NCBI RefSeq assembly: GCF_000827595.2
Contig: NZ_LN776184.1
Coordinates: 94,033-158,032, forward strand
Source of the DNA: Necropsobacter massiliensis
GTDB lineage: Bacteria > Pseudomonadota > Gammaproteobacteria > Enterobacterales > Pasteurellaceae
Length of the DNA: 64,000 nucleotides
Direction of reading: 5' to 3'
Shown: positions 1 through 64,000 of the stretch, piece after piece
Layout of the letters: the number at the start of each line of letters is the position of its first letter
Position numbering within the stretch: position 1 is the stretch's first letter
Position numbers and translations under genes: made by a program
Notes under the pieces: model-generated
What the model saw: only the letters and a program-made list of their open reading frames with translations
Told to the model about the DNA's origin: nothing
Database searches by the model: none

Positions 1-1245
1 TGGGCTGCCGGCAAAATTGACGATACGGTTGTTTTCCGTACGACCAGTTAATTCCATCAAATCTTTTTTCGACGGCCCTTCCACCAGCACTCGTTGTTCC
101 GTTCCCAGCATTGCACGGCTGTACTGCGCCGCCTGATTATTGATGCGCTGTTGCAATAAATATAAACGTTGTTTCTTCTCTTCTTCCGTCACATCATCGG
201 GAAAATCCGACGCTGGTGTGCCCGGACGGGCGGAATAAATAAAACTGAAACTCATATCAAAATTGACTTGCGCAATCAGGTTCATCGTATCTTCAAAATC
301 CTGCTCTGTTTCGCCCGGAAAACCGACGATAAAATCCGAGCTGATCTGAATGTGCGGCCGCACTTTTCTTAACTTGCGAATAATGGATTTATATTCAAGC
401 GCCGTATGACCACGCTTCATCATATTCAACACACGATCGGAACCGCTTTGCACCGGCAAATGCAAAAAGCTGACCAGCTCCGGCGTATCGGCGTAAACGT
501 CAATAATATCATCCGTAAATTCAATCGGATGGCTGGTGGTAAAACGCAGTCGATCAATACCGTCAATGGCCGCCACCAACCGCAACAGCTCGGCAAAGCT
601 ACAAATGCCGCCGTCATGCGTCGGTCCGCGGTAGGCATTGACATTCTGCCCCAACAGATTTACCTCACGCACGCCCTGCTCGGCAAGTTGCGCGATTTCA
701 AACAGCACGTCGTCCAACGGGCGGCTGACCTCTTCACCGCGGGTATACGGCACCACGCAGTAAGTACAATATTTATTACAACCTTCCATAATGGATACGA
801 ACGCCGTCGGACCTTCCGCTTTCGGTTCCGGCAGGCGATCAAATTTCTCGATCTCCGGAAAACTGACATCCACCACCGCACTTTTACCGCCGCGGATCTG
901 ATTGATCATTTCCGGCAAACGGTGCAAAGTCTGCGGTCCGAAAATAATATCCACATAAGGAGCACGATGACGAATATGCTCGCCTTCCTGCGATGCCACG
1001 CAACCGCCCACCCCAATGACCAGCCCTGGATTTTTTTGCTTCAATTCTTTCCAGCGCCCCAATTGGTGAAACACTTTTTCCTGCGCTTTTTCGCGAATCG
1101 AACAGGTATTTAACAACAATACATCCGCCTCTTCCGGCATTTCGGTTAATTCCAGCCCGTGCGTACTATTCAGCAAATCTGCCATTTTCGAGCTGTCATA
1201 TTCGTTCATCTGACAGCCCCAAGTTTTAATATGTAATTTCTGCAT
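1..1245 (-). CDS. miaB: tRNA-2-methylthio-N6-dimethylallyladenosine synthase, C-terminus cut by window edge
   Basis: Radical-SAM methylthiotransferase that adds the 2-methylthio group to i6A37 of tRNAs reading UNN codons. Translating the minus strand from an ATG at 1245 gives [20 protein letters not shown], the typical MiaB N-terminus with the first cysteine of the UPF0004 iron-sulfur domain. About 415 codons are present against roughly 474 in the family, so the C-terminal TRAM region lies outside the window. The gene is divergent from ubiF at 1455, the same neighbour as in Escherichia coli. The 209-bp gap holds the start regions of both genes and an uptake signal near 1394. Confidence 0.93.
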
Positions 1246-1454
1246 CTTTTAATTCAACGTCATCATCCGATAAAAAATTGATTGGCTATTTTACAGGCTT
1301 GCAGCAATGGTGGCTAGTTAAAATCGGATTTTCTTTTCTATTTCGTGCATTAAGGATAAAATCAATGGCAACAAAATCTCCGAAAAAAACAACCGCACTT
1401 TTAGTGCTGGAAAAATGCGGACAATCCGGTCCACAGCAAGGAGCGAGGCAAATT

Positions 1455-2627
1455 ATGACAAAGCAAAAAGACATTATCGTCATCGGTGGCGGCATGATCG
1501 GCGCTGCCTGTGCGGCTGGACTGGGCAAACTTGGGCTGCAAATTCAGCTGATTGAACGTGCGCCGCTGCCCGCATTTAACCCCGACACGCCTTATGACAT
1601 CCGCATTTCCGCCATTAGCGCGGCTTCGGTCGAATTACTGAAACAACTCAATGCCTGGCAGCACATTGAAGCAATGCGGGTGTGCCCATATCGTGCCTTG
1701 GAAACGTGGGAAATCGACGGCTTTTCAGCCTATTTTCACAGCGACGAGCTAAACCTGCCGGAGCTCGGCTATATGGTAGAAAATAATCTGATTCAGCTCG
1801 GATTATGGCAGGCACTGCGCACCTTTGAAAATATCCAAAGCACAATCGGCAGCGCAATTACCGACGCGAAAAAGTGCGGTGAAAATTGGCAGATTTTTTT
1901 AGATAACGGCGACAGTTACAGCGCGCCACTGCTTATTGCCGCCGACGGTGCAAATTCACAAATCCGCCAAATTGCCGGCATCGGTCTGAGTGGCTGGCAA
2001 TATCGCCAGCATTGTATGCTGATTCTGGTGGAGACGGCATCACCGCAGCAGGACATGACTTGGCAGCAGTTTTATCCTTCCGGCCCGCGCGCATTTCTGC
2101 CATTGTGCGGGCAACGGGCTTGTTTGGTTTGGTATGACAGCCCGCACAAAATCCGCTTACTGCGTCAGCTGTCAAAAGAAAAGCTGAGCGATGAAATTCA
2201 TCAGTCGTTTCCGTCGCGTTTGGGCGACATTCAAGTGCTGCATGCCGCCGATTTTGCCCTGACCCGCCGCCACGCGCAAGATTATGTAAAACAAGGCGTG
2301 GTGCTAGTCGGCGATGCGGCGCATACCATCAACCCGCTGGCGGGACAAGGTGTCAATCTGGGCTTTAAAGATGTAAAAGCGCTGCTGAATGTGATCGAAA
2401 GTGCGGTGCAAAAAAACCAACATTTTGCGGCGGATGACGTGCTGTTGCGTTATCAGCACCAACGCAAAGCAGATAATTTATTCATGCAATCAGGCATGGA
2501 TCTATTCTACAAAGCCTTTAAAGAAGACCTGCTGCCGCTGAAAATCGCTCGTAATTTGGCGCTTGTCATCGCCGATAAAGCCACGCCGTTAAAAAAACAG
2601 GCGTTGAAATACGCACTAGGGCTATGA
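1455..2627 (+). CDS. ubiF: FAD-dependent ubiquinone-biosynthesis hydroxylase (UbiF-like)
   Basis: Flavin monooxygenase of the UbiF/UbiH/UbiI family, which hydroxylates the ring of the octaprenyl ubiquinone precursor at the inner membrane. I start at ATG 1455 (MTKQKDIIVIGGGMIG), about 390 aa, because AAGGAG lies just upstream and the dinucleotide-binding GxGxxG motif then sits at the N-terminus; the frame stays open to 1278 but that extension looks non-coding. The C-terminal half carries the FAD motif GDAAHTINPLAGQGVN. UbiF is preferred over UbiH/UbiI because of the divergent miaB neighbour, an inference from synteny. Confidence 0.82.
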   Translation: MTKQKDIIVIGGGMIGAACAAGLGKLGLQIQLIERAPLPAFNPDTPYDIRISAISAASVELLKQLNAWQHIEAMRVCPYRALETWEIDGFSAYFHSDELNLPELGYMVENNLIQLGLWQALRTFENIQSTIGSAITDAKKCGENWQIFLDNGDSYSAPLLIAADGANSQIRQIAGIGLSGWQYRQHCMLILVETASPQQDMTWQQFYPSGPRAFLPLCGQRACLVWYDSPHKIRLLRQLSKEKLSDEIHQSFPSRLGDIQVLHAADFALTRRHAQDYVKQGVVLVGDAAHTINPLAGQGVNLGFKDVKALLNVIESAVQKNQHFAADDVLLRYQHQRKADNLFMQSGMDLFYKAFKEDLLPLKIARNLALVIADKATPLKKQALKYALGL

Positions 2628-2663
2628 TTCAAAAATCGTTTTTTTACACTATAAAAAAACCCA

Positions 2664-2691
2664 TTGAATATATTCCTAAATTTGCTATGCT
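2664..2691 (+). promoter_or_regulatory. Putative promoter for the cas3 region
   Basis: TTGAAT (2664-2669), a 16-bp spacer and TATGCT (2686-2691) with an upstream TG (extended -10). It precedes the cas3 remnant and the intact cas3, so it probably drives both. Sequence match only. Confidence 0.5.
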
Positions 2692-2761
2692 GTCTGAGCA
2701 ATTTCTGTAGCTATATGATGTTGATGTGACGGACAATTTGACTACCACAAGGAGATACGTT

Positions 2762-2971
2762 TTGGCTGCAAGATATATCGCCCACCTTCGTCGCACAGAC
2801 GGCGCCATTCAATCCGTAGAAACCCACCTGACAGAAACCGCTGCCATTGCACAAGTTTTGGCGAAAAAACTCAATTTAGCGCCAGCCGGCGAACTCCTCG
2901 GGCTTATGCATGATTTTGGGAAATATTCCCATGTTCTAATTTTATCGTGGAGAAATAAATGTCCGACATGA
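2762..2971 (+). pseudogene. Truncated N-terminal fragment of a second, diverged cas3 (HD domain start)
   Basis: A 70-codon reading frame starting at TTG 2762, with AAGGAG seven bases upstream (GTG 2726 is an in-frame alternative). It begins ARYIAHLRRTDG, contains a conserved THL and ends in GLMHDFGKYS, the pattern of the start of a type I-C Cas3 HD nuclease domain (His...HD...K). After GKYS similarity stops and the frame closes at 2971, overlapping the intact cas3 start by 13 nt. It is not a copy of the downstream cas3, whose HD start differs (HDLGKF). The simplest reading is the leftover 5' end of an earlier resident cas3, now acting as a leader ORF and possibly coupling translation into cas3. 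Confidence 0.78.
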
Positions 2972-5463
2972 TCGCCCATGCCCGCCAAGGCTCATCCCAA
3001 AACTGGCATTCCCATCCTTTGCAAAACCACCTGCAAAAAGTCGCCAAACTTGCCAAGCGTTTTGCGGGGCGTTACGGGGCGCTATTTGCCGAATATGCGG
3101 GAATTTTGCACGACTTGGGGAAATTTCAGGCGGCTTTTCAAGAATATATACGTCGGGTTTCGGGCTTTGAACGGGAAAATGCACACCTTGAAGATGTCGA
3201 ATCTTCTAAACCGCGCAAAATTCCCCATTCCACCGCAGGAGCAAAATATGCTGTCCGCCGTCTCGATCCGTTTTTCGGGCATTTGCTGGCTTATCTGATT
3301 GCAGGGCATCATGCGGGTTTAGCGGATTGGTATGACAAGGGCAGTTTGAAACACCGTTTGCAACAGGCGGATTACGAATTGGCAAAGTCTTTGTCAGGGT
3401 TGGTAGAAAGCGGATTGCCCGAAGATTTTTTCTCTTTATCGGATGATAACTTGGAGCAGAGTTTTTTTGCTTTTTGGGAAAACGGGGCAAATTTGGACGA
3501 ACTACATATTTGGATGCGTTTTCTTTTTTCCTGTTTGGTGGACGCCGATTTTTTGGACACTGAAGCTTTTATGAACGGCTACACCGATGCGGATGCCGCG
3601 CAGGCGGCTGGATTACGCCCACGATTTCCCGACTTGAATACATTACACCTGCGCTACGAACAATATATGGCAAAGCTTAGCCAAAAGGCAGATAAAAATT
3701 CGACTTTAAATCAAGAACGCCATAGCATTTTACAGCAATGCTTTTCTGCTGCAGAAACCGACCGCACTTTATTTTCTTTGACCGTGCCGACCGGCGGCGG
3801 CAAAACTTTGGCAAGCTTAGGGTTTGCTTTGAAGCACGCACTAAAATTCGGCAAAAAGCGCATTATCTACGCCATTCCCTTTACCAGCATTATTGAACAA
3901 AATGCCGATGTTTTTCGCAGGGTGTTGGGCGATGATGTGGTGTTGGAGCATCACAGCAATTTGGAAGTAAAGGACAACAAGGAAACCACCAAAACCCGCC
4001 TTGCCACGGAAAACTGGGATGCGCCGTTGATTGTTACCACCAATGTACAACTGTTTGAAAGCCTGTTTGCGTCGAGAACCAGCCGCTGCCGCAAGATACA
4101 CAATATTGCCGACAGCGTGATTATTTTAGACGAAGTTCAGCAGCTGCCGCGTGATTTTCAAAAACCGATTACCGACATGATGCGGGTGCTAGCACGCGAT
4201 TATGGCGTTACCTTTGTGCTTTGTTCGGCGACCCAGCCTGAACTTGGCAAATATATTGATTCGTTCGGGCGTACCGTTTTGGAAGGTTTGCCGGATGTGT
4301 GTGAGATTGTTGCGGACAAAGTCGCCTTATCGGAACGACTGCGTCGCGTCCATATCAAAATGCCGCCGCCAAACGGCAAGACGCAAAGCTGGCAGGAAAT
4401 CGCTGATAAAATCGGCGAACGTCCCTGCGTTTTGGCAGTGGTCAATACCCGCAAACACGCCCGTAAACTCTTTGCCGCCCTGCCTTCACACGGCATCAAA
4501 CTGCACCTGTCCGCCAATATGTGTGCCACGCATCGCAGCGAGGTAATTGCGCTGGTTCGCCGATATTTACAGCTGTATCGTGAAGGTCGCCTGAAAAAGC
4601 CTTTGTGGCTGGTCAGTACACAACTGATTGAGGCGGGCGTGGATTTAGATTTTCCTTGTGTTTATCGGGCAATGGCGGGGTTGGACAGCATTGCCCAAGC
4701 GGCGGGACGGTGTAACCGCGAAGGCAAATTGCCGCAACTGGGTGAAGTGGTCGTATTCTGCCCGGAAGAAGGTGCGCCCAATGGCAGCCTGAAACAGAGC
4801 CAGGGCATTACCGAAGAGATGTTGAAAATCGGGCTGCTTGACGATCCGCTCTCCCCATTAGCATTTGCCAAATATTTCTCCCGTTTTAACAGCAAAGGCG
4901 ATTTGGACAAGCATGGAATAACAAAACTTTTAACGGCGGAAACGTCCGATGACAATCCGTTGGCAATCAAATTCCGTACTGCCGCCGAGCGCTTCCGCTT
5001 GATTGACAATCAAGGGATTGCACTGGTTGTGCCGTTTATTCCACTTGTTCATCAGAACAATGAAAATAAAACGTCGCAAATCGTCAAAGCAAACGAGCTG
5101 GATGACTTTTTCAGACAGCATTTGGACGGGGTAGAAGTTTCGGAGTGGCAGAAAGTTTTAGGCAAATATCGTTACCCGCAGTCGCCCGACAACCAATTCG
5201 GGCAAACTGATAAACCGCCTTTACCTGAGCCTTTTGAAAACTGGTTCGGGCTGCTGGAAAACGATCCGCTCAAATACAAATGGGTGTACCGCAAACTGCA
5301 ACGATACACGATTACCGTGTATGAACACGAACTGAAAAAACTGTCTGCAAATGCCATTTTTCCCAGAGCAGGATTGCTGGTACTGGATAAAGGCTATTAT
5401 CAAGACGTGCTTGGTGCGGATTTTGATGATACAGTTTGGCAGCCAGAAAGTTCGGTTTTATGA
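2959..5463 (+). CDS. cas3: CRISPR-associated helicase/nuclease Cas3, type I-C
   Basis: 834-aa Cas3 that degrades DNA after recruitment by Cascade. The N-terminal HD nuclease shows His residues near 18-24 and the HD pair at 51-52 (GILHDLGKF). The superfamily 2 helicase follows, with Walker A VPTGGGKT near 275 and a DEVQ box near 390; motif VI (AAGRCNREG) is also visible. ATG 2959 follows a GGAGA ribosome site and overlaps the short upstream remnant. A strong hairpin begins one base after the stop codon, so cas3 is probably a separate transcription unit from cas5 onward. The coding sequence contains a perfect Pasteurellaceae uptake signal (3761-3769) and two one-mismatch Neisseriaceae uptake sequences (4584-4595, 4782-4793). 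Confidence 0.96.
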   Translation: MSDMIAHARQGSSQNWHSHPLQNHLQKVAKLAKRFAGRYGALFAEYAGILHDLGKFQAAFQEYIRRVSGFERENAHLEDVESSKPRKIPHSTAGAKYAVRRLDPFFGHLLAYLIAGHHAGLADWYDKGSLKHRLQQADYELAKSLSGLVESGLPEDFFSLSDDNLEQSFFAFWENGANLDELHIWMRFLFSCLVDADFLDTEAFMNGYTDADAAQAAGLRPRFPDLNTLHLRYEQYMAKLSQKADKNSTLNQERHSILQQCFSAAETDRTLFSLTVPTGGGKTLASLGFALKHALKFGKKRIIYAIPFTSIIEQNADVFRRVLGDDVVLEHHSNLEVKDNKETTKTRLATENWDAPLIVTTNVQLFESLFASRTSRCRKIHNIADSVIILDEVQQLPRDFQKPITDMMRVLARDYGVTFVLCSATQPELGKYIDSFGRTVLEGLPDVCEIVADKVALSERLRRVHIKMPPPNGKTQSWQEIADKIGERPCVLAVVNTRKHARKLFAALPSHGIKLHLSANMCATHRSEVIALVRRYLQLYREGRLKKPLWLVSTQLIEAGVDLDFPCVYRAMAGLDSIAQAAGRCNREGKLPQLGEVVVFCPEEGAPNGSLKQSQGITEEMLKIGLLDDPLSPLAFAKYFSRFNSKGDLDKHGITKLLTAETSDDNPLAIKFRTAAERFRLIDNQGIALVVPFIPLVHQNNENKTSQIVKANELDDFFRQHLDGVEVSEWQKVLGKYRYPQSPDNQFGQTDKPPLPEPFENWFGLLENDPLKYKWVYRKLQRYTITVYEHELKKLSANAIFPRAGLLVLDKGYYQDVLGADFDDTVWQPESSVL

Positions 5464-5495
5464 AAAATGCCCCTATCGTTCGTTAGGGGCATTTT
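5464..5495. terminator. Bidirectional terminator between cas3 and the crRNA-like RNA
   Basis: Perfect 12-bp stem AAAATGCCCCTA (5464-5475) / TAGGGGCATTTT (5484-5495) with an 8-nt loop and T-rich sequence on both sides. It can end cas3 on the plus strand and the guide-like RNA arriving from the right on the minus strand. Confidence 0.85.
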
Positions 5496-5574
5496 GCCAT
5501 TTTTAACATAGCATCATAGTTTCAACACACAGCCGCCAAAAAGCGAGCGAGCACTAACTAACTTCATAACGAAT
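5464..5574 (-). ncRNA. Putative CreR-type crRNA-resembling RNA (orphan half-repeat plus pseudo-spacer)
   Basis: On the minus strand, 5530-5519 reads GTGTGTTGAAAC, identical to the last 12 nt of every array repeat and covering the expected 11-nt type I-C crRNA 5' handle. Upstream the repeat is degenerate, although a short imperfect hairpin (UCGCU/GGCGG) can still form. Downstream, from 5518 leftward, comes a guide-like sequence starting TATGATGCTATG that runs into the terminator at 5495-5464. The guide matches the cas5 promoter next to a TTC PAM (separate entry). A weak minus-strand promoter (TTGTAA 5610-5605, 18 bp, TATTCT 5586-5581) could start it, so the right end given is approximate. CreR/CreA-type guides are known from other CRISPR-Cas systems; applying that here is inference. 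Confidence 0.72.
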
Positions 5575-5637
5575 TGTATGAGAATAGTTTAGCGTAAGCA
5601 TATTTTACAACTTATTAGGAAAATAAGCGAATTGTAC

Positions 5638-5666
5638 TTGACATATCCGTCGATGTAATTTATAAT
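5638..5666 (+). promoter_or_regulatory. Consensus sigma-70 promoter of the cas5-8c-7-4-HNH-1-2 operon
   Basis: TTGACA at 5638-5643 and TATAAT at 5661-5666 with the optimal 17-bp spacer: a perfect consensus promoter, expected start near 5673. AAAGGAGG (5685-5692) follows before the cas5 ATG at 5697. A 6-bp inverted repeat CTTATT/AATAAG (5611-5627) lies just upstream, and the 9-mer CGAATTGTA occurs at 5570-5578 and 5628-5636. Confidence 0.9.
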
Positions 5667-5680
5667 ATAGCTTCATAGAA
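5654..5680 (-). promoter_or_regulatory. Predicted Cascade operator in the cas5 promoter (PAM plus partial protospacer)
   Basis: On the minus strand, TTC (5680-5678) is followed from 5677 by TATGAAGCTATATTATAAAT. Against the pseudo-spacer starting at 5518, positions 1-5, 7-11, 13-15 and 17-20 match; 6, 12 and 16 do not. Positions 6 and 12 are flipped out in type I crRNA-DNA hybrids. The site covers the -10 box and the transcription start, so binding should block initiation. The short match should favour binding without Cas3 cleavage, by inference from known guide-length effects. Confidence 0.72.
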
Positions 5681-5696
5681 TAATAAAGGAGGCAAA

Positions 5697-6341
5697 ATGA
5701 GTTTTATCCTAGAAATCAGCGGTGATTTTGCATGCTTTACAAGACCTGAATTCAAGGTGGAAAGGGTAAGCTATCCCGTGATTACCCCCTCTGCAGCTAG
5801 AAACATCCTGATGGCAATTTTATGGAAACCTGCCATTCGGTGGAGGGTGCTGAGAGTAGAGATTTTAAAGCCAATTCAATGGGTTAATATCCGTCGCAAT
5901 GAAGTCGGCAGCAAAATGAGCGAACGCAGCGGTTCTCTTTATATTGAAGACAACCGTCAGCAGCGCGCATCCATGTTGCTCAAAGACGTTGCCTACCGCA
6001 TTTACGCCGATTTTGAAATGACACACGAAGCAGGCGAGGGCGACAACTACGTCAAGTTTGCCGAAATGTTTAAACGACGTGCCAAAAAGGGACAGTATTT
6101 TCACCAACCTTATTTGGGTTGCCGCGAGTTTCCTTGCCATTTTAGATTGCTGGAAAAAGCCGAAGACGGCTTGCCACGTGAAGACATTACTCAAAATTTT
6201 GGCTTTATGCTGTACGACATGGATTTCAGCAAATCCGCTCCACGCGATTCCAACAATGCCGAGCCAATGTTTTATGAGTGTAAAGCTGTAAACGGCGTAA
6301 TTATCGTGCCACCTGCTGACAGTGATGAGGTGAAACGATGA
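5697..6341 (+). CDS. cas5c: Cas5 of type I-C (Cas5d/Cas5c), pre-crRNA processing endonuclease
   Basis: 214-aa RAMP-family protein beginning MSFILEISGDFACFTRPEFK, with the conserved early stretch SYPVITPSAARNILMAILWKP. In type I-C, which lacks Cas6, Cas5 cuts the repeat at the base of its hairpin and stays bound to the 5' handle in Cascade. It is the first gene of the operon behind a consensus promoter and AAAGGAGG site. Its stop overlaps the cas8c start by 4 nt (ATGA), indicating translational coupling. Confidence 0.95.
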   Translation: MSFILEISGDFACFTRPEFKVERVSYPVITPSAARNILMAILWKPAIRWRVLRVEILKPIQWVNIRRNEVGSKMSERSGSLYIEDNRQQRASMLLKDVAYRIYADFEMTHEAGEGDNYVKFAEMFKRRAKKGQYFHQPYLGCREFPCHFRLLEKAEDGLPREDITQNFGFMLYDMDFSKSAPRDSNNAEPMFYECKAVNGVIIVPPADSDEVKR

Positions 6342-8134
6342 TTCTGCATGCATTAACCAAATACTATCAGCGTAAAGACGGTGTCGCCCCTGAAGGGTTT
6401 GAAAATAAAGAAATCCCGTTCATTATCGTCATAGACAGGGACGGTAAGTTTATCCGGCTTGAAGATACTCGCGAGCAAAAAGGCAAGAAGAAAATAGGAC
6501 AGAAATTTCTTATCCCCAAAGACCAGCATACGACTGGTAAAAGTGCTTATAAAGCAAGCAATATTTTATGGGATCACTATGGTTATGTACTAGCCTTTCC
6601 GAAGGAAGTAGAAGGTATTGCTAAAAAAACTCCAGAAGAGATCGAAGTTGAAAAGGAAAAAAATCGCCTTTTAGCCAATAATCAGCACGCCAGTTTTACC
6701 GCCAAAGTGAACGAGCTAAAACAGGCATTGCCTGATGATGCAGGTATTGCCGCCGTTGCCGCTTTTTTGGCTTCTGCCGAAGAAAAAGGCAAAGTTATGC
6801 AGTCTGAAAACTGGGCAGAATGTGCCAAGGTTAAAGGCTGCAATCTCAGCTTTCGTTTGGTGGAAGAGGCGGTGGATTTGGTTTGTCAGTCAAAGGTGGT
6901 TCGGACATATGTGAGCCAAACCAATCAGGCGCAATCTGATAATGTCCCCAAAGGCATTTGTCTGGTAACGGGCAAACCTGCACCGATTGCGCGATTGCAT
7001 AACGCCGTCAAAGGCGTGAATGCCAAGCCTGCCCCGTTTACATCGGTAAATTTGTCGGCTTTTGAATCTTACGACAAAGAACAAGGCTTTATCTTTCCCG
7101 TGGGCGAACAAGCCATGTTCGAATACACCACCGCCTTAAACACCCTGCTTGCCGGCGACAACCGTTTCCGTATCGGCGATGTAACTACCGTATGCTGGAG
7201 CGAAAAGCCGACCCCGCTGGAAAGCTGTGTTTCAAGATTGCTAAACGGTGGCGGCAAAGACAATCCCGATGACCATATCGATGCCGTCAAAACGCTCTAT
7301 AAAAGCCTGTACAACGGCAAATACACAGAGCCCGACGGCAAAGACAAATTCTACCTTTTAGGTTTATCGCCCAATTCCGCACGTATCGTCGTCCGCTTTT
7401 GGCACGAAACCACCGTTGCCGCTTTATCCGAAAACATCGCGGCATGGTATGACGATTTAAAAATAGTGCGCGGCGAAAATTCGCCTTATCCCGAATATAT
7501 GCCGTTGCCGCGTCTGCTGGGCAATTTGGTGCTGGACGGCAAAATGGAAAACCTGCCCTCCGACTTAATCGCTCAAGTAACTGATGCCGCGCTCAACAAC
7601 CGCGTTTTGCCCGTCAGCCTTTTGCAGGCTGCTTTGCGGCGCAATAAAGCGGAACAGAAAATCACCTATGGCAGGGCAAGCCTGCTCAAAGCCTATATCA
7701 ACCGCGCAATCCGCGCAGGTCGTCTGAAAAATATGAAGGAGCTGACTATGAGTTTGGATAGAAACCGTCAAGACATCGGTTATGTGCTGGGGCGGCTGTT
7801 TGCCGTGCTGGAAAAAACACAGGCCGAAGCCAATCCCGGCTTGAACGCCACCATTGCCGACCGCTATTTCGGCTCGGCAAGCAGTACGCCGATTGCCGTG
7901 TTCGGCACGTTGATGCGCCTGCTGCCACACCATTTAAATAAACTCGAATTTGAAGGGCGCGCCGTTCAATTGCAATGGGAAATCCGCCAGATTTTGGAAC
8001 ATTGCCAAAAGTTTCCAAACCATCTGAATTTAGAGCAGCAAGGCTTGTTCGCCATCGGCTATTACCACGAAACCCAATTCCTATTCACCAAAGACGCATT
8101 GAAAAACCTGTTTAACGAAGCAAAAACCGCATAA
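6338..8134 (+). CDS. cas8c: Cas8c (Csd1), large Cascade subunit, type I-C
   Basis: 598-aa large subunit that recognises the PAM and anchors the R-loop; in I-C an internal start can also yield a Cas11-like small subunit. Csd1 features are visible: N-terminal MILHALTKYYQRKDG, the central CLVTGKPAPIARLHNAVKG zinc-ribbon-like segment, and the C-terminal ALRRNKAEQ...YINR helical region ending in FAIGYYHE. The ATG at 7748 (MSLDRNRQDIGYVLGRLFAV) is a plausible internal start for the small subunit. An exact 12-mer AGGTCGTCTGAA, a Neisseriaceae uptake-sequence dialect, lies at 7717-7728. Confidence 0.96.
   Translation: MILHALTKYYQRKDGVAPEGFENKEIPFIIVIDRDGKFIRLEDTREQKGKKKIGQKFLIPKDQHTTGKSAYKASNILWDHYGYVLAFPKEVEGIAKKTPEEIEVEKEKNRLLANNQHASFTAKVNELKQALPDDAGIAAVAAFLASAEEKGKVMQSENWAECAKVKGCNLSFRLVEEAVDLVCQSKVVRTYVSQTNQAQSDNVPKGICLVTGKPAPIARLHNAVKGVNAKPAPFTSVNLSAFESYDKEQGFIFPVGEQAMFEYTTALNTLLAGDNRFRIGDVTTVCWSEKPTPLESCVSRLLNGGGKDNPDDHIDAVKTLYKSLYNGKYTEPDGKDKFYLLGLSPNSARIVVRFWHETTVAALSENIAAWYDDLKIVRGENSPYPEYMPLPRLLGNLVLDGKMENLPSDLIAQVTDAALNNRVLPVSLLQAALRRNKAEQKITYGRASLLKAYINRAIRAGRLKNMKELTMSLDRNRQDIGYVLGRLFAVLEKTQAEANPGLNATIADRYFGSASSTPIAVFGTLMRLLPHHLNKLEFEGRAVQLQWEIRQILEHCQKFPNHLNLEQQGLFAIGYYHETQFLFTKDALKNLFNEAKTA
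7717..7728 (+). other. Neisseriaceae-type DNA uptake sequence (exact) inside cas8c
   Basis: AGGTCGTCTGAA, identical to the AG-mucDUS dialect as I recall it from the Neisseriaceae uptake-sequence literature. It is foreign to the Pasteurellaceae signal found elsewhere in the window. Confidence 0.8.
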
Positions 8135-8146
8135 GGAGCAAACATC

Positions 8147-8998
8147 ATGACTATCGAAAAACGCTACGACTTTGTCTTTTTATTTGACGTGCAAGACGGC
8201 AATCCCAACGGCGATCCCGACGCAGGAAACCTACCGCGTATCGACCCGCAAACCGGCGAGGGATTGGTAACCGATGTCTGCTTAAAACGTAAAGTGCGCA
8301 ACTTTGTTCAGATGACCCAAAATGACGAACATCACGATATTTTTATCCGTGAAAAAGGCATTTTGAATAACCTGATTGATGAAGCGCACGAACAGGAAAA
8401 CGTAAAAAACAAAGAAAAAGGCGAAAAAACCGAAGCCGCCCGTCAATATATGTGCAGCCGTTATTACGACATCCGCACATTTGGTGCAGTCATGACCACC
8501 GGAAAAAATGCAGGGCAAGTTCGCGGGCCGGTACAACTGACTTTTTCCCGCTCCATTGACCCGATTATGACCTTGGAGCACAGCATTACCCGCATGGCGG
8601 TTACCAATGAAAAAGACGCCAGCGAAACCGGCGACAACCGCACCATGGGACGCAAATTCACCGTCCCTTACGGCTTATACCGCTGCCACGGCTTTATTTC
8701 CGCCCACTTTGCCAAACAAACCGGCTTTTCCGAAGAGGATTTAGAGCTGTTTTGGCAGGCTTTAATCAATATGTTCGATCACGATCATTCTGCTGCACGC
8801 GGACAAATGAACGCACGCGGACTTTATGTATTTGAACACAGTAGTAGCCTGGGCGACGCGCCTGCCGACAGCCTGTTCAAATGCATTCAGGTAGCCAAAA
8901 AAGACGGCGTGGAAGTTGCCAGAAACTTTGACGATTACATTGTCAGCGTAGATGAACAAAACCTTGGCGAAACCAAACTCTTACGCAGACTAGGCTGA
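8147..8998 (+). CDS. cas7: Cas7 (Csd2), Cascade backbone subunit, type I-C
   Basis: 283-aa Cas7/Csd2 that polymerises along the crRNA spacer. The N-terminus [20 protein letters not shown] and the central [20 protein letters not shown] are hallmarks of the family; [21 protein letters not shown] is the conserved later segment. AAGGAG precedes the ATG after a 12-nt gap from cas8c, and cas4 starts 2 nt after the stop, so the four genes are tightly co-translated. Confidence 0.97.
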
Positions 8999-9000
8999 AA

Positions 9001-9654
9001 ATGACTGCACTTTTAGCAGAAAACCAAGGGGAAAATCAGGACATCCGCCTGATTCCCCTTTCCGCCCTGCAACACTACGCCTTCTGCCCGCGCCAGTGTG
9101 CATTAATTCACAACGAGCAGGCGTGGGCGGAGAATTATTTGACCGCGCAAGGAAGTGCACTGCACGAGCGGGTGGATTCTGGCGAGCCGGAAACGCGCAA
9201 GGGCGTGCGTTTTGAGCGGACGGTGCACGTTGCGGCGGAAAAACTGGGTATCAGCGGCGTGCTGGATTTGGTGGAGGTTGAGACGAAAACAGGTCGCTTG
9301 AAACCGGTGGAATACAAACGCGGCAAGCCCAAACCCGATCCGATGGACGAAATCCAGCTTTGCGCTCAAGGCTTGTGCCTGGAAGAAATGACCGGGAAAA
9401 TCATCAGCGAGGGCGCACTGTGGTATATGCAAACTCGCCACCGCATCCCCGTCGTGTTTTCAGACGACCTGCGCACCAAAGCCCTCGCCACCATCGCCGC
9501 CGTCCGTGAACTCTTAAACAGCGGCCTAACCCCGCCGCCCGACTACAGCAAACACTGCAAAGCCTGCTCGCTGGTGGAAATCTGCCAGCCGGAACTGCTG
9601 GGAAAACGGGATAGGAGTGTGGGGTATGTGGAGGGGTTGTTTACCAATGATTAA
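9001..9654 (+). CDS. cas4: Cas4 nuclease, type I-C
   Basis: 217-aa RecB-like Cas4 with the FCPRQC iron-sulfur cysteines (29 and 33) and the C-terminal CxxC...C cluster (KHCKACSLVEIC). The nuclease core is visible as GVLDLVE and PVEYKRGKPK. In type I-C, Cas4 works with Cas1-Cas2 to trim prespacers so that integrated spacers have the correct PAM and orientation. A second exact Neisseriaceae-type uptake 12-mer lies on the minus strand at 9470-9459. The unrelated HNH gene follows after only 11 nt, which separates cas4 from its usual partner cas1. Confidence 0.96.
   Translation: MTALLAENQGENQDIRLIPLSALQHYAFCPRQCALIHNEQAWAENYLTAQGSALHERVDSGEPETRKGVRFERTVHVAAEKLGISGVLDLVEVETKTGRLKPVEYKRGKPKPDPMDEIQLCAQGLCLEEMTGKIISEGALWYMQTRHRIPVVFSDDLRTKALATIAAVRELLNSGLTPPPDYSKHCKACSLVEICQPELLGKRDRSVGYVEGLFTND
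9459..9470 (-). other. Neisseriaceae-type DNA uptake sequence (exact) inside cas4
   Basis: Minus-strand AGGTCGTCTGAA (plus TTCAGACGACCT). It is the second exact copy in the operon, 1.7 kb from the one in cas8c. Confidence 0.8.
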
Positions 9655-9665
9655 AGGATATAAAC

Positions 9666-10820
9666 ATGAATTGCATATATTGTAGGGAAGAGAAACAAAT
9701 TGATGAATTCAGCTTGGAGCATGTTGTCCCACAGTTTCTTGGTGGAAATTTTGTATCAGATAAATTTAAAACAAGAAATGTGTGTAAAAAATGTAATAAC
9801 AATCTAGGACTTTTTGTTGATGCTGCATTTGAAAAAGATTGGTTGGTATTCAATTATCTAAAGAGTCAGGCGCATGCATTTTTTAATCCGAAAGCACCAA
9901 CATCTCTTCCTTTGCATTACATGGGGCATAGTGCAATAAATCCACCGCATATGGTAGATGGAGAAATATGTGAGTGTTGGTTAGGGCCACTAGGGGAGCA
10001 AATCTTTTGGATTAGACCGGATGATGAAAAGTTATATTGGTATGCTGGAGGAAATCCGCGTACAGTTAAAAAGCAGAAAACAAGAGCATATTTTATTTTT
10101 GCTGAACGTTCTTTAAAAAATTTTGAGTTGGCATTACTGTCATTTAAAGATGCTTTTGAGGGCAAGCCTGTCAAGAAAATTATGTGTACTCGTCTAGACG
10201 AAGAAAATATTTTACCTAGAATAGGCTTTTCAAATCCTGATGACATAGATCAAGAAAGAATAGGATTCTTTTTAGAAAGTGTAAGAGGTGGAAAAGAACA
10301 GCATTGCAAATACCATAAAAACGTATTTGCTGAAAATCGATTTATTGCGAAATTAGCACTTGGAATTTTGCATTGTTTATTCAATAAGAGCAAATTTTCT
10401 AGTGAATACATGGAAGAGCTTTATAAGGGATTGTGGTATAGAACAGGAGATAACATTCCTAAAATCCCTGGTTCAAGGGCACTTCATGAAGGTAAAGATT
10501 TAAAAAGGTTATTAGGTGTTCCGTATGGCACGACTATATCTATTTTAAAGAGTAACAATCTATTGATTATGAATTTAAATATTGGTACAGAACTTAATTA
10601 TTCTATTCAATGTGGAGAAATTGAAGAGTTAGATAGTCAAGAGGCAGAAATATTTGATCAAGGCGGGTTATGTATTGTTATTTATAAACCTTTACAACGT
10701 TTTATTGAGTTGGGACTGTATGAATTTATAGCGCATAAAAGTGGAGATTATATTAATGATGACTTATCTGAGATTGAAAGTATGCTCCACAATAATGAGG
10801 ATTATTTTAAGAATTTATAG
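9666..10820 (+). CDS. HNH-endonuclease-like protein inserted between cas4 and cas1
   Basis: 384-aa protein with an N-terminal zinc-finger HNH motif: CIYC (Cys3, Cys6), EHVVPQFLGG (His19) and CKKCNNNLG (Cys40, Cys43, Asn). This resembles HNH_5-type nucleases. The remaining 330 residues, a mixed alpha/beta region (e.g. RFIAKLALGILHCLFNKS), I do not recognise. An AAAGGA site lies between the cas4 stop and the ATG, so it is expressed within the cas operon. It is clearly more AT-rich than the flanking cas genes and is followed by a 167-bp gap with an inverted-repeat element before cas1. It is not a standard type I-C component. It could be a defence passenger, an adaptation or interference accessory, or a homing-type insertion; no function is assigned. 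Confidence 0.8.
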   Translation: MNCIYCREEKQIDEFSLEHVVPQFLGGNFVSDKFKTRNVCKKCNNNLGLFVDAAFEKDWLVFNYLKSQAHAFFNPKAPTSLPLHYMGHSAINPPHMVDGEICECWLGPLGEQIFWIRPDDEKLYWYAGGNPRTVKKQKTRAYFIFAERSLKNFELALLSFKDAFEGKPVKKIMCTRLDEENILPRIGFSNPDDIDQERIGFFLESVRGGKEQHCKYHKNVFAENRFIAKLALGILHCLFNKSKFSSEYMEELYKGLWYRTGDNIPKIPGSRALHEGKDLKRLLGVPYGTTISILKSNNLLIMNLNIGTELNYSIQCGEIEELDSQEAEIFDQGGLCIVIYKPLQRFIELGLYEFIAHKSGDYINDDLSEIESMLHNNEDYFKNL

Positions 10821-10825
10821 TCTGA

Positions 10826-10923
10826 GTAGGTCGTATATTTTTATCCAACAACATTTTGATATTTATATAGTTTAAAATCATTTCTGTAATTTTGAAAATG
10901 TCGGATTCGAGAATCCGACCTAC
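10826..10923. repeat. Inverted-repeat-bounded element upstream of cas1
   Basis: GTAGGTCG (10826-10833) pairs with CGACCTAC (10916-10923), enclosing a compact hairpin GTCGGATTC-GA-GAATCCGAC (10900-10919). Directly downstream, TTCAGGCAGCCC (10929-10940) is one mismatch from the complement of a Simonsiella-type uptake sequence. This may be a small mobile-repeat remnant left at the HNH insertion, or a terminator. No ORF is present. Confidence 0.55.
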
Positions 10924-10987
10924 CGATTTTCAGGCAGCCCAACCATGCCAATCCTAAAACTGCGGTCAAACCCCAAGGAGTTTTCCC

Positions 10988-12001
10988 ATGCGCAAACTGC
11001 AAAACACGCTGTATATCACCACCCAAGGCAGTTATCTGCATAAAGAGCGGGAAACGCTGGTGGTGGAGCAGGATCGTAAGAAGGTGGCGCAGTTGCCGGT
11101 GCATTCCATCGGACATATTTTCTGTTTCGGCAATGTGCTGGTGTCGCCGTTTTTACTCGGATTTTGCGGTGAAAATAATGTGAATCTGGCGTTTTTTACC
11201 GAAAATGGGCGTTTCTTGGGGCGGCTTCAGGGGCGGCAAAGCGGCAATGTGCTGCTGCGTCGGGTGCAGTATCGGGCGTCGGAGCAAAATCCAGTGCCGA
11301 TTGCGCGCAACATCATCGCGGCAAAAATTCAGGCGTCAAAACGCGTATTACAGCGACGACTGCGAAATCACGGGGAGCATCAAGCCGTGCAATCAGCGAT
11401 TTCAGCCTTAAATATCAGCTTGCAACAATTAAAAAGAGCTGAAAATCTAGACTTTATTCGAGGCATTGAAGGTGAGGCTGCATCGCGCTATTTTGGCGTA
11501 TTTGCAAATTTATTCACCGAGAAAAACGAATTTACGTTTGATGGTCGTCACCGTCGTCCGCCACGCGATGGTATTAATGCGCTGTTATCATTTCTGTATA
11601 GTATCCTAGGCAAGGACATCAGCGGCGCGCTACAAGGCGTGGGGCTGGACCCGCAGGTAGGATTTCTGCACGCAGATCGTCCGGGAAGAGATAGTTTAGC
11701 GCAGGATATTCTTGAAGAATTTCGAGCTTGGTGGGTTGATCGTATGGTGCTGAGTTTAGTCAATCGCGGTCAAGCCAAACCACAGGACTTTATTACCGAG
11801 GCGAGTGGCGCAGTCAATATGAAGCCTGAATTACGTAAGCTGATATTTCAAACGTTACAACTGAAAAAACAAGAAAAAATTATTCATCCTTTTTTACAGG
11901 AAGAAGTTGAAATCGGACTACTCCCCTATATCCAGGCAATGTTATTAGCACGGCATCTTCGTGGCGATCTGGCAGAATATCCACCGTTTTTAATGAGATA
12001 A
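10988..12001 (+). CDS. cas1: Cas1 integrase, type I-C
   Basis: 337-aa Cas1, the metal-dependent integrase that inserts spacers at the leader end with Cas2. Catalytic motifs are present: GIEGEAA (Glu near 161-163), FLHADRPGRDS (His228) and AQDILEEFR (Asp240 with following Glu). Length matches I-C Cas1. AAGGAG lies 6 nt before the ATG. The preceding 167-bp gap breaks the tight spacing of the upstream genes, so cas1-cas2 may have extra transcription input. cas2 begins 4 nt after the stop. Confidence 0.97.
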   Translation: MRKLQNTLYITTQGSYLHKERETLVVEQDRKKVAQLPVHSIGHIFCFGNVLVSPFLLGFCGENNVNLAFFTENGRFLGRLQGRQSGNVLLRRVQYRASEQNPVPIARNIIAAKIQASKRVLQRRLRNHGEHQAVQSAISALNISLQQLKRAENLDFIRGIEGEAASRYFGVFANLFTEKNEFTFDGRHRRPPRDGINALLSFLYSILGKDISGALQGVGLDPQVGFLHADRPGRDSLAQDILEEFRAWWVDRMVLSLVNRGQAKPQDFITEASGAVNMKPELRKLIFQTLQLKKQEKIIHPFLQEEVEIGLLPYIQAMLLARHLRGDLAEYPPFLMR

Positions 12002-12005
12002 AACC

Positions 12006-12299
12006 ATGCTTATGTTAATTACTTATGATATATCATTTGAAGATCCCGAAGGACAGGTCCGATTACGTCGTATCGCCAAACATTGCTTAGACTACGGGGT
12101 TAGGGCACAATACTCAGTATTCGAATGTGATGTGACGCCTGAGCAATGGGTAAAACTAAAACGGAAGTTATTAGAAACCTATAATCCCGAATCAGATAGC
12201 CTCCGCTTCTATCATTTAGGTAGTAAATGGCGAAATAAGGTGGAACATCACGGCGCTAAACCTGCGCTGGATATTTTTAAGGATATATTAATTCTCTGA
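12006..12299 (+). CDS. cas2: Cas2, spacer acquisition subunit
   Basis: 97-aa Cas2 with the N-terminal ferredoxin-like strand MLMLITYDIS (Asp8) and the GVRAQYSVFECDVTPEQW core typical of I-C. It dimerises to bridge two Cas1 dimers. It is the last cas gene; the leader starts immediately after its stop codon. Confidence 0.96.
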   Translation: MLMLITYDISFEDPEGQVRLRRIAKHCLDYGVRAQYSVFECDVTPEQWVKLKRKLLETYNPESDSLRFYHLGSKWRNKVEHHGAKPALDIFKDILIL

Positions 12300-12487
12300 T
12301 CGCTAACCGCTGGTTCACATAAAATCCTTCTAGGTTAGCGAATTTTATGTTTCTTTAACAAATCAGGTACTTAACTTATTGATATAACATAAATACAACT
12401 ATGTTATACTTGCAACCTGCCTTTTTGTTGAATATCAGCGAATTCTTGCATTTCAAGCCAGAACCCTCGCCTTTTGCCAACAAGGCT
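12300..12487 (+). promoter_or_regulatory. CRISPR leader
   Basis: 188-bp AT-rich non-coding stretch between cas2 and the first repeat. It contains a 9-bp inverted repeat TCGCTAACC/GGTTAGCGA (12300-12308, 12333-12341) that may end the cas transcript, and a perfect 8-bp palindrome ATAACATA/TATGTTAT (12384-12391, 12400-12407) followed by a TATACT -10-like box. Leader polarity is supported by the degenerate repeat at the far array end and by repeats ending in TTGAAAC on the plus strand. Confidence 0.85.
12361..12384. promoter_or_regulatory. Two opposed IHF-consensus sites in the leader
   Basis: AATCAGGTACTTA (12361-12373) fits WATCARNNNNTTR on the plus strand. TAACTTATTGATA (12372-12384) fits the same consensus on the minus strand. 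IHF bends leaders during spacer integration in several Gram-negative type I systems; its use here is inference. Confidence 0.5.
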
Positions 12488-15400
12488 CCGGCTACCTACG
12501 CGTAGCCGTGTGTTGAAACCACCGCACTTTTTAAGATTGCCGCGGCGCGGCGCCGGCTACCTACGCGTAGCCGTGTGTTGAAACAAAATTTAATAGGGGC
12601 TAGGATCTAATTTTTTGAACCGGCTACCTACGCGTAGCCGTGTGTTGAAACCCTACATAATCCTCGCGCAATGCTTTCTGCCGTTTCCGGCTACCTACGC
12701 GTAGCCGTGTGTTGAAACTAAAAACACGTCTCCTATCGCTTTAGGCGCATATCCGGCTACCTACGCGTAGCCGTGTGTTGAAACAATTTGCACAAGTTGA
12801 AGATCCGGGGTATTTACAGACCGGCTACCTACGCGTAGCCGTGTGTTGAAACCGTTTAATATTCTGAATATAGATAAGTGCAGCGAACCGGCTACCTACG
12901 CGTAGCCGTGTGTTGAAACTCTTTATCATTATCTAGGACAACCCACTCTTTCCCCGGCTACCTACGCGTAGCCGTGTGTTGAAACAACAGTGCCCTCTTT
13001 AGTATATTGATTATAAGCGCCGGCTACCTACGCGTAGCCGTGTGTTGAAACATTATCAGATGCTCAAATTGGCGAACGTGTAATAACCGGCTACCTACGC
13101 GTAGCCGTGTGTTGAAACCAAAGGTTTTAACTTATCAAATTTTAAATCTAGCCGGCTACCTACGCGTAGCCGTGTGTTGAAACAATTTATACTTAGTTTG
13201 ACTTCTGATCGAAAATCCCGGCTACCTACGCGTAGCCGTGTGTTGAAACTAAATGCTTTTCTAAAAGATCTAGCCACGTTGCCCCGGCTACCTACGCGTA
13301 GCCGTGTGTTGAAACTTCATATAATTTTAAAGTTTGGTTCATTGGGTTAGCCGGCTACCTACGCGTAGCCGTGTGTTGAAACTAACGTTTAGCTATGAAT
13401 TTGATGAAATTGTTTAACCGGCTACCTACGCGTAGCCGTGTGTTGAAACAGCGTACCGCCTTTTAATCCGACTAACGGAATATCCGGCTACCTACGCGTA
13501 GCCGTGTGTTGAAACATCACAATCCGAAGCAGATCATGCGTTAATTAATATCCGGCTACCTACGCGTAGCCGTGTGTTGAAACAAATAATATTTTTTCTT
13601 TAATATCAAAACATTCTGGCCGGCTACCTACGCGTAGCCGTGTGTTGAAACCATTGGACAGGGTATTCAAAACCTTGACTATTGGCCCGGCTACCTACGC
13701 GTAGCCGTGTGTTGAAACCATATTGTTTTTAATTTTTCAGCGTTTTGTTGAACCGGCTACCTACGCGTAGCCGTGTGTTGAAACTTTATGCCCTCTGTCA
13801 AATAAACGTTTCAGTCTAGCCGGCTACCTACGCGTAGCCGTGTGTTGAAACTAACTCTGTTTCAAGTGCTACGTCTTTTAATTCACCGGCTACCTACGCG
13901 TAGCCGTGTGTTGAAACTTAAAATTGAAACTGTCTTCATCGTTATCATCTCCGGCTACCTACGCGTAGCCGTGTGTTGAAACTGCAATTTTATTTAACGT
14001 CTGATTAAGGGCGTTCCCGGCTACCTACGCGTAGCCGTGTGTTGAAACACCCAAACCGATGAATGTTCGTGCTAATGGTTGCCCGGCTACCTACGCGTAG
14101 CCGTGTGTTGAAACCACTGTTGATGATTACCTCCGATATATGTATTTGGCCCGGCTACCTACGCGTAGCCGTGTGTTGAAACACCCAATCTTTAGCATTG
14201 CCTGGCGCAACCCATGCCCGGCTACCTACGCGTAGCCGTGTGTTGAAACAATTCTTTTGTCAAATTCCCATAAGCCAGATCGTCCGGCTACCTACGCGTA
14301 GCCGTGTGTTGAAACTAATTGGCTGCCTCGTTGCATATCGGGGGATTGGCCGGCTACCTACGCGTAGCCGTGTGTTGAAACCATGCTTTAGGCTTTTAAA
14401 AAGAGGATTAAAAAACCGGCTACCTACGCGTAGCCGTGTGTTGAAACAATTACACTAACGTTGAATGTAGTGATGTTGAATCCGGCTACCTACGCGTAGC
14501 CGTGTGTTGAAACTCTTTGTCGAAAGCGTCCACGGGCTAAATTCAGGAACCGGCTACCTACGCGTAGCCGTGTGTTGAAACTAAAGTATAGCGGAAAATA
14601 ATGCGAGAATAATGCCCGGCTACCTACGCGTAGCCGTGTGTTGAAACACTGATATGTAGTACCAATGCGCGCGTTTACAATACCGGCTACCTACGCGTAG
14701 CCGTGTGTTGAAACCATGCTTTAGGATTTTAAAAAAAAAGAGGACTTGCCGGCTACCTACGCGTAGCCGTGTGTTGAAACTAATTCACGGGTAGCTTTTG
14801 TTTCATCTGCTTTGCCGGCTACCTACGCGTAGCCGTGTGTTGAAACATTTTTATCCAAAAATCCATTATACTTTATACTTCCGGCTACCTACGCGTAGCC
14901 GTGTGTTGAAACACTTTACAATGTAGGTATTTACGGCTGGACTTGTGCCGGCTACCTACGCGTAGCCGTGTGTTGAAACGTTAAGCCAAATCTCAAAGCG
15001 TTGTGTAGCAATTCCGGCTACCTACGCGTAGCCGTGTGTTGAAACCCATCCAAACATTGGGGATAACCTCCAAAGCGTACCGGCTACCTACGCGTAGCCG
15101 TGTGTTGAAACAATACCAAAATCTTGCAGATGCGCTTGTACATTACCGGCTACCTACGCGTAGCCGTGTGTTGAAACTGGAGAACTATTTATTTGATTAT
15201 CACAAAATTCATCCGGCTACCTACGCGTAGCCGTGTGTTGAAACAGTAACTTACAAAGTATAATGTACCATTCATAAACCGGCTACCTACGCGTAGCCGT
15301 GTGTTGAAACAATTAAAGAGGGATATTTAGCGCCGCTTATTCCTAACCGGCTACCTACGCGTAGCCGTGTGTTGAAACTGCAATTTTATTTAACGTCTGA

Positions 15401-16965
15401 TTAAGGGCGTTCCCGGCTACCTACGCGTAGCCGTGTGTTGAAACACCCAAACCGATGAATGTTCGTGCTAATGGTTGCCCGGCTACCTACGCGTAGCCGT
15501 GTGTTGAAACACTACTGAAAACGCTTTGAAATTATTAGGAGATTCCGGCTACCTACGCGTAGCCGTGTGTTGAAACGGCAAAGATAAAAACGCTGGGCGC
15601 GGAATTGACGCCGGCTACCTACGCGTAGCCGTGTGTTGAAACCATTGCTTAACGAAACCGCCATTGCTATGCACTGCCCGGCTACCTACGCGTAGCCGTG
15701 TGTTGAAACCTCGATGATAGAGGTCACGCCATCTTGAATTATTCCGGCTACCTACGCGTAGCCGTGTGTTGAAACTAGCGCTGTTATATCCCGCCGGAAT
15801 GGTGACATATCCGGCTACCTACGCGTAGCCGTGTGTTGAAACTCGTAAGCATGAAGAGGTATCTGAGAAATTATCTCCGGCTACCTACGCGTAGCCGTGT
15901 GTTGAAACCAATTTATGCTCACTTTCTCTGGCCAAATCATTGCCGGCTACCTACGCGTAGCCGTGTGTTGAAACCGCATAGGTATCAATAAAATTATTAT
16001 AGATAGCTCCGGCTACCTACGCGTAGCCGTGTGTTGAAACCTGACGTTGTTATTGACAAGTTGCACAAATGAGCCGGCTACCTACGCGTAGCCGTGTGTT
16101 GAAACTGTTGCTGTAAGTACCGTCGATGGCGCAATTATCGCCGGCTACCTACGCGTAGCCGTGTGTTGAAACTAATCCAATGAACCAAACTTTAAAATTA
16201 TATGAAGCCGGCTACCTACGCGTAGCCGTGTGTTGAAACTTCCTTTTTTATCCTTGCGTATATCCAAAATCATCCGGCTACCTACGCGTAGCCGTGTGTT
16301 GAAACATCAACCAAGCTGTCCGATAACGCCTCAAAAAATGCCGGCTACCTACGCGTAGCCGTGTGTTGAAACTCAATCCAGTCTGAATTGAATCCCATCT
16401 CGTGTAGCCGGCTACCTACGCGTAGCCGTGTGTTGAAACGGCAATGCCAAAAAAATGGTACGCTGGGAGGCGACCGGCTACCTACGCGTAGCCGTGTGTT
16501 GAAACTATTTCTGCGATCTATGATTTTCATAATTTTAACCGGCTACCTACGCGTAGCCGTGTGTTGAAACTTTCCCATCTAAAAATTTTTGCATCGTTTT
16601 GCGATCCGGCTACCTACGCGTAGCCGTGTGTTGAAACTATTTCTGCGATCTATGATTTTCATAATTTTAATCCGGCTACCTACGCGTAGCCGTGTGTTGA
16701 AACATTAATAAAATCATCAATTGTCGGATAATTTGCACCGGCTACCTACGCGTAGCCGTGTGTTGAAACCGTGCCTAATTGATAATTACTCCATTGCCCA
16801 TTACCGGCTACCTACGCGTAGCCGTGTGTTGAAACGAGGTCTCTGTCGATTTCATCTAACGTAAACCGACCGGCTACCTACGCGTAGCCGTGTGTTGAAA
16901 CAAACATACTTATATGACGGAAATTTTGTTTGAGCCAGCTACTTGCGCTTGGCTTATGTTGAAAC
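12488..16965 (+). CRISPR. Type I-C CRISPR array, 67 intact repeats plus one degenerate terminal repeat
   Basis: The 32-nt repeat begins CCGGCTACCTACGCGTAGCC and ends GTGTGTTGAAAC, with a GGCTAC/GTAGCC stem. It recurs every 65-68 bp from 12488 to 16901 with no variation that I saw. A degenerate copy ending TTATGTTGAAAC lies at 16935-16965, marking the old end. I count 67 spacers of 33-36 nt. Numbering from the leader: spacers 23-24 recur as 44-45; 61 and 63 are the same sequence but differ by one nt in length; 29 and 34 are variants of one target; 13 and 56 are reverse complements with one substitution. Short reading frames crossing the array are artefacts. Confidence 0.98.
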
Positions 16966-17202
16966 AAATATCAGTACGATGGAAGATTTTTCCGGTGATT
17001 AAACGCAGGCTCTTGTTACCGCATTGATTTGAAAATATTGAATGAAATGAAGAATAAGTAGCGTTAAAATTAAAAGGACTAAGCCCTTGCAATGCAGAAC
17101 TCAGTCCTTGAATTAAGTGAGTCTAACTTTTTGAGGTCAGATCAACACAGTCTTTAATCTCATCGTTTTGCCTTAAAAGCTGATTAATTCCACCGCACTT
17201 TG
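16966..17202. other. Non-coding gap after the CRISPR array
   Basis: No convincing gene. It holds an imperfect inverted repeat AAGGACTAAG / CTCAGTCCTT around 17080-17120 (9 of 10 pairs), possibly a terminator for the array transcript, and an uptake signal (ACCGCACTT) near 17193 that restores the Pasteurellaceae signature after the cas locus. Confidence 0.4.
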
Positions 17203-18036
17203 TTAATAACCGTCGCCTAGCATATTCGGCAGGAAAACGGCGTGTTGAATGCGTTTTACCCGCGATTCAATGCGTCCGTCGTCATACAATTCGATTTCAC
17301 GCCAGCCGGGTTGTAATGTGTCCAGTGCAAAACTGTTGCTGTCCGGCTTGAACTGGACACAGGTGGAAGGTGTTGCCAGCACGCGATAACCATACCATTC
17401 GCCGTCCACTTCCTGATGAATATGCCCGTATAAAATACCTTTCACGTTACGAAACGGTGACAATGTATAAGCCAGATCCAGCGAATTACGCAGGTTGTGT
17501 TGATCCAGCCAAGCTGAATGAGTAGACAGAATATGATGATGCAACACAATCAGGGAATAACGTTCCGGATGATCTTTCAATTTTGCTTGCAACCAATCTA
17601 TCTGATATTGTCCCAACTGACCGTGTGGGACACCAAATACTTGGCTGTCAAGCATTAAAATCTGCCAATGCTCACCGAGTAAAACATGTTTTATCGGGCT
17701 GATATTACCGTGTCTCTGCTCTAAAATATCAAACATTTTTGGCTGAAAATCATGGTTGCCCGGAATCCAAAACACCATTTTCTGCAACTTTTTGATGCTT
17801 TCGCAAAAGCGCAGATAACCTTCGTCACTGCTGTCTTGCACCAAATCGCCGGTGGCCAGTACAAGATCATAATTAAAATCGCTTTGGCAAATCTCGGTTA
17901 ATACTTGATTAAAGCTCGCCTGGGTGTTGATTCCGAGCAATTCGCCGTTTTTTTCATCTTTAAACAAATGGGGATCAGTAATTTGGATTAACCGTATAAC
18001 CTTCTCCGAGGTTTGATATGTATAAGTGTTTACCAA
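17203..18036 (-). CDS. cpdA: 3',5'-cyclic-AMP phosphodiesterase
   Basis: 277-aa metallophosphoesterase (Icc/CpdA) that hydrolyses cAMP and tunes CRP activity. Metal-binding motifs are intact: ITDPHLF, ATGDLVQD, PGNHDFQP, LHHH and GHIHQE. The ending LATPSTCVQFKP...GWREIEL closely parallels the E. coli enzyme. It lies downstream of nudF as in enterobacteria, separated here by 150 bp. Confidence 0.94.
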   Translation of the reverse strand: MVNTYTYQTSEKVIRLIQITDPHLFKDEKNGELLGINTQASFNQVLTEICQSDFNYDLVLATGDLVQDSSDEGYLRFCESIKKLQKMVFWIPGNHDFQPKMFDILEQRHGNISPIKHVLLGEHWQILMLDSQVFGVPHGQLGQYQIDWLQAKLKDHPERYSLIVLHHHILSTHSAWLDQHNLRNSLDLAYTLSPFRNVKGILYGHIHQEVDGEWYGYRVLATPSTCVQFKPDSNSFALDTLQPGWREIELYDDGRIESRVKRIQHAVFLPNMLGDGY

Positions 18037-18186
18037 GTGATCCGTCCTCCCTTAATATCCTTATATTTTATGTTCCAAACTGAGTTATAACTTACGGATT
18101 TGAAAAAAATTTGCATCAGTAAAATCCAAAAAATGTTAACACTGTCATATTTTCACAGCGATTTTATGCCAAAAATAAAAGCTGTA

Positions 18187-18819
18187 TCACATTTTTCCGT
18201 CCCATTTTTGCTGCAACATGAGGTAATTCAGCTGTAACCATAGCAAACCGGTCACCGCAATGCCGTTATCAATTTTGCCTTGGCAAACCCATTGATAAGC
18301 GGTTTCCCGCGCGATCACATGGACGCGAATATCCTCATGTTCCTCCGCCAGTCCATGAATGCCTTTTGCCTTTGCGCTGTCCACCTTGCCGGCAAAAATA
18401 TGAATACGTTCAAGCACGCCGCCCGGGCTGTCCCACATGCTCAGAGCATGGGTTAACTGCGTGACCTGTATGCCGGCTTCTTCCTCACTTTCGCGTAATG
18501 CCACTTCATCCGGTCGTTCGCCCTCTTCCACCATGCCGGCGATTAATTCAAACAACCAGGGCGATTGAGCTAAATTCGGATCATATGCCCCAATGCGCAC
18601 CTGTTCGACTAAAATCACCTTATCCGCCTGCGGGTCATAGGCAATCACAGCCGACGCTGCACCTTTTACCAGCAATTCGCGAGTAACCACATCGCTCATA
18701 CCGCCGGCAAACAATTTGTGTTTAAACTGAATTTTTTTCAACGTAAAGAAACCGCTGTACAGGGTTTCCTCGTGCAAAATTTGAATATCCTGTTGTGTAA
18801 ATTGTTGATCTGCGTTCAT
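18187..18819 (-). CDS. nudF: ADP-ribose pyrophosphatase (Nudix)
   Basis: 210-aa Nudix hydrolase cleaving ADP-ribose to AMP and ribose-5-phosphate. The Nudix box GMVEEGERPDEVALRESEEE then AGI fits Gx5Ex7REUxEExGU. I start at ATG 18819 (MNADQQFTQQDIQ): AAGGA lies just upstream and the length equals the E. coli enzyme. The frame stays open to 18939 but that extension has no family similarity. Confidence 0.93.
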   Translation of the reverse strand: MNADQQFTQQDIQILHEETLYSGFFTLKKIQFKHKLFAGGMSDVVTRELLVKGAASAVIAYDPQADKVILVEQVRIGAYDPNLAQSPWLFELIAGMVEEGERPDEVALRESEEEAGIQVTQLTHALSMWDSPGGVLERIHIFAGKVDSAKAKGIHGLAEEHEDIRVHVIARETAYQWVCQGKIDNGIAVTGLLWLQLNYLMLQQKWDGKM

Positions 18820-18968
18820 CTTACAATCCTTAAGCGTGGTTGACGCCAATTTCCGTATATCACATAACATCGCACCATAGGCGAAAACAGAATACCTGCG
18901 ATTATTTTTGACTTTGCCGATAAAAAAAGGTTCACTCACGTAAACCCTTTATTTGAGCGAAAACCGCC

Positions 18969-19394
18969 TCAGCTTTTTCGTAATCGCTCGGTACTGACTA
19001 AAAACAAGGCGATAACCATCAACAAAATCGCACCGGAAAATAATATTGCATTAATCGGGCTTGAATGATCGACAATGATTAAACGCACCATGGCAGTAAT
19101 ACCGATATAGATAAAATAGCGCAACGGAAAATGGTAATTGGTTTTAAAATATTTGACGATTAGCGCCAGAAACTCAAAATAGAGAAAATACACTACGATT
19201 TTTTCCACCAGCAGATAAGACGCCTCTTTCGATGGTTCAAATAAAACCAGCACCAATCCACAGATTTCTTTTGCCAGAAAAACCACCAAAATCGCCGCTA
19301 GCACCAGCAAGGAAATATTCAAGATCCATTGCAGCAGAGCAGAAACGCCTTTACTGAAATAATTTAAGCTTTCTTCCGTTGTATGTTTTGTCAT
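18969..19394 (-). CDS. psiE: PsiE family membrane protein
   Basis: 141-aa protein with four hydrophobic segments and the family core [17 protein letters not shown]...[20 protein letters not shown], nearly identical to E. coli PsiE (phosphate-starvation-inducible). Its biochemical role is unknown. It begins 3 nt after the M15 peptidase stop and probably belongs to the dapE operon. Confidence 0.92.
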
Positions 19395-19397
19395 AAT

Positions 19398-20090
19398 TTA
19401 GTGAATAAAAAACTGTTCAAAAAGCTGCGCGAAATGCGCGGTTAACGTGGCTTTACCGGCAATACTTTCATGCTGCCATGCGGCAAGCAGTATATCCGGT
19501 CCGAATTGGCGCTGAGCCTGATCGGCAATCGGCAGGTAGCTGATATGCCAAGGTTCGCGCCCGATCGCCAGCTGTGGGGCAAGATGCAAAAACGGCAAGG
19601 CGAAATCAAAGGCATTTAAGTTTTCCTGCAACCATTGACTTAATTCAAAAAAATAACCGTTTTGTTCATATTCCCAAGGCTCCAACTGCAATTTTTGTTG
19701 CGCGGGCAATAAATCAGGATCAAAAACGTCAATCTCCGTTCCCCAATGGTGTCGGCTGCCGCCCGGCAGCGCCGACCAGCGTAAAATTGCACGACATTTT
19801 TCCCAATCGGAAAGTGCGGTCAGATTTAACGGATTTCCTTGATCATCATGCACCTTGCGTTCGCCGCAAAATTTTTCGTTCCAGATTTGCTGCTGACGAG
19901 AAAAATCCCGAAAACTGCTAGCTGGCTGTAAATTAAAGCCATTTTGCACCGCACTTTTTTGCAACGCCTGAAACGCCTTTAATGCTTGCGGTTGTAGAAA
20001 ATGGTTATCCGAAAACGGACAGGGAAGATGCTGTAAATGCGCGCGAGATTTTCCGCTCAGCATCTCGGGGGTAAATAACAGGGTCGTCAT
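19398..20090 (-). CDS. M15-family D-alanyl-D-alanine carboxypeptidase-like protein
   Basis: About 230-aa VanY/LAS-type zinc peptidase. Motifs SSFRDFSRQQQIWNEKF, GGSRHHWGTEIDVFD and EPWHISY supply the His/Asp/His zinc ligands and catalytic Glu expected for peptidoglycan D,D-carboxypeptidases. Start at 20090 (MTTLLFTPEM) avoids overlapping dapE. No clear signal peptide is visible, so localisation is uncertain. Sits between dapE and psiE in one leftward run. Confidence 0.8.
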   Translation of the reverse strand: MTTLLFTPEMLSGKSRAHLQHLPCPFSDNHFLQPQALKAFQALQKSAVQNGFNLQPASSFRDFSRQQQIWNEKFCGERKVHDDQGNPLNLTALSDWEKCRAILRWSALPGGSRHHWGTEIDVFDPDLLPAQQKLQLEPWEYEQNGYFFELSQWLQENLNAFDFALPFLHLAPQLAIGREPWHISYLPIADQAQRQFGPDILLAAWQHESIAGKATLTAHFAQLFEQFFIH

Positions 20091-20112
20091 GCTTGGTATT
20101 GCCTCTTTCGGT

Positions 20113-21282
20113 CTAGACACCGCTGTTGTTGTGCGCAGTTTCAACCGCAGAATCGTCCAGCAGTTTAACCAGCATGGACTGATACACCCGCCCCAGCAGT
20201 GTCAAATCATCGCAGCTAACACATTCATTGACCTTATGAATGGTGGCATTAAGCGGTCCGAGTTCCACCACTTCCGCCCCCATTAAGGCAATAAAACGTC
20301 CATCGGAGGTGCCACCGCCAGTTTCAAGCCGCGGGCGAATATGAGCGATTTGGTGCAGGCTTTCTACCACCGCATTGACCAATCTGCCCGGCTCGGTGAG
20401 AAACGGTTTGCCGGATAAATTCCATTCAATACGATAAGTCAAACCATGTTTTTGCAGCATCGCCGCAACGGTATTTTGGATGATTTCATCAGTCACTTCA
20501 GTGCAATAACGTAAATTAAATTGGACAAAAAGCTCGCCTGGAATCACATTATTGCTACCCGTGCCAGCCTGAATATTGGCGATTTGCAGGCTGGTCGGCG
20601 GAAAAAAAGCATTGCCCTGATCCCATTGATAAGCGGTCAGTTCACTCAGAAACGGCAGCGCTTTATGTACCGGATTTTGCGCCAAATGCGGATATGCCAC
20701 ATGCCCTTGAACGCCTTCAATATATAGATCCGCCGTGATTGAACCGCGGCGTCCGTTTTTCACCACATCTCCCACACGTTGCGCGCTGGAAGGTTCGCCG
20801 ACCATACAATAATCAATGCTTTCACCGCGCGCCATTAAGGTTTGCACCACCCGAACCGTGCCGTCTTTCGCCGCCGCTTCTTCATCGGAGGTAATCAACA
20901 ACGCCACAGTGCCGCTGTGCGTCGGGTTGGCTTGCACATAGGCTTCCGCCGCAACAATCATCGCCGCCAGCGAGCCTTTCATATCCGCCGCGCCGCGCCC
21001 GTATAGCATATCGTTGTCAATATGTGCGCTAAAAGGTGGATAGCGCCATTGAGTTTCATCCCCTGCTGGCACCACATCAGTATGCCCGGCGAACGCCACT
21101 ACCGGCGCACCATGACCGTGTTTTGCCCATAAATTTAAGGTATTGTTAAAAGGCAACCATTCAATACTGAATCCCAGCGCTTGTAAACGCTCGGCAATCA
21201 TCTGCTGACACCCCTGATCATCGGGGCTGACAGAAGGTCGTTGAATTAACTGTCGGGCTAAATCAACAATGCTTTTTTTCAT
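20113..21282 (-). CDS. dapE: Succinyl-diaminopimelate desuccinylase
   Basis: 389-aa M20 peptidase-family enzyme of the lysine/meso-DAP pathway, converting N-succinyl-LL-DAP to LL-DAP. Metal and catalytic motifs are present: [44 protein letters not shown] and the C-terminal [12 protein letters not shown]. It supplies DAP for peptidoglycan, fitting the neighbouring M15 peptidase. It starts 17 nt after yffB. Confidence 0.95.
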
Positions 21283-21299
21283 TTTTTACATCCTGTTAA

Positions 21300-21653
21300 T
21301 TATTCGCCTTGCGTTAACGCAGCCGCATAGGCTTGTTCGTCAAACCCGATTAGAGCAATATTGCCTTGTAGAATAATCGGGCGTTTTATCAGGGTCGGCT
21401 GTGCCAACAGCTGTTCAAGTGCGGTCTGTTTTGACAAAGTTTCTTTCACCTGTTGATCTAAATGGCGCCAAGTAGTGCTGCGTTTGTTGACCAGATTTTG
21501 CCAGCCGAAACGGTTTTCTGCCTCCACCAGCCAGGCACGCGTCAACCCGTCGGTACGGTAATCGTGCAGCTGATGTTCAATATGATGTTCTGCCAGCCAT
21601 TTCAGGGCTTTTTTTACCGTATCGCAATTTTTAATGCCGTAAACCGTAATCAT
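21300..21653 (-). CDS. yffB: ArsC/Spx-family protein YffB
   Basis: 117-aa thioredoxin-fold protein starting MITVYGIKNCDTVKKALKWL. A single Cys10 sits in the NCDTVKKA motif and RPI occurs later (KRPIILQG), as in YffB, which is related to arsenate reductases and binds glutathione. It is next to dapE as in E. coli. No true arsenate resistance role is implied. The ATG directly abuts the gss stop codon. Confidence 0.9.
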   Translation of the reverse strand: MITVYGIKNCDTVKKALKWLAEHHIEHQLHDYRTDGLTRAWLVEAENRFGWQNLVNKRSTTWRHLDQQVKETLSKQTALEQLLAQPTLIKRPIILQGNIALIGFDEQAYAAALTQGE

Positions 21654-23564
21654 TTAATCTTCCTGTTGTAAAAAATCATTATCCGCCAGTACACGCAGCG
21701 GCTGCATATCACTGTTGCCGACAATAACACGACTCGGATCGGAACGCAAACAGCTGCCACCGTAATGCCCGCCGACGGTAAAGGTGCAGAGCTGCACATA
21801 GACCTCTTCTACTTTCGGCAAACACCAAAGTTGCTGATAAATATATTCTTGCTGATGAAAACGCCCGTCCGTTTCATCCAGCACGGTTTTAGTGTCGCCG
21901 ACTAAGGTCACATTATTGCCGCAACGACCAGCAATCGGTTTTTTCGCATAGCCGTTTTTCAGCAGGGCTGGCGTTAATTCAAAGCTGGATTCCAATAAAT
22001 AGCGATGATTCGGGAACAGCGACCATAGCACTGGCAAAATCGCTTTATTGCTCGGAATCGCAGTCCACAGCGGTTCATAAACCAGCACTTCAGGGCGCAA
22101 CAAAACATCAATTAAGCGCACGTGATCTTCGGGATAGCCGGTCCGAATCGGCGGTGCCACCGCGCGCCCGCCGGTTTCTTCACGCAACTGCTCCAATACG
22201 GTTTCCCACGCCCAAGTTTTCCATACGCTCAGCACCTGATGTTGTTCATCATCCAGCAAACGACCGCGCTGATCCCAATGTAGCCCTTGCGTGCCATGAA
22301 TAATTTTCGCCTTGTAGCCTGCCTGTGTCAGTGCCGATTGCATAAACAGCGCATGATAATCCTCCTCACTGTCGTTATCCTGCAAAATATGCACCAACGG
22401 TGCATGCTCGCGATGCTTCCAGCAATCGGTCAGCGCATCACGCAAATGCGCGCCCGGATCACTGCCTTCATGCAAGCCGCCCTGCTGCGCCCAACGAGCG
22501 AGAATCGCGCCGGCTTCCGCGTGGCAGGACGCCGAATCCGCATTATATTCATATACTTTCAGACCGCGTTCGCTCAAACAAAAATCAAGGCGACCGGAAA
22601 TCGTCTGGTAACGGCGGTTTTGCCAAGACAAACGCAGACGCGGCCACAATAATTGCGGAATATTGAAATAGCGTAATAAATTATCGTTCTGCAACACTTT
22701 TTCAGTAGCATGCAGATACATTAAATGTAGTTCATTTGTGGCGCGGATCAGTTCATGCTGCGCACTTTCGGAAATTGTGAAATAACGATATTGATCGGAA
22801 AAATTGATGCGATGCCCTTTCATCGCGGCGATATAACGACTTTCCAGCGGATCAGCATCGTTCAGCCATTGTTCGCTGAACTGTCCGTTATCTTCCAGTC
22901 TGCACGCATGAATACGCAGGGTTTGCGGCGCCGGTGTCGGGCGTGGCAGGCTATATGTCGTATCCTCAGTCTGAATCATCCAGCCCAGAATTTCCGTATC
23001 GGGGAAAGTATCCTGCACATAATAACCGTCATCATTGACTGTCATCGACAACTCACGTGTCCATTGCTGACCGCTTGGCAAGCGATAGTGAATCACATTC
23101 TGTTCCGCGATCCGAATACTGTGCGCCAGCACCTCGGTAATAATCGCCACATGACCGGTTTCTTTAAATTCGCCGCCCTCCTGCCAAATCAGCAGTGCGC
23201 CCGGTTGCGGCGCTTTCTTGCTGCCGTTGGCAAAAGCCTGTAGCGGCACCAGCGCATCGTTGACCACCTGACGCAGAAAACGCAAGGAAAAAATCTCATA
23301 AGCCATGCCCACATCGCTGAACACCATACCGTAATTTAAATATAGATAACGGCGGGCGAACTCCACGCATTGCCATTTATAGCCCATATATTCGCGTCCC
23401 AAATAGCTGCGAAATGCCGCATCGTCGGGAAACTCGTTTTTATCGGCGGTGTCATAATCGGAAGAATAAATCGCAATGCCGCCCGGCGCATAACCGAGTA
23501 AACTGCCGAAAGGGTCATGGGTAACAATATTGGGTGAAATCTCTGATGCGGATAATTCAGGCAT
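21654..23564 (-). CDS. gss: Bifunctional glutathionylspermidine synthetase/amidase
   Basis: 636-aa protein. The N-terminal CHAP amidase (residues about 1-200) has the catalytic Cys in KWQCVEFARRYLY and His in ETGHVAIITEV. The C-terminal ATP-grasp synthetase begins near 210 and includes LKVYEYNADSASCHAEAGA, KPIAGRCGNNVTLV and the ending GGHYGGSCLR. It makes and hydrolyses glutathionylspermidine, linking thiol and polyamine metabolism. Start 23564 (MPELSASEIS) has GGAG 7 nt upstream; the open frame to 23609 lacks family similarity. Confidence 0.92.
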   Translation of the reverse strand: MPELSASEISPNIVTHDPFGSLLGYAPGGIAIYSSDYDTADKNEFPDDAAFRSYLGREYMGYKWQCVEFARRYLYLNYGMVFSDVGMAYEIFSLRFLRQVVNDALVPLQAFANGSKKAPQPGALLIWQEGGEFKETGHVAIITEVLAHSIRIAEQNVIHYRLPSGQQWTRELSMTVNDDGYYVQDTFPDTEILGWMIQTEDTTYSLPRPTPAPQTLRIHACRLEDNGQFSEQWLNDADPLESRYIAAMKGHRINFSDQYRYFTISESAQHELIRATNELHLMYLHATEKVLQNDNLLRYFNIPQLLWPRLRLSWQNRRYQTISGRLDFCLSERGLKVYEYNADSASCHAEAGAILARWAQQGGLHEGSDPGAHLRDALTDCWKHREHAPLVHILQDNDSEEDYHALFMQSALTQAGYKAKIIHGTQGLHWDQRGRLLDDEQHQVLSVWKTWAWETVLEQLREETGGRAVAPPIRTGYPEDHVRLIDVLLRPEVLVYEPLWTAIPSNKAILPVLWSLFPNHRYLLESSFELTPALLKNGYAKKPIAGRCGNNVTLVGDTKTVLDETDGRFHQQEYIYQQLWCLPKVEEVYVQLCTFTVGGHYGGSCLRSDPSRVIVGNSDMQPLRVLADNDFLQQED

Positions 23565-23623
23565 GGCAGGCTCCGAGTAGATTAAAATACGCGCGTAGTA
23601 TAGATCCAATCGGAAACAAAAAC

Positions 23624-23682
23624 AAAAGTGCGGTGGTTTTTTCCGAGGTTTTTAAAACGCCCGCCAAACCGACCGCACTTTT
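23624..23682. terminator. Inverted uptake-signal pair downstream of thrC
   Basis: AAAAGTGCGGT (23624-23634) and ACCGCACTTTT (23672-23682) can form an 11-bp stem with a long loop, 12 nt after the thrC stop on the minus strand. Confidence 0.5.
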
Positions 23683-23694
23683 CCGGCATAAGAT

Positions 23695-24972
23695 TTATTT
23701 CTTCAACAAATAAGCGCGCAGTGCCGAAAAATCATTTTCCATTTTATCGGATAATAACGGCAGCCGATTATGCTTATCCAACGCCGCCGGCAAATCCAGC
23801 TGAACAGACAAAATCCGCTCCACGCTTTCTTTAAACTTGGCCGGATGCGCCGTGCACAGGAACAACCCGCTTTCGCCCGCTTGCAGATCCTGTTTTAGCG
23901 CCCGATAAGCTACTGCTCCGTGCGGTTCGCATAAATAGCCTTTGGCATACATATCGCGCAACGTATCTTCCGTTTCGGCGTCTGTTACTGCGATGGAATG
24001 CAGCTCGGATAACGACCAATTATTGCGTTTAAACAATTCTTCCACTCGCGGCCAGTTATTCGGACGGCTGACATCCATGGCATTAGATAAGGTGGCGACC
24101 GTGGCATGCGGATCCCAGTGACCGCCCGCCAAATAGCGCGGCACGGTATCATTAGCGTTGGTGGCGGCGATAAAACGTTTAATCGGCAAACCCAAAGTTT
24201 TTGCGATTAAACCGGCGGTTAAGTTGCCGAAGTTACCACTCGGCACGCAAACCACCATATTTTCTCGTTCCTGTTTCGGCAATTGCGCCGCCGCTTCAAA
24301 ATAATAACAAACCTGCGCCAATAAACGGCTGATATTGATTGAGTTAGCCGAATTCAGCCCGATAGCCTGACGCAACGCTTCATCATCAAAAGCCTGTTTA
24401 ACCAGCGCCTGACAGGCATCGAAATCGGCATTTACCGCAACCGTGCGGATATTGCCGCCCAGCGTACAGAACAATTTTTCCTGTAACGGGCTGATTTTCC
24501 CTTGCGGATATAAAATCACTACCTCAATATTTTCCAGCCCATAGAAAGCATGCGCTACCGCCGCGCCAGTATCGCCAGAGGTGGCAGTTAAAATAGTGAT
24601 TTTGCCGTCACCGCGCACCGCTGCCAGCGCCTGCGCCATAAAACGACCGCCGAAATCCTTAAACGCCAATGTCGGTCCGTGGAACAATTCCAGCGCATAA
24701 ACGCCCGCTTCCACCTTCGCCACCGGTGCCGGAAAATCAAACGCATTGCGCACCATTTGATTGAGCTGCTCGCGCGGGAGCTCCTCACCGATTAACGTGG
24801 CTAAAATTGCCTGACTGCGTTCAACCAGTGGCAACGCCAGTAATTGTTCGATATTGTCCAGTTGCGGGATCTGTGCGGGAAAGAAAAGTCCCTGATCCTT
24901 TCCTAAGCCCTGACGTACCGCCTGAGCGAAATTAACCCGTTGCTCCGGGTGTTTGATATTGTATAAGTCCAT
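23695..24972 (-). CDS. thrC: Threonine synthase
   Basis: 425-aa PLP enzyme making threonine from O-phosphohomoserine. It begins MDLYNIKHPEQRVNFAQAV and carries the PLP lysine motif LAFKDFGGRFMAQ and phosphate-binding TSGDTGAAVAHAFYG, followed by SGNFGNLTAG. Length matches E. coli ThrC. It is the last gene of the leftward thrLABC operon, 54 nt after thrB. Confidence 0.97.
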   Translation of the reverse strand: MDLYNIKHPEQRVNFAQAVRQGLGKDQGLFFPAQIPQLDNIEQLLALPLVERSQAILATLIGEELPREQLNQMVRNAFDFPAPVAKVEAGVYALELFHGPTLAFKDFGGRFMAQALAAVRGDGKITILTATSGDTGAAVAHAFYGLENIEVVILYPQGKISPLQEKLFCTLGGNIRTVAVNADFDACQALVKQAFDDEALRQAIGLNSANSINISRLLAQVCYYFEAAAQLPKQERENMVVCVPSGNFGNLTAGLIAKTLGLPIKRFIAATNANDTVPRYLAGGHWDPHATVATLSNAMDVSRPNNWPRVEELFKRNNWSLSELHSIAVTDAETEDTLRDMYAKGYLCEPHGAVAYRALKQDLQAGESGLFLCTAHPAKFKESVERILSVQLDLPAALDKHNRLPLLSDKMENDFSALRAYLLKK

Positions 24973-25026
24973 AATCTGTCCTGCTCGGTTAATCGGTTAA
25001 ATGTGTAAATCCTGATCCAATTTCAA

Positions 25027-25971
25027 TCAACTTAATTCGCGTGCGCCCTGATTATCCACCTTACAGATATGCACGAAACCCTCGTTATTCTGCAAATAAT
25101 GGTTTTCCAGATAGGCGGATAAACGCGTGGCGATGGCAAGATCCGGCGCAATGGCGAATATAGTCGGGCCGGAACCGGAAATGCCCGATGCCAGCGCACC
25201 CAGATCGCGTACCGTCTGTTTCACTTCGGCAAAGTTCGGCAATAGTGCCTCGCGATACGGTTCGGCAACCACATCCTTCATCATATATGCCGCCAAGGCT
25301 TCCTGCTGCGTATGACAAGCATGTACAAAACTGCCAAGATGCCGACCGTGGGTAATCACATCCTGACGGGTATAGCTTTTCGGCAAAATCGCCCGCGCTT
25401 CGGAAGTCGGCACTTCAATACCAGGATAAGCCAGCACCCAATACCAATTGTCGAAAAACGGCAGCTGCTGGCAGATATTGCCAAGCGATTGCACCATTAG
25501 CTGCACGCCGCCGAGATAGCAAGGCGCAACATTATCGTAATGAATCGAGCCAGAAATGCGTCCTTCCAGTTCACCCATCATTTCCAGCAGCTCCATTTTG
25601 GAAAACGGCTCCTGATGAAAACGGTTTAACGCCACCAGTGCGGCGACAATGGAACAAGCGCTGGAACCCAGCCCGGAACCGATAGGCATATTTTTCTCCA
25701 ACGTCAGACGTAAGGCTTTGACTTTACTGTTGCGCAGTTTCAGGCGTTCGCTGAATAATACATAAGCCTGATAGACAATGTTTTTCTGCGGTTCTTTCGG
25801 CAATTTACGCACAAAATAACCCGCACTTTCCAGTTCAAAACCGCTGTCTATGCCCTCAATTTGAACCACATCGCCCAGTAAGGAACCGTCAATCGGAGAA
25901 ACCGCCGCACCTAGCGTATCAAAGCCCACGCTGATATTCGCACTGGATGCCGGTGCATAAATTCTTAACAT
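25027..25971 (-). CDS. thrB: Homoserine kinase
   Basis: 314-aa GHMP kinase phosphorylating homoserine. The ATP-binding motif [19 protein letters not shown] is visible, with [20 protein letters not shown] and the C-terminal [13 protein letters not shown] start at 25971 ([18 protein letters not shown]) because GGGAG is then well spaced; an ATG two codons upstream is the alternative. It lies 13 nt after thrA. Confidence 0.96.
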
Positions 25972-25984
25972 TCCCATTCTCCCG

Positions 25985-28432
25985 TTAGTGATGTAGCGTT
26001 CTTAAAATATCGGCGAAAATACCGGCGGCAGTGACCGCATTACCGGCACCGTAGCCGCGTAATAATAGCGGAATCGGCTGATAGTAGCGAGTATAAAATG
26101 CCAATGCGTTTTCGCCGTTTTTGACTTTATACAGCGGATCATCACTGTCCACCTCAACAATAGACACTTTGCACTTACCCTGCTCAATCTGCCCGACGTA
26201 ACGCAACACCTTTTCCTGTGCGCGGGCGTTTTCCACCCTTGTGCGAAATGCCTCATCCAGCTGCGGCAGCTGCGCCATAAATTCTTCCGTTGATTTCCCT
26301 GCGGCAAACCCCTTCGGCAGAACGCTTTCTACTTCAATATCCTTTAATTCCAGCGGCAGACCGGTTTCGCGTGCCAGAATCAACAATTTGCGCGCCACAT
26401 CCTGACCGGACAGATCATCGCGCGGATCCGGCTCGGTAAAGCCTTTTTCACGTGCCAATGCAGTGGCTTCCGACAAGGATAAGCCCTCTTCCAGCTTACC
26501 GAAAATAAAGGATAAAGAACCGGATAAAATGCCGTTAAAGCGGATCACTTCATCACCGGCGGCAAGCAAATTCTGTAAATTTTCAATCACCGGCAAACCC
26601 GCGCCAACATTGGTATCATACAAGAAATTACGCTGATTTTTACGCGCATTTTCACGCAACAAATTGTAATATTCAATATCGCGGGTATTGGCTTTTTTAT
26701 TCGGCGTCACCACATGAAAACCCTCGCTTAAGGCGCGTGCATACAAACCGGATACACTTTCCGCCGAGGTGCAGTCCACAAATACCGGATTTACCACATG
26801 ATGCAATTTGATGAAGGATAATAAAACATCGAAATCCGACGGTTGCGTGGCGTTTTCCAGATCTTCCTGCCAGTTGTCTAAATTCAATCCGTTTTCATTT
26901 AATAACATTTTGTTTGAGTTGGCTAAGGCACAAACACGGATTTCAATATCCTTTTTTGCCAAATACTCCTTTTGATTTTTCACCTGCTCAATGAGTTCGC
27001 CACCGACACCGCCGACACCGACCAGAAACATATCAACGATTTTTTTATTGTTAAATAACGCCTGATGCGTAGCTTTTACCGCTTCAATAGCTTTATTTTG
27101 AGCTACCACAGCGGAAATAGACCGTTCGGAAGAGCCTTGCGCAATTGCTACTATGCTGATATTTGCTTGCGCCAGTGCCGAGAAGAAACGCGCAGCAATG
27201 CCTTTTGCCTGACGCATACCATCGCCCACCACCGAAATAATAGATAAATCTTTAATCACTTCAATCGGTTCCAACGCGGCGCTTTTCAGCTCTTGTGCAA
27301 ATTCATTTTCCAATGCCAGTTTGGCGGTTTCAATAGCTTTCACCGGCACACAAAAACTAATGCTGTATTCCGATGAAGATTGTGTGATTAAAATTACCGA
27401 TACGCCAGCATTCGACATTGCGGAAAACACCCGTGACGCCATGCCAACCATGCCCTGCATACCGGGTCCGGAAACATTAAACATCGCCAGATTATCCAAA
27501 TTGGTAATCCCTTTGACATGCAAACCTTCCGCTTTCACTTCGCCATCAATAATGGAACCCGGCGCATCCGGATTGCCAGTATTTTTGATCAAACAAGGAA
27601 TGTTCGCCTGCACCAACGGTCCGATAGTACGCGGGTGGATTACTTTCGCACCGAAGTAAGACAATTCCATTGCCTCACGATAAGACAGGCTCGGCAGCAG
27701 GCGCGCATCCGGCACCAAACGCGGATCACAGGTATAAACCCCGTCTACATCCGTCCAGATCTCGCAGACCTGCGCATTTAAACAGGCAGCCAGACAGGCG
27801 GCGGAATAATCGGAACCGTTGCGCCCCAGCAGCACCAGTTCACCTTTATCATTCCCAGCGGTAAAGCCCGCCATTAACACAACATTGTCTTTTGGAATCG
27901 CGCCGGCGTTCACTCGTGCAGCAGAAGCTTCAATATCCACGGACGATTCCAAATAACCGCCCTGCGCCAATAATTTTTCCACCGGATTAATTAATGTCAC
28001 GCTATAACCGCGCGCTTCAAACCAAGCTTTCATCATGGCAATGGATAATTTCTCACCGCGTGAATCAATAGTGGCTTTCACCGCATCTTCAACGCGCCCG
28101 TTTTGTCTGATAGTTTCCAGTAATCCCTGAATCTGCGCAAATTCGGCATCAATGAACGCTTTCGTCGCGGCTAAATCAAAATTTGCATTTTCTGCATGCA
28201 GTCCATTGATAATATTATAAAAAATTTCGACGGCTTGATTAAAATCGGCTTCGGTAGGTTGGTTTTGCGCGGCTTTTTCGGAAAGGGCAACCAGATAATT
28301 GGTGATTTTTGCCGGCGCAGACAGCACCCCCGCCGCCTGATCCTCCAAATGAGCCCGTTCAATCAGCCGGGCGGCCTGTGAAAACCGTTCGGGATTGGCC
28401 AAAGACGTGCCGCCGAATTTAAGTACGCGCAT
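25985..28432 (-). CDS. thrA: Bifunctional aspartokinase I / homoserine dehydrogenase I
   Basis: 815-aa fusion. The N-terminal aspartokinase ([29 protein letters not shown]) is followed by ACT regulatory domains for threonine feedback (residues about 310-460) and the C-terminal homoserine dehydrogenase ([14 protein letters not shown] near 467; [17 protein letters not shown]). It catalyses the first and third steps from aspartate to threonine. A leader peptide and attenuator upstream indicate control by charged threonine and isoleucine tRNAs. Confidence 0.97.
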
Positions 28433-28477
28433 AATAATCTCCTAAATGTTGTGTATAAAGTTAATCTGAAAAACGGT

Positions 28478-28509
28478 TATAAAAAAACCCGCACTTTGTA
28501 TGCGGGTTT
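28478..28509 (-). terminator. thr operon attenuator
   Basis: Perfect 9-bp stem AAACCCGCA (28485-28493) / TGCGGGTTT (28501-28509) with a 7-nt loop; on the minus strand a run of Ts follows. It lies between thrL and thrA, as expected for transcription attenuation. Confidence 0.9.
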
Positions 28510-28531
28510 TGTAAATTCTGTTTTTAACGCA

Positions 28532-28609
28532 CTAACCCGCCCCATTAATCATCGTAATGGTCATCATAATAATGGTGGTGGTCATAGCGAAAGTGCGGTT
28601 TGTCATCAT
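28532..28609 (-). CDS. thrL: thr operon leader peptide
   Basis: 25-codon peptide reading MMTNRTFAMTTTIIMMTITM then INGAG-stop. It has six Thr and five Ile codons, and the same NGAG ending as E. coli ThrL. Ribosome stalling at these codons under threonine or isoleucine starvation should prevent the downstream attenuator from forming. Codons 4-7 contain the uptake signal (28591-28599). The Shine-Dalgarno is weak, and Met2 or Met9 are alternative starts. Confidence 0.88.
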   Translation of the reverse strand: MMTNRTFAMTTTIIMMTITMINGAG

Positions 28610-28638
28610 GTTATTGCATCATAAAAACGAATGCGTTA

Positions 28639-28667
28639 GAAATACCGAAATTTTCACAACTTGTCAA
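28639..28667 (-). promoter_or_regulatory. thr operon promoter
   Basis: On the minus strand TTGACA (28667-28662), a 17-bp spacer and TATTTC (28644-28639), placing the start about 25 nt before thrL. Confidence 0.65.
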
Positions 28668-28758
28668 ACGGAAAATGAATAAATAAGATAAATTTCCCCT
28701 CTTTGTTATAAATCCTGTAAAATACGGCGTGATTCTATGTTTAACTAATAAAACCCTT

Positions 28759-29454
28759 ATGATGAATATTCAGCAAAATCTTAATCAAATCCGACAGCAA
28801 ATCGCACAACATTGCCAACAGGCACAACGCAGTACCGAGCAAGTCCGCTTATTGGCGGTAAGTAAAACCAAGCCCGTTGAGGCTATTTTAACCGCCTACC
28901 AAGCCGGGCAAACGGCTTTCGGGGAAAACTACGTACAAGAAGGCGTGGAAAAAATTCTGTTTTTTGAACAACAAAACATCGCGCTGGAGTGGCATTTTAT
29001 CGGTCCGCTGCAATCCAATAAAACCCGTCTGGTCGCCGAACATTTCGATTGGATGCAAACCCTTGATCGGGAAAAAACCGCTGATCGCCTTAACGCCCAA
29101 CGCCCGCATTTTAAACCGCCATTAAACGTTTTGATTCAAATCAATATCAGCGATGAAAGCAGTAAATCCGGGATTCAACCGACAGAGATGCTGGCGCTGG
29201 CAAAACACGTGCAAAATCTACCGCACTTATGTTTACGCGGCTTAATGGCAATTCCAGCACCCACCGACGATCCCGCATGTCAGCAACAGGCGTTCAATGC
29301 GATGAAAACGCTATTTCAGCAGTTACAGCACGCATTGCCCGATGCCTGCATCGACACCCTTTCCATGGGCATGAGCGATGATATGTGCACAGCAATACAG
29401 TGCGGTTCGACCATGGTGAGAATCGGCACCGCCATTTTTGGTAAACGCAGTTAA
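28759..29454 (+). CDS. yggS: PLP homeostasis protein (YggS/PLPBP)
   Basis: About 231-aa alanine-racemase-fold PLP-binding protein affecting vitamin B6 and amino-acid homeostasis. The PLP lysine lies in LLAVSKTKPVEAI; also conserved are FGENYVQEG, WHFIGPLQSNKT and the C-terminal SMGMSDDM...GSTMVRIGTAIFG. The start is one of two adjacent ATGs (28759 or 28762); the open frame further upstream lacks similarity. It is divergent from the thr operon. Confidence 0.94.
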   Translation: MMNIQQNLNQIRQQIAQHCQQAQRSTEQVRLLAVSKTKPVEAILTAYQAGQTAFGENYVQEGVEKILFFEQQNIALEWHFIGPLQSNKTRLVAEHFDWMQTLDREKTADRLNAQRPHFKPPLNVLIQINISDESSKSGIQPTEMLALAKHVQNLPHLCLRGLMAIPAPTDDPACQQQAFNAMKTLFQQLQHALPDACIDTLSMGMSDDMCTAIQCGSTMVRIGTAIFGKRS

Positions 29455-29560
29455 TACACCATATAAAGTAAAAAATCATATTGAGCACAGATGTTTTTTT
29501 GCCGCGCTAAATAAGCAAGCGTCAGCAAAAAACAGCAATATTCAAGTCAAAATGCCAGTC

Positions 29561-29589
29561 AAAAAGAAAGCCGCTCATTGAGCGGCTTA
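29561..29589 (-). terminator. Terminator of porin gene 1
   Basis: AGCCGCTC-ATT-GAGCGGCT stem (29569-29587), followed on the minus strand by a T-rich tract. Confidence 0.85.
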
Positions 29590-29609
29590 TTATCGGGTTC
29601 GGGTTACGA

Positions 29610-30743
29610 TTAGAAGTAAACGCGTAAGCCTACACCGTAGAAGTTTTCGTTGTCTTTAGTTGCATCAGCAACATTAGCTCTTGTTAATTTCACACGGCTA
29701 TGTGCATATTCAACATAGGTGACCACGTTTTTAGTAAATGCATAATCAGCACCGATTAAATACACATTCTGTACAGCTTTATCACCGTCTTTTAATTTCG
29801 CATCTTTAAGTGCTGCTTCAGCTAAGCTGTACTCAGTTTCAAAGTCAGTTGTTGTTCTGCCTTTGAATTCATTACGCTGCCATTGCAGGTAAACTTTGGA
29901 TTCTGGCAATACTTGATATTGTGCGCCGACTTCTAAGAAACGTGCTTTACCATCAGTAGAGTCGGTATCCACATTATTAACATTTTTAAATGTGGACTGA
30001 CCATATTCCGCACCTAATGCAGCCGGACCGTAGTGTAATAATGAAGCGACACGCCAGGATTTTTTCTCTTTAGCACCGGCTGTGTTGATAGCATTATCAA
30101 ATTTATCGAAAGTTGCACCGGCATTTAATTCTAAACTCAGGTCGTCAGTATACTGACCGTTATAGAATAATGCCGCGCCGTAGCCGTGTTTCAGTTCGCC
30201 AGCTTTTAAGTCTTTTTTATTAGACTGACCGAACAGGTAATCAAGACCGAAAGTTAAAGTCTGACCCTGTGCAATTTCAAAATCAGCGGAACGGAAAGTA
30301 ACAACTTTTTTACCGCCGTCAGTTAAGTTATTGTTACCGCCGAACAGATAGGTTGGATCATTCAGCTGAACATCATCACCGCTGGTATTTTGGCGACCGA
30401 AAGTTAAACGACCGATATTATCCGCCTGTAAACCTGCCCATAATTTGTTAGTTGTCGGATCGTTAAAGCTATTACTGCTGTCCCAACGGTCACCATTTTC
30501 ATTAAAACGAATACGTAAATGTGCTAATGCTTTTACGCCGTCTGTGATCTGATGTTCTGCATGGAAATCAATACGAGATTCATTATTACGTAAATCACCA
30601 CGTTGGTTGTCACCGAATTTACCTAATGCAACATCAACACGACCACCGATATCAAAGGTTGTACCGTCATTACTATAGACTGTTGTTGCGCTTGCTGATA
30701 CTGCTGCAGCTGCCACTGCTAATGCTACTAATGTCTTTTTCAT
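29610..30743 (-). CDS. Gram-negative trimeric porin (OmpP2/OmpH-like), paralogue 1
   Basis: 377-aa outer-membrane general porin. It has a signal peptide (MKKTLVALAVAAAAVSASA, cleavage near 20), beta-strand alternation throughout, the FDIGGRVDVALGKF first strand, LTFGRQN, and a C-terminal aromatic (GVGLRVYF) needed for BAM assembly. The second, diverged porin lies immediately upstream (31063-32127), each with its own terminator, so they are separate transcription units that arose by duplication. Confidence 0.92.
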   Translation of the reverse strand: MKKTLVALAVAAAAVSASATTVYSNDGTTFDIGGRVDVALGKFGDNQRGDLRNNESRIDFHAEHQITDGVKALAHLRIRFNENGDRWDSSNSFNDPTTNKLWAGLQADNIGRLTFGRQNTSGDDVQLNDPTYLFGGNNNLTDGGKKVVTFRSADFEIAQGQTLTFGLDYLFGQSNKKDLKAGELKHGYGAALFYNGQYTDDLSLELNAGATFDKFDNAINTAGAKEKKSWRVASLLHYGPAALGAEYGQSTFKNVNNVDTDSTDGKARFLEVGAQYQVLPESKVYLQWQRNEFKGRTTTDFETEYSLAEAALKDAKLKDGDKAVQNVYLIGADYAFTKNVVTYVEYAHSRVKLTRANVADATKDNENFYGVGLRVYF

Positions 30744-30894
30744 AATAAATTCCTTTCAGAATTAAGTTGTTATAACAATTAAAGCTGAACTTTTCATTGA
30801 ATGAAATGTCAAAGCCTACCTCGTTTGAAGCAGCTGTATATTGGCAAAGAAATATACCGGTGTCAATGTAATTCATAAAAAGTTCACTTAATTT

Positions 30895-30910
30895 AGTGAT
30901 CAGGATCACA
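30895..30910. promoter_or_regulatory. CRP-like site upstream of porin 1
   Basis: AGTGA-TCAGGA-TCACA, one mismatch from TGTGA-N6-TCACA, about 150 bp before the porin start. The rest of the 30744-31006 gap is AT-rich with no gene seen. Confidence 0.5.
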
Positions 30911-31000
30911 ATTCTAAAAGGAACCGAATCGTTTCAGGATAAAAACCAATCAATCACGCCAAACCTTAATAATTATTTATTTTTACCCTCGATTAACAGA

Positions 31001-31032
31001 AAAAAAGCCCGCAACCAACAACAGTTGCGGGC
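31001..31032 (-). terminator. Terminator of porin gene 2
   Basis: GCCCGCAAC (31007-31015) / GTTGCGGGC (31024-31032), 8-nt loop, then a T run on the minus strand. Confidence 0.9.
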
Positions 31033-31062
31033 AGAATCGGACATTGATAGCAAATGCGATAA

Positions 31063-32127
31063 TTAGAACAAGATACGGGTACCTACTGCGATACGTTTTT
31101 CTTTTTCAACGGTTACACCGGAATTTTTAGTTTTAAACGAACCGCCTTCCGCATAAACAATCACATGTTTATTGAAGTGGTGATCCGCACCTAAGAACCA
31201 ACCTCTGAATTTATCGTTCTCGACACCCTGTGTTTTACCGATACCCCACAGATATTCCGCATACACTTTATTTTGCGGCGTTACATGATATTTGAAGCCG
31301 ACTTCAAACTGATCGACTTTTTCATTTTTCATATCACCGACACGGAATTTATGATCCAAGTGACCTACCGGCGATTTTGCCTGTGACCAGTCAAAGCCTA
31401 ACGCTGCCGGGCCGTAAGAAAGCTCAACTGCGGCACCAGCCCCTTTCAACTTATAACTATCACTATCTAAACCTGTTCTGGTTTTGCATTCTCTATCAAC
31501 ACATTTGCTCTTAGTCAATTCACTATAACCGCCTTCTACCGCAAAGCCGAATTCACCGACTTTGGTTTTATAGAATGCGCCTAAACCGAAGCCTTGACCG
31601 TCATCTGCGAGATGATTGCCGTTATCATCATCTTTCTTAGCATTACCAAAGTAATAATCCGCCCCGAAACGGAAACCATTAAACTCAGCAGACATAAAAT
31701 GCGCTGCTTTATTGTGGGCATCCACCACTTTAACGATAGAACCCAATTCATAGGTGTAATCGGATAAGCCGATGTGATCCCCAACGGTCAATTGACGACC
31801 GAATGTTAATGACCCCACATCCGCGTGAGTTAACCCAGCAAATAAACGTTTGGTATGAATGCCATCACCAATGGTACCATTTTGGGTAAAGCGGATTTCA
31901 GCCGCGCCTAATGCGGTGAAACCGTTACCGATTTCTTGGAATGCACGAACCCGAACACGTGAACCTTTATCAAGTAAATCAGTACGTTTACCGGTTTGAT
32001 TAGCGATTTGTAACGCAACACGACCGTCCAAATCAATTTTAGTACCGTCTTGTGAATAAATAACCGTCGCATTGGCTGCGGTTGAAGCGACGGCTGCGAT
32101 TGCTAGTGCGATAAGCGTCTTTTTCAT
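31063..32127 (-). CDS. Gram-negative trimeric porin, paralogue 2
   Basis: 354-aa porin with signal peptide MKKTLIALAIAAVASTAANA and first strand TKIDLDGRVALQI. It shares LTFGRQ and LSYGPAALGFDWSQ with paralogue 1 and ends in Phe (VGTRILF). It is unusual in carrying two cysteines close together in an extracellular-loop-like segment (SKCVDRECKTRTG), which could form a disulfide. The large upstream gap carries several CRP-like sites, suggesting different regulation from paralogue 1. Confidence 0.92.
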   Translation of the reverse strand: MKKTLIALAIAAVASTAANATVIYSQDGTKIDLDGRVALQIANQTGKRTDLLDKGSRVRVRAFQEIGNGFTALGAAEIRFTQNGTIGDGIHTKRLFAGLTHADVGSLTFGRQLTVGDHIGLSDYTYELGSIVKVVDAHNKAAHFMSAEFNGFRFGADYYFGNAKKDDDNGNHLADDGQGFGLGAFYKTKVGEFGFAVEGGYSELTKSKCVDRECKTRTGLDSDSYKLKGAGAAVELSYGPAALGFDWSQAKSPVGHLDHKFRVGDMKNEKVDQFEVGFKYHVTPQNKVYAEYLWGIGKTQGVENDKFRGWFLGADHHFNKHVIVYAEGGSFKTKNSGVTVEKEKRIAVGTRILF

Positions 32128-32818
32128 AACTTACTTCCTTATTTTCAGAGGAGTTTTTTTATTTTTGATTGAATAATACTAATGTTTTATTCAACCGACT
32201 GATAAAACAATTGTCCAGAATGATTTCTGCCTGAAATAATATAAGTAAGTTATTTTCTAATGTCAAAAGGAAATGAACTTTTTGGCATTTTAATAAACAT
32301 TATTTAAAACAACATGTTATATAAAGTTTTAGTTAAAAAAGACAAATTCCAAAATGTTATCTTGATCACATTTTTTACGATTATTTTTATTAGTACATAG
32401 CTAAAAAACAAAATATCTTATTGATATTTAAATAAATATATATTTAACCATTTCATTTAATGAAAAACAATTTCATAACAACTTATTTTTTTAAATATTT
32501 AATTCATTTTTGTGAAGCGGATCACATTTTCGCGCATAAGATAACAGGTTGAAAAATAAGCAATATTCTAACGAATTGAAGGCTAAAATTTCATCAGAAA
32601 TTTATTTTATTGATAAAAAATAAACCGCACTGATATTCCGTGAACGGAGTCACATTTTTACCGCTCATTTGATTGTTTTCTTAAAACGAAAGGTAGTAAT
32701 GAGAAAAAAACAGAATTCTGTTTAAAAATAAACCGCACTTTTATCACAGCACGCGAGAACCGTTGAGAAACCGTTGAAAAGTGCGGTCGTTTTTTCGTTT
32801 AAATCCGGTAATAACGGC
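32128..32818. promoter_or_regulatory. Long AT-rich porin upstream region with three CRP-like boxes
   Basis: 691 bp without a gene. TGTTA-TCTTGA-TCACA (32355-32370), the perfect TGTGA-AGCGGA-TCACA (32511-32526) and CGTGA-ACGGAG-TCACA (32639-32654) fit the CRP consensus. An inverted uptake-signal pair (32732-32742, 32777-32787) lies 31 nt past the epmA stop and is a likely terminator. Confidence 0.55.
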
Positions 32819-33790
32819 TCAGGCATTATCAATACCGAAAGCCAACACCTCGCTGATTTTCTCGGCGCCCAAGGCAAGCATAACCAATCGGTCAACCCCC
32901 AACGCCACGCCGGAACAATTCGGTACGCCCGCCTGCAAGGCAGCAAGAAAGCGTTCGTCGGGTTTATGCGGTGCTAAACCTGCCTTTTCTCTTAACCGAT
33001 TATCCTGTTCAAAACGCCGCTGTTGTTCGCTGGCATCCGTTAATTCATTAAAGCCGTTCGCCAGTTCCAACCCTTTATAATAGAATTCAAAACGTTCCGC
33101 CACCCGATGATCTTCCGAGCTGATTTGCGCCAGCGCTGCCTGTGTGGCCGGAAAATGATAAACTGCAACCGGGCGGTTCAGTCCGATTTTCGGTTCCACT
33201 ACTGTGCTGAACAAAAACTGCAATAACGTATCGCGATCTTCATGTTCCGCGCCGCTCAAATGGTATTCTTTTGCCTTTTCAATCAATTCATGTTGTTCGG
33301 CGGACAGCGGATCCAAACCGACATATTCCTGAAAAATAAACTGATAACTGAAATTTTCCGCCGCTTCACAATCTAAAATCTGCTGCAATAAATCATCCAC
33401 TTCATCAATCAAACGATACATATCAAAATATGGACGATACCATTCCAGCATGGTAAATTCCGGATTATGTTTGCGCCCTGCTTCTTCGTTGCGAAACACT
33501 TTGCATAATTGAAAAATTGCACCGCTGCCGGCGGCAAGTAGTCGTTTCATGTGATATTCCGGGCTGGTTGAAAGCCATAGCGTTTTGGATTGCTCATGAA
33601 AAGGCGAAATAAATTCCGTACAAAAGGATGCCAGATGCACATCCGTTACGCCAAACTCGCTTAATACCGGCGTTTCCACTTCCAACAATCCACGATCGGT
33701 AAAAAACCGACGGATCTCTGCAATGATTTTAGCCCGCGCAAGCAGATTTTTGATCGATGCCGACGGATGCCATTGAGGTTCTAAAAGCAT
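32819..33790 (-). CDS. epmA: Elongation factor P--(R)-beta-lysine ligase
   Basis: 323-aa class II lysyl-tRNA-synthetase paralogue (GenX/PoxA/YjeA) without the anticodon-binding domain. It attaches beta-lysine to EF-P. Motif 1 ([14 protein letters not shown]), motif 2 ([23 protein letters not shown]) and motif 3 ([15 protein letters not shown]) are all present. Divergent from frdA as in enterobacteria. Confidence 0.96.
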
Positions 33791-33947
33791 AATTTATGGG
33801 TTCCATATCAAAAATAACACCAGTCATTTTACCTTAAATCTCACGGGCTAAAAACCAATGATTTGATATGATGTCCGTATTTTAGGCGTTCAAATGATAT
33901 CAGTTATCATCTGTCATAAAATTGGCTGTTAACAATTTTCTAACTTT

Positions 33948-34057
33948 TTGAGTTAGATCACGAAACTGAACTTTTCTTCCGCCATTTTGTAAAAAAACAG
34001 TTAGCGCTCGTGCAAAAGCATGGCAGAATATTTTCACCCGTTATTGATTTCGATCCG
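33948..34057 (+). promoter_or_regulatory. FNR-like sites upstream of frdA
   Basis: TTGAG-TTAG-ATCAC (33948-33961) and TTGAT-TTCG-ATCCG (34044-34057) each match 8 of 10 bases of the FNR consensus. FNR activation of frd is established in related bacteria. The rest of the 314-bp divergent gap shows no gene. Confidence 0.5.
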
Positions 34058-34104
34058 TTCGAAATCTTTATTTTTTTACTCTCATCATTTATTGGAGGAA
34101 TATC

Positions 34105-35904
34105 GTGCAAACTGTTAATGTCGATATTGCAATTGTCGGTGCCGGCGGTGGCGGCTTACGTGCAGCGATTGCCGCGGCACAAGCTAATCCTAATTTAAAA
34201 ATTGCATTAGTTTCAAAGGTCTATCCTATGCGCAGCCATACCGTAGCGGCGGAAGGCGGCGCGGCAGCGGTCATTAAAGAAGAAGATTCTTACGATAAAC
34301 ATTTTCATGACACCGTTGCCGGCGGCGACTGGCTGTGCGAACAAGATGTGGTTGAATATTTCGTTCAGCACTCTCCGGTTGAAATGACTCAGTTAGAACG
34401 TTGGGGTTGTCCTTGGAGCCGTAAAACGGACGGCGATGTCAATGTGCGCCGTTTCGGTGGGATGAAAATCGAACGGACTTGGTTCGCCGCGGATAAAACC
34501 GGTTTCCATTTATTACACACGTTATTCCAGACTTCAATCCAATACCCGCAAATTCAACGTTTCGACGAACATTTTGTATTAGATATTCTTGTAGATGACG
34601 GTCATGCTCGTGGTATGGTCGCGATGAATATGATGGAAGGCACATTAGTGCAAATTAATGCTAACGCCGTAGTTATCGCCACCGGCGGCGGTTGCCGTGC
34701 ATTCCGCTTCAACACCAACGGCGGCATCGTCACCGGCGACGGCTTATCAATGGCATATCGCCACGGCGTGCCGCTGCGCGATATGGAATTCGTTCAATAT
34801 CATCCAACCGGTCTGCCGAATACCGGCATCTTAATGACCGAAGGCTGCCGCGGTGAAGGCGGTATATTGGTTAACAAAGACGGTTATCGCTATTTACAGG
34901 ATTACGGTCTGGGTCCGGAAACCCCAATCGGCAAACCGGAAAACAAATATATGGAATTAGGTCCACGTGATAAAGTCTCACAGGCATTCTGGCAGGAATG
35001 GCGCAAAGGTAACACCTTGAAAACCGCAAAAGGCGTAGATGTGGTACATCTTGACCTGCGCCATTTAGGTGAAAAATACCTGCATGAACGCTTACCGTTT
35101 ATTTGTGAATTAGCCAGCGCTTATGAAGGCGTCGATCCGGCCAAAGCGCCGATTCCGGTACGCCCGGTGGTGCACTATACCATGGGCGGTATCGAAGTGG
35201 ATTTCAACAGTGAAACCCGTATTAAAGGCTTATTTGCGGTGGGTGAATGCGCCTCTTCCGGCTTACACGGCGCAAACCGTTTGGGTTCAAACTCACTAGC
35301 AGAATTAGTGGTGTTAGGTCGTGTTGCCGGCGAATATGCCGCCCAACGTGCCGCCAAAGCAACACCGGCGAATCAAACAGCGGTTGATGCGCAGGCAAAA
35401 GACGTGGTACGCCGGTTGGAAGACTTATACAATCAGGAAGGCAATGAATCTTGGTCGCAAATTCGTGATGAAATGGGCGATTCAATGGAAGAAGGCTGCG
35501 GTATTTATCGTACACAGGAAAGTATGCAGAAAACCGTCGATAAAATTGCGGAATTGAAAGAACGTTATAAACACATTCGCATCGCCGACCGCTCAAGCGT
35601 ATTTAACACCAATGTACTTTATACCGTCGAGTTAGGCTATATTCTGGATGTTGCGCAATCTATCGCCAATTCGGCAATTGAGCGTAAAGAATCCCGCGGC
35701 GCGCATCAGCGCTTAGACTATACCGAACGTGACGACGTCAATTACTTAAAACACACGCTGGCGTTTTATAATGAAGGCGGTGCACCGCGTATTGAATACA
35801 GCGATGTAAAAATCACCAAATCGCAACCGGCAAAACGTGTTTACGGTGCGGAAGCAGAAGCTCAAGAAGCGGCTGCCAAAGCTAAGGAGCAAGCAAATGG
35901 CTAA
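34105..35904 (+). CDS. frdA: Fumarate reductase flavoprotein subunit
   Basis: 599-aa FAD subunit reducing fumarate to succinate in anaerobic respiration. It starts at GTG 34105 behind GGAGGA, giving [20 protein letters not shown]. The covalent FAD histidine sits in [10 protein letters not shown]; the catalytic segment includes [21 protein letters not shown] and [10 protein letters not shown]. It is the first gene of frdABCD. The C-terminus ends in an Ala/Glu/Lys-rich tail overlapping frdB by 8 nt. Confidence 0.97.
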
Positions 35905-36667
35905 TCAAGCAATTATGAATGTCGAAGTATTGCGTTACAATCCTGAAACGGACAAAGAACCGTACTTAAGAACATATCAAGTCCCTTATGACAGCCAGAC
36001 CTCTTTATTAGATGCGTTGGGCTATATTAAAGATAAACTGGAGCCGGAATTATCCTATCGCTGGTCCTGCCGTATGGCGATTTGCGGTTCCTGTGGCATG
36101 ATGGTTAACGATAAACCAAAACTTGCCTGTAAAACGTTTCTGCGTGATTACAGCGGACATATGCGAATTGAGCCGTTAGCGAATTTCCCGATTGAACGCG
36201 ACTTAGTTGTGGATCTCAGCCACTTTATCGAAAGTCTGGAAAGCATTAAACCTTATATTATCGGTAATCAAGCACCGGAGCTGGACGGCAAACCACATCC
36301 GTCCGCTGAACTGGCTAAAAGCCGGACTAAACAAACACCGGCGCAACTGGAAAAATACCGTCAATTCTCAATGTGCATTAATTGCGGTCTATGCTATGCG
36401 GCCTGTCCGCAATTCGGTTTAAATCCCGAATTCGTCGGTCCTGCCGCGCTAACCCTTGCGCTGCGCTACAATCTTGATAACCGCGATCACGGTAAAGCGG
36501 AACGTATGAAAATCCTTAACGGTAAAAACGGCGTATGGAGCTGTACTTTCGTCGGTTATTGTTCCGAGGTATGCCCGAAACATGTCGGTCCGGCATCTGG
36601 GGTTAACCAAGGTAAAATCGAAAGTGCGAAAGACTATGTTTTTGCAATGTTAAAACCGCAAAGCTAA
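35897..36667 (+). CDS. frdB: Fumarate reductase iron-sulfur subunit
   Basis: 256-aa subunit carrying electrons from menaquinol to FrdA. The [2Fe-2S] motif is [13 protein letters not shown]...LAC, and the [4Fe-4S]/[3Fe-4S] clusters are [12 protein letters not shown] and CSEVCPKHV. Start at ATG 35897 ([16 protein letters not shown]) follows AAGGAG and overlaps the frdA stop; the frame is open upstream to 35837 only within frdA. Confidence 0.97.
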
Positions 36668-36679
36668 GGAGAAGGTAGC

Positions 36680-37075
36680 ATGACAACAACAGTAGCAAGC
36701 AAACGCAAAAAATATGTGCGTGAAGTCAAAGCGACATGGTGGAAGAAATTAGATTTTTACAAATTCTATGTGTTGCGTGAAAGCACCTCCGTGCCGACCG
36801 TATGGTTTTGTTTAGAACTCTTCTATGGGTTAATCTGTTTAACCAACGGTACATTTGGTACGACTTTTGTCGCTTTCTTACAAAACCCGGTCGTCGTGAT
36901 CTTAAATATCATCACCTTGGGTGCGGCGTTACTACACAGTTTCACTTTCTTTAACATGGCGCCTCAAATGATGAATGTTATCGTCAAAAATGAACGCCTT
37001 GATGCGAAACTGGTATCCCGTATTTTCTGGGGTGTGACGGCTGTAGTCAGTATCATTGCCTTAATTTTGGTGTAG
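36680..37075 (+). CDS. frdC: Fumarate reductase membrane anchor subunit C
   Basis: 131-aa membrane protein with three hydrophobic helices. It starts MTTTVASKRKKYVREVKATWW and contains FYKFYVLRESTSVPTVWF, the quinol-site region of FrdC. AAGGAGAAGG precedes the ATG, 12 nt after frdB. Confidence 0.95.
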   Translation: MTTTVASKRKKYVREVKATWWKKLDFYKFYVLRESTSVPTVWFCLELFYGLICLTNGTFGTTFVAFLQNPVVVILNIITLGAALLHSFTFFNMAPQMMNVIVKNERLDAKLVSRIFWGVTAVVSIIALILV

Positions 37076-37087
37076 GGAGAAAACAAA

Positions 37088-37432
37088 ATGGATAAATTAA
37101 CTCCAAAACGTTCAAATGAACCGGTCGTCTGGTTACTGTTCGGTGCAGGCGGTGCGATCAGCGCAGTATTTTTCCCTGTATTAGTCTTAATTATCGGTTT
37201 TCTGCTGCCGTTCGGTTTGGTGACGCCGGATAATATCATTGCCTTCGCCCATACTTGGATTGGCAAACTGGCGATCCTCGCACTATTAATTTTCCCGGCG
37301 TGGTGCGGTATTCACCGTATCCATTTGGGTTTACATGATTTTAAAGTGCATGTTCCCGCCGGCGGCGTAATTTTCTACGGGCTGGCAACACTGTATTCGG
37401 TATTAACCCTGTTCGCGGTATTTAATATTTAA
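37088..37432 (+). CDS. frdD: Fumarate reductase membrane anchor subunit D
   Basis: 114-aa hydrophobic protein with three helices, the last gene of the operon. It starts [20 protein letters not shown], and [13 protein letters not shown] is the conserved loop. FrdC and FrdD together anchor FrdAB and bind menaquinol. Confidence 0.95.
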
Positions 37433-37459
37433 ATAGACATTCCGATATAACCCAAACAA

Positions 37460-37487
37460 AAACCTTTCGGAAACGAAAGGTTTTTTT
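37460..37487 (+). terminator. frd operon terminator
   Basis: 10-bp stem AAACCTTTCG/CGAAAGGTTT with a GAAA tetraloop, followed by a T run. Confidence 0.93.
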
Positions 37488-37533
37488 ATCGAGATAGCTT
37501 GCATAAAATACAATAAAACTGCGACATGCTACG

Positions 37534-39681
37534 CTATTTATGCGTCACTAACCAGCAATTATGGATCTGTTTATTGCGCTCAAAATCCAGCGGTCGGGTT
37601 TTAGCTGAAATTTCCACCGCACTTAATCCCAATTCATTGAGACTGGCAAAATCCATTTTAAAACCGCGTTTATTATTGGAAAAAATCAGGGTACCGTGCG
37701 GACGCAAAATCCGTTTTAATTCACTCATCAATGTAATATGATCGCGCTGCACATCCCAACTGTCTTCCATCCGTTTGGAATTGGAAAATGTCGGCGGATC
37801 AACGAAAATCAGATCAAACTGCCGCTCGCATTTTGCCAACCATTGCAAGCAATCCGCCTGAATCAATGTGTGCTGCTTGCCGTTCAGATCATTTAAGATC
37901 AAATTCTGCTCCGCCCAGTTTAAATAGGTATTCGACATATCTACCGTGGTGGTAGAGCGTGCTTGCCCTAGCGCGGCATGCACCGTCGCCGAACCGGTGT
38001 ACGCAAATAAGTTTAAAAAATCCTTGTCCTGCGCCATTTCCCCAATCATTTTTCGGGTCAGTCGGTGATCTAAAAATAAACCGGTATCCAGATAATCGGT
38101 TAAATTGACCCACAATTTAGCGCCATATTCATTCACATAAAAATATTCACCTTTGTTCGCCAACTTTTCATATTGATTCGTGCCCTTTTGCTTTTGGCGT
38201 ACTTTTAAAATCAATTTGTTGGTTTCCACGCCCGTCACTTTCAAGGTGGCATTTACCGCGTCCAACAAACGCTGACGCGCTTTGTTTTCATCAATATTTT
38301 TCGGCGCGGCATATTCCTGCACCACAATATGATCACCGTACCTATCAACCGCAAGATTGTATTCGGGCAGATCCGCATCATACAGCCGATACGCATCCAG
38401 CCCTTGCTGCATCGCCCATTTCTCAATTTTTTTGCAATTTTTCTGCAAGCGATTGGCAAAATCCGGCGCAATTTGTGCGCTATCGCTCTTTAATTCTCCG
38501 TAATTTTTCACCGCGCTTTCAGTCTGAGCCGCCACCTGCGTTTCGGCAATCCGATAATTTTTCTGCACACATTCCAGCGGACCGTTTTTCGCTTTAAATT
38601 GGCGGTGCGAACGTAAACGCAAGCAATCCAGCAACGCCGGCTCAGCACTGAAAACCGACAGATTCCAACCGCCGAACTGCGCTTTTACACGCTGTCCGAA
38701 TACCGAATACAGCGCGATCAGCGCTGGCGTGGCACCTAAACGTTCGCCATAAGGCGGGTTACAAATCAACGTACCTTTTTCCTGACTCGGATTTTTTAAC
38801 GCTGCCACATCTCCTTGTTTCCATTGGATCAAATGCGCGACTCCTGCCCTTACCGCATTTTTCTGCGCTTTTTGCAACACCCGATAATCAAGGTCAAAAC
38901 CATAAAAGTGTGGCTTCGGATTAGTGTTAAATTGCCGCTCGGCTAAAGTAATCGCTTCAGCTTTCACCTTGTCCCACGCTGCTTGATTATGTCCTTTCCA
39001 AAAATCAAATCCCCAGTGCAGACGATGCAGCTGCGGTGCAATGCGCGCTTCCATTTGCGCCGCTTCAATCAGCAACGTTCCCGAACCGCACATGGGATCA
39101 AGCAGCGGCGTTCCCTGCTGCCAGCCGGAGCGCAACACAATTGCGGCGGCCAGCGTTTCGCGCAGCGGCGCTTTACCCGCCTCCTCACGATACCCGCGCA
39201 AGTGCAGCGCTTCGCCGCTTAAATCCAGTGACAAAATGACATCTTCACGGTTCAAATAGACGTGAATGCGAATATCTGGCTGTGTTTTATCGACATTCGG
39301 GCGGCGCTTGCCGTGACGTTCAAAATAATCCACAATGCCGTCTTTTACTCGCATCGCACCAAACTGAGTATGACGGATTTCACGGTTCGTGCCGTTAAAG
39401 TCAACCAAAAACGTCGTATTGTCATCGAAATACTCCAGCCAGTTTTGTCCGACCACGGTCGAATAAAGATCCAGCTCAGTATAAATTTTACTGCTGACAA
39501 TCGGCAGCAAAATGCGCGAGCTTAATCTCGACCATAACAAGGTGCGATATAAGGTTTCGTCATCGGCTGAAAAATGCACGCCGCCCTGTACCACCTGACA
39601 GTCATTTGCGCCCAGTTCGGTCAGCTCGGTCTTTAATAATTCTTCAAAACCACGGGCGGTGGTCGCAAACAGTTTTTTCAT
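37534..39681 (-). CDS. rlmL: Bifunctional 23S rRNA methyltransferase RlmKL
   Basis: About 715-aa fusion. The N-terminal THUMP plus RlmL domain makes m2G2445 ([15 protein letters not shown]; catalytic NPPYGER). The C-terminal RlmK domain makes m7G2069 ([29 protein letters not shown]). I start at 39681 ([16 protein letters not shown]), matching the family; an ATG four codons upstream is possible but has no ribosome site. Monocistronic, convergent with frd. Confidence 0.95.
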
Positions 39682-39760
39682 AAATATTCTCATTGGTGAT
39701 AAAAAATTGCAGAGATTATAGCAGAGAGGAAAAGTGCGGTCGATTTTAATTGAGAATTGG

Positions 39761-39788
39761 AAAAGGCGCAGACTTGCCCGACTGCGCC
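39761..39788 (-). terminator. znuA terminator
   Basis: GGCGCAG/CTGCGCC stem with a 10-nt loop, 15 nt past the znuA stop on the minus strand, followed by TTTT. Confidence 0.8.
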
Positions 39789-39802
39789 CTGTTGGAGACG
39801 GG

Positions 39803-40777
39803 TTATTTCAAACAATCGAAATAACTGTCGGCAGTATATTGCAGGAAGTTGGCATACGAATTTTTGCCCAGTTTCACCGCATCGCCCATCGGATCCAGAC
39901 GGCCGACTTTCACTCCGGTACCTTTGTGCAGGGTGTCGATCACTTTCGGGGTAAATTGCGGTTCAGCAAACAAGCAACTGACTTTATGTTCTTCAATTTC
40001 ATGCTTAATTGCCGCAATGGTTTTCGCGCCCGGCGCAACCAGCGGATTAATGGTAAATGCACCGATCTGTTTCAGATCATAGGCGGCATTGAAATAGGTG
40101 TAGGCATCGTGGAACACATAAAAGCCTTTATCATGCACCGGCGCCAGCTGCTGTTTAATTTTTTCACTTTGCGCCGTTAAAGTGCGGTCGAATTCCGCTA
40201 AGTTTTGTTCAATCACGCTGCGTTTTTCCGGATATCGTTCGCTCAAGCGCTGAGCAATTTTCTTGGCGACGATTGCGCTGATTTCCGGCGAATACCAAAC
40301 GTGCCAGTTGGTGCTTAAGTTATCATGCTGATGCGCATGTCCCGCCGTATGCGAATCTGTTTTATGTTCATGCTCATGACCATTAGCGTGGTCGTGGTCG
40401 TGACCATGATGGTGATGTTCGCCTTTATGCAACATATCATCACTGATTTCCGAAATTTCGGTAATGGTCAGTACGTTTTTCCGATCAATATCACGCAGTA
40501 CTGAAGTATCAAGGAACAGATCCACATCTTCACCCACCCAAACAATCAGTTCGGCAGATTTGATTTTTTGCAGATCGGAGGGTTTTAAACTGTAATCATG
40601 CGGTGAGGCGCCCATCGGTACCAGCACCTCGGTATCGGTTACGCCGTCGGCAATGGATGAGGCAATAAAGCCCAGTGGTTTGATTGAAGTCAACACCGTT
40701 GCACTCGCAACGGCGGAAAAAGACATAATTGCCGCAGCGACAGCGGCTTTTTTAAACGTATTATGTAAAGCGTTCAT
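39803..40777 (-). CDS. znuA: Zinc ABC transporter periplasmic binding protein
   Basis: 324-aa cluster A-I substrate-binding protein. A signal peptide (cleavage near VASA-TVLTS), the metal-ligand motif [13 protein letters not shown], a His/Asp-rich loop at about 115-150 (repeated HxH), WHVWYSPE and [12 protein letters not shown] are all visible. It captures periplasmic zinc for ZnuBC, which are not next to it in this window. Confidence 0.93.
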
Positions 40778-40871
40778 AGGCTATCCTCTAGTTAAGAATA
40801 ATTATCAGAAACCGCACTAGCTTATACGCTTTTTACCGGAATTACTATCTTTTTTTTTCTAAAAAAATAAG

Positions 40872-41645
40872 TCATTGCTGCGCCAGCAATAATTTATCAA
40901 TCACCTGAGCGACGGCAAAAAAGCCGAATGTGGCGGTAATCATGGTTGCCGCGCCAAATCCGTTGGCACAATTCATGCTTGCCGAAGTCTCACAACTGCC
41001 ATCTGTTTGCGGAAAAATTAACGGTTGAGTAGAAAACACGCAGCTGACACCGAATTTTCGCTTCGGATTTTGACTGAAACCGTATTCCTTGCGTAAAATC
41101 GACCGCACTTTTGCCGCCAGCGGATCCTGTATGGTTTTGCTTAAATCGGCAATCTGAATCTGACTCGGATCGGTCTGACCGCCAGCACCGCCAACGGTAA
41201 TGATCTTAATTTTATGCCGTTTGCAATAGGCAATCAGCGCCGCTTTGGTTTTCACACTGTCAATGGCGTCAATCACATAATCATAGCCCCGATTCAGATA
41301 ATCAGCCAGATTCTCCACGCTAATAAAATCATCAATAATATTAACCTGACATTCTGGATTGATCAGACGAACACGTTCCGCCATGGCTTCGGTTTTCAGC
41401 AGTCCGATATGACCACTCAGTGCGTGGATCTGGCGGTTAATATTTGTCACGCAAATATCATCCATATCGATCATGGTAATGTGCCCGACCCCCGAACGCG
41501 CCAACGCTTCCACCGCCCAAGACCCCACGCCGCCGATACCGATAACGCAAATATGCGCTTGTTGCAGACGCGCAAGCGCAGCAGCGCCGTATAAGCGCCC
41601 GATGCCACCGAAACGGCGTTCATAATTGTCCATACGCTGCTGCAT
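40872..41645 (-). CDS. tcdA: tRNA threonylcarbamoyladenosine dehydratase
   Basis: About 257-aa E1/ThiF-like enzyme converting t6A37 to cyclic ct6A in ANN-decoding tRNAs. RFGGIGRLYG and the ATP-binding VIGIGGVGSWAVEALARSG are visible, followed by NRQIHAL. ATG 41645 overlaps the mltA stop (TAATG), suggesting coupling; Met at 41633 (MDNYERRFGG) is an alternative. Confidence 0.93.
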   Translation of the reverse strand: MQQRMDNYERRFGGIGRLYGAAALARLQQAHICVIGIGGVGSWAVEALARSGVGHITMIDMDDICVTNINRQIHALSGHIGLLKTEAMAERVRLINPECQVNIIDDFISVENLADYLNRGYDYVIDAIDSVKTKAALIAYCKRHKIKIITVGGAGGQTDPSQIQIADLSKTIQDPLAAKVRSILRKEYGFSQNPKRKFGVSCVFSTQPLIFPQTDGSCETSASMNCANGFGAATMITATFGFFAVAQVIDKLLLAQQ

Positions 41646-42751
41646 TATTGTAATAACCACACCCGTCCGTAATGTTTTGATAAGCCGGCAATATGCCCCG
41701 CCTGATCGCCGACGCCGCGATACAAGTCGAAATGATGACCTTTCACTGCACCGCCCACATCAAGCGCTACCATTAAATGCAGTTTATGTTCACCAGTCCA
41801 GTTGCCGTTATTATCAATTTGCGGCACTTCCACCAACACCACCGAACCAGACGGAATCAGGTTGCGGTCGGAAGCAATTGATGCCATCGGCACTAAAGGT
41901 ACGCCGGCGGAGCCTTTTACCTGCCCGGTCGGATCGTTTTTAAAGAACACATAAGACGGATTACGTTCCAGTAATTCCTGCAAACGGGAAGGATTTGCCT
42001 GCGCCCAGTCTTTAATTGCCTGAATGGACATTTTTTCTTTCGGAATTTCACCGTCTTCCACCAACAAACGCCCAACCGCCACATAATCAAAACCGTTTTG
42101 TCCGGCATAAGCAAAATAGTTCAGATCGCCGTTACCGAAGTCCACATAGCCGCTGCCCTGCACACCCAACAGGAAGTTGTCAATCATAGAATCGCTGTAT
42201 GCCAGTTCCAGCCCTTGTCCCTGCAATGCGCCAGCATAAATCTGTGCGCGACTGAAACGTTTTTGTATCGGTAAGGCGTAAATCGGCTGGTTATATTTGC
42301 CCTGCTGAGTCCGGCGGGCATGGATAACCGGGGAATAATAGCCGGTCATCAGCACATTCTGATAACCGTCTTGCCCTTTCATCACCATCGGCTGAATGCC
42401 GAAAGTGGCTAATTCATCAACATTCGCGCCGGCTAATACCCAGTTTGTCACTTTGCCGTAAGTTGGTGCAAAGCGATTGGTTAAACGGCTCGAATAGCTA
42501 CGGACATTGGAGAGTTGGGTTAAAAAATCGCCTTGATTAATAACCGCACTTTTGTTTTCTACCGATAATACCGGCATCAAAACAGCCTGCTGATAAGTGC
42601 GTCCGGCATATTTCGCGCCGAATAATTCCGGATTGGCTAAACTGTTATCGGTACTGCCTTTGCCGGGCTGAGGTTTGGAAGAACAGGCCGCTAATACGGC
42701 GATGCCGAACAAGGCGGCGAATTTGATTGTCATTCTTGGTTGAATACGCAT
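41645..42751 (-). CDS. mltA: Membrane-bound lytic murein transglycosylase A
   Basis: Up to 368 aa (an ATG six codons in is equally plausible). It is a lipoprotein with lipobox VLAAC near residue 22, anchored in the outer membrane. MltA motifs include TGYYSPVIHARRT, QGSGYVDFG and VALDVGGAVKGHHFDLYRG with the catalytic Asp, and it ends HYGRVWLLQ. It cleaves glycan strands to 1,6-anhydromuropeptides. The order mltA-tcdA is shared with E. coli. Confidence 0.94.
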   Translation of the reverse strand: MRIQPRMTIKFAALFGIAVLAACSSKPQPGKGSTDNSLANPELFGAKYAGRTYQQAVLMPVLSVENKSAVINQGDFLTQLSNVRSYSSRLTNRFAPTYGKVTNWVLAGANVDELATFGIQPMVMKGQDGYQNVLMTGYYSPVIHARRTQQGKYNQPIYALPIQKRFSRAQIYAGALQGQGLELAYSDSMIDNFLLGVQGSGYVDFGNGDLNYFAYAGQNGFDYVAVGRLLVEDGEIPKEKMSIQAIKDWAQANPSRLQELLERNPSYVFFKNDPTGQVKGSAGVPLVPMASIASDRNLIPSGSVVLVEVPQIDNNGNWTGEHKLHLMVALDVGGAVKGHHFDLYRGVGDQAGHIAGLSKHYGRVWLLQ

Positions 42752-42911
42752 TGTAATACCTAAAAGACCGAGTAAATGGAAACGCCATAAGGTAACAAAA
42801 AATGCACTGAATATATAGTGCTTTTTAATAAATTTTCCTTGCTTGGTTGCGGGAAAATGCGTCGGATCGTTTATTTTTATAACAACCGTTCAACATTCGT
42901 CTTATTTTCGC

Positions 42912-42939
42912 TTGCATTAAAAATTTAATCGCGTATAGT
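42912..42939 (+). promoter_or_regulatory. Promoter of initiator tRNA gene
   Basis: TTGCAT, 16 bp, TATAGT, followed by a GC-rich discriminator typical of stable-RNA promoters. Confidence 0.7.
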
Positions 42940-42952
42940 ACGCCCTCACAGA

Positions 42953-43029
42953 CGCGGGGTGGAGCAGCTTGGTAGCTCGTCGGGCTCATAACCCGAAGGC
43001 CGTCGGTTCAAATCCGGCCCCCGCAACCA
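42953..43029 (+). tRNA. Initiator tRNA-fMet (CAT)
   Basis: 77 nt starting CGCGGGGTGGAGCAG and ending GCAACCA with encoded CCA. The anticodon stem GTCGGGCTCATAACCCGA includes the three G-C pairs of initiator tRNA, and the first acceptor position is the unpaired C typical of fMet. TTCAAATC T-loop present. Confidence 0.97.
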
Positions 43030-43036
43030 GATTGTT

Positions 43037-43066
43037 AAAGCCGTGAATAAATTTATTTACGGCTTT
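43037..43066 (+). terminator. tRNA-fMet terminator
   Basis: Long hairpin with AAAGCCGT/ACGGCTTT at its base, extended by AT pairs, then T-rich sequence. Confidence 0.88.
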
Positions 43067-43100
43067 TATTTTTATCTCTGATCGGCAATCAAAGGCACAA

Positions 43101-43130
43101 AAAAACCGCTACACTTGCGAGTAACGGTTT
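43101..43130 (-). terminator. Cold-shock gene terminator
   Basis: Imperfect stem AAACCG.TAC / GTA.CGGTTT, followed on the minus strand by a T run. Confidence 0.7.
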
Positions 43131-43147
43131 GTGAAAAGGTTGTTTGA

Positions 43148-43357
43148 TTACGCCAGAATCGTTACATTCTCGGCTTTTTTTCCGCGTTTATCATCAACAA
43201 TATCAAAAGCTACCGCTTGACCTTCTTTCAGGGTACGAAATCCGTTTGACTGGATTGCTGAAAAATGTACGAATACATCTTCTCCGCTTTCCGCCTGTAG
43301 AAAACCAAAACCTTTTGTTTCATTGAACCATTTAACGGTTCCTTTATTTTGAGACAT
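43148..43357 (-). CDS. Cold-shock domain protein
   Basis: 69-aa single-OB-fold protein with RNP1 KGFGFLQ and RNP2 VFVHFSAI, starting [17 protein letters not shown]. Csp proteins melt RNA structure and act as antiterminators. The family member (CspD or CspE type) cannot be decided by eye. Monocistronic with its own terminator. Confidence 0.93.
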
Positions 43358-43502
43358 TACATAATCCTAATTAATAAACAATACTGAGATAACGCAATAA
43401 TATTGTGATGATATTTTACTCCAGCCACGCACTTATTCGGGTTATCCTTTTTGCTTGATAAAGCGCAGTTATACTATCAGTATATATGACAAATAGCACG
43501 CG

Positions 43503-44891
43503 TTATTTAACATCACCGGTATGATTTGTCAGCGACAATTTATCCAGTATCTTCCGATGAATGCCAGCGAAGCTGCCGTTCGACATCACCAATATGTGAT
43601 CCGTCGGTTTCGCCTCGCCTACGATCATATCCGCCAATTTATCCGGATTTGCCGACCAGCTCGCTGGCTGCACGCATTGGTTGGCAATATCTACCACATT
43701 CCAAGGGATACTTTCCGGCTGCAATAAGAACACATGATCGGCACGCGCCAGCGCCGGTGCCAGATCATCTTTATGCACGCCCATTTTCATGGTGTTGGAA
43801 CGCGGTTCAAGCACCGCCAGAATGCGCACACCGCCGCCGACTTTGTCGCGAAGTGCGGTCAATGTTGCCAGAATTTCCGCCGGATGATGAGCAAAATCAT
43901 CGTACACGGTGATCCCGTTAACTTCACCTTTTACTTCCAACCGGCGTTTGGCATTCACAAAATCGGAAAGCGCCGCACAGGCATGTTTGATACTGACGCC
44001 GACATGATAAGCCGCCGCAATTGCCATTAGCGCATTATGCATATTATGCTGTCCGACGATATTCCATTTCACCGTAGCGGCAAGTTCGCCATGATGAAAA
44101 ACGTTAAATTCAGTACTGTCGTTGGTAATACGTTCCGCATACCAATCCTGATCTGCGCCTAAAAACTGGGTTTCCGACCAACATCCCATCTCAAGGGTTT
44201 CTTTCACGCTTTGTTCCGCCGCCACCGAAAGAATGCGACCGCTGGCGGGAATGGTGCGGATCATGTGATGAAACTGCCGCTGAATCGCTTTCAGATCGTC
44301 GAAAATATCCGCATGATCAAAACCGATATTATTGATAATCAAAGTTTTTGGATTGTAATGAACAAATTTGGAACGTTTATCGAAAAATGCCGTATCGTAT
44401 TCGTCGGCTTCGATCACAAAAAACCGCCCTTTACCAAGTCGAGCTGAAGTACCGAAATTACCAGCAATACCGCCGATTAAAAAGCCCGGTTCCAGCCCGT
44501 TTTGTTGTAAAATCCAACTTAGCATGCCGGTGGTGGTGGTTTTGCCGTGCGTCCCAGAGACCGCCAGCACCCAGCGCTCGCGTAATAAATGGTCATGCAG
44601 CCACTGTGGACCGGAGGTATAAGGCAAATTATGCTCCAACACATATTCAACACAGGGATTACCACGTTTCATCGCATTGCCGATCACGACCAAATCCGGC
44701 GCCGGCTGTAGTTGGGACACTTCATAATGCGGGATAATCTCAATACCGCTTTGCTGCAAAAATGTGCTCATCGGCGGATACACATTGGTGTCCGAGCCCG
44801 TAACTTTGTAGCCCATTTGCTTGGCGATAATTGCGACGCCACCCATGAAAGTTCCGCAAATACCCAGTATATGAAGATGTTTTTGTATCAT
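43503..44891 (-). CDS. mpl: UDP-N-acetylmuramate:L-alanyl-gamma-D-glutamyl-meso-diaminopimelate ligase
   Basis: 462-aa Mur-ligase-family enzyme that recycles murein tripeptide onto UDP-MurNAc. It begins KHLHILGICGTFMGGVAIIAKQ, with the ATP-binding motif AVSGTHGKTTTTGML and later DDFAHHPAEI and LEPRSNTMKMG. It is divergent from fbp, as in E. coli. Confidence 0.96.
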   Translation of the reverse strand: MIQKHLHILGICGTFMGGVAIIAKQMGYKVTGSDTNVYPPMSTFLQQSGIEIIPHYEVSQLQPAPDLVVIGNAMKRGNPCVEYVLEHNLPYTSGPQWLHDHLLRERWVLAVSGTHGKTTTTGMLSWILQQNGLEPGFLIGGIAGNFGTSARLGKGRFFVIEADEYDTAFFDKRSKFVHYNPKTLIINNIGFDHADIFDDLKAIQRQFHHMIRTIPASGRILSVAAEQSVKETLEMGCWSETQFLGADQDWYAERITNDSTEFNVFHHGELAATVKWNIVGQHNMHNALMAIAAAYHVGVSIKHACAALSDFVNAKRRLEVKGEVNGITVYDDFAHHPAEILATLTALRDKVGGGVRILAVLEPRSNTMKMGVHKDDLAPALARADHVFLLQPESIPWNVVDIANQCVQPASWSANPDKLADMIVGEAKPTDHILVMSNGSFAGIHRKILDKLSLTNHTGDVK

Positions 44892-45034
44892 TTGTTATCT
44901 CTTGATAAAAAAGTTAGTATAAAAATGTGGTTAGGATCACAGATTAAAAATCAGCTTTGTAGCCCGAAACTAAAGGTTGCTATAATAAATCAACTCAGAA
45001 AGAGAGTAAATTATTAATCAAACAGGATAACAAT

Positions 45035-46036
45035 ATGAAGACATTAGGACAGTTCATTATAGAAAAACAAGCGGAATATCCGAACGCCAAGGGCGAATTA
45101 TCGGGCATTCTTTCTTCCATACGATTAGTGGCGAAAGTGATTCACCGCGACATCAACAAAGCCGGATTGACAAATAATATTATCGGCAACTCCGGAGTTG
45201 AAAACGTGCAGGGCGAAGCACAAATGAAACTGGATTTATTTGCCCACAATACGATGAAACAGGCATTGATCGCGCGGGAAGAAGTGGCGGGCTTTGCCTC
45301 CGAGGAAGAGGAAAATTTCGTTGCTTTCGATACCGAGCGCGGTCGCAATGCCAAATACGTTATTCTGACCGATCCGCTGGACGGATCTTCTAATATTGAT
45401 GTCAATGTGGCGGTAGGCACCATCTTCTCAATTTATCGCCGCATTTCGCCTATTGGTACACCGGTTACGCTGGAAGATTTCCTACAACCGGGTAATCGTC
45501 AGGTCGCCGCCGGTTATATCGTTTACGGTTCTTCCACCATGCTGGTTTATACCACCGGTAACGGCGTCAACGGTTTTACTTACGATCCGTCGCTCGGCGT
45601 GTTCTGTTTATCCCATGAAAATATTCAAATTCCGCCAAGCGGCACAATTTATTCCATTAATGAAGGGCAATATCTGAAATTCCCGCTCGGTGTTAAAAAA
45701 TACATTAAATACTGTCAGGAAGAGGATAAAGCCAGCCAACGACCTTACACCTCGCGCTATATCGGCTCGCTGGTTTCCGACTTCCACCGTAACATGTTGA
45801 AAGGCGGTATTTATATTTATCCAAGCGCCACCACCTACCCGAAAGGTAAACTGCGTTTGCTGTATGAAGGCAATCCGATGGCATTTTTAGCAGAACAAGC
45901 GGGGGGCATTGCCAGCGACGGTTATCACCGCATTCTAGATATTCGACCTACGCAGCTGCATCAGCGCATTCCGCTGTTTATCGGTTCGAAGAACATGGTT
46001 GAAAAAGCGCAGGACTTTATGCGCGAATTCGGTTAA
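45035..46036 (+). CDS. fbp: Fructose-1,6-bisphosphatase class I
   Basis: 333-aa gluconeogenic phosphatase, starting [16 protein letters not shown]. Metal-binding [19 protein letters not shown] and the sugar-phosphate region [20 protein letters not shown] are intact, with the C-terminal [20 protein letters not shown]. Divergent from mpl. Confidence 0.97.
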
Positions 46037-46070
46037 TGAAACGGTTATTCCACATCTCAAGGCAAAACCA

Positions 46071-46096
46071 AAACGGCAACCTGCGGGTTGCCGTTT
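46071..46096. terminator. Bidirectional terminator fbp/murA
   Basis: 11-bp stem AAACGGCAACC/GGTTGCCGTTT with loop TGCG between convergent genes. Confidence 0.92.
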
Positions 46097-46121
46097 GATT
46101 TATCAATAGGTAATATCCGGG

Positions 46122-47402
<1,281 letters not shown>

Positions 47403-47412
47403 TTACCACAGC

Positions 47413-47670
47413 TTAGTTTAGAGGATTAAGTAAACGTTCGCGTTTCCATTTTTCAACGCTGAAAGTTTTGATTGTCAGCGCATGAATCTCACCGCTGGAG
47501 AAATAGTCCATTAACGGCGCATAAATCGTTTGCTGCTGCTTAACTCGGGATAAACAGGCGATCTCATCATCCACCACAATCACGCCGAAATGGGCGTCTT
47601 CTCCCTGCACGTACACTTCATCAAGATTTAAAGCCTGTTTTAGAATTCGTTCAATTTCCTGAGTTTCCAT
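47413..47670 (-). CDS. ibaG: BolA-family protein IbaG
   Basis: About 85 aa. SRVKQQQTIYAPLMDYFSSGEIHALTIKTF is the BolA-like fold with the conserved Cys/His surface that partners monothiol glutaredoxins. I start at 47670 (METQEIERIL); an in-frame ATG at 47685 is the alternative. It overlaps the 3' end of mlaB and precedes murA, as in E. coli. Confidence 0.9.
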   Translation of the reverse strand: METQEIERILKQALNLDEVYVQGEDAHFGVIVVDDEIACLSRVKQQQTIYAPLMDYFSSGEIHALTIKTFSVEKWKRERLLNPLN

Positions 47671-48022
47671 TAAGTTTTCCGTCAAATTGTAAAAAAGGAG
47701 TTATCCACTCGGATAAACCGAACAGATCCGCTAACGTCACTAATTGCACGGGGGCGTGCGCTATCACCTGCCGCTGCACATTCAGGCGCTGGCAAAGGTG
47801 AATCAAATCACACAATAAGGCAAAACCGGCGCTGTCAATACGCGTAATACCCGCCAGCTCCCAAACCACAAAACGCCCGCTCAGTTTCTCCGCCGATAAA
47901 AAAGAAGAACGTTGCCGCCACAATGGCAGCAACGTATTTCTGGATAACTCTCCCGTTAATCGAAGCGCTATCTTATCATCATTGCAGGTAGATTCCCAAC
48001 TCAAACCGTTATTGCTTTGCAT
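47651..48022 (-). CDS. mlaB: Phospholipid transport STAS-domain protein MlaB
   Basis: 123 aa. VVWELAGITRIDSAGFALLCDLIHL is the STAS core with the conserved DSAG segment that contacts MlaF. It stabilises the MlaFEDB ABC transporter. It starts 4 nt after mlaC. Confidence 0.88.
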   Translation of the reverse strand: MQSNNGLSWESTCNDDKIALRLTGELSRNTLLPLWRQRSSFLSAEKLSGRFVVWELAGITRIDSAGFALLCDLIHLCQRLNVQRQVIAHAPVQLVTLADLFGLSEWITPFLQFDGKLNGNSGN

Positions 48023-48026
48023 TGGA

Positions 48027-48665
48027 TTATTTGCCTAAGGTTACCGGCACATTAGCCGCTTTGCGCACCTGAGCAGTCAGCGCGTCAATACCGTCTTTAC
48101 GCAAAATAGGCGCCCATTCCTGTTTTTTGGTATCCACCATGCTGACACCTTCTGCCGCCATGTCATACACCTGCCATTGTCCAGTTTTACTGTTTTTACG
48201 CCAGAAAAAGTTAAGATTAATCGGCGCGGCATTGCCGTTTTGCAGCACTTTTACCCGAATACTGACCTGATTATCGGACACGTTTTTCGGTTTTTCAATC
48301 TCGATTTTCTGTTGAGTGTACATCGTCAGCGCCTGTGCATAAGCCTGTTCAATAAATTTATCGAACGCGGCGAAAAAGTTTGTCCGCTGCTCCGGCGTGG
48401 TCGATTTAAAATATTGTCCCAATACCAGTGAGCCAGCATAATTCACATGCACATAAGGCATTAAATCCTGACGTACGATGGTTTTTAAATAATTCGGATC
48501 CTGCTTAACTTTACTCTGATTGGCAGCGATATCACTGAACAGTTTATCCGACGCCTGCTGCATTAGGGCATAAGGACTGTCATCGGCAAACGCCTGTAAC
48601 GCAAAAAGTGCGGTCATTATCACGAAAGTTTTTGCTAACCAGCGGTTTAATTTAATTTTTAACAT
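48027..48665 (-). CDS. mlaC: Periplasmic phospholipid-binding protein MlaC
   Basis: 212 aa with a signal peptide (ALFALQAFADD, cleavage after AFA). YVHVNYAGSLVLGQYFKSTTPEQ and YDMAAEGVSMVDTKKQEW are MlaC family segments. It shuttles phospholipids between the outer-membrane MlaA complex and MlaFEDB. Confidence 0.94.
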   Translation of the reverse strand: MLKIKLNRWLAKTFVIMTALFALQAFADDSPYALMQQASDKLFSDIAANQSKVKQDPNYLKTIVRQDLMPYVHVNYAGSLVLGQYFKSTTPEQRTNFFAAFDKFIEQAYAQALTMYTQQKIEIEKPKNVSDNQVSIRVKVLQNGNAAPINLNFFWRKNSKTGQWQVYDMAAEGVSMVDTKKQEWAPILRKDGIDALTAQVRKAANVPVTLGK

Positions 48666-48707
48666 TGAGTTCTCCCGTTCAAATAGCGTTAAAAAAGAGG
48701 TTCTGCA

Positions 48708-49229
48708 TTACTGATGAGCCGCTTCGGCAGAGTCCTTATCCTGCTCGGCGTGCTCAGATTTATTTTTATCGCCGTACAAGAACTGACCGATAAGGTCTTC
48801 CAGTACCATGGCTGATTTGGTGTCAATGATTTTACTGCCGTCTTTTAGCATTGCGGTGGTTTCACCGTCATCAAAGCCGAGGCTCAGCGCCACATATTGT
48901 TCGCCTAACAAGCCCGAGGTTTTGATCGACAGCGAACTGTTGTCCGGAATCTCGTTATATGCCTGATTAATAGCGATTTTAACCACCGGCAGATAAGTTT
49001 TAGGATCCAATTCGATATCCGTTACCCGACCAATCACCACACCGCCGACTTTTAACGGCGCCCGTACTTTTAGTCCGCCGATATTGTCAAAAGTTGCACT
49101 GATATGATAACTTTTCGCTTCGTTAAACCCTTGCACATTCGCCACTTTCAGCCCCAAAAAGACCAATGCCGCAATGCCGAGTAATAAAAATAAGCCGACC
49201 CAAAATTCGTATTTAGTTGTTTGTCGCAT
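48708..49229 (-). CDS. mlaD: MCE-domain protein MlaD
   Basis: 173 aa: one N-terminal transmembrane helix (FWVGLFLLLGIAALVFLGL), then the MCE domain (ATFDNIGGLKVRAPLKVGGV, TSGLLGEQYVAL) and a charged tail (KNKSEHAEQDKDSAEAAHQ). It forms a hexameric ring on the transporter. Confidence 0.95.
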   Translation of the reverse strand: MRQTTKYEFWVGLFLLLGIAALVFLGLKVANVQGFNEAKSYHISATFDNIGGLKVRAPLKVGGVVIGRVTDIELDPKTYLPVVKIAINQAYNEIPDNSSLSIKTSGLLGEQYVALSLGFDDGETTAMLKDGSKIIDTKSAMVLEDLIGQFLYGDKNKSEHAEQDKDSAEAAHQ

Positions 49230-49265
49230 AAAATGTCCTGATTTTTTACCGCACTTTTAATTCAC

Positions 49266-50051
49266 TTAACCCGCTCCGAACATCACTGCCGTGAGCACAA
49301 AATCCAATCCCAGCACAACCAAAGAGGCATTTACTACCGTTTTGGTGGTGGCTTTACTGATGCCTTCCGAAGTCGGAATACAGTTATAACCGTTAAACAA
49401 CGCAATCCAAACCACCGATATGGCAAAACAGAGACTTTTAATAAATCCGTTAAAAATATCGTAGCTCCAGCTGACCGAATTTTGCATCACCGACCAGAAA
49501 CTGCCGGCATCCACGCCTTTCCAGTCCACACCGACCAATGAACCGCCCCAAATCCCGACAGCAGTAAAAATAATCGCCAGAACCGGCATCGCGATCACGC
49601 CGGCCCAAAAACGCGGCGAAATAACCCGACGCAGCGGATCTACCGCCATCATTTCCAGACTGGACAACTGTTCGGTCGCTTTCATTAAACCGATTTCCGC
49701 CGTTAACGCGGAACCGGCACGCCCGGCAAATAAAAGTGCGGTCACAACCGGCCCTAATTCGCGCAGCAGCGAGAGCGCCACCAACTGTCCGAGGCTGGTT
49801 TCCGCCGCAAAATCGACTAAAACCACATAACCTTGCAGACCGATCACCATACCGATAAATAACCCCGACAGCATGATAATCAATAAAGATTGCACACCTA
49901 ACACATGCAATTGCTTAATTAACAACGGAAAATGCTTTCTCACCTGTGGTTTGCCGATTAACGCCCCCCACAGCATAAAACCGGCGCTGCCGAGCGAGCG
50001 ACAGACATTTATCGCCGAGCGACCCAATGCGGCAATCATATTTACCATCAT
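49266..50051 (-). CDS. mlaE: ABC transporter permease MlaE
   Basis: 261-aa permease with about five membrane helices. The family signature [20 protein letters not shown] is present, with [21 protein letters not shown]. The start overlaps mlaF by 4 nt. A uptake signal lies in the coding sequence near 49735. Confidence 0.95.
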
Positions 50052-50842
50052 TCAAATAACTCCTGCACATAATCCCGCGCCGGATAATGAAAATGCACCG
50101 GACCGTCGGCTTCACCTTTAATAAACTGAATCACCTGCGGATCATCGCTGGCGAGCAGTTGTGATGCGCTGCCCTCGGCAATAACCCGTTTATCTGCAAT
50201 AATATACGCATAATCAGCAATACTCAGCACTTCCTGCACATCATGAGACACCACAATGGAAGTCAATTGTAATGCTTCATTTAAGCGTTTTATCAGGCTG
50301 ATAATCACGCCCATGCTGATCGGATCCTGCCCGGTAAAGGGCTCATCGTACATGATTAGATCCGGATCCAGCGCAATGGTTCTTGCCAGCGCCGCTCGTC
50401 TTGCCATCCCGCCGGATAGCTCCGAGGGCATCAGGTCGGCGGCACCGCGCAGACCGACGGACTCCAATTTCATTAATACGATTTTACGAATCAGCGCTTC
50501 CGGCAAACGGGTGTGTTCACGAATGGTAAAAGCGACATTATCAAAAGTGGAAATGTCGGTGAAAAGCGCACCGGACTGAAACAACATGCCCATGCGATTG
50601 CGCGCGCGGTACAGTTCAGCGCGAGACATTTTACAAATATCCTGTCCGTCAAACAGAATTTCGCCCCGTTCCGGAATTAACTGCCCACCGATAAGTTTCA
50701 GCAAGGTGGTTTTACCGATGCCCGACGGTCCCATAATTGCGGTAATTTTGCCTTGTTCGACCCGCAAATTAAGATTGTCGTAAATAATGCGTTCACCGCG
50801 TTTAAAAGTGAGATTTTTCACCTCAACCAAGGGTTTAACCAT
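50048..50842 (-). CDS. mlaF: ABC transporter ATPase MlaF
   Basis: 264-aa ATPase: Walker [13 protein letters not shown], signature [13 protein letters not shown], Walker [10 protein letters not shown]. Start at 50842 ([16 protein letters not shown]) fits the family; the frame is open to 50917. First gene of the mla operon, divergent from lptC across 260 bp. Confidence 0.94.
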
Positions 50843-51102
50843 AAAACCGTTCTTTGCCTTGTTTTCGATACAAAAAATGAAGTTAGTGATATTCCACGAA
50901 TTCAGGCGGAATGTCAAATCTAAATCCGCTTTCCTGTTTGACCGCGATTTAATAAAAACGTTCCTGAATAAATATTTCCACTAAAATAGCACCGCACTTT
51001 TATCCACATTTATAGGCTTTTTATCGGTGCTGGTTATTTGCTTTTAAAAATTATGCTATTATTCGTTTCTGATTTTTTAACAACCGACGAGCCGACACAG
51101 TT

Positions 51103-51678
51103 ATGAAGAGCCGCTGGAATATCGTTTTATCCGTCATCACCTTGGCATTACTTGCTTGGTTTTACAGCCTGCATCAAGATGATGAAAACCTCAATGATCT
51201 CATCAAATCCGATGACGGTCCGGAATATATCGGTCAGAAAATGCAAACTACCGTGTACTCGCCTAGCGGCAAAAAACAATATTTGGCGCTTTCCGAGAAA
51301 GTGGAACATTATGCCAACGACAAACATACGGATTTCCACAAACCGATTGTGTATCTGTTTGACGTTCAGACCGAACAATTAGGCGGGCAAAGCTGGAAAA
51401 TCAGCGCGGATAACGCCAAATTAAGCAACGAAAATATGCTGTATTTAACCGGCAACGTCACCGTACAAAGCCTGTTAGCCGATTCCCGCTTGCAACGGGT
51501 GGAAACGCAAAGTGCGGTGGTGAATTTAAAGACGCAGGATATTACATCTGATACAATGGTCACCATTAACGGCTTAAACTTTAATTCCACCGGATTAAAG
51601 CTAAGCGGTAATTTACAACAACAAATCGCCACCCTGAAAGAGCAGGTAAGAACACATTATGAAATCAATAAACAATAA
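51103..51678 (+). CDS. lptC: LPS export protein LptC
   Basis: 191 aa: one N-terminal helix (WNIVLSVITLALLAWFYSL) and a periplasmic jellyroll (PEYIGQKMQTTVYSPSGKKQY). It links the LptBFG transporter to the LptA bridge. Start MKSRWNIVL; overlaps lptA by 20 nt. The 260-bp upstream gap holds divergent promoters and an uptake signal. Confidence 0.93.
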   Translation: MKSRWNIVLSVITLALLAWFYSLHQDDENLNDLIKSDDGPEYIGQKMQTTVYSPSGKKQYLALSEKVEHYANDKHTDFHKPIVYLFDVQTEQLGGQSWKISADNAKLSNENMLYLTGNVTVQSLLADSRLQRVETQSAVVNLKTQDITSDTMVTINGLNFNSTGLKLSGNLQQQIATLKEQVRTHYEINKQ

Positions 51679-52180
51679 AGTTTTATTACTCACAACCCTG
51701 ATGATAACATCCTTGCCGGTACTGGCATTAAAAGACGATACCAATCAGCCGATTAATATCGAGTCCGATAATCAGTCTCTGGATATGGAAAACAGTGTGG
51801 TGACATTCTCTGATAATGTTGTGATTACGCAGGGTTCTATTCTGATCAAAGCCAATAAAGTGGTGATTACCCGACCGCCAGAAAATTCGGGCAAAAAGGA
51901 AACTGTCGATGCGTTCGGCACACCGGTCACTTTCCATCAGCTGCTGGACGACGGCAAACCGGTGGACGGTAAAGCCAATAAAGTCCATTATGATCTGGGT
52001 ACAGAGTTTCTCACCCTGACCGGCAATGCTGAATTAAAACAGCTGGACAGTAAAATTAACGGCGAACTCATCACTTACGATGTGAAAAAACAGCAGTTGA
52101 AAGCCAACGGAGACGGAAAATCACGTGTGAAAACCGTATTAATTCCGACCCAGTTAAATGAGCAGAAGAAGAAAAAATAG
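51659..52180 (+). CDS. lptA: LPS transport periplasmic protein LptA
   Basis: 173 aa with a signal peptide (LLLTTLMITSLPVLA). The OstA domain includes SLDMENSVVTFSDNVVITQG and GKANKVHYDLGTEFLTLTGN. It forms the periplasmic bridge for lipopolysaccharide. Confidence 0.94.
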   Translation: MKSINNKVLLLTTLMITSLPVLALKDDTNQPINIESDNQSLDMENSVVTFSDNVVITQGSILIKANKVVITRPPENSGKKETVDAFGTPVTFHQLLDDGKPVDGKANKVHYDLGTEFLTLTGNAELKQLDSKINGELITYDVKKQQLKANGDGKSRVKTVLIPTQLNEQKKKK

Positions 52181-52192
52181 GATTTTGATGTT

Positions 52193-52918
52193 ATGTCTAT
52201 TCTTTATGCTGAAAATCTCACCAAAAGTTATAAAAGCCGTCAAGTGGTTGCCGACGTCAGCTTAACCGTGAATTCAAATGAAATTGTCGGGTTGCTCGGA
52301 CCTAACGGCGCAGGAAAAACCACAACCTTTTATATGGTGGTCGGTCTGATACGTCATGATCAGGGCAAAATCCGTATTGATGACGAAGATATCAGCCTGT
52401 TGCCGATGCACAACCGCGCCCAGCGCGGGATCGGCTACCTGCCGCAGGAAGCCTCTATTTTCCGTCGCCTCAGCGTGTATGATAATCTGATGGCGGTACT
52501 GGAAATTCGCAAAGATCTTAACGGCAGACAGCGCCGAGAAAGAGCGGACGAACTGATTGACGAATTCAACATCGGACATATTCGCGATAATTTGGGGCAA
52601 TCATTATCGGGCGGGGAACGCCGCAGAGTCGAGATTGCACGCGCGCTTGCCGCCAATCCCAAATTTATTCTGCTGGATGAACCCTTTGCTGGCGTCGATC
52701 CGATCTCCGTAATTGATATTAAAAAAATCATTATGGATCTGCGCGATCGCGGGCTCGGCGTGCTTATCACGGATCATAACGTACGTGAAACGCTGGATGT
52801 CTGCCAACGCGCTTACATTGTCAGTGCCGGTAAAATGATCGCCACCGGCACTCCAGAGGCAGTGATGAACAACGAGCATGTCCGCCGCGTATATTTAGGC
52901 GAACAATTCAAATTATAG
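52193..52918 (+). CDS. lptB: LPS export ATPase LptB
   Basis: 241 aa: Walker [20 protein letters not shown], signature [16 protein letters not shown], Walker [14 protein letters not shown]. Highly conserved family member, ending [12 protein letters not shown]. Confidence 0.97.
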
Positions 52919-52933
52919 CGACAGTTTATCCTT

Positions 52934-53437
52934 ATGGTGACATTTACCCAATTACTAACGCCCGACAATATTCGTCAAGGCGTAGTGTGTTCCAGCAAAA
53001 AACGCGTATTTGAAATGATCGGACGGATTGTCGCGCCGCAGCTTGAACTGCCCGACAGCGAACATTGCGGCTTTGACTATCTGTTTAATCGCGAAAAACT
53101 GGGCAATTCAGGCTTAGGCAACGGCGTCGCCATGCCTAAAGGTAGATTGCCGGAGGAAAATAAACCGATCGCCGTATTTCTACAGCTGGATACCCCAATT
53201 AACTATGAAGCGGCGGATCACCGTGAAGTGGATTTGATTTTCGCTTTATTCATCCCCGCGCAACGCTGTGCCGAATTTTCACAGTCGGTATTACCGGAAT
53301 TGGCGGAAAAATTATTGGATAAAACACTGTGCAAACAGCTGAGAAGCGCACAAAGTGCGGAGGAAATCTGGCAGATTTTTGCCCATGCCGATCACCTTCA
53401 TCAGGAAGTCTCTGAACCGACACCAAACGAACGATAA
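52934..53437 (+). CDS. ptsN: Nitrogen-PTS IIA-like protein, phosphorylatable His replaced by Lys
   Basis: 167-aa EIIA-Ntr domain. Family segments REKLGNSGLGNGVAMPKGRL and VFLQLDTPINYEAADHREVDLIFALFIPA align with E. coli PtsN, where the equivalent of PKG is PHG and the His (His73) accepts phosphate from NPr. Here codon 69 is AAA (53138-53140), Lys, so it should not be phosphorylated and may act as a fixed-state regulator. It keeps its place between lptB and rapZ. The usual hpf and rpoN neighbours are absent. Confidence 0.92.
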   Translation: MVTFTQLLTPDNIRQGVVCSSKKRVFEMIGRIVAPQLELPDSEHCGFDYLFNREKLGNSGLGNGVAMPKGRLPEENKPIAVFLQLDTPINYEAADHREVDLIFALFIPAQRCAEFSQSVLPELAEKLLDKTLCKQLRSAQSAEEIWQIFAHADHLHQEVSEPTPNER

Positions 53438-53449
53438 CAGGTGCAAGTT

Positions 53450-54304
53450 ATGGAAATCATCATTATCAGCGGTCGCTCCGGCGCGGGAAAATCCGTAGCG
53501 TTGCGTGCACTGGAGGACATCGGATATTATTGCGTTGATAACCTGCCGGTGGATTTACTGCCGCAGCTGGTCGAAATTTTGTCCACTAATCAGTCTTCCG
53601 TTGCCATCAGCATTGACATTCGCAATCTACCGAATACCTCCTCACAGCTGGAACAAGTGCTCACTCGGTTACAGGAACATCATCAGCTTAAAATCATCTT
53701 TCTGGATACAGATCGCAGCACTTTAATCAGACGCTACAGCGATTCGCGCCGCCTGCATCCGCTGTCAATTCAGGATTTGTCTCTTGAAGCGGCGATTGAG
53801 GCGGAACAGGCTTATCTGGAACCGCTGATTCAACAAGCCAATATCATTATTGATACCGCGCATTTGTCCACGCACGAACTGGCGGAACGACTGCGTGAAT
53901 TTCTGCGCGGCAATACAGAAAAAGAGCTGAAAATAGTGGTGGAATCCTTTGGTTTTAAATATGGTTTACCGCTTGATGCGGATTATGTCTTTGACGTGCG
54001 TTTTCTGCCGAACCCGCATTGGAACCCGGAACTGCGCCCGATGACCGGTTTAGATAAACCCGTTGCCGAGTTTCTGAATAAACACAATGAAGTCAATAAT
54101 TTTATTTATCAGACCCGTAGCTATATCGAAACTTGGCTGCCGATGCTGGAGCAGAATAATCGCAGTTATTTAACCATTGCAATCGGCTGTACCGGTGGCA
54201 AACACCGTTCAGTATATATCGCACAACAATTGGGCGAATACTTTCTGGCGAAAGGGAAAAACGTCCGAATTCAGCATAAATCCTTAGAACGACATAAAAA
54301 ATGA
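53450..54304 (+). CDS. rapZ: RNase adapter protein RapZ
   Basis: 284 aa. Walker [21 protein letters not shown] and [13 protein letters not shown] are visible, with C-terminal [10 protein letters not shown] and [15 protein letters not shown]. In E. coli it targets the sRNA GlmZ for RNase E cleavage to control GlmS. ATG 53450 follows AGGTG; GTG 53441 is in frame upstream. Confidence 0.95.
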
Positions 54305-54316
54305 CGGATAACATAA

Positions 54317-54347
54317 AAAAAGTGCGGTAATTTTTACCGCACTTTTT
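54317..54347. terminator. Bidirectional terminator built from an inverted uptake-signal pair
   Basis: 14-bp perfect stem AAAAAGTGCGGTAA/TTACCGCACTTTTT with a TTT loop between convergent rapZ and obgE. Confidence 0.95.
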
Positions 54348-54353
54348 CGTTGC

Positions 54354-55541
<1,188 letters not shown>

Positions 55542-55603
55542 TCATGGTTTTCTATCTTATTTATTTTCGCTAAAAACTGACCGCACTTTGACTGAGCACC
55601 GGT

Positions 55604-56548
55604 TTAATCCGGGATTTTTATTTTCTGTACCGCCTTCGGCTTGATAAAACGGTGCCCAATTGCAGAAGTCATCGCTCCGAAGACCACCACCAGCGCACCA
55701 ATATAGCTGATGGAATTTAATTCCGGTGCAGCGAAATGCTGCGGTAAAAAATAGTGCAGCAAATGGGAAAATAAAATGGTAAATAACGGCACCAGCGTAA
55801 TCACTACGCTAACTTTCGCCACATCCCAACGATTCAGCGCTTCGGCATACGCGCCATAACCTATCAGGGTATTCAGGCAGCAATAAATAAAACATAGTAA
55901 GGTAAAGCCGCTTAAGGCGTTCACCTGCGCAACTTCAGCAAAGGGCGTAAACACAACCGCACAACCGAAGTAAATCATCAGCAGCACCTGCTGCGAGCTG
56001 AACCGACGCAGCATCAATTTTTGCGCTAAACCGTAAGTTACCCAGATAATTGATGCACAAACGCTTAAGATAACCCCGATAAAATAATCGTTTAAGCGAG
56101 TAAAGTCCTCAAATCGATCATTAAAAAACAGGCATAAACCGATAATCAGCACAAAAATCCCGATTTTCTGATGCAGCCCCAGTGTTTCCTTAAAAATAAC
56201 AACCCCACAAAACAGCATCATAAATGACGATAAATGAATAAAGATCTGCGCTACTGCCGGCTCAATAAAGCGCAACGATGAGTTAAATAACGAAAAATTC
56301 CCCGCCAGCCCGAGAATACCGATAATCGCCAGTCCGACAAAATAGCGGTTGAGCTGGGAGAATTTCGGCAATTTCCCGCTTAAACCAAGCAGCAACAATA
56401 ATGCCAGCGTCGCGACCAGAAAGCGATACCAAACAATAGTCAGCGTATCCATGGCGGTTAACACTTGTTTTAGGGCGAGCGGCAGCGATCCCCATGCCAT
56501 TGCGGTGACTAACGCAAACATAAAGCCCAACAACGGTTGCTGTTTCAT
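55604..56548 (-). CDS. EamA-family (DMT) transporter, copy A
   Basis: 314 aa, about ten helices in two EamA repeats, starting MKQQPLLGFMFALVTAMAWG. In the slot of E. coli yhbE. It is paralogous to the next upstream gene (shared ALNRWDVAKVS / ALNRWDIAKVS and QILLMIYxGCA), so the gene has been duplicated here. The substrate is unknown. Confidence 0.88.
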   Translation of the reverse strand: MKQQPLLGFMFALVTAMAWGSLPLALKQVLTAMDTLTIVWYRFLVATLALLLLLGLSGKLPKFSQLNRYFVGLAIIGILGLAGNFSLFNSSLRFIEPAVAQIFIHLSSFMMLFCGVVIFKETLGLHQKIGIFVLIIGLCLFFNDRFEDFTRLNDYFIGVILSVCASIIWVTYGLAQKLMLRRFSSQQVLLMIYFGCAVVFTPFAEVAQVNALSGFTLLCFIYCCLNTLIGYGAYAEALNRWDVAKVSVVITLVPLFTILFSHLLHYFLPQHFAAPELNSISYIGALVVVFGAMTSAIGHRFIKPKAVQKIKIPD

Positions 56549-56562
56549 CTTGATTCCTTCAG

Positions 56563-57483
56563 TTACAATAATCTGACCAATTTTAATTTATGTCCTAATG
56601 CCGATAATAAGGCGCCCAACACAACGCAAAGCGCGCCGCAATAGCTTATCCAGTTTAGCTCGACTGCGGCAAAGTGCTGCGGGCTGATTGCCACCGCCAA
56701 ATGAGAAAAAATCAACGTGAACACCGGAATCTGGGTCAAAATAGCGCTGACTTTCGCAATGTCCCAACGGTTTAATGCCTCGGCATAGCAGCCGTAAGCG
56801 ATTATTGTATTAACGCCGGATAAAATTAGGCAAATCTGTTGAAAAGTATTCAATTCCACAATCTGTGGCACATCGGCAAAGGGCAGAAAAACCAACGCGC
56901 AACCGATATAAATCATTAACAGAATTTGCTGGGAATTCAAGCGCGCCAGTAATAATTTCTGTGCAATCGCATACACAACCCAGATAAAACTGGACAGCAC
57001 AATAAATATTACCCCTTTGGAATACAGATTCAATTGCAAAAAATCATCCACCCGCTCATTAAAAAACAGCAGCAACCCCAAAATTAAAAACCCTAGCCCG
57101 ATCTTCTGATGCATTCCCATTTTTTCTTTAAACAAAAAAACACCGACAATCAGCATAATAAACGAAGATAACGGACTGAGCACCTGACTTGTGGTCGGGG
57201 GAATATATTTCAGTGCCAGATTATACAGAAAAAAATTCACCGACAGCCCGACGATACCAAGCAGAATAAGCAGTGTATCTTTACCGCCCAAGCGACTGAA
57301 CCGAAGTGGCTTACCGCTTAAACATAATAAGATAGACAACCCGACGGCGGCTAAAGCAAATCGATACCAAACCGACGTCTGAATATCCATTACCTGTACC
57401 ACTTGCTGCACAAAAATAGGCAGCGAACTCCACATAAAAGCCGCTGTCAGCCCGAAAAGAAAGCCGGATAAAGGTTGTTTCAT
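56563..57483 (-). CDS. EamA-family (DMT) transporter, copy B
   Basis: 306 aa, about ten helices, starting MKQPLSGFLFGLTAAFMWSS. It is the tandem paralogue of 55604-56548, 14 bp apart and probably co-transcribed. It is separated from rpmA by a hairpin. Substrate unknown. Confidence 0.88.
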   Translation of the reverse strand: MKQPLSGFLFGLTAAFMWSSLPIFVQQVVQVMDIQTSVWYRFALAAVGLSILLCLSGKPLRFSRLGGKDTLLILLGIVGLSVNFFLYNLALKYIPPTTSQVLSPLSSFIMLIVGVFLFKEKMGMHQKIGLGFLILGLLLFFNERVDDFLQLNLYSKGVIFIVLSSFIWVVYAIAQKLLLARLNSQQILLMIYIGCALVFLPFADVPQIVELNTFQQICLILSGVNTIIAYGCYAEALNRWDIAKVSAILTQIPVFTLIFSHLAVAISPQHFAAVELNWISYCGALCVVLGALLSALGHKLKLVRLL

Positions 57484-57497
57484 TGCTATCCTTTAAT

Positions 57498-57528
57498 AAA
57501 AAAAGCCCCACAAACAATTTGTGAGGCA
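57498..57528 (-). terminator. rplU-rpmA terminator
   Basis: GCC.CACAAA/TTTGTG.GGC hairpin, then a T run on the minus strand. Confidence 0.8.
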
Positions 57529-57556
57529 TTTCGCGATTTATTGCGTGTTGCTGAAA

Positions 57557-57814
57557 TTACTCGGTAACGATACTGACGTATTTACGATTTTTCTCGCCTT
57601 TCACTTCAAATTTCACTTTACCGTCCGCAGTTGCGAATAAGGTATGGTCACGTCCGATACCGACATTATTACCGGCATGGAATTTAGTACCACGTTGACG
57701 AACGATAATGCTGCCTGCTAAGACGGATTCCCCACCGAAACGTTTCACACCAAGGCGTTTAGCTTCAGAATCGCGACCGTTACGAGTCGAACCACCAGCT
57801 TTTTTAGTTGCCAT
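57557..57814 (-). CDS. rpmA: 50S ribosomal protein L27
   Basis: 85 aa, [20 protein letters not shown], with [15 protein letters not shown]. Its N-terminus reaches the peptidyl transferase centre. Follows rplU by 20 bp. Confidence 0.98.
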
Positions 57815-57834
57815 CTACTTGATCTCCTCTGAAA

Positions 57835-58146
57835 TTATGCTTGAATCCCAGTGATTTTCACTTCGGTGAACCACTGACGATGACCTTGTTGTTTACGGCT
57901 GTGTTTACGACGACGGAATTTAACAATTTTAACTTTATCGCCGCGACCGTGAGAAACCACTTCAGCCACTACTTTGCCGCCGGCAACAACCGGGGCGCCA
58001 ATTTTTACATCTTCACCGTTAACGACCATTAACACTGAGTCAAACTCAACGGTTTCGCCAGTTGCGATTTCAAGTTTTTCTAAACGAACAACCTGACCTT
58101 CGCTGACTCGGTGTTGTTTACCGCCACTTTGGAAAACTGCGTACAT
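57835..58146 (-). CDS. rplU: 50S ribosomal protein L21
   Basis: 103 aa starting [18 protein letters not shown] at 58146 (frame open six codons further). It ends in the basic [19 protein letters not shown] segment that binds 23S rRNA. First gene of rplU-rpmA, divergent from ispB. Confidence 0.98.
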
Positions 58147-58360
58147 AAATACTCCGCTATACATTGTGCTTATAATGTTAACCCATTCAGCACATCAAAA
58201 TTCATATAAATAGGTCGCAAATTCTACGTAAAAAACGGGCTGATAGCAAGAACTTATTTACAATAAAATAAAAAATTTCCGATTTGTTCTGGTTTGATTT
58301 CAGAAAGCTTAGAAAATCAGGTACAATCAACCGCACTTTAGTCTTTTACTGATATTCGCG

Positions 58361-59353
58361 ATGACAGAAAAAATCAATCTAATGGATATTCATGCAATCC
58401 AGACGCTAATCAACGAGGATATGCAAAAAGTAAACGCTACCATCTTGGCTCAGCTCAATTCCGATGTGGCGTTGATTAACCAGCTCGGCTATTACATTAT
58501 TCAGGGCGGCGGCAAGCGTATCCGCCCGATGATTGCCGTTCTGGCGGCAAATGCGCTGGCATATTCTGGTGAAGATCACATAACCTGCGCGGCATTTATC
58601 GAATTTACGCACCCCGCCACTTTGCTGCATGACGATGTGGTTGACGAATCGGATATGCGACGCGGCAAACCTACCGCCAATAACGAATTCGGTAATGCGG
58701 CAAGTGTTTTGGTGGGCGATTATATTTATACCCGTTCGTTCCAGCTAATGACACAGGTGAATTCGTTAAGAATTTTAAAAATTATGTCAGACGCGACAAA
58801 TGTCATTGCCGAAGGCGAAGTGCAGCAATTAATGAATGTCAACGACCCGAATATTACGGAAGAAAATTATATGCGGGTCATTTACAGTAAAACCGCCCGC
58901 TTATTTGAAGCAGCCACCCAATGTGCGGCAATCGCCGCCGGTGCCAGCGCGCAACAAGAACAAGCACTACAGGATTACGGACGCTATCTCGGCACCGCAT
59001 TCCAATTGGTTGACGATGTACTGGATTACAGTGCCAATGCACAGGCGTTGGGTAAAAACGTTGGAGACGATTTAGCCGAAGGCAAACCGACACTGCCGTT
59101 GCTGCATGCCATGCGGCAAGGAACCCCAGTGCAGGCGGATTTAATCCGTCATGCAATCGAACAAGGCGGGCAACGTGAAATTTTAGCGCAGGTACTGGCA
59201 ATTATGGCACAACACAACTCGCTGGACTACGCCATGCAACGCGCCCGTGAAGAAGCGCAAAAGGCCGTCGAAGCAATTGCGATATTGCCGCAAAGCGATT
59301 ATAAAACCGCATTAATTTCACTGGCTTATCTCTCAGTAGAACGTGAATACTAA
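58361..59353 (+). CDS. ispB: Octaprenyl diphosphate synthase
   Basis: 330-aa trans-prenyltransferase making the C40 side chain of quinones. Aspartate-rich motifs [15 protein letters not shown] and LVDDVLDY are present, with [15 protein letters not shown] near the N-terminus. Met8 (58382) is an alternative start. Divergent from rplU as in E. coli. Confidence 0.96.
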
Positions 59354-59397
59354 CACGCGGTAAGAAACCTCACTTTCAACAAATACCCTTTAGCATT

Positions 59398-60099
59398 ATG
59401 ACAGAACAACATACGCCACAAAAACTAACGCGCAAAGGCAAAGATCCCAATGCGCCGTTCATTCGCCCGCAACTCACTCTACCGGACGGATATCATAAAC
59501 TATTGCTGCATTCCTGCTGCGCGCCCTGTTCGGGTGAAGTGATGGAAGCCATTCATGCCTCCGGTATCGACTTTACCATTTACTTCTATAATCCGAATAT
59601 TCATCCGCTGAAAGAATACCTGATTCGGAAAGAGGAAAATATTCGTTTTGCGCAAAAATGGGGCATTCCATTTATTGATGCCGATTACGACCGGCAAAAC
59701 TGGTTCGATCGTGCCAAAGGCATGGAAGATGAACCGGAGCGCGGCATTCGCTGTACCATGTGCTTTGATATGCGCTTTGAAAAGGCGGCGCAATACGCAC
59801 ATGAAAACGGCTTTCCGGTATTTACCAGCTGTCTGGGCATTTCTCGCTGGAAAGACATGAATCAAATTAACGGTTGCGGTCACCGCGCGGCAGCCAAATA
59901 TGATGATGTGGTTTACTGGGATTACAACTGGCGCAAAGGCGGCGGTTCGCAACGAATGATCGAAATCAGCAAGCGTGAACGGTTCTATCAGCAGGAATAT
60001 TGCGGCTGCGTTTATTCCCTGCGCGATACAAATAAATGGCGCGAAAAAAACGGTCGGCAGAAAATAGAAATCGGCACGCTGTTTTATAACGCAGATTAA
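59398..60099 (+). CDS. queH: Epoxyqueuosine reductase QueH
   Basis: 233-aa DUF208 protein performing the last step of queuosine tRNA modification in place of QueG. Cysteine motifs for an iron-sulfur and metal site are present: [22 protein letters not shown] and EYCGCVYS. Located 44 bp after ispB on the same strand. Confidence 0.93.
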
Positions 60100-60122
60100 T
60101 GTTCAAAACAGATAAAAAAATA

Positions 60123-60161
60123 ACCGCACTTTGGGGAATGCTCAAAGTGCGGTCGTTTTTT
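60123..60161. terminator. Bidirectional terminator from an inverted uptake-signal pair
   Basis: 11-bp stem ACCGCACTTTG/CAAAGTGCGGT, 9-nt loop, then a T run; between convergent queH and the PTS gene. Confidence 0.92.
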
Positions 60162-60179
60162 GACAGGTTTACGACATGA

Positions 60180-61643
60180 TTAAGCGCGTTTTGTCTGTGC
60201 TTTTTTCACTAAAATAACCGAAAGCGTAAATGCGACACAGAAAGAAATCAGCATGCCGATGCAATACATTGCCAGACTATCCGGTTTAATCGACGGAATG
60301 CCCAGTAACCCGGCCGCCCCCAGCGCCTGCGCTTTGACATTAAAGAATGCGATGAAAGCACTGGATAAACCGGAACCGATCATCGCCGCTAAAAAGGCCT
60401 GACGATACCGTAAGTTCACCCCAAACATGGCAGGTTCGGTAATTCCTAATAATGCCGAGACGCCGGATGGAATCGCCAAACCGCGCACTTTAGGATCTTT
60501 CAGGGCAAAAGCCACGCCCAAACAAGCGGCGCCCTGTGCAATATTCGACATCGCCGCAATTGGGAAGATGAAAGTGCCGCCGGATAGCGCCATATTGGAT
60601 AACAATTGTGTTTCAACGGCGATAAAGGTTTGATGCATACCGGTGATAACGATAGGCGCATAGAAAGTTCCGAACACGCCGCCACCAACAAAACCAAGCG
60701 TATCATATAACCAAGTGAGTCCTTTGGTAATCAAATCGCCGGCTTCACGCCCCAACGGACCAATGACGGTAAACGCCAATAGCCCAGCAATAAACAGGGA
60801 AAACAGCGGTGTAATCAGATTATCCAGATATGACGGTACGAATTTACGGAAAGTTTTTTCTAAGCTCGCCAGTACCCAAGCAGAAACCAGCGTTGGAATT
60901 ACGGTGCCCTGATAACCGACTTTTTCAATTTCCAGCCCTAATACATTCCAGTAGGTAATCTTTCCTTCGGCAGCGGTTAACGCATAATTCCAGCCGTCAG
61001 CCAACGCCGGATGAACCAAAAGCATCCCTAATGCCGCACCAAGAAACGGATTACCGCCAAATTTGCGCGTTGCGGAAAATCCGAGCAGCACCGGCAAAAA
61101 GACAAACGGTGCATTTGCGATAGTATTAATAAAATCAACCAAATCGGAGATTGCGGCATATCGGTCAACCACGGAAAAACCGCTGATTGCCTGCCCGGCA
61201 TCACGCAACTCTTGCGGAATAGTCCAGAAAAACCCTTGTGCGGTGAGCATACTATGAATACCCATCAATAAACCGCCGGCAACAATTGCCGGGATAATTG
61301 GCACAAAAATATCCGCTAATCCTTTGACAATCCGCATTAACCAGTTTTGGTTTTCTGTGCTAGCCGCAGCAACTTCATTTTTAGTCATATCGCCCATATT
61401 AAGCAGCGCAGACATCTCGGCATGCACCTTGTTGACCGTACCGGAACCGAAAATAATTTGATACTGACCGGATACTGAAAACTGTCCTTTTACGCCTTCA
61501 ATGTTTTCAATGGCCTCTTTATCAATTTTAGACTCGTCCTTCACGACGATGCGTAAACGGGTCGCACAATGGGCTAACGCGCTGATATTGTCCTTGCCAC
61601 CAAGTTTGTCAATCACTTGTTTGGCAATATTAGGGAAGTTCAT
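60180..61643 (-). CDS. scrA: PTS EIIBC transporter, sucrose family
   Basis: 487 aa. N-terminal IIB domain with phospho-cysteine in SALAHCATRLRIVV, then a ten-helix IIC domain (FVPIIPAIVAGGLLMG, GYQGTVIPTLVSAWV, ITGMHQTFIAVETQLL, LLGITEPAMFGVN). The sequence resembles enterobacterial ScrA more than TreB. No IIA domain is present, so a glucose-type IIA (Crr) would supply phosphate. No scrB hydrolase or scrR regulator is adjacent. Specificity is inferred. Confidence 0.72.
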   Translation of the reverse strand: MNFPNIAKQVIDKLGGKDNISALAHCATRLRIVVKDESKIDKEAIENIEGVKGQFSVSGQYQIIFGSGTVNKVHAEMSALLNMGDMTKNEVAAASTENQNWLMRIVKGLADIFVPIIPAIVAGGLLMGIHSMLTAQGFFWTIPQELRDAGQAISGFSVVDRYAAISDLVDFINTIANAPFVFLPVLLGFSATRKFGGNPFLGAALGMLLVHPALADGWNYALTAAEGKITYWNVLGLEIEKVGYQGTVIPTLVSAWVLASLEKTFRKFVPSYLDNLITPLFSLFIAGLLAFTVIGPLGREAGDLITKGLTWLYDTLGFVGGGVFGTFYAPIVITGMHQTFIAVETQLLSNMALSGGTFIFPIAAMSNIAQGAACLGVAFALKDPKVRGLAIPSGVSALLGITEPAMFGVNLRYRQAFLAAMIGSGLSSAFIAFFNVKAQALGAAGLLGIPSIKPDSLAMYCIGMLISFCVAFTLSVILVKKAQTKRA

Positions 61644-61824
61644 ATCGTTCTCCTGGAGGGTTGATGATAAAATTTGTCAGCAAATTCTAACTAAAACGGT
61701 TAAGCTATTCTAGCAAAATCAAGAGAAAATCACTGTTTCGTGATCTATTTCTAAAAAACCGGCAAAAATCACCGCACTTAAGCACAAAACAATGCAACCC
61801 GAACTGTTCAGTTCAATTTTCAAA

Positions 61825-63681
61825 TCAGGTATTATCAAGCCACTGTTCCAGCCGTTGTACATCCGCCTGCCAATTATCGGCCAAGGCCTCAATCCAATCG
61901 ACAATTTTCGCATGCCACTGTTCGGCATCCGGCGTTTGTGCCTGTGCGGCAATGTGCTGAATGCGTTTTAAACCAATAGACGCAGCGGCACCCTTGATTT
62001 TGTGCGCCACAGAGGCCACTTCGGTTCGGAGGTTTGAGCGCTGATAGTCTCGGTAAGCGGTTGATAATTCATCAAGATAAGCAGGCATAGTCTGTCGGAA
62101 TAGCAAGACATTCTTTTTTATAAATTCCGTATCCAGAATTTCACGCAGTTCGTTTAACATTGCAATATCAAGAAATTCGTCATCCTGCCACTTATTATTC
62201 TGCTCCTGCGGCGTCAGCACTAAAGCGGGCTTTATTTCTTCGCCGAAATACTCTTGTAAACAGTGAGTGAGTTCATCTAATGACAAAGGTTTGCGCAAAA
62301 CATCATCCATGCCTTTTTGGCGATAGGTCTGTTTGCTTTGCATGACATTAGCCGTTAACGCGATCAACGGCGGCAGGAAATCATAGGTGCCCTCTTCATA
62401 ATTTCGCCGCAAATGCGCCGCCACATCAAAACCGGACATATCCGGCAGCTGAATATCAAGCAGAACCAGATCATAATAATTATGCTCGAATTTTTCTATC
62501 GCCTGCTGTCCGCTCATTGCCACATCAACGGAATAACCGAGTTTTTCCAAAACGGATTTAGCCACGACGATATTCACTTCAATATCCTCGACTAATAAGA
62601 TGGATAAAGTACTCGGTATATTCTGCGTTTCTTCCCGCGGCTTAGTAACCTCCTGCGCTCGTAACGTAAACAAAAAGGTCGAACCCTTTCCCGGTTCGCT
62701 GGTGACAGTCAAATCACCTTGCATTAAACGCGCTATGGTCCTGGAAATAGCTAGCCCGATACCGCTGCCTGCCCGCTGGTGTGAATCGGATTTCACCTGA
62801 TAATACATAGTAAAAATATTTTCCAATTCTTGCGGCGCGATGCCGATGCCAGTATCGGAAATGGCAAATGAAAATGTTTGCGCATCGAGGCGACGCACAT
62901 CCAGCTTAACCCGCCCTTGCGGCGTAAATTTAACAGCGTTACTAATCAAATTCCACAGCACCTGACTTAATCTTGCGCTGTCGAGCATCAGCCAATCGGG
63001 CAAATCGGGCGCACAATACATCTCAAATTTTAATTTATTTTGCTCCGCCATCAGAGTGGCGAAATTGGCAATATCACTTAAAAAAGAACGGAGATCAGTC
63101 TCTCTACAATTTAATTCAATCCGTTTCGCATCAATTTTTTCCAAATCCACAATGTCACTGAAAATATGCCCGAGTGATATGGCGCTCATGCTGATCGTTT
63201 TCAGATAATCCCGCTGTTGTTCATTAAGCGGTCCGTCCAACAGAATGCGGCTTAAACCGATAATACCGTTTAACGGCGTGCGCAATTCATGGCTGATCGT
63301 CGTCATTAATGCTGTTTTATTCCGATTGTTCCGCTCCAGATCATTGAGGGCGACAGAAAGTTTCCGCTCGGCGAGAATACGTTCGGAAACCTCCGTACGC
63401 AAATTATCCACTAACTTGGCGAGATCAAGTCTGGATTTTTCCAGCCGTTCCACTAATAGAGTAAAAAAATAAATCACAAAAGGCGCAGAAAACAGCCCGA
63501 ATATTACAGAGCGGGCAACATCATCCCAATACACGGTGCCGACAATAGAAAGGCTTAATAATATCTGAATGAATAAAGCAAAAACAGCCAGAACGCAAAC
63601 GCCCAACAAGGAAAATTTAAAGCGCCCTAAACGAATCACCCAATCTACATATTTTTTTGCAAAATATCTTACATTTTTCAT
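61825..63681 (-). CDS. arcB: Hybrid sensor kinase ArcB, short form without PAS
   Basis: 618 aa: two membrane helices (about 22-47 and 58-76), a coiled linker (80-120), a histidine kinase with His131 in TTISHELRTPLNG and N/G boxes (NLISNAVKF, DTGIGIA, GSGIGLAIS), a receiver with Asp in YDLVLLDIQLPDMSG, and an HPt domain with His in VAHKIKGAAAS. It phosphorylates ArcA under low oxygen. It is shorter than E. coli ArcB (778 aa) because the PAS region with its redox cysteines is missing, as in Haemophilus. Start at 63681 (MKNVRYFAKKY). Confidence 0.94.
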   Translation of the reverse strand: MKNVRYFAKKYVDWVIRLGRFKFSLLGVCVLAVFALFIQILLSLSIVGTVYWDDVARSVIFGLFSAPFVIYFFTLLVERLEKSRLDLAKLVDNLRTEVSERILAERKLSVALNDLERNNRNKTALMTTISHELRTPLNGIIGLSRILLDGPLNEQQRDYLKTISMSAISLGHIFSDIVDLEKIDAKRIELNCRETDLRSFLSDIANFATLMAEQNKLKFEMYCAPDLPDWLMLDSARLSQVLWNLISNAVKFTPQGRVKLDVRRLDAQTFSFAISDTGIGIAPQELENIFTMYYQVKSDSHQRAGSGIGLAISRTIARLMQGDLTVTSEPGKGSTFLFTLRAQEVTKPREETQNIPSTLSILLVEDIEVNIVVAKSVLEKLGYSVDVAMSGQQAIEKFEHNYYDLVLLDIQLPDMSGFDVAAHLRRNYEEGTYDFLPPLIALTANVMQSKQTYRQKGMDDVLRKPLSLDELTHCLQEYFGEEIKPALVLTPQEQNNKWQDDEFLDIAMLNELREILDTEFIKKNVLLFRQTMPAYLDELSTAYRDYQRSNLRTEVASVAHKIKGAAASIGLKRIQHIAAQAQTPDAEQWHAKIVDWIEALADNWQADVQRLEQWLDNT

Positions 63682-63781
63682 ACAAATCAAAAAACGAAAC
63701 CAACTTGCCAATCATTCTATCACTGTTGTTAAAAACTGCATACTTTATGCCATAACACAATGAAAATTCGCTAAAAACGCC

Positions 63782-63813
63782 CCGCACTTTTTCTAAGCAG
63801 CATAAAAGTGCGG
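63782..63813. terminator. Inverted uptake-signal pair near the right end
   Basis: CCGCACTTTT (63782-63791) / AAAAGTGCGG (63804-63813), 12-nt loop. No gene is visible in 63682-64000. Confidence 0.6.
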
Positions 63814-63972
63814 TGTATTTTTCGGTTGTTTGATGGATTTGCCGGAGGGGGCGATTGTCTGGTATGGATTTTTCGGTTTTAAACATTTACCTTGAATATT
63901 CCAGTTAATGAAAACTAAATGCTGTTTATCCGTTTAATGTTGCCGCTTCGCCGAATATCGCCCATAAAAAAA

Positions 63973-63992
63973 CCACAAGCGCTTGCTTGTGG
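63973..63992 (-). terminator. Terminator of a leftward gene beyond the window
   Basis: CCACAAGC-GCTT-GCTTGTGG hairpin, followed on the minus strand by a seven-T run. Confidence 0.85.
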
Positions 63993-64000
63993 CTCTTCTT

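Follow-up and report, generated by a model that had tools for sequence, protein, structure and literature searches.

CreRs, off-array crRNA-like RNAs with which a CRISPR effector represses its own cas genes, typically arise from mini-CRISPRs bounded by two repeats. Stand-alone repeats whose spacers partly match the promoters of cas or cargo genes were reportedly described by Shmakov et al. 2023, in a study said to cover many type I systems. Type I-C is among the commonest subtypes, has the smallest Cascade and uses Cas5d as its repeat nuclease. According to the available part of PMC13131331, autorepression by CreRs has been published for types I-B, I-E and V-A; a second source gives the scope in its available text as 'Type I and Type V-A' (PMC12737573). 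The same text describes CreTA and CrePA, whose effector is led by a crRNA-like guide to repress a gene that lies inside the CRISPR-Cas locus (PMC12737573). Solitary repeats are also found in phages, where they are called Racrs, and the accessible portion of PMC10651486 includes a type I-C example.

Between cas3 and cas5 of the type I-C locus of Necropsobacter massiliensis lies an element that, judged from its sequence and from its relatives, very probably provides a CreR-type guide through which Cascade would repress its own operon. It was studied within a stretch of 64,000 nt (the window, to whose first letter all positions refer), which contains every core gene of the system. As in CreRs, a repeat-derived handle of 12 nt (5530-5519, minus strand) stands outside the array within the cas locus, a predicted crRNA-like guide is partly complementary to a cas promoter with the correct PAM (17/20 positions, TTC, on the -10 box), the match is too short for full interference, and repression would come from the system's own effector; by analogy, relief by anti-CRISPRs or competing crRNAs would be expected. 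The element differs from described CreRs in belonging to type I-C, with Cas5d as the repeat nuclease, and in its predicted divergent transcription between cas3 and cas5. It is also bounded by a single pseudo-repeat, a hairpin replacing the second repeat of a mini-array both here and in four counterparts discussed below, and because of this we class it as a variant that would work like a CreR. New within the known CreR kind are the type I-C setting, the single pseudo-repeat and the hairpin end. The preliminary description of the locus knew of no example in a Pasteurellaceae type I-C system; in the available text of the literature searched, a scope that excludes Shmakov et al. 2023 and Liu et al. 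2023, no type I-C CreR was found, but CreR autorepression as such was already known from the three types named above.

The mini-arrays that Shmakov et al. reportedly describe share with the element a stand-alone repeat and a promoter-matching spacer. The likeness to CreTA and CrePA lies in a crRNA-like guide and in control of a gene within the locus, but the element has no toxin gene and its target is a cas promoter; the plus-strand cargo mini-arrays of other loci, described below, are closer to CrePA. Racrs resemble it as solitary repeat units outside an array, but, in the portion of the source available, they reside on mobile elements and disable Cascade, whereas this element lies between cas3 and cas5 of a complete type I-C locus and carries a guide that matches the cas promoter.

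The features of the locus are collected in Table 1. The gap between cas3 and cas5 measures 233 nt, and none of the plus-strand open reading frames (ORFs) of at least 20 aa starts inside it, on which ground CreTA-type toxin control was rejected; the ORFs of at least 20 aa that touch the gap comprise four frames of 23-51 aa. A known Rfam RNA was likewise rejected, as the two sub-threshold Rfam matches both fall in cas3 and none in the gap. Elsewhere in the locus, the HNH_5 gene sits as an insertion between cas4 and cas1 and has no NCBIfam match, and a fragment of a Cas3 HD domain, 81 aa long (2726-2971; TIGR01596, E 1.5e-5, under the curated cut-off), abuts the full-length cas3 upstream. Two adjacent spacers of the array are present twice in the same order (13983/15379 and 14049/15445), 1396 nt apart, which suggests a segment duplication.

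Table 1. Features of the type I-C locus and of the element between cas3 and cas5 (window positions).
Feature	Positions	Strand	Basis or remark
cas3	2959-5463	+	TIGR01587 and TIGR01596 above cut-offs; 5' of the guide, outside the putatively repressed promoter
Hairpin in second-repeat position; predicted to terminate the minus-strand RNA and, on +, shared with the cas3 end	5464-5495	-	
Guide, position 1 at 5518, ~23 nt ahead of the hairpin	5496-5518	-	Promoter match 17/20
3' portion (19 nt) of the pseudo-repeat, derived from the repeat; predicted crRNA 5' handle	5519-5537	-	Repeat identity
Remnant of the CRISPR repeat hairpin, with a bulge, on the 5' side of the handle	5532-5548	-	RNA fold
Promoter of the cas5 operon, TTGACA-17-TATAAT	5638-5666	+	12/12 consensus matches
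Protospacer-like target, position 1 at 5677	5658-5677	-	Mismatches 6, 12, 16
TTC PAM	5678-5680	-	Directly before the target
cas5 (Cas5d/Cas5c, type I-C), first gene of the putatively regulated operon	5697-6341	+	TIGR01876, E 1.2e-51
cas8c and cas7, remaining Cascade subunits	6338-8998	+	TIGR01863 and TIGR02589
cas4, HNH-domain gene, cas1, cas2	9001-12299	+	Profile matches
HNH-domain gene	9666-10820	+	PF14279 HNH_5, E 1.2e-15
CRISPR array, 67 identical 32-nt repeats	12488-16901	+	

Read along the minus strand, the gap holds the bulged hairpin (5548-5532), the handle (5530-5519), the guide (from 5518) and the second hairpin (5495-5464). The handle sequence GTGTGTTGAAAC has 67 plus-strand copies in the window, all of them in the array, and a single minus-strand copy at 5519-5530, which bears out the earlier statement that the final 12 nt of the repeat recur outside any array. 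The longer 19-mer GGCGGCTGTGTGTTGAAAC occurs once in the 64-kb window when up to 3 mismatches are allowed and in none of 100 shuffles; across the 2.49-Mb genome there is one copy of its last 16 nt. When the guide TATGATGCTATGTTAAAAAT is aligned with the target TATGAAGCTATATTATAAAT, only positions 6, 12 and 16 are mismatched, and the TTC is found at 5680-5678 on the minus strand, both as originally claimed. The PAM and seed TTCTATGANGCTAT have one occurrence in the genome, which is the cas5 promoter. Scored over positions 1-16 without 6 and 12, the guide reaches 13/14, a value attained by 3 of 20000 dinucleotide-shuffled guides at any of the 614 TTC sites in 17 kb. Past position 20 there is no sustained match (guide TATGATGCTATGTTAAAAATGGCAAAATGC, target TATGAAGCTATATTATAAATTACATCGACG); we infer that so short a match spares the locus from Cas3. 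TTC is a known type I-C PAM, and the available text on the type I-C system of Neisseria lactamica gives TTC and TTT as the PAMs used (PMC10865793).

With the -10 box at 5661-5666 and the start predicted at about 5673, the target at 5677-5658 spans both, in agreement with the preliminary description. Signals for transcription of the minus strand are harder to place. The promoter scan returned 2 matches against 0.9 expected by chance, and its sole minus-strand match lies inside the cas5 promoter region (5659-5631); upstream of the handle, a TACAAT with a weak -35 box (by eye) is kept in the Neisseriaceae locus L182.

The two hairpins differ in strength. The stem of the pseudo-repeat in the window has a one-base bulge and a predicted energy of -7.5 kcal/mol, which 25 of 200 shuffles equal and which is therefore not unusual, and as the hairpin is both bulged and weak, its cutting by Cas5d is uncertain. 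The corresponding stem of L182 has no bulge and folds at -11.3 kcal/mol, with 1/200 shuffles as stable, and pseudo-repeat stems are seen too in the RNA folds of L033, L036 and L073. The array repeats in L057 and L045 share the last 19 nt of the handle without a difference, and the repeat core of the pseudo-repeat recurs in the array of L182, the sister locus. From these sequences it seems that the array in the window altered its repeat stem and that the stand-alone copy retained an older version. The hairpin at 5495-5464 folds at -17.2 kcal/mol, with none of 200 shuffles equally stable, and hairpins occupy the equivalent place in L033, L036, L182 and L073. Of the earlier claim that a terminator hairpin closes the RNA, the hairpin itself thus holds, but the pattern scan called it a terminator on the plus strand only; that the minus-strand RNA ends there is a prediction.

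Other type I-C loci were collected by Cas5 searches, which gave a match in 54 of 140 genomes of the family, in 18 of 83 genomes of the Neisseriaceae neighbourhood and in 12 of 268 of the Pelistega neighbourhood; from the search of genome contigs, the best 80 of 164 relatives were used. Stretches around cas5 from 140 loci were analysed after removal of 5 duplicates, L069-L072 and L074 being left out since they are the same contigs as L033-L037. An earlier scan of the best 80 of 164 loci, using the last 8 nt of each locus's own array (an array was found in 44/80), did not detect Pelistega, since handle and array repeat are unlike there, admitted several chance matches with 8-9 of 10 seed positions, and was replaced by a wider one. 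In the latter, every NTTGAAA[CTG] within 1.2 kb upstream of cas5 was a candidate handle (n=226), and its best target was sought in the 6 kb upstream. A score of at least 14 was reached by 27/226 candidates against 2/499 decoys, and a score of at least 15, the window's own value, by 15/226 guides against 0/499 decoy-led ones. High scores cluster near cas5, with 25/60 handles at -260 to -55 and 2/166 elsewhere. Handle-like sites far from cas5 in L045 and L049 (score 14, GTT, inside cargo genes) are taken as chance.

A stricter, repeat-like pattern, G[TCA]GNNTTGAAA[CT], is found 34 times in the 140 loci, 25 times with a match of at least 14 and nine times without one (L038, which scores 13, L058, L062, L183, L184, L186, L189, L198 and L204). 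For six of the nine (L058, L183, L184, L186, L189 and L198) no cas3 end was found upstream within the fetched stretch, and the expected target may therefore be outside it. On the minus strand, each of the five repeat-like handles in the 1.2 kb before cas5 is accompanied by a match to the promoter, so that a handle kept after loss of its match, the outcome that would have spoken against the reading, does not occur in this arrangement among the 140 loci. Fourteen further minus-strand copies of NTTGAAA[CTG] in cas3-cas5 gaps score 10-12 and do not have the repeat-like 12 nt.

These five loci, the window together with Glaesserella australis HS4635 (L033) and Aggregatibacter actinomycetemcomitans HK_961 (L036), both Pasteurellaceae, a Neisseriaceae genome (L182) and Pelistega europaea (L073), share the whole arrangement: cas3 is followed by a handle, a guide and a hairpin on the minus strand, which face a cas5 promoter with TTGACA. 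The TTGACA is retained upstream of the target in 5/5 loci and the target lies on the -10 box in each, although that of L036 is poor (CGGTAT at spacing 17). Comparison of the gaps, as had been proposed, shows that the letters of guide and target vary together. Each guide fits its own promoter best, at 13 (window), 13 (L033), 12 (L036), 13 (L182) and 14 (L073) of 14 positions, and off-diagonal pairings reach 3-12, although the guide of the window fits the L033 promoter at 12/14, so that the swap discriminates that pair weakly. Differences in guide and target mirror each other between the window and L033 at positions 1 and 5, between the window and L182 at positions 4 and 9, between L036 and L182 at positions 7 and 13, and between the window and L073 at nine positions. 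In Actinobacillus vicugnae (L034), Aggregatibacter kilianii (L035) and Neisseria polysaccharea (L075), whose gaps measure 23-38 nt, handle and TTGACA are both absent from the 250 nt before cas5. The mirrored differences and the three relatives that have neither part indicate that guide and promoter are gained, lost and varied jointly; the same three close relatives show that the element is dispensable. From the joint variation in five loci it is likely that Cascade lowers its own production through the guide.

Bases 6 and 12 are unpaired in type I R-loops, a feature known from structures. The mismatches at 6 and 12 first noted in the window recur in its relatives. Over positions 1-13 of the five loci there are 7 mismatches, all at 6 or 12, with 0/55 in the other cells (p 1.7e-7). 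The main scan skips both positions and favours TTC, which biases its mismatch pattern, and the ranking was for this reason repeated over all 16 first positions without a PAM bonus. In this unbiased ranking 45/226 handles score at least 13, and TTC precedes the target in 15 of these 45 against 2/72 decoys. The enrichment tests use these 15 loci (at least 13/16, with TTC), in which position 6 accounts for 12 mismatches, position 12 for 8 and the other fourteen together for 15; the enrichment persists when L057 is removed (p 2.4e-14, positions 1-13), although some of the 15 are near-copies (e.g., L055 and L057) and the p-values do not refer to independent loci. The central idea of the preliminary description, a crRNA-like guide directing Cascade to its own promoter, is therefore supported by the five matched handles, the covariation and the mismatches at 6 and 12, and we regard the comparative evidence as strong.

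Most repeat-like handles lie on the plus strand, in 29 loci at 63-144 nt before cas5, and 20/29 have a match of at least 14. In 17 of these 20 the target is no more than 23 nt from the cas3 stop, and the gap between cas3 and cas5 is 748-4040 nt in 12 of the 17 and 336-493 nt in 5. In 12/17 the target is upstream of accessory genes, and several of these loci contain phage-defence genes. The guides of L051, L052 and L197 match 16/16 at the cas3 stop, where the target is preceded by TTA instead of TTC. Other placements are seen as well: in L092 (an Accumulibacter MAG) the mini-array lies in the apparent cas5 leader with its target just past the promoter (mismatches 6, 12, 17, 18 and 20), in L061 the target adjoins the mini-array, 174 nt ahead of cas5, and L064 has no cas3 end in the fetched stretch. 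In the 60 nt that precede cas5 in L045 and L057, the mini-array has a second pseudo-repeat that terminates in GTGTGTTAAGGAG, and the repeat copy therefore overlaps the likely ribosome-binding site of cas5. Cleavage of the cas mRNA leader by Cas5d could be a second layer of control in these two loci.

The cargo proteins of 7 of the 12 loci were compared with PADLOC, which found defence families in 5/7, namely KwaB (L045), SIR2 and HerA (L052), PD-T4-4 (L059), GajA and GajB of Gabija (L193) and PDC-M48B (L197); PADLOC gave none for the cargo of L055 (two of three ORFs) and L065, and no family was found for the cargo of L050. The five loci with defence families have mini-arrays 63-77 nt before cas5 and targets at the cas3 stop, and it is possible that their cargo is a backup held by Cascade. 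Thoeris (L048), OLD (L053) and DSR2 (L061) were also seen as cargo, and a guide to the cargo promoter was looked for in these three loci and none was found. More broadly, the junction between cas3 and cas5 may, in type I-C loci of Pasteurellaceae, Neisseriaceae and some Burkholderiales, be an exchangeable regulatory slot for a Cascade guide, a proposal to which we give somewhat less than an even chance. The guide would serve autorepression in the window and its counterparts; elsewhere, from a plus-strand mini-array ahead of cas5, it would direct Cascade to the promoter region of a second, built-in defence and silence it (Gabija, KwaB, SIR2-HerA, PD-T4-4 and others), with an anti-CRISPR freeing both Cascade and the backup.

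How far could the same sequences be explained without a working guide? The element could be a decaying relic that once led Cascade to the promoter and whose bulged hairpin now blocks processing, as the weak stem of the window beside the intact one of L182 and the loss of the element in three relatives might suggest. We consider this unlikely because the seed still matches at 13/14 with its PAM, and both guide and target differ from L182 at positions 4 and 9, as fits continued selection. Chance resemblance between the flank of an orphan repeat and a promoter has a negligible probability: partial matches are frequent in AT-rich promoters and 2/499 decoys do reach a score of 14, but 0/499 reach 15, and together with the shuffled guides, the covariation across five loci and the position-specific mismatches this led us to reject it, in keeping with the earlier judgement that the combination is hard to explain by chance.

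Alternatively, the RNA could act as plain antisense to the cas5 mRNA leader, independently of Cascade, since its transcription would run counter to that of cas5 and its sequence complements the plus strand. A start at about 5673 places only guide positions 1-5 in the mRNA, and the remainder of the match is mostly untranscribed promoter DNA, for which reason this extremely improbable reading was rejected; it would also leave unexplained the repeat-derived handle, the TTC and the confinement of mismatches to 6 and 12. A different question is whether Cascade binds the promoter for another purpose, such as activation, marking for primed adaptation or storage of an inactive complex. Sequence predicts binding and not its outcome, and as many plus-strand targets at the cas3 stop lie just upstream of a -35 box (by eye), activation is imaginable. 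In E. coli, off-target binding by Cascade did not affect local gene expression, according to the available part of PMC5904413, which shows that binding at a promoter need not repress. Another purpose is nonetheless very unlikely for the window, because the five minus-strand targets lie on the -10 box, where type I-C Cascade represses. The evidence for this comes from the N. lactamica type I-C Cascade in Neisseria gonorrhoeae, with which a TTC-adjacent spacer over the -10 box that pairs with the coding strand lowered the transcript about 10-fold, as given in the accessible text of PMC10865793; the geometry is that of the window, which supports repression upon binding at the -10 box.

Autorepression through a CreR-type guide would then proceed as follows. 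A minus-strand RNA would start upstream of 5550 and would be terminated by the hairpin at 5495-5464. Cas5d would trim it at the base of the repeat hairpin, or loading would occur untrimmed, and the RNA would enter Cascade as an ordinary crRNA does. Cascade would recognise the promoter by seed and PAM, and pairing over no more than 17-20 nt may allow binding without being enough to recruit Cas3. For the type I-E Cascade of E. coli, the available portion of PMC5904413 gives binding from 5 bp and interference above 18 bp; no statement on Cas3 recruitment in type I-C was found in the available part of PMC11417383. RNA polymerase would be blocked at the -10 box, lowering cas5-cas8-cas7-cas4-cas1-cas2, and cas3, which lies 5' of the targeted promoter, would be unaffected. 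By analogy with the CreR literature, competition for Cascade from array crRNAs would lift the repression, as would inhibitors that inactivate Cascade.

If the guide acts in this manner, the idea of self-regulating guides would reach type I-C. The natural pairs of guide and target would also document, free of any forcing, what is tolerated by Cascade inside cells, with mismatches that gather at positions 6 and 12 and are seldom found elsewhere in the seed. Anti-CRISPRs against type I-C Cascade should in that case raise cas expression, and in the loci that carry cargo they should turn on the second defence.
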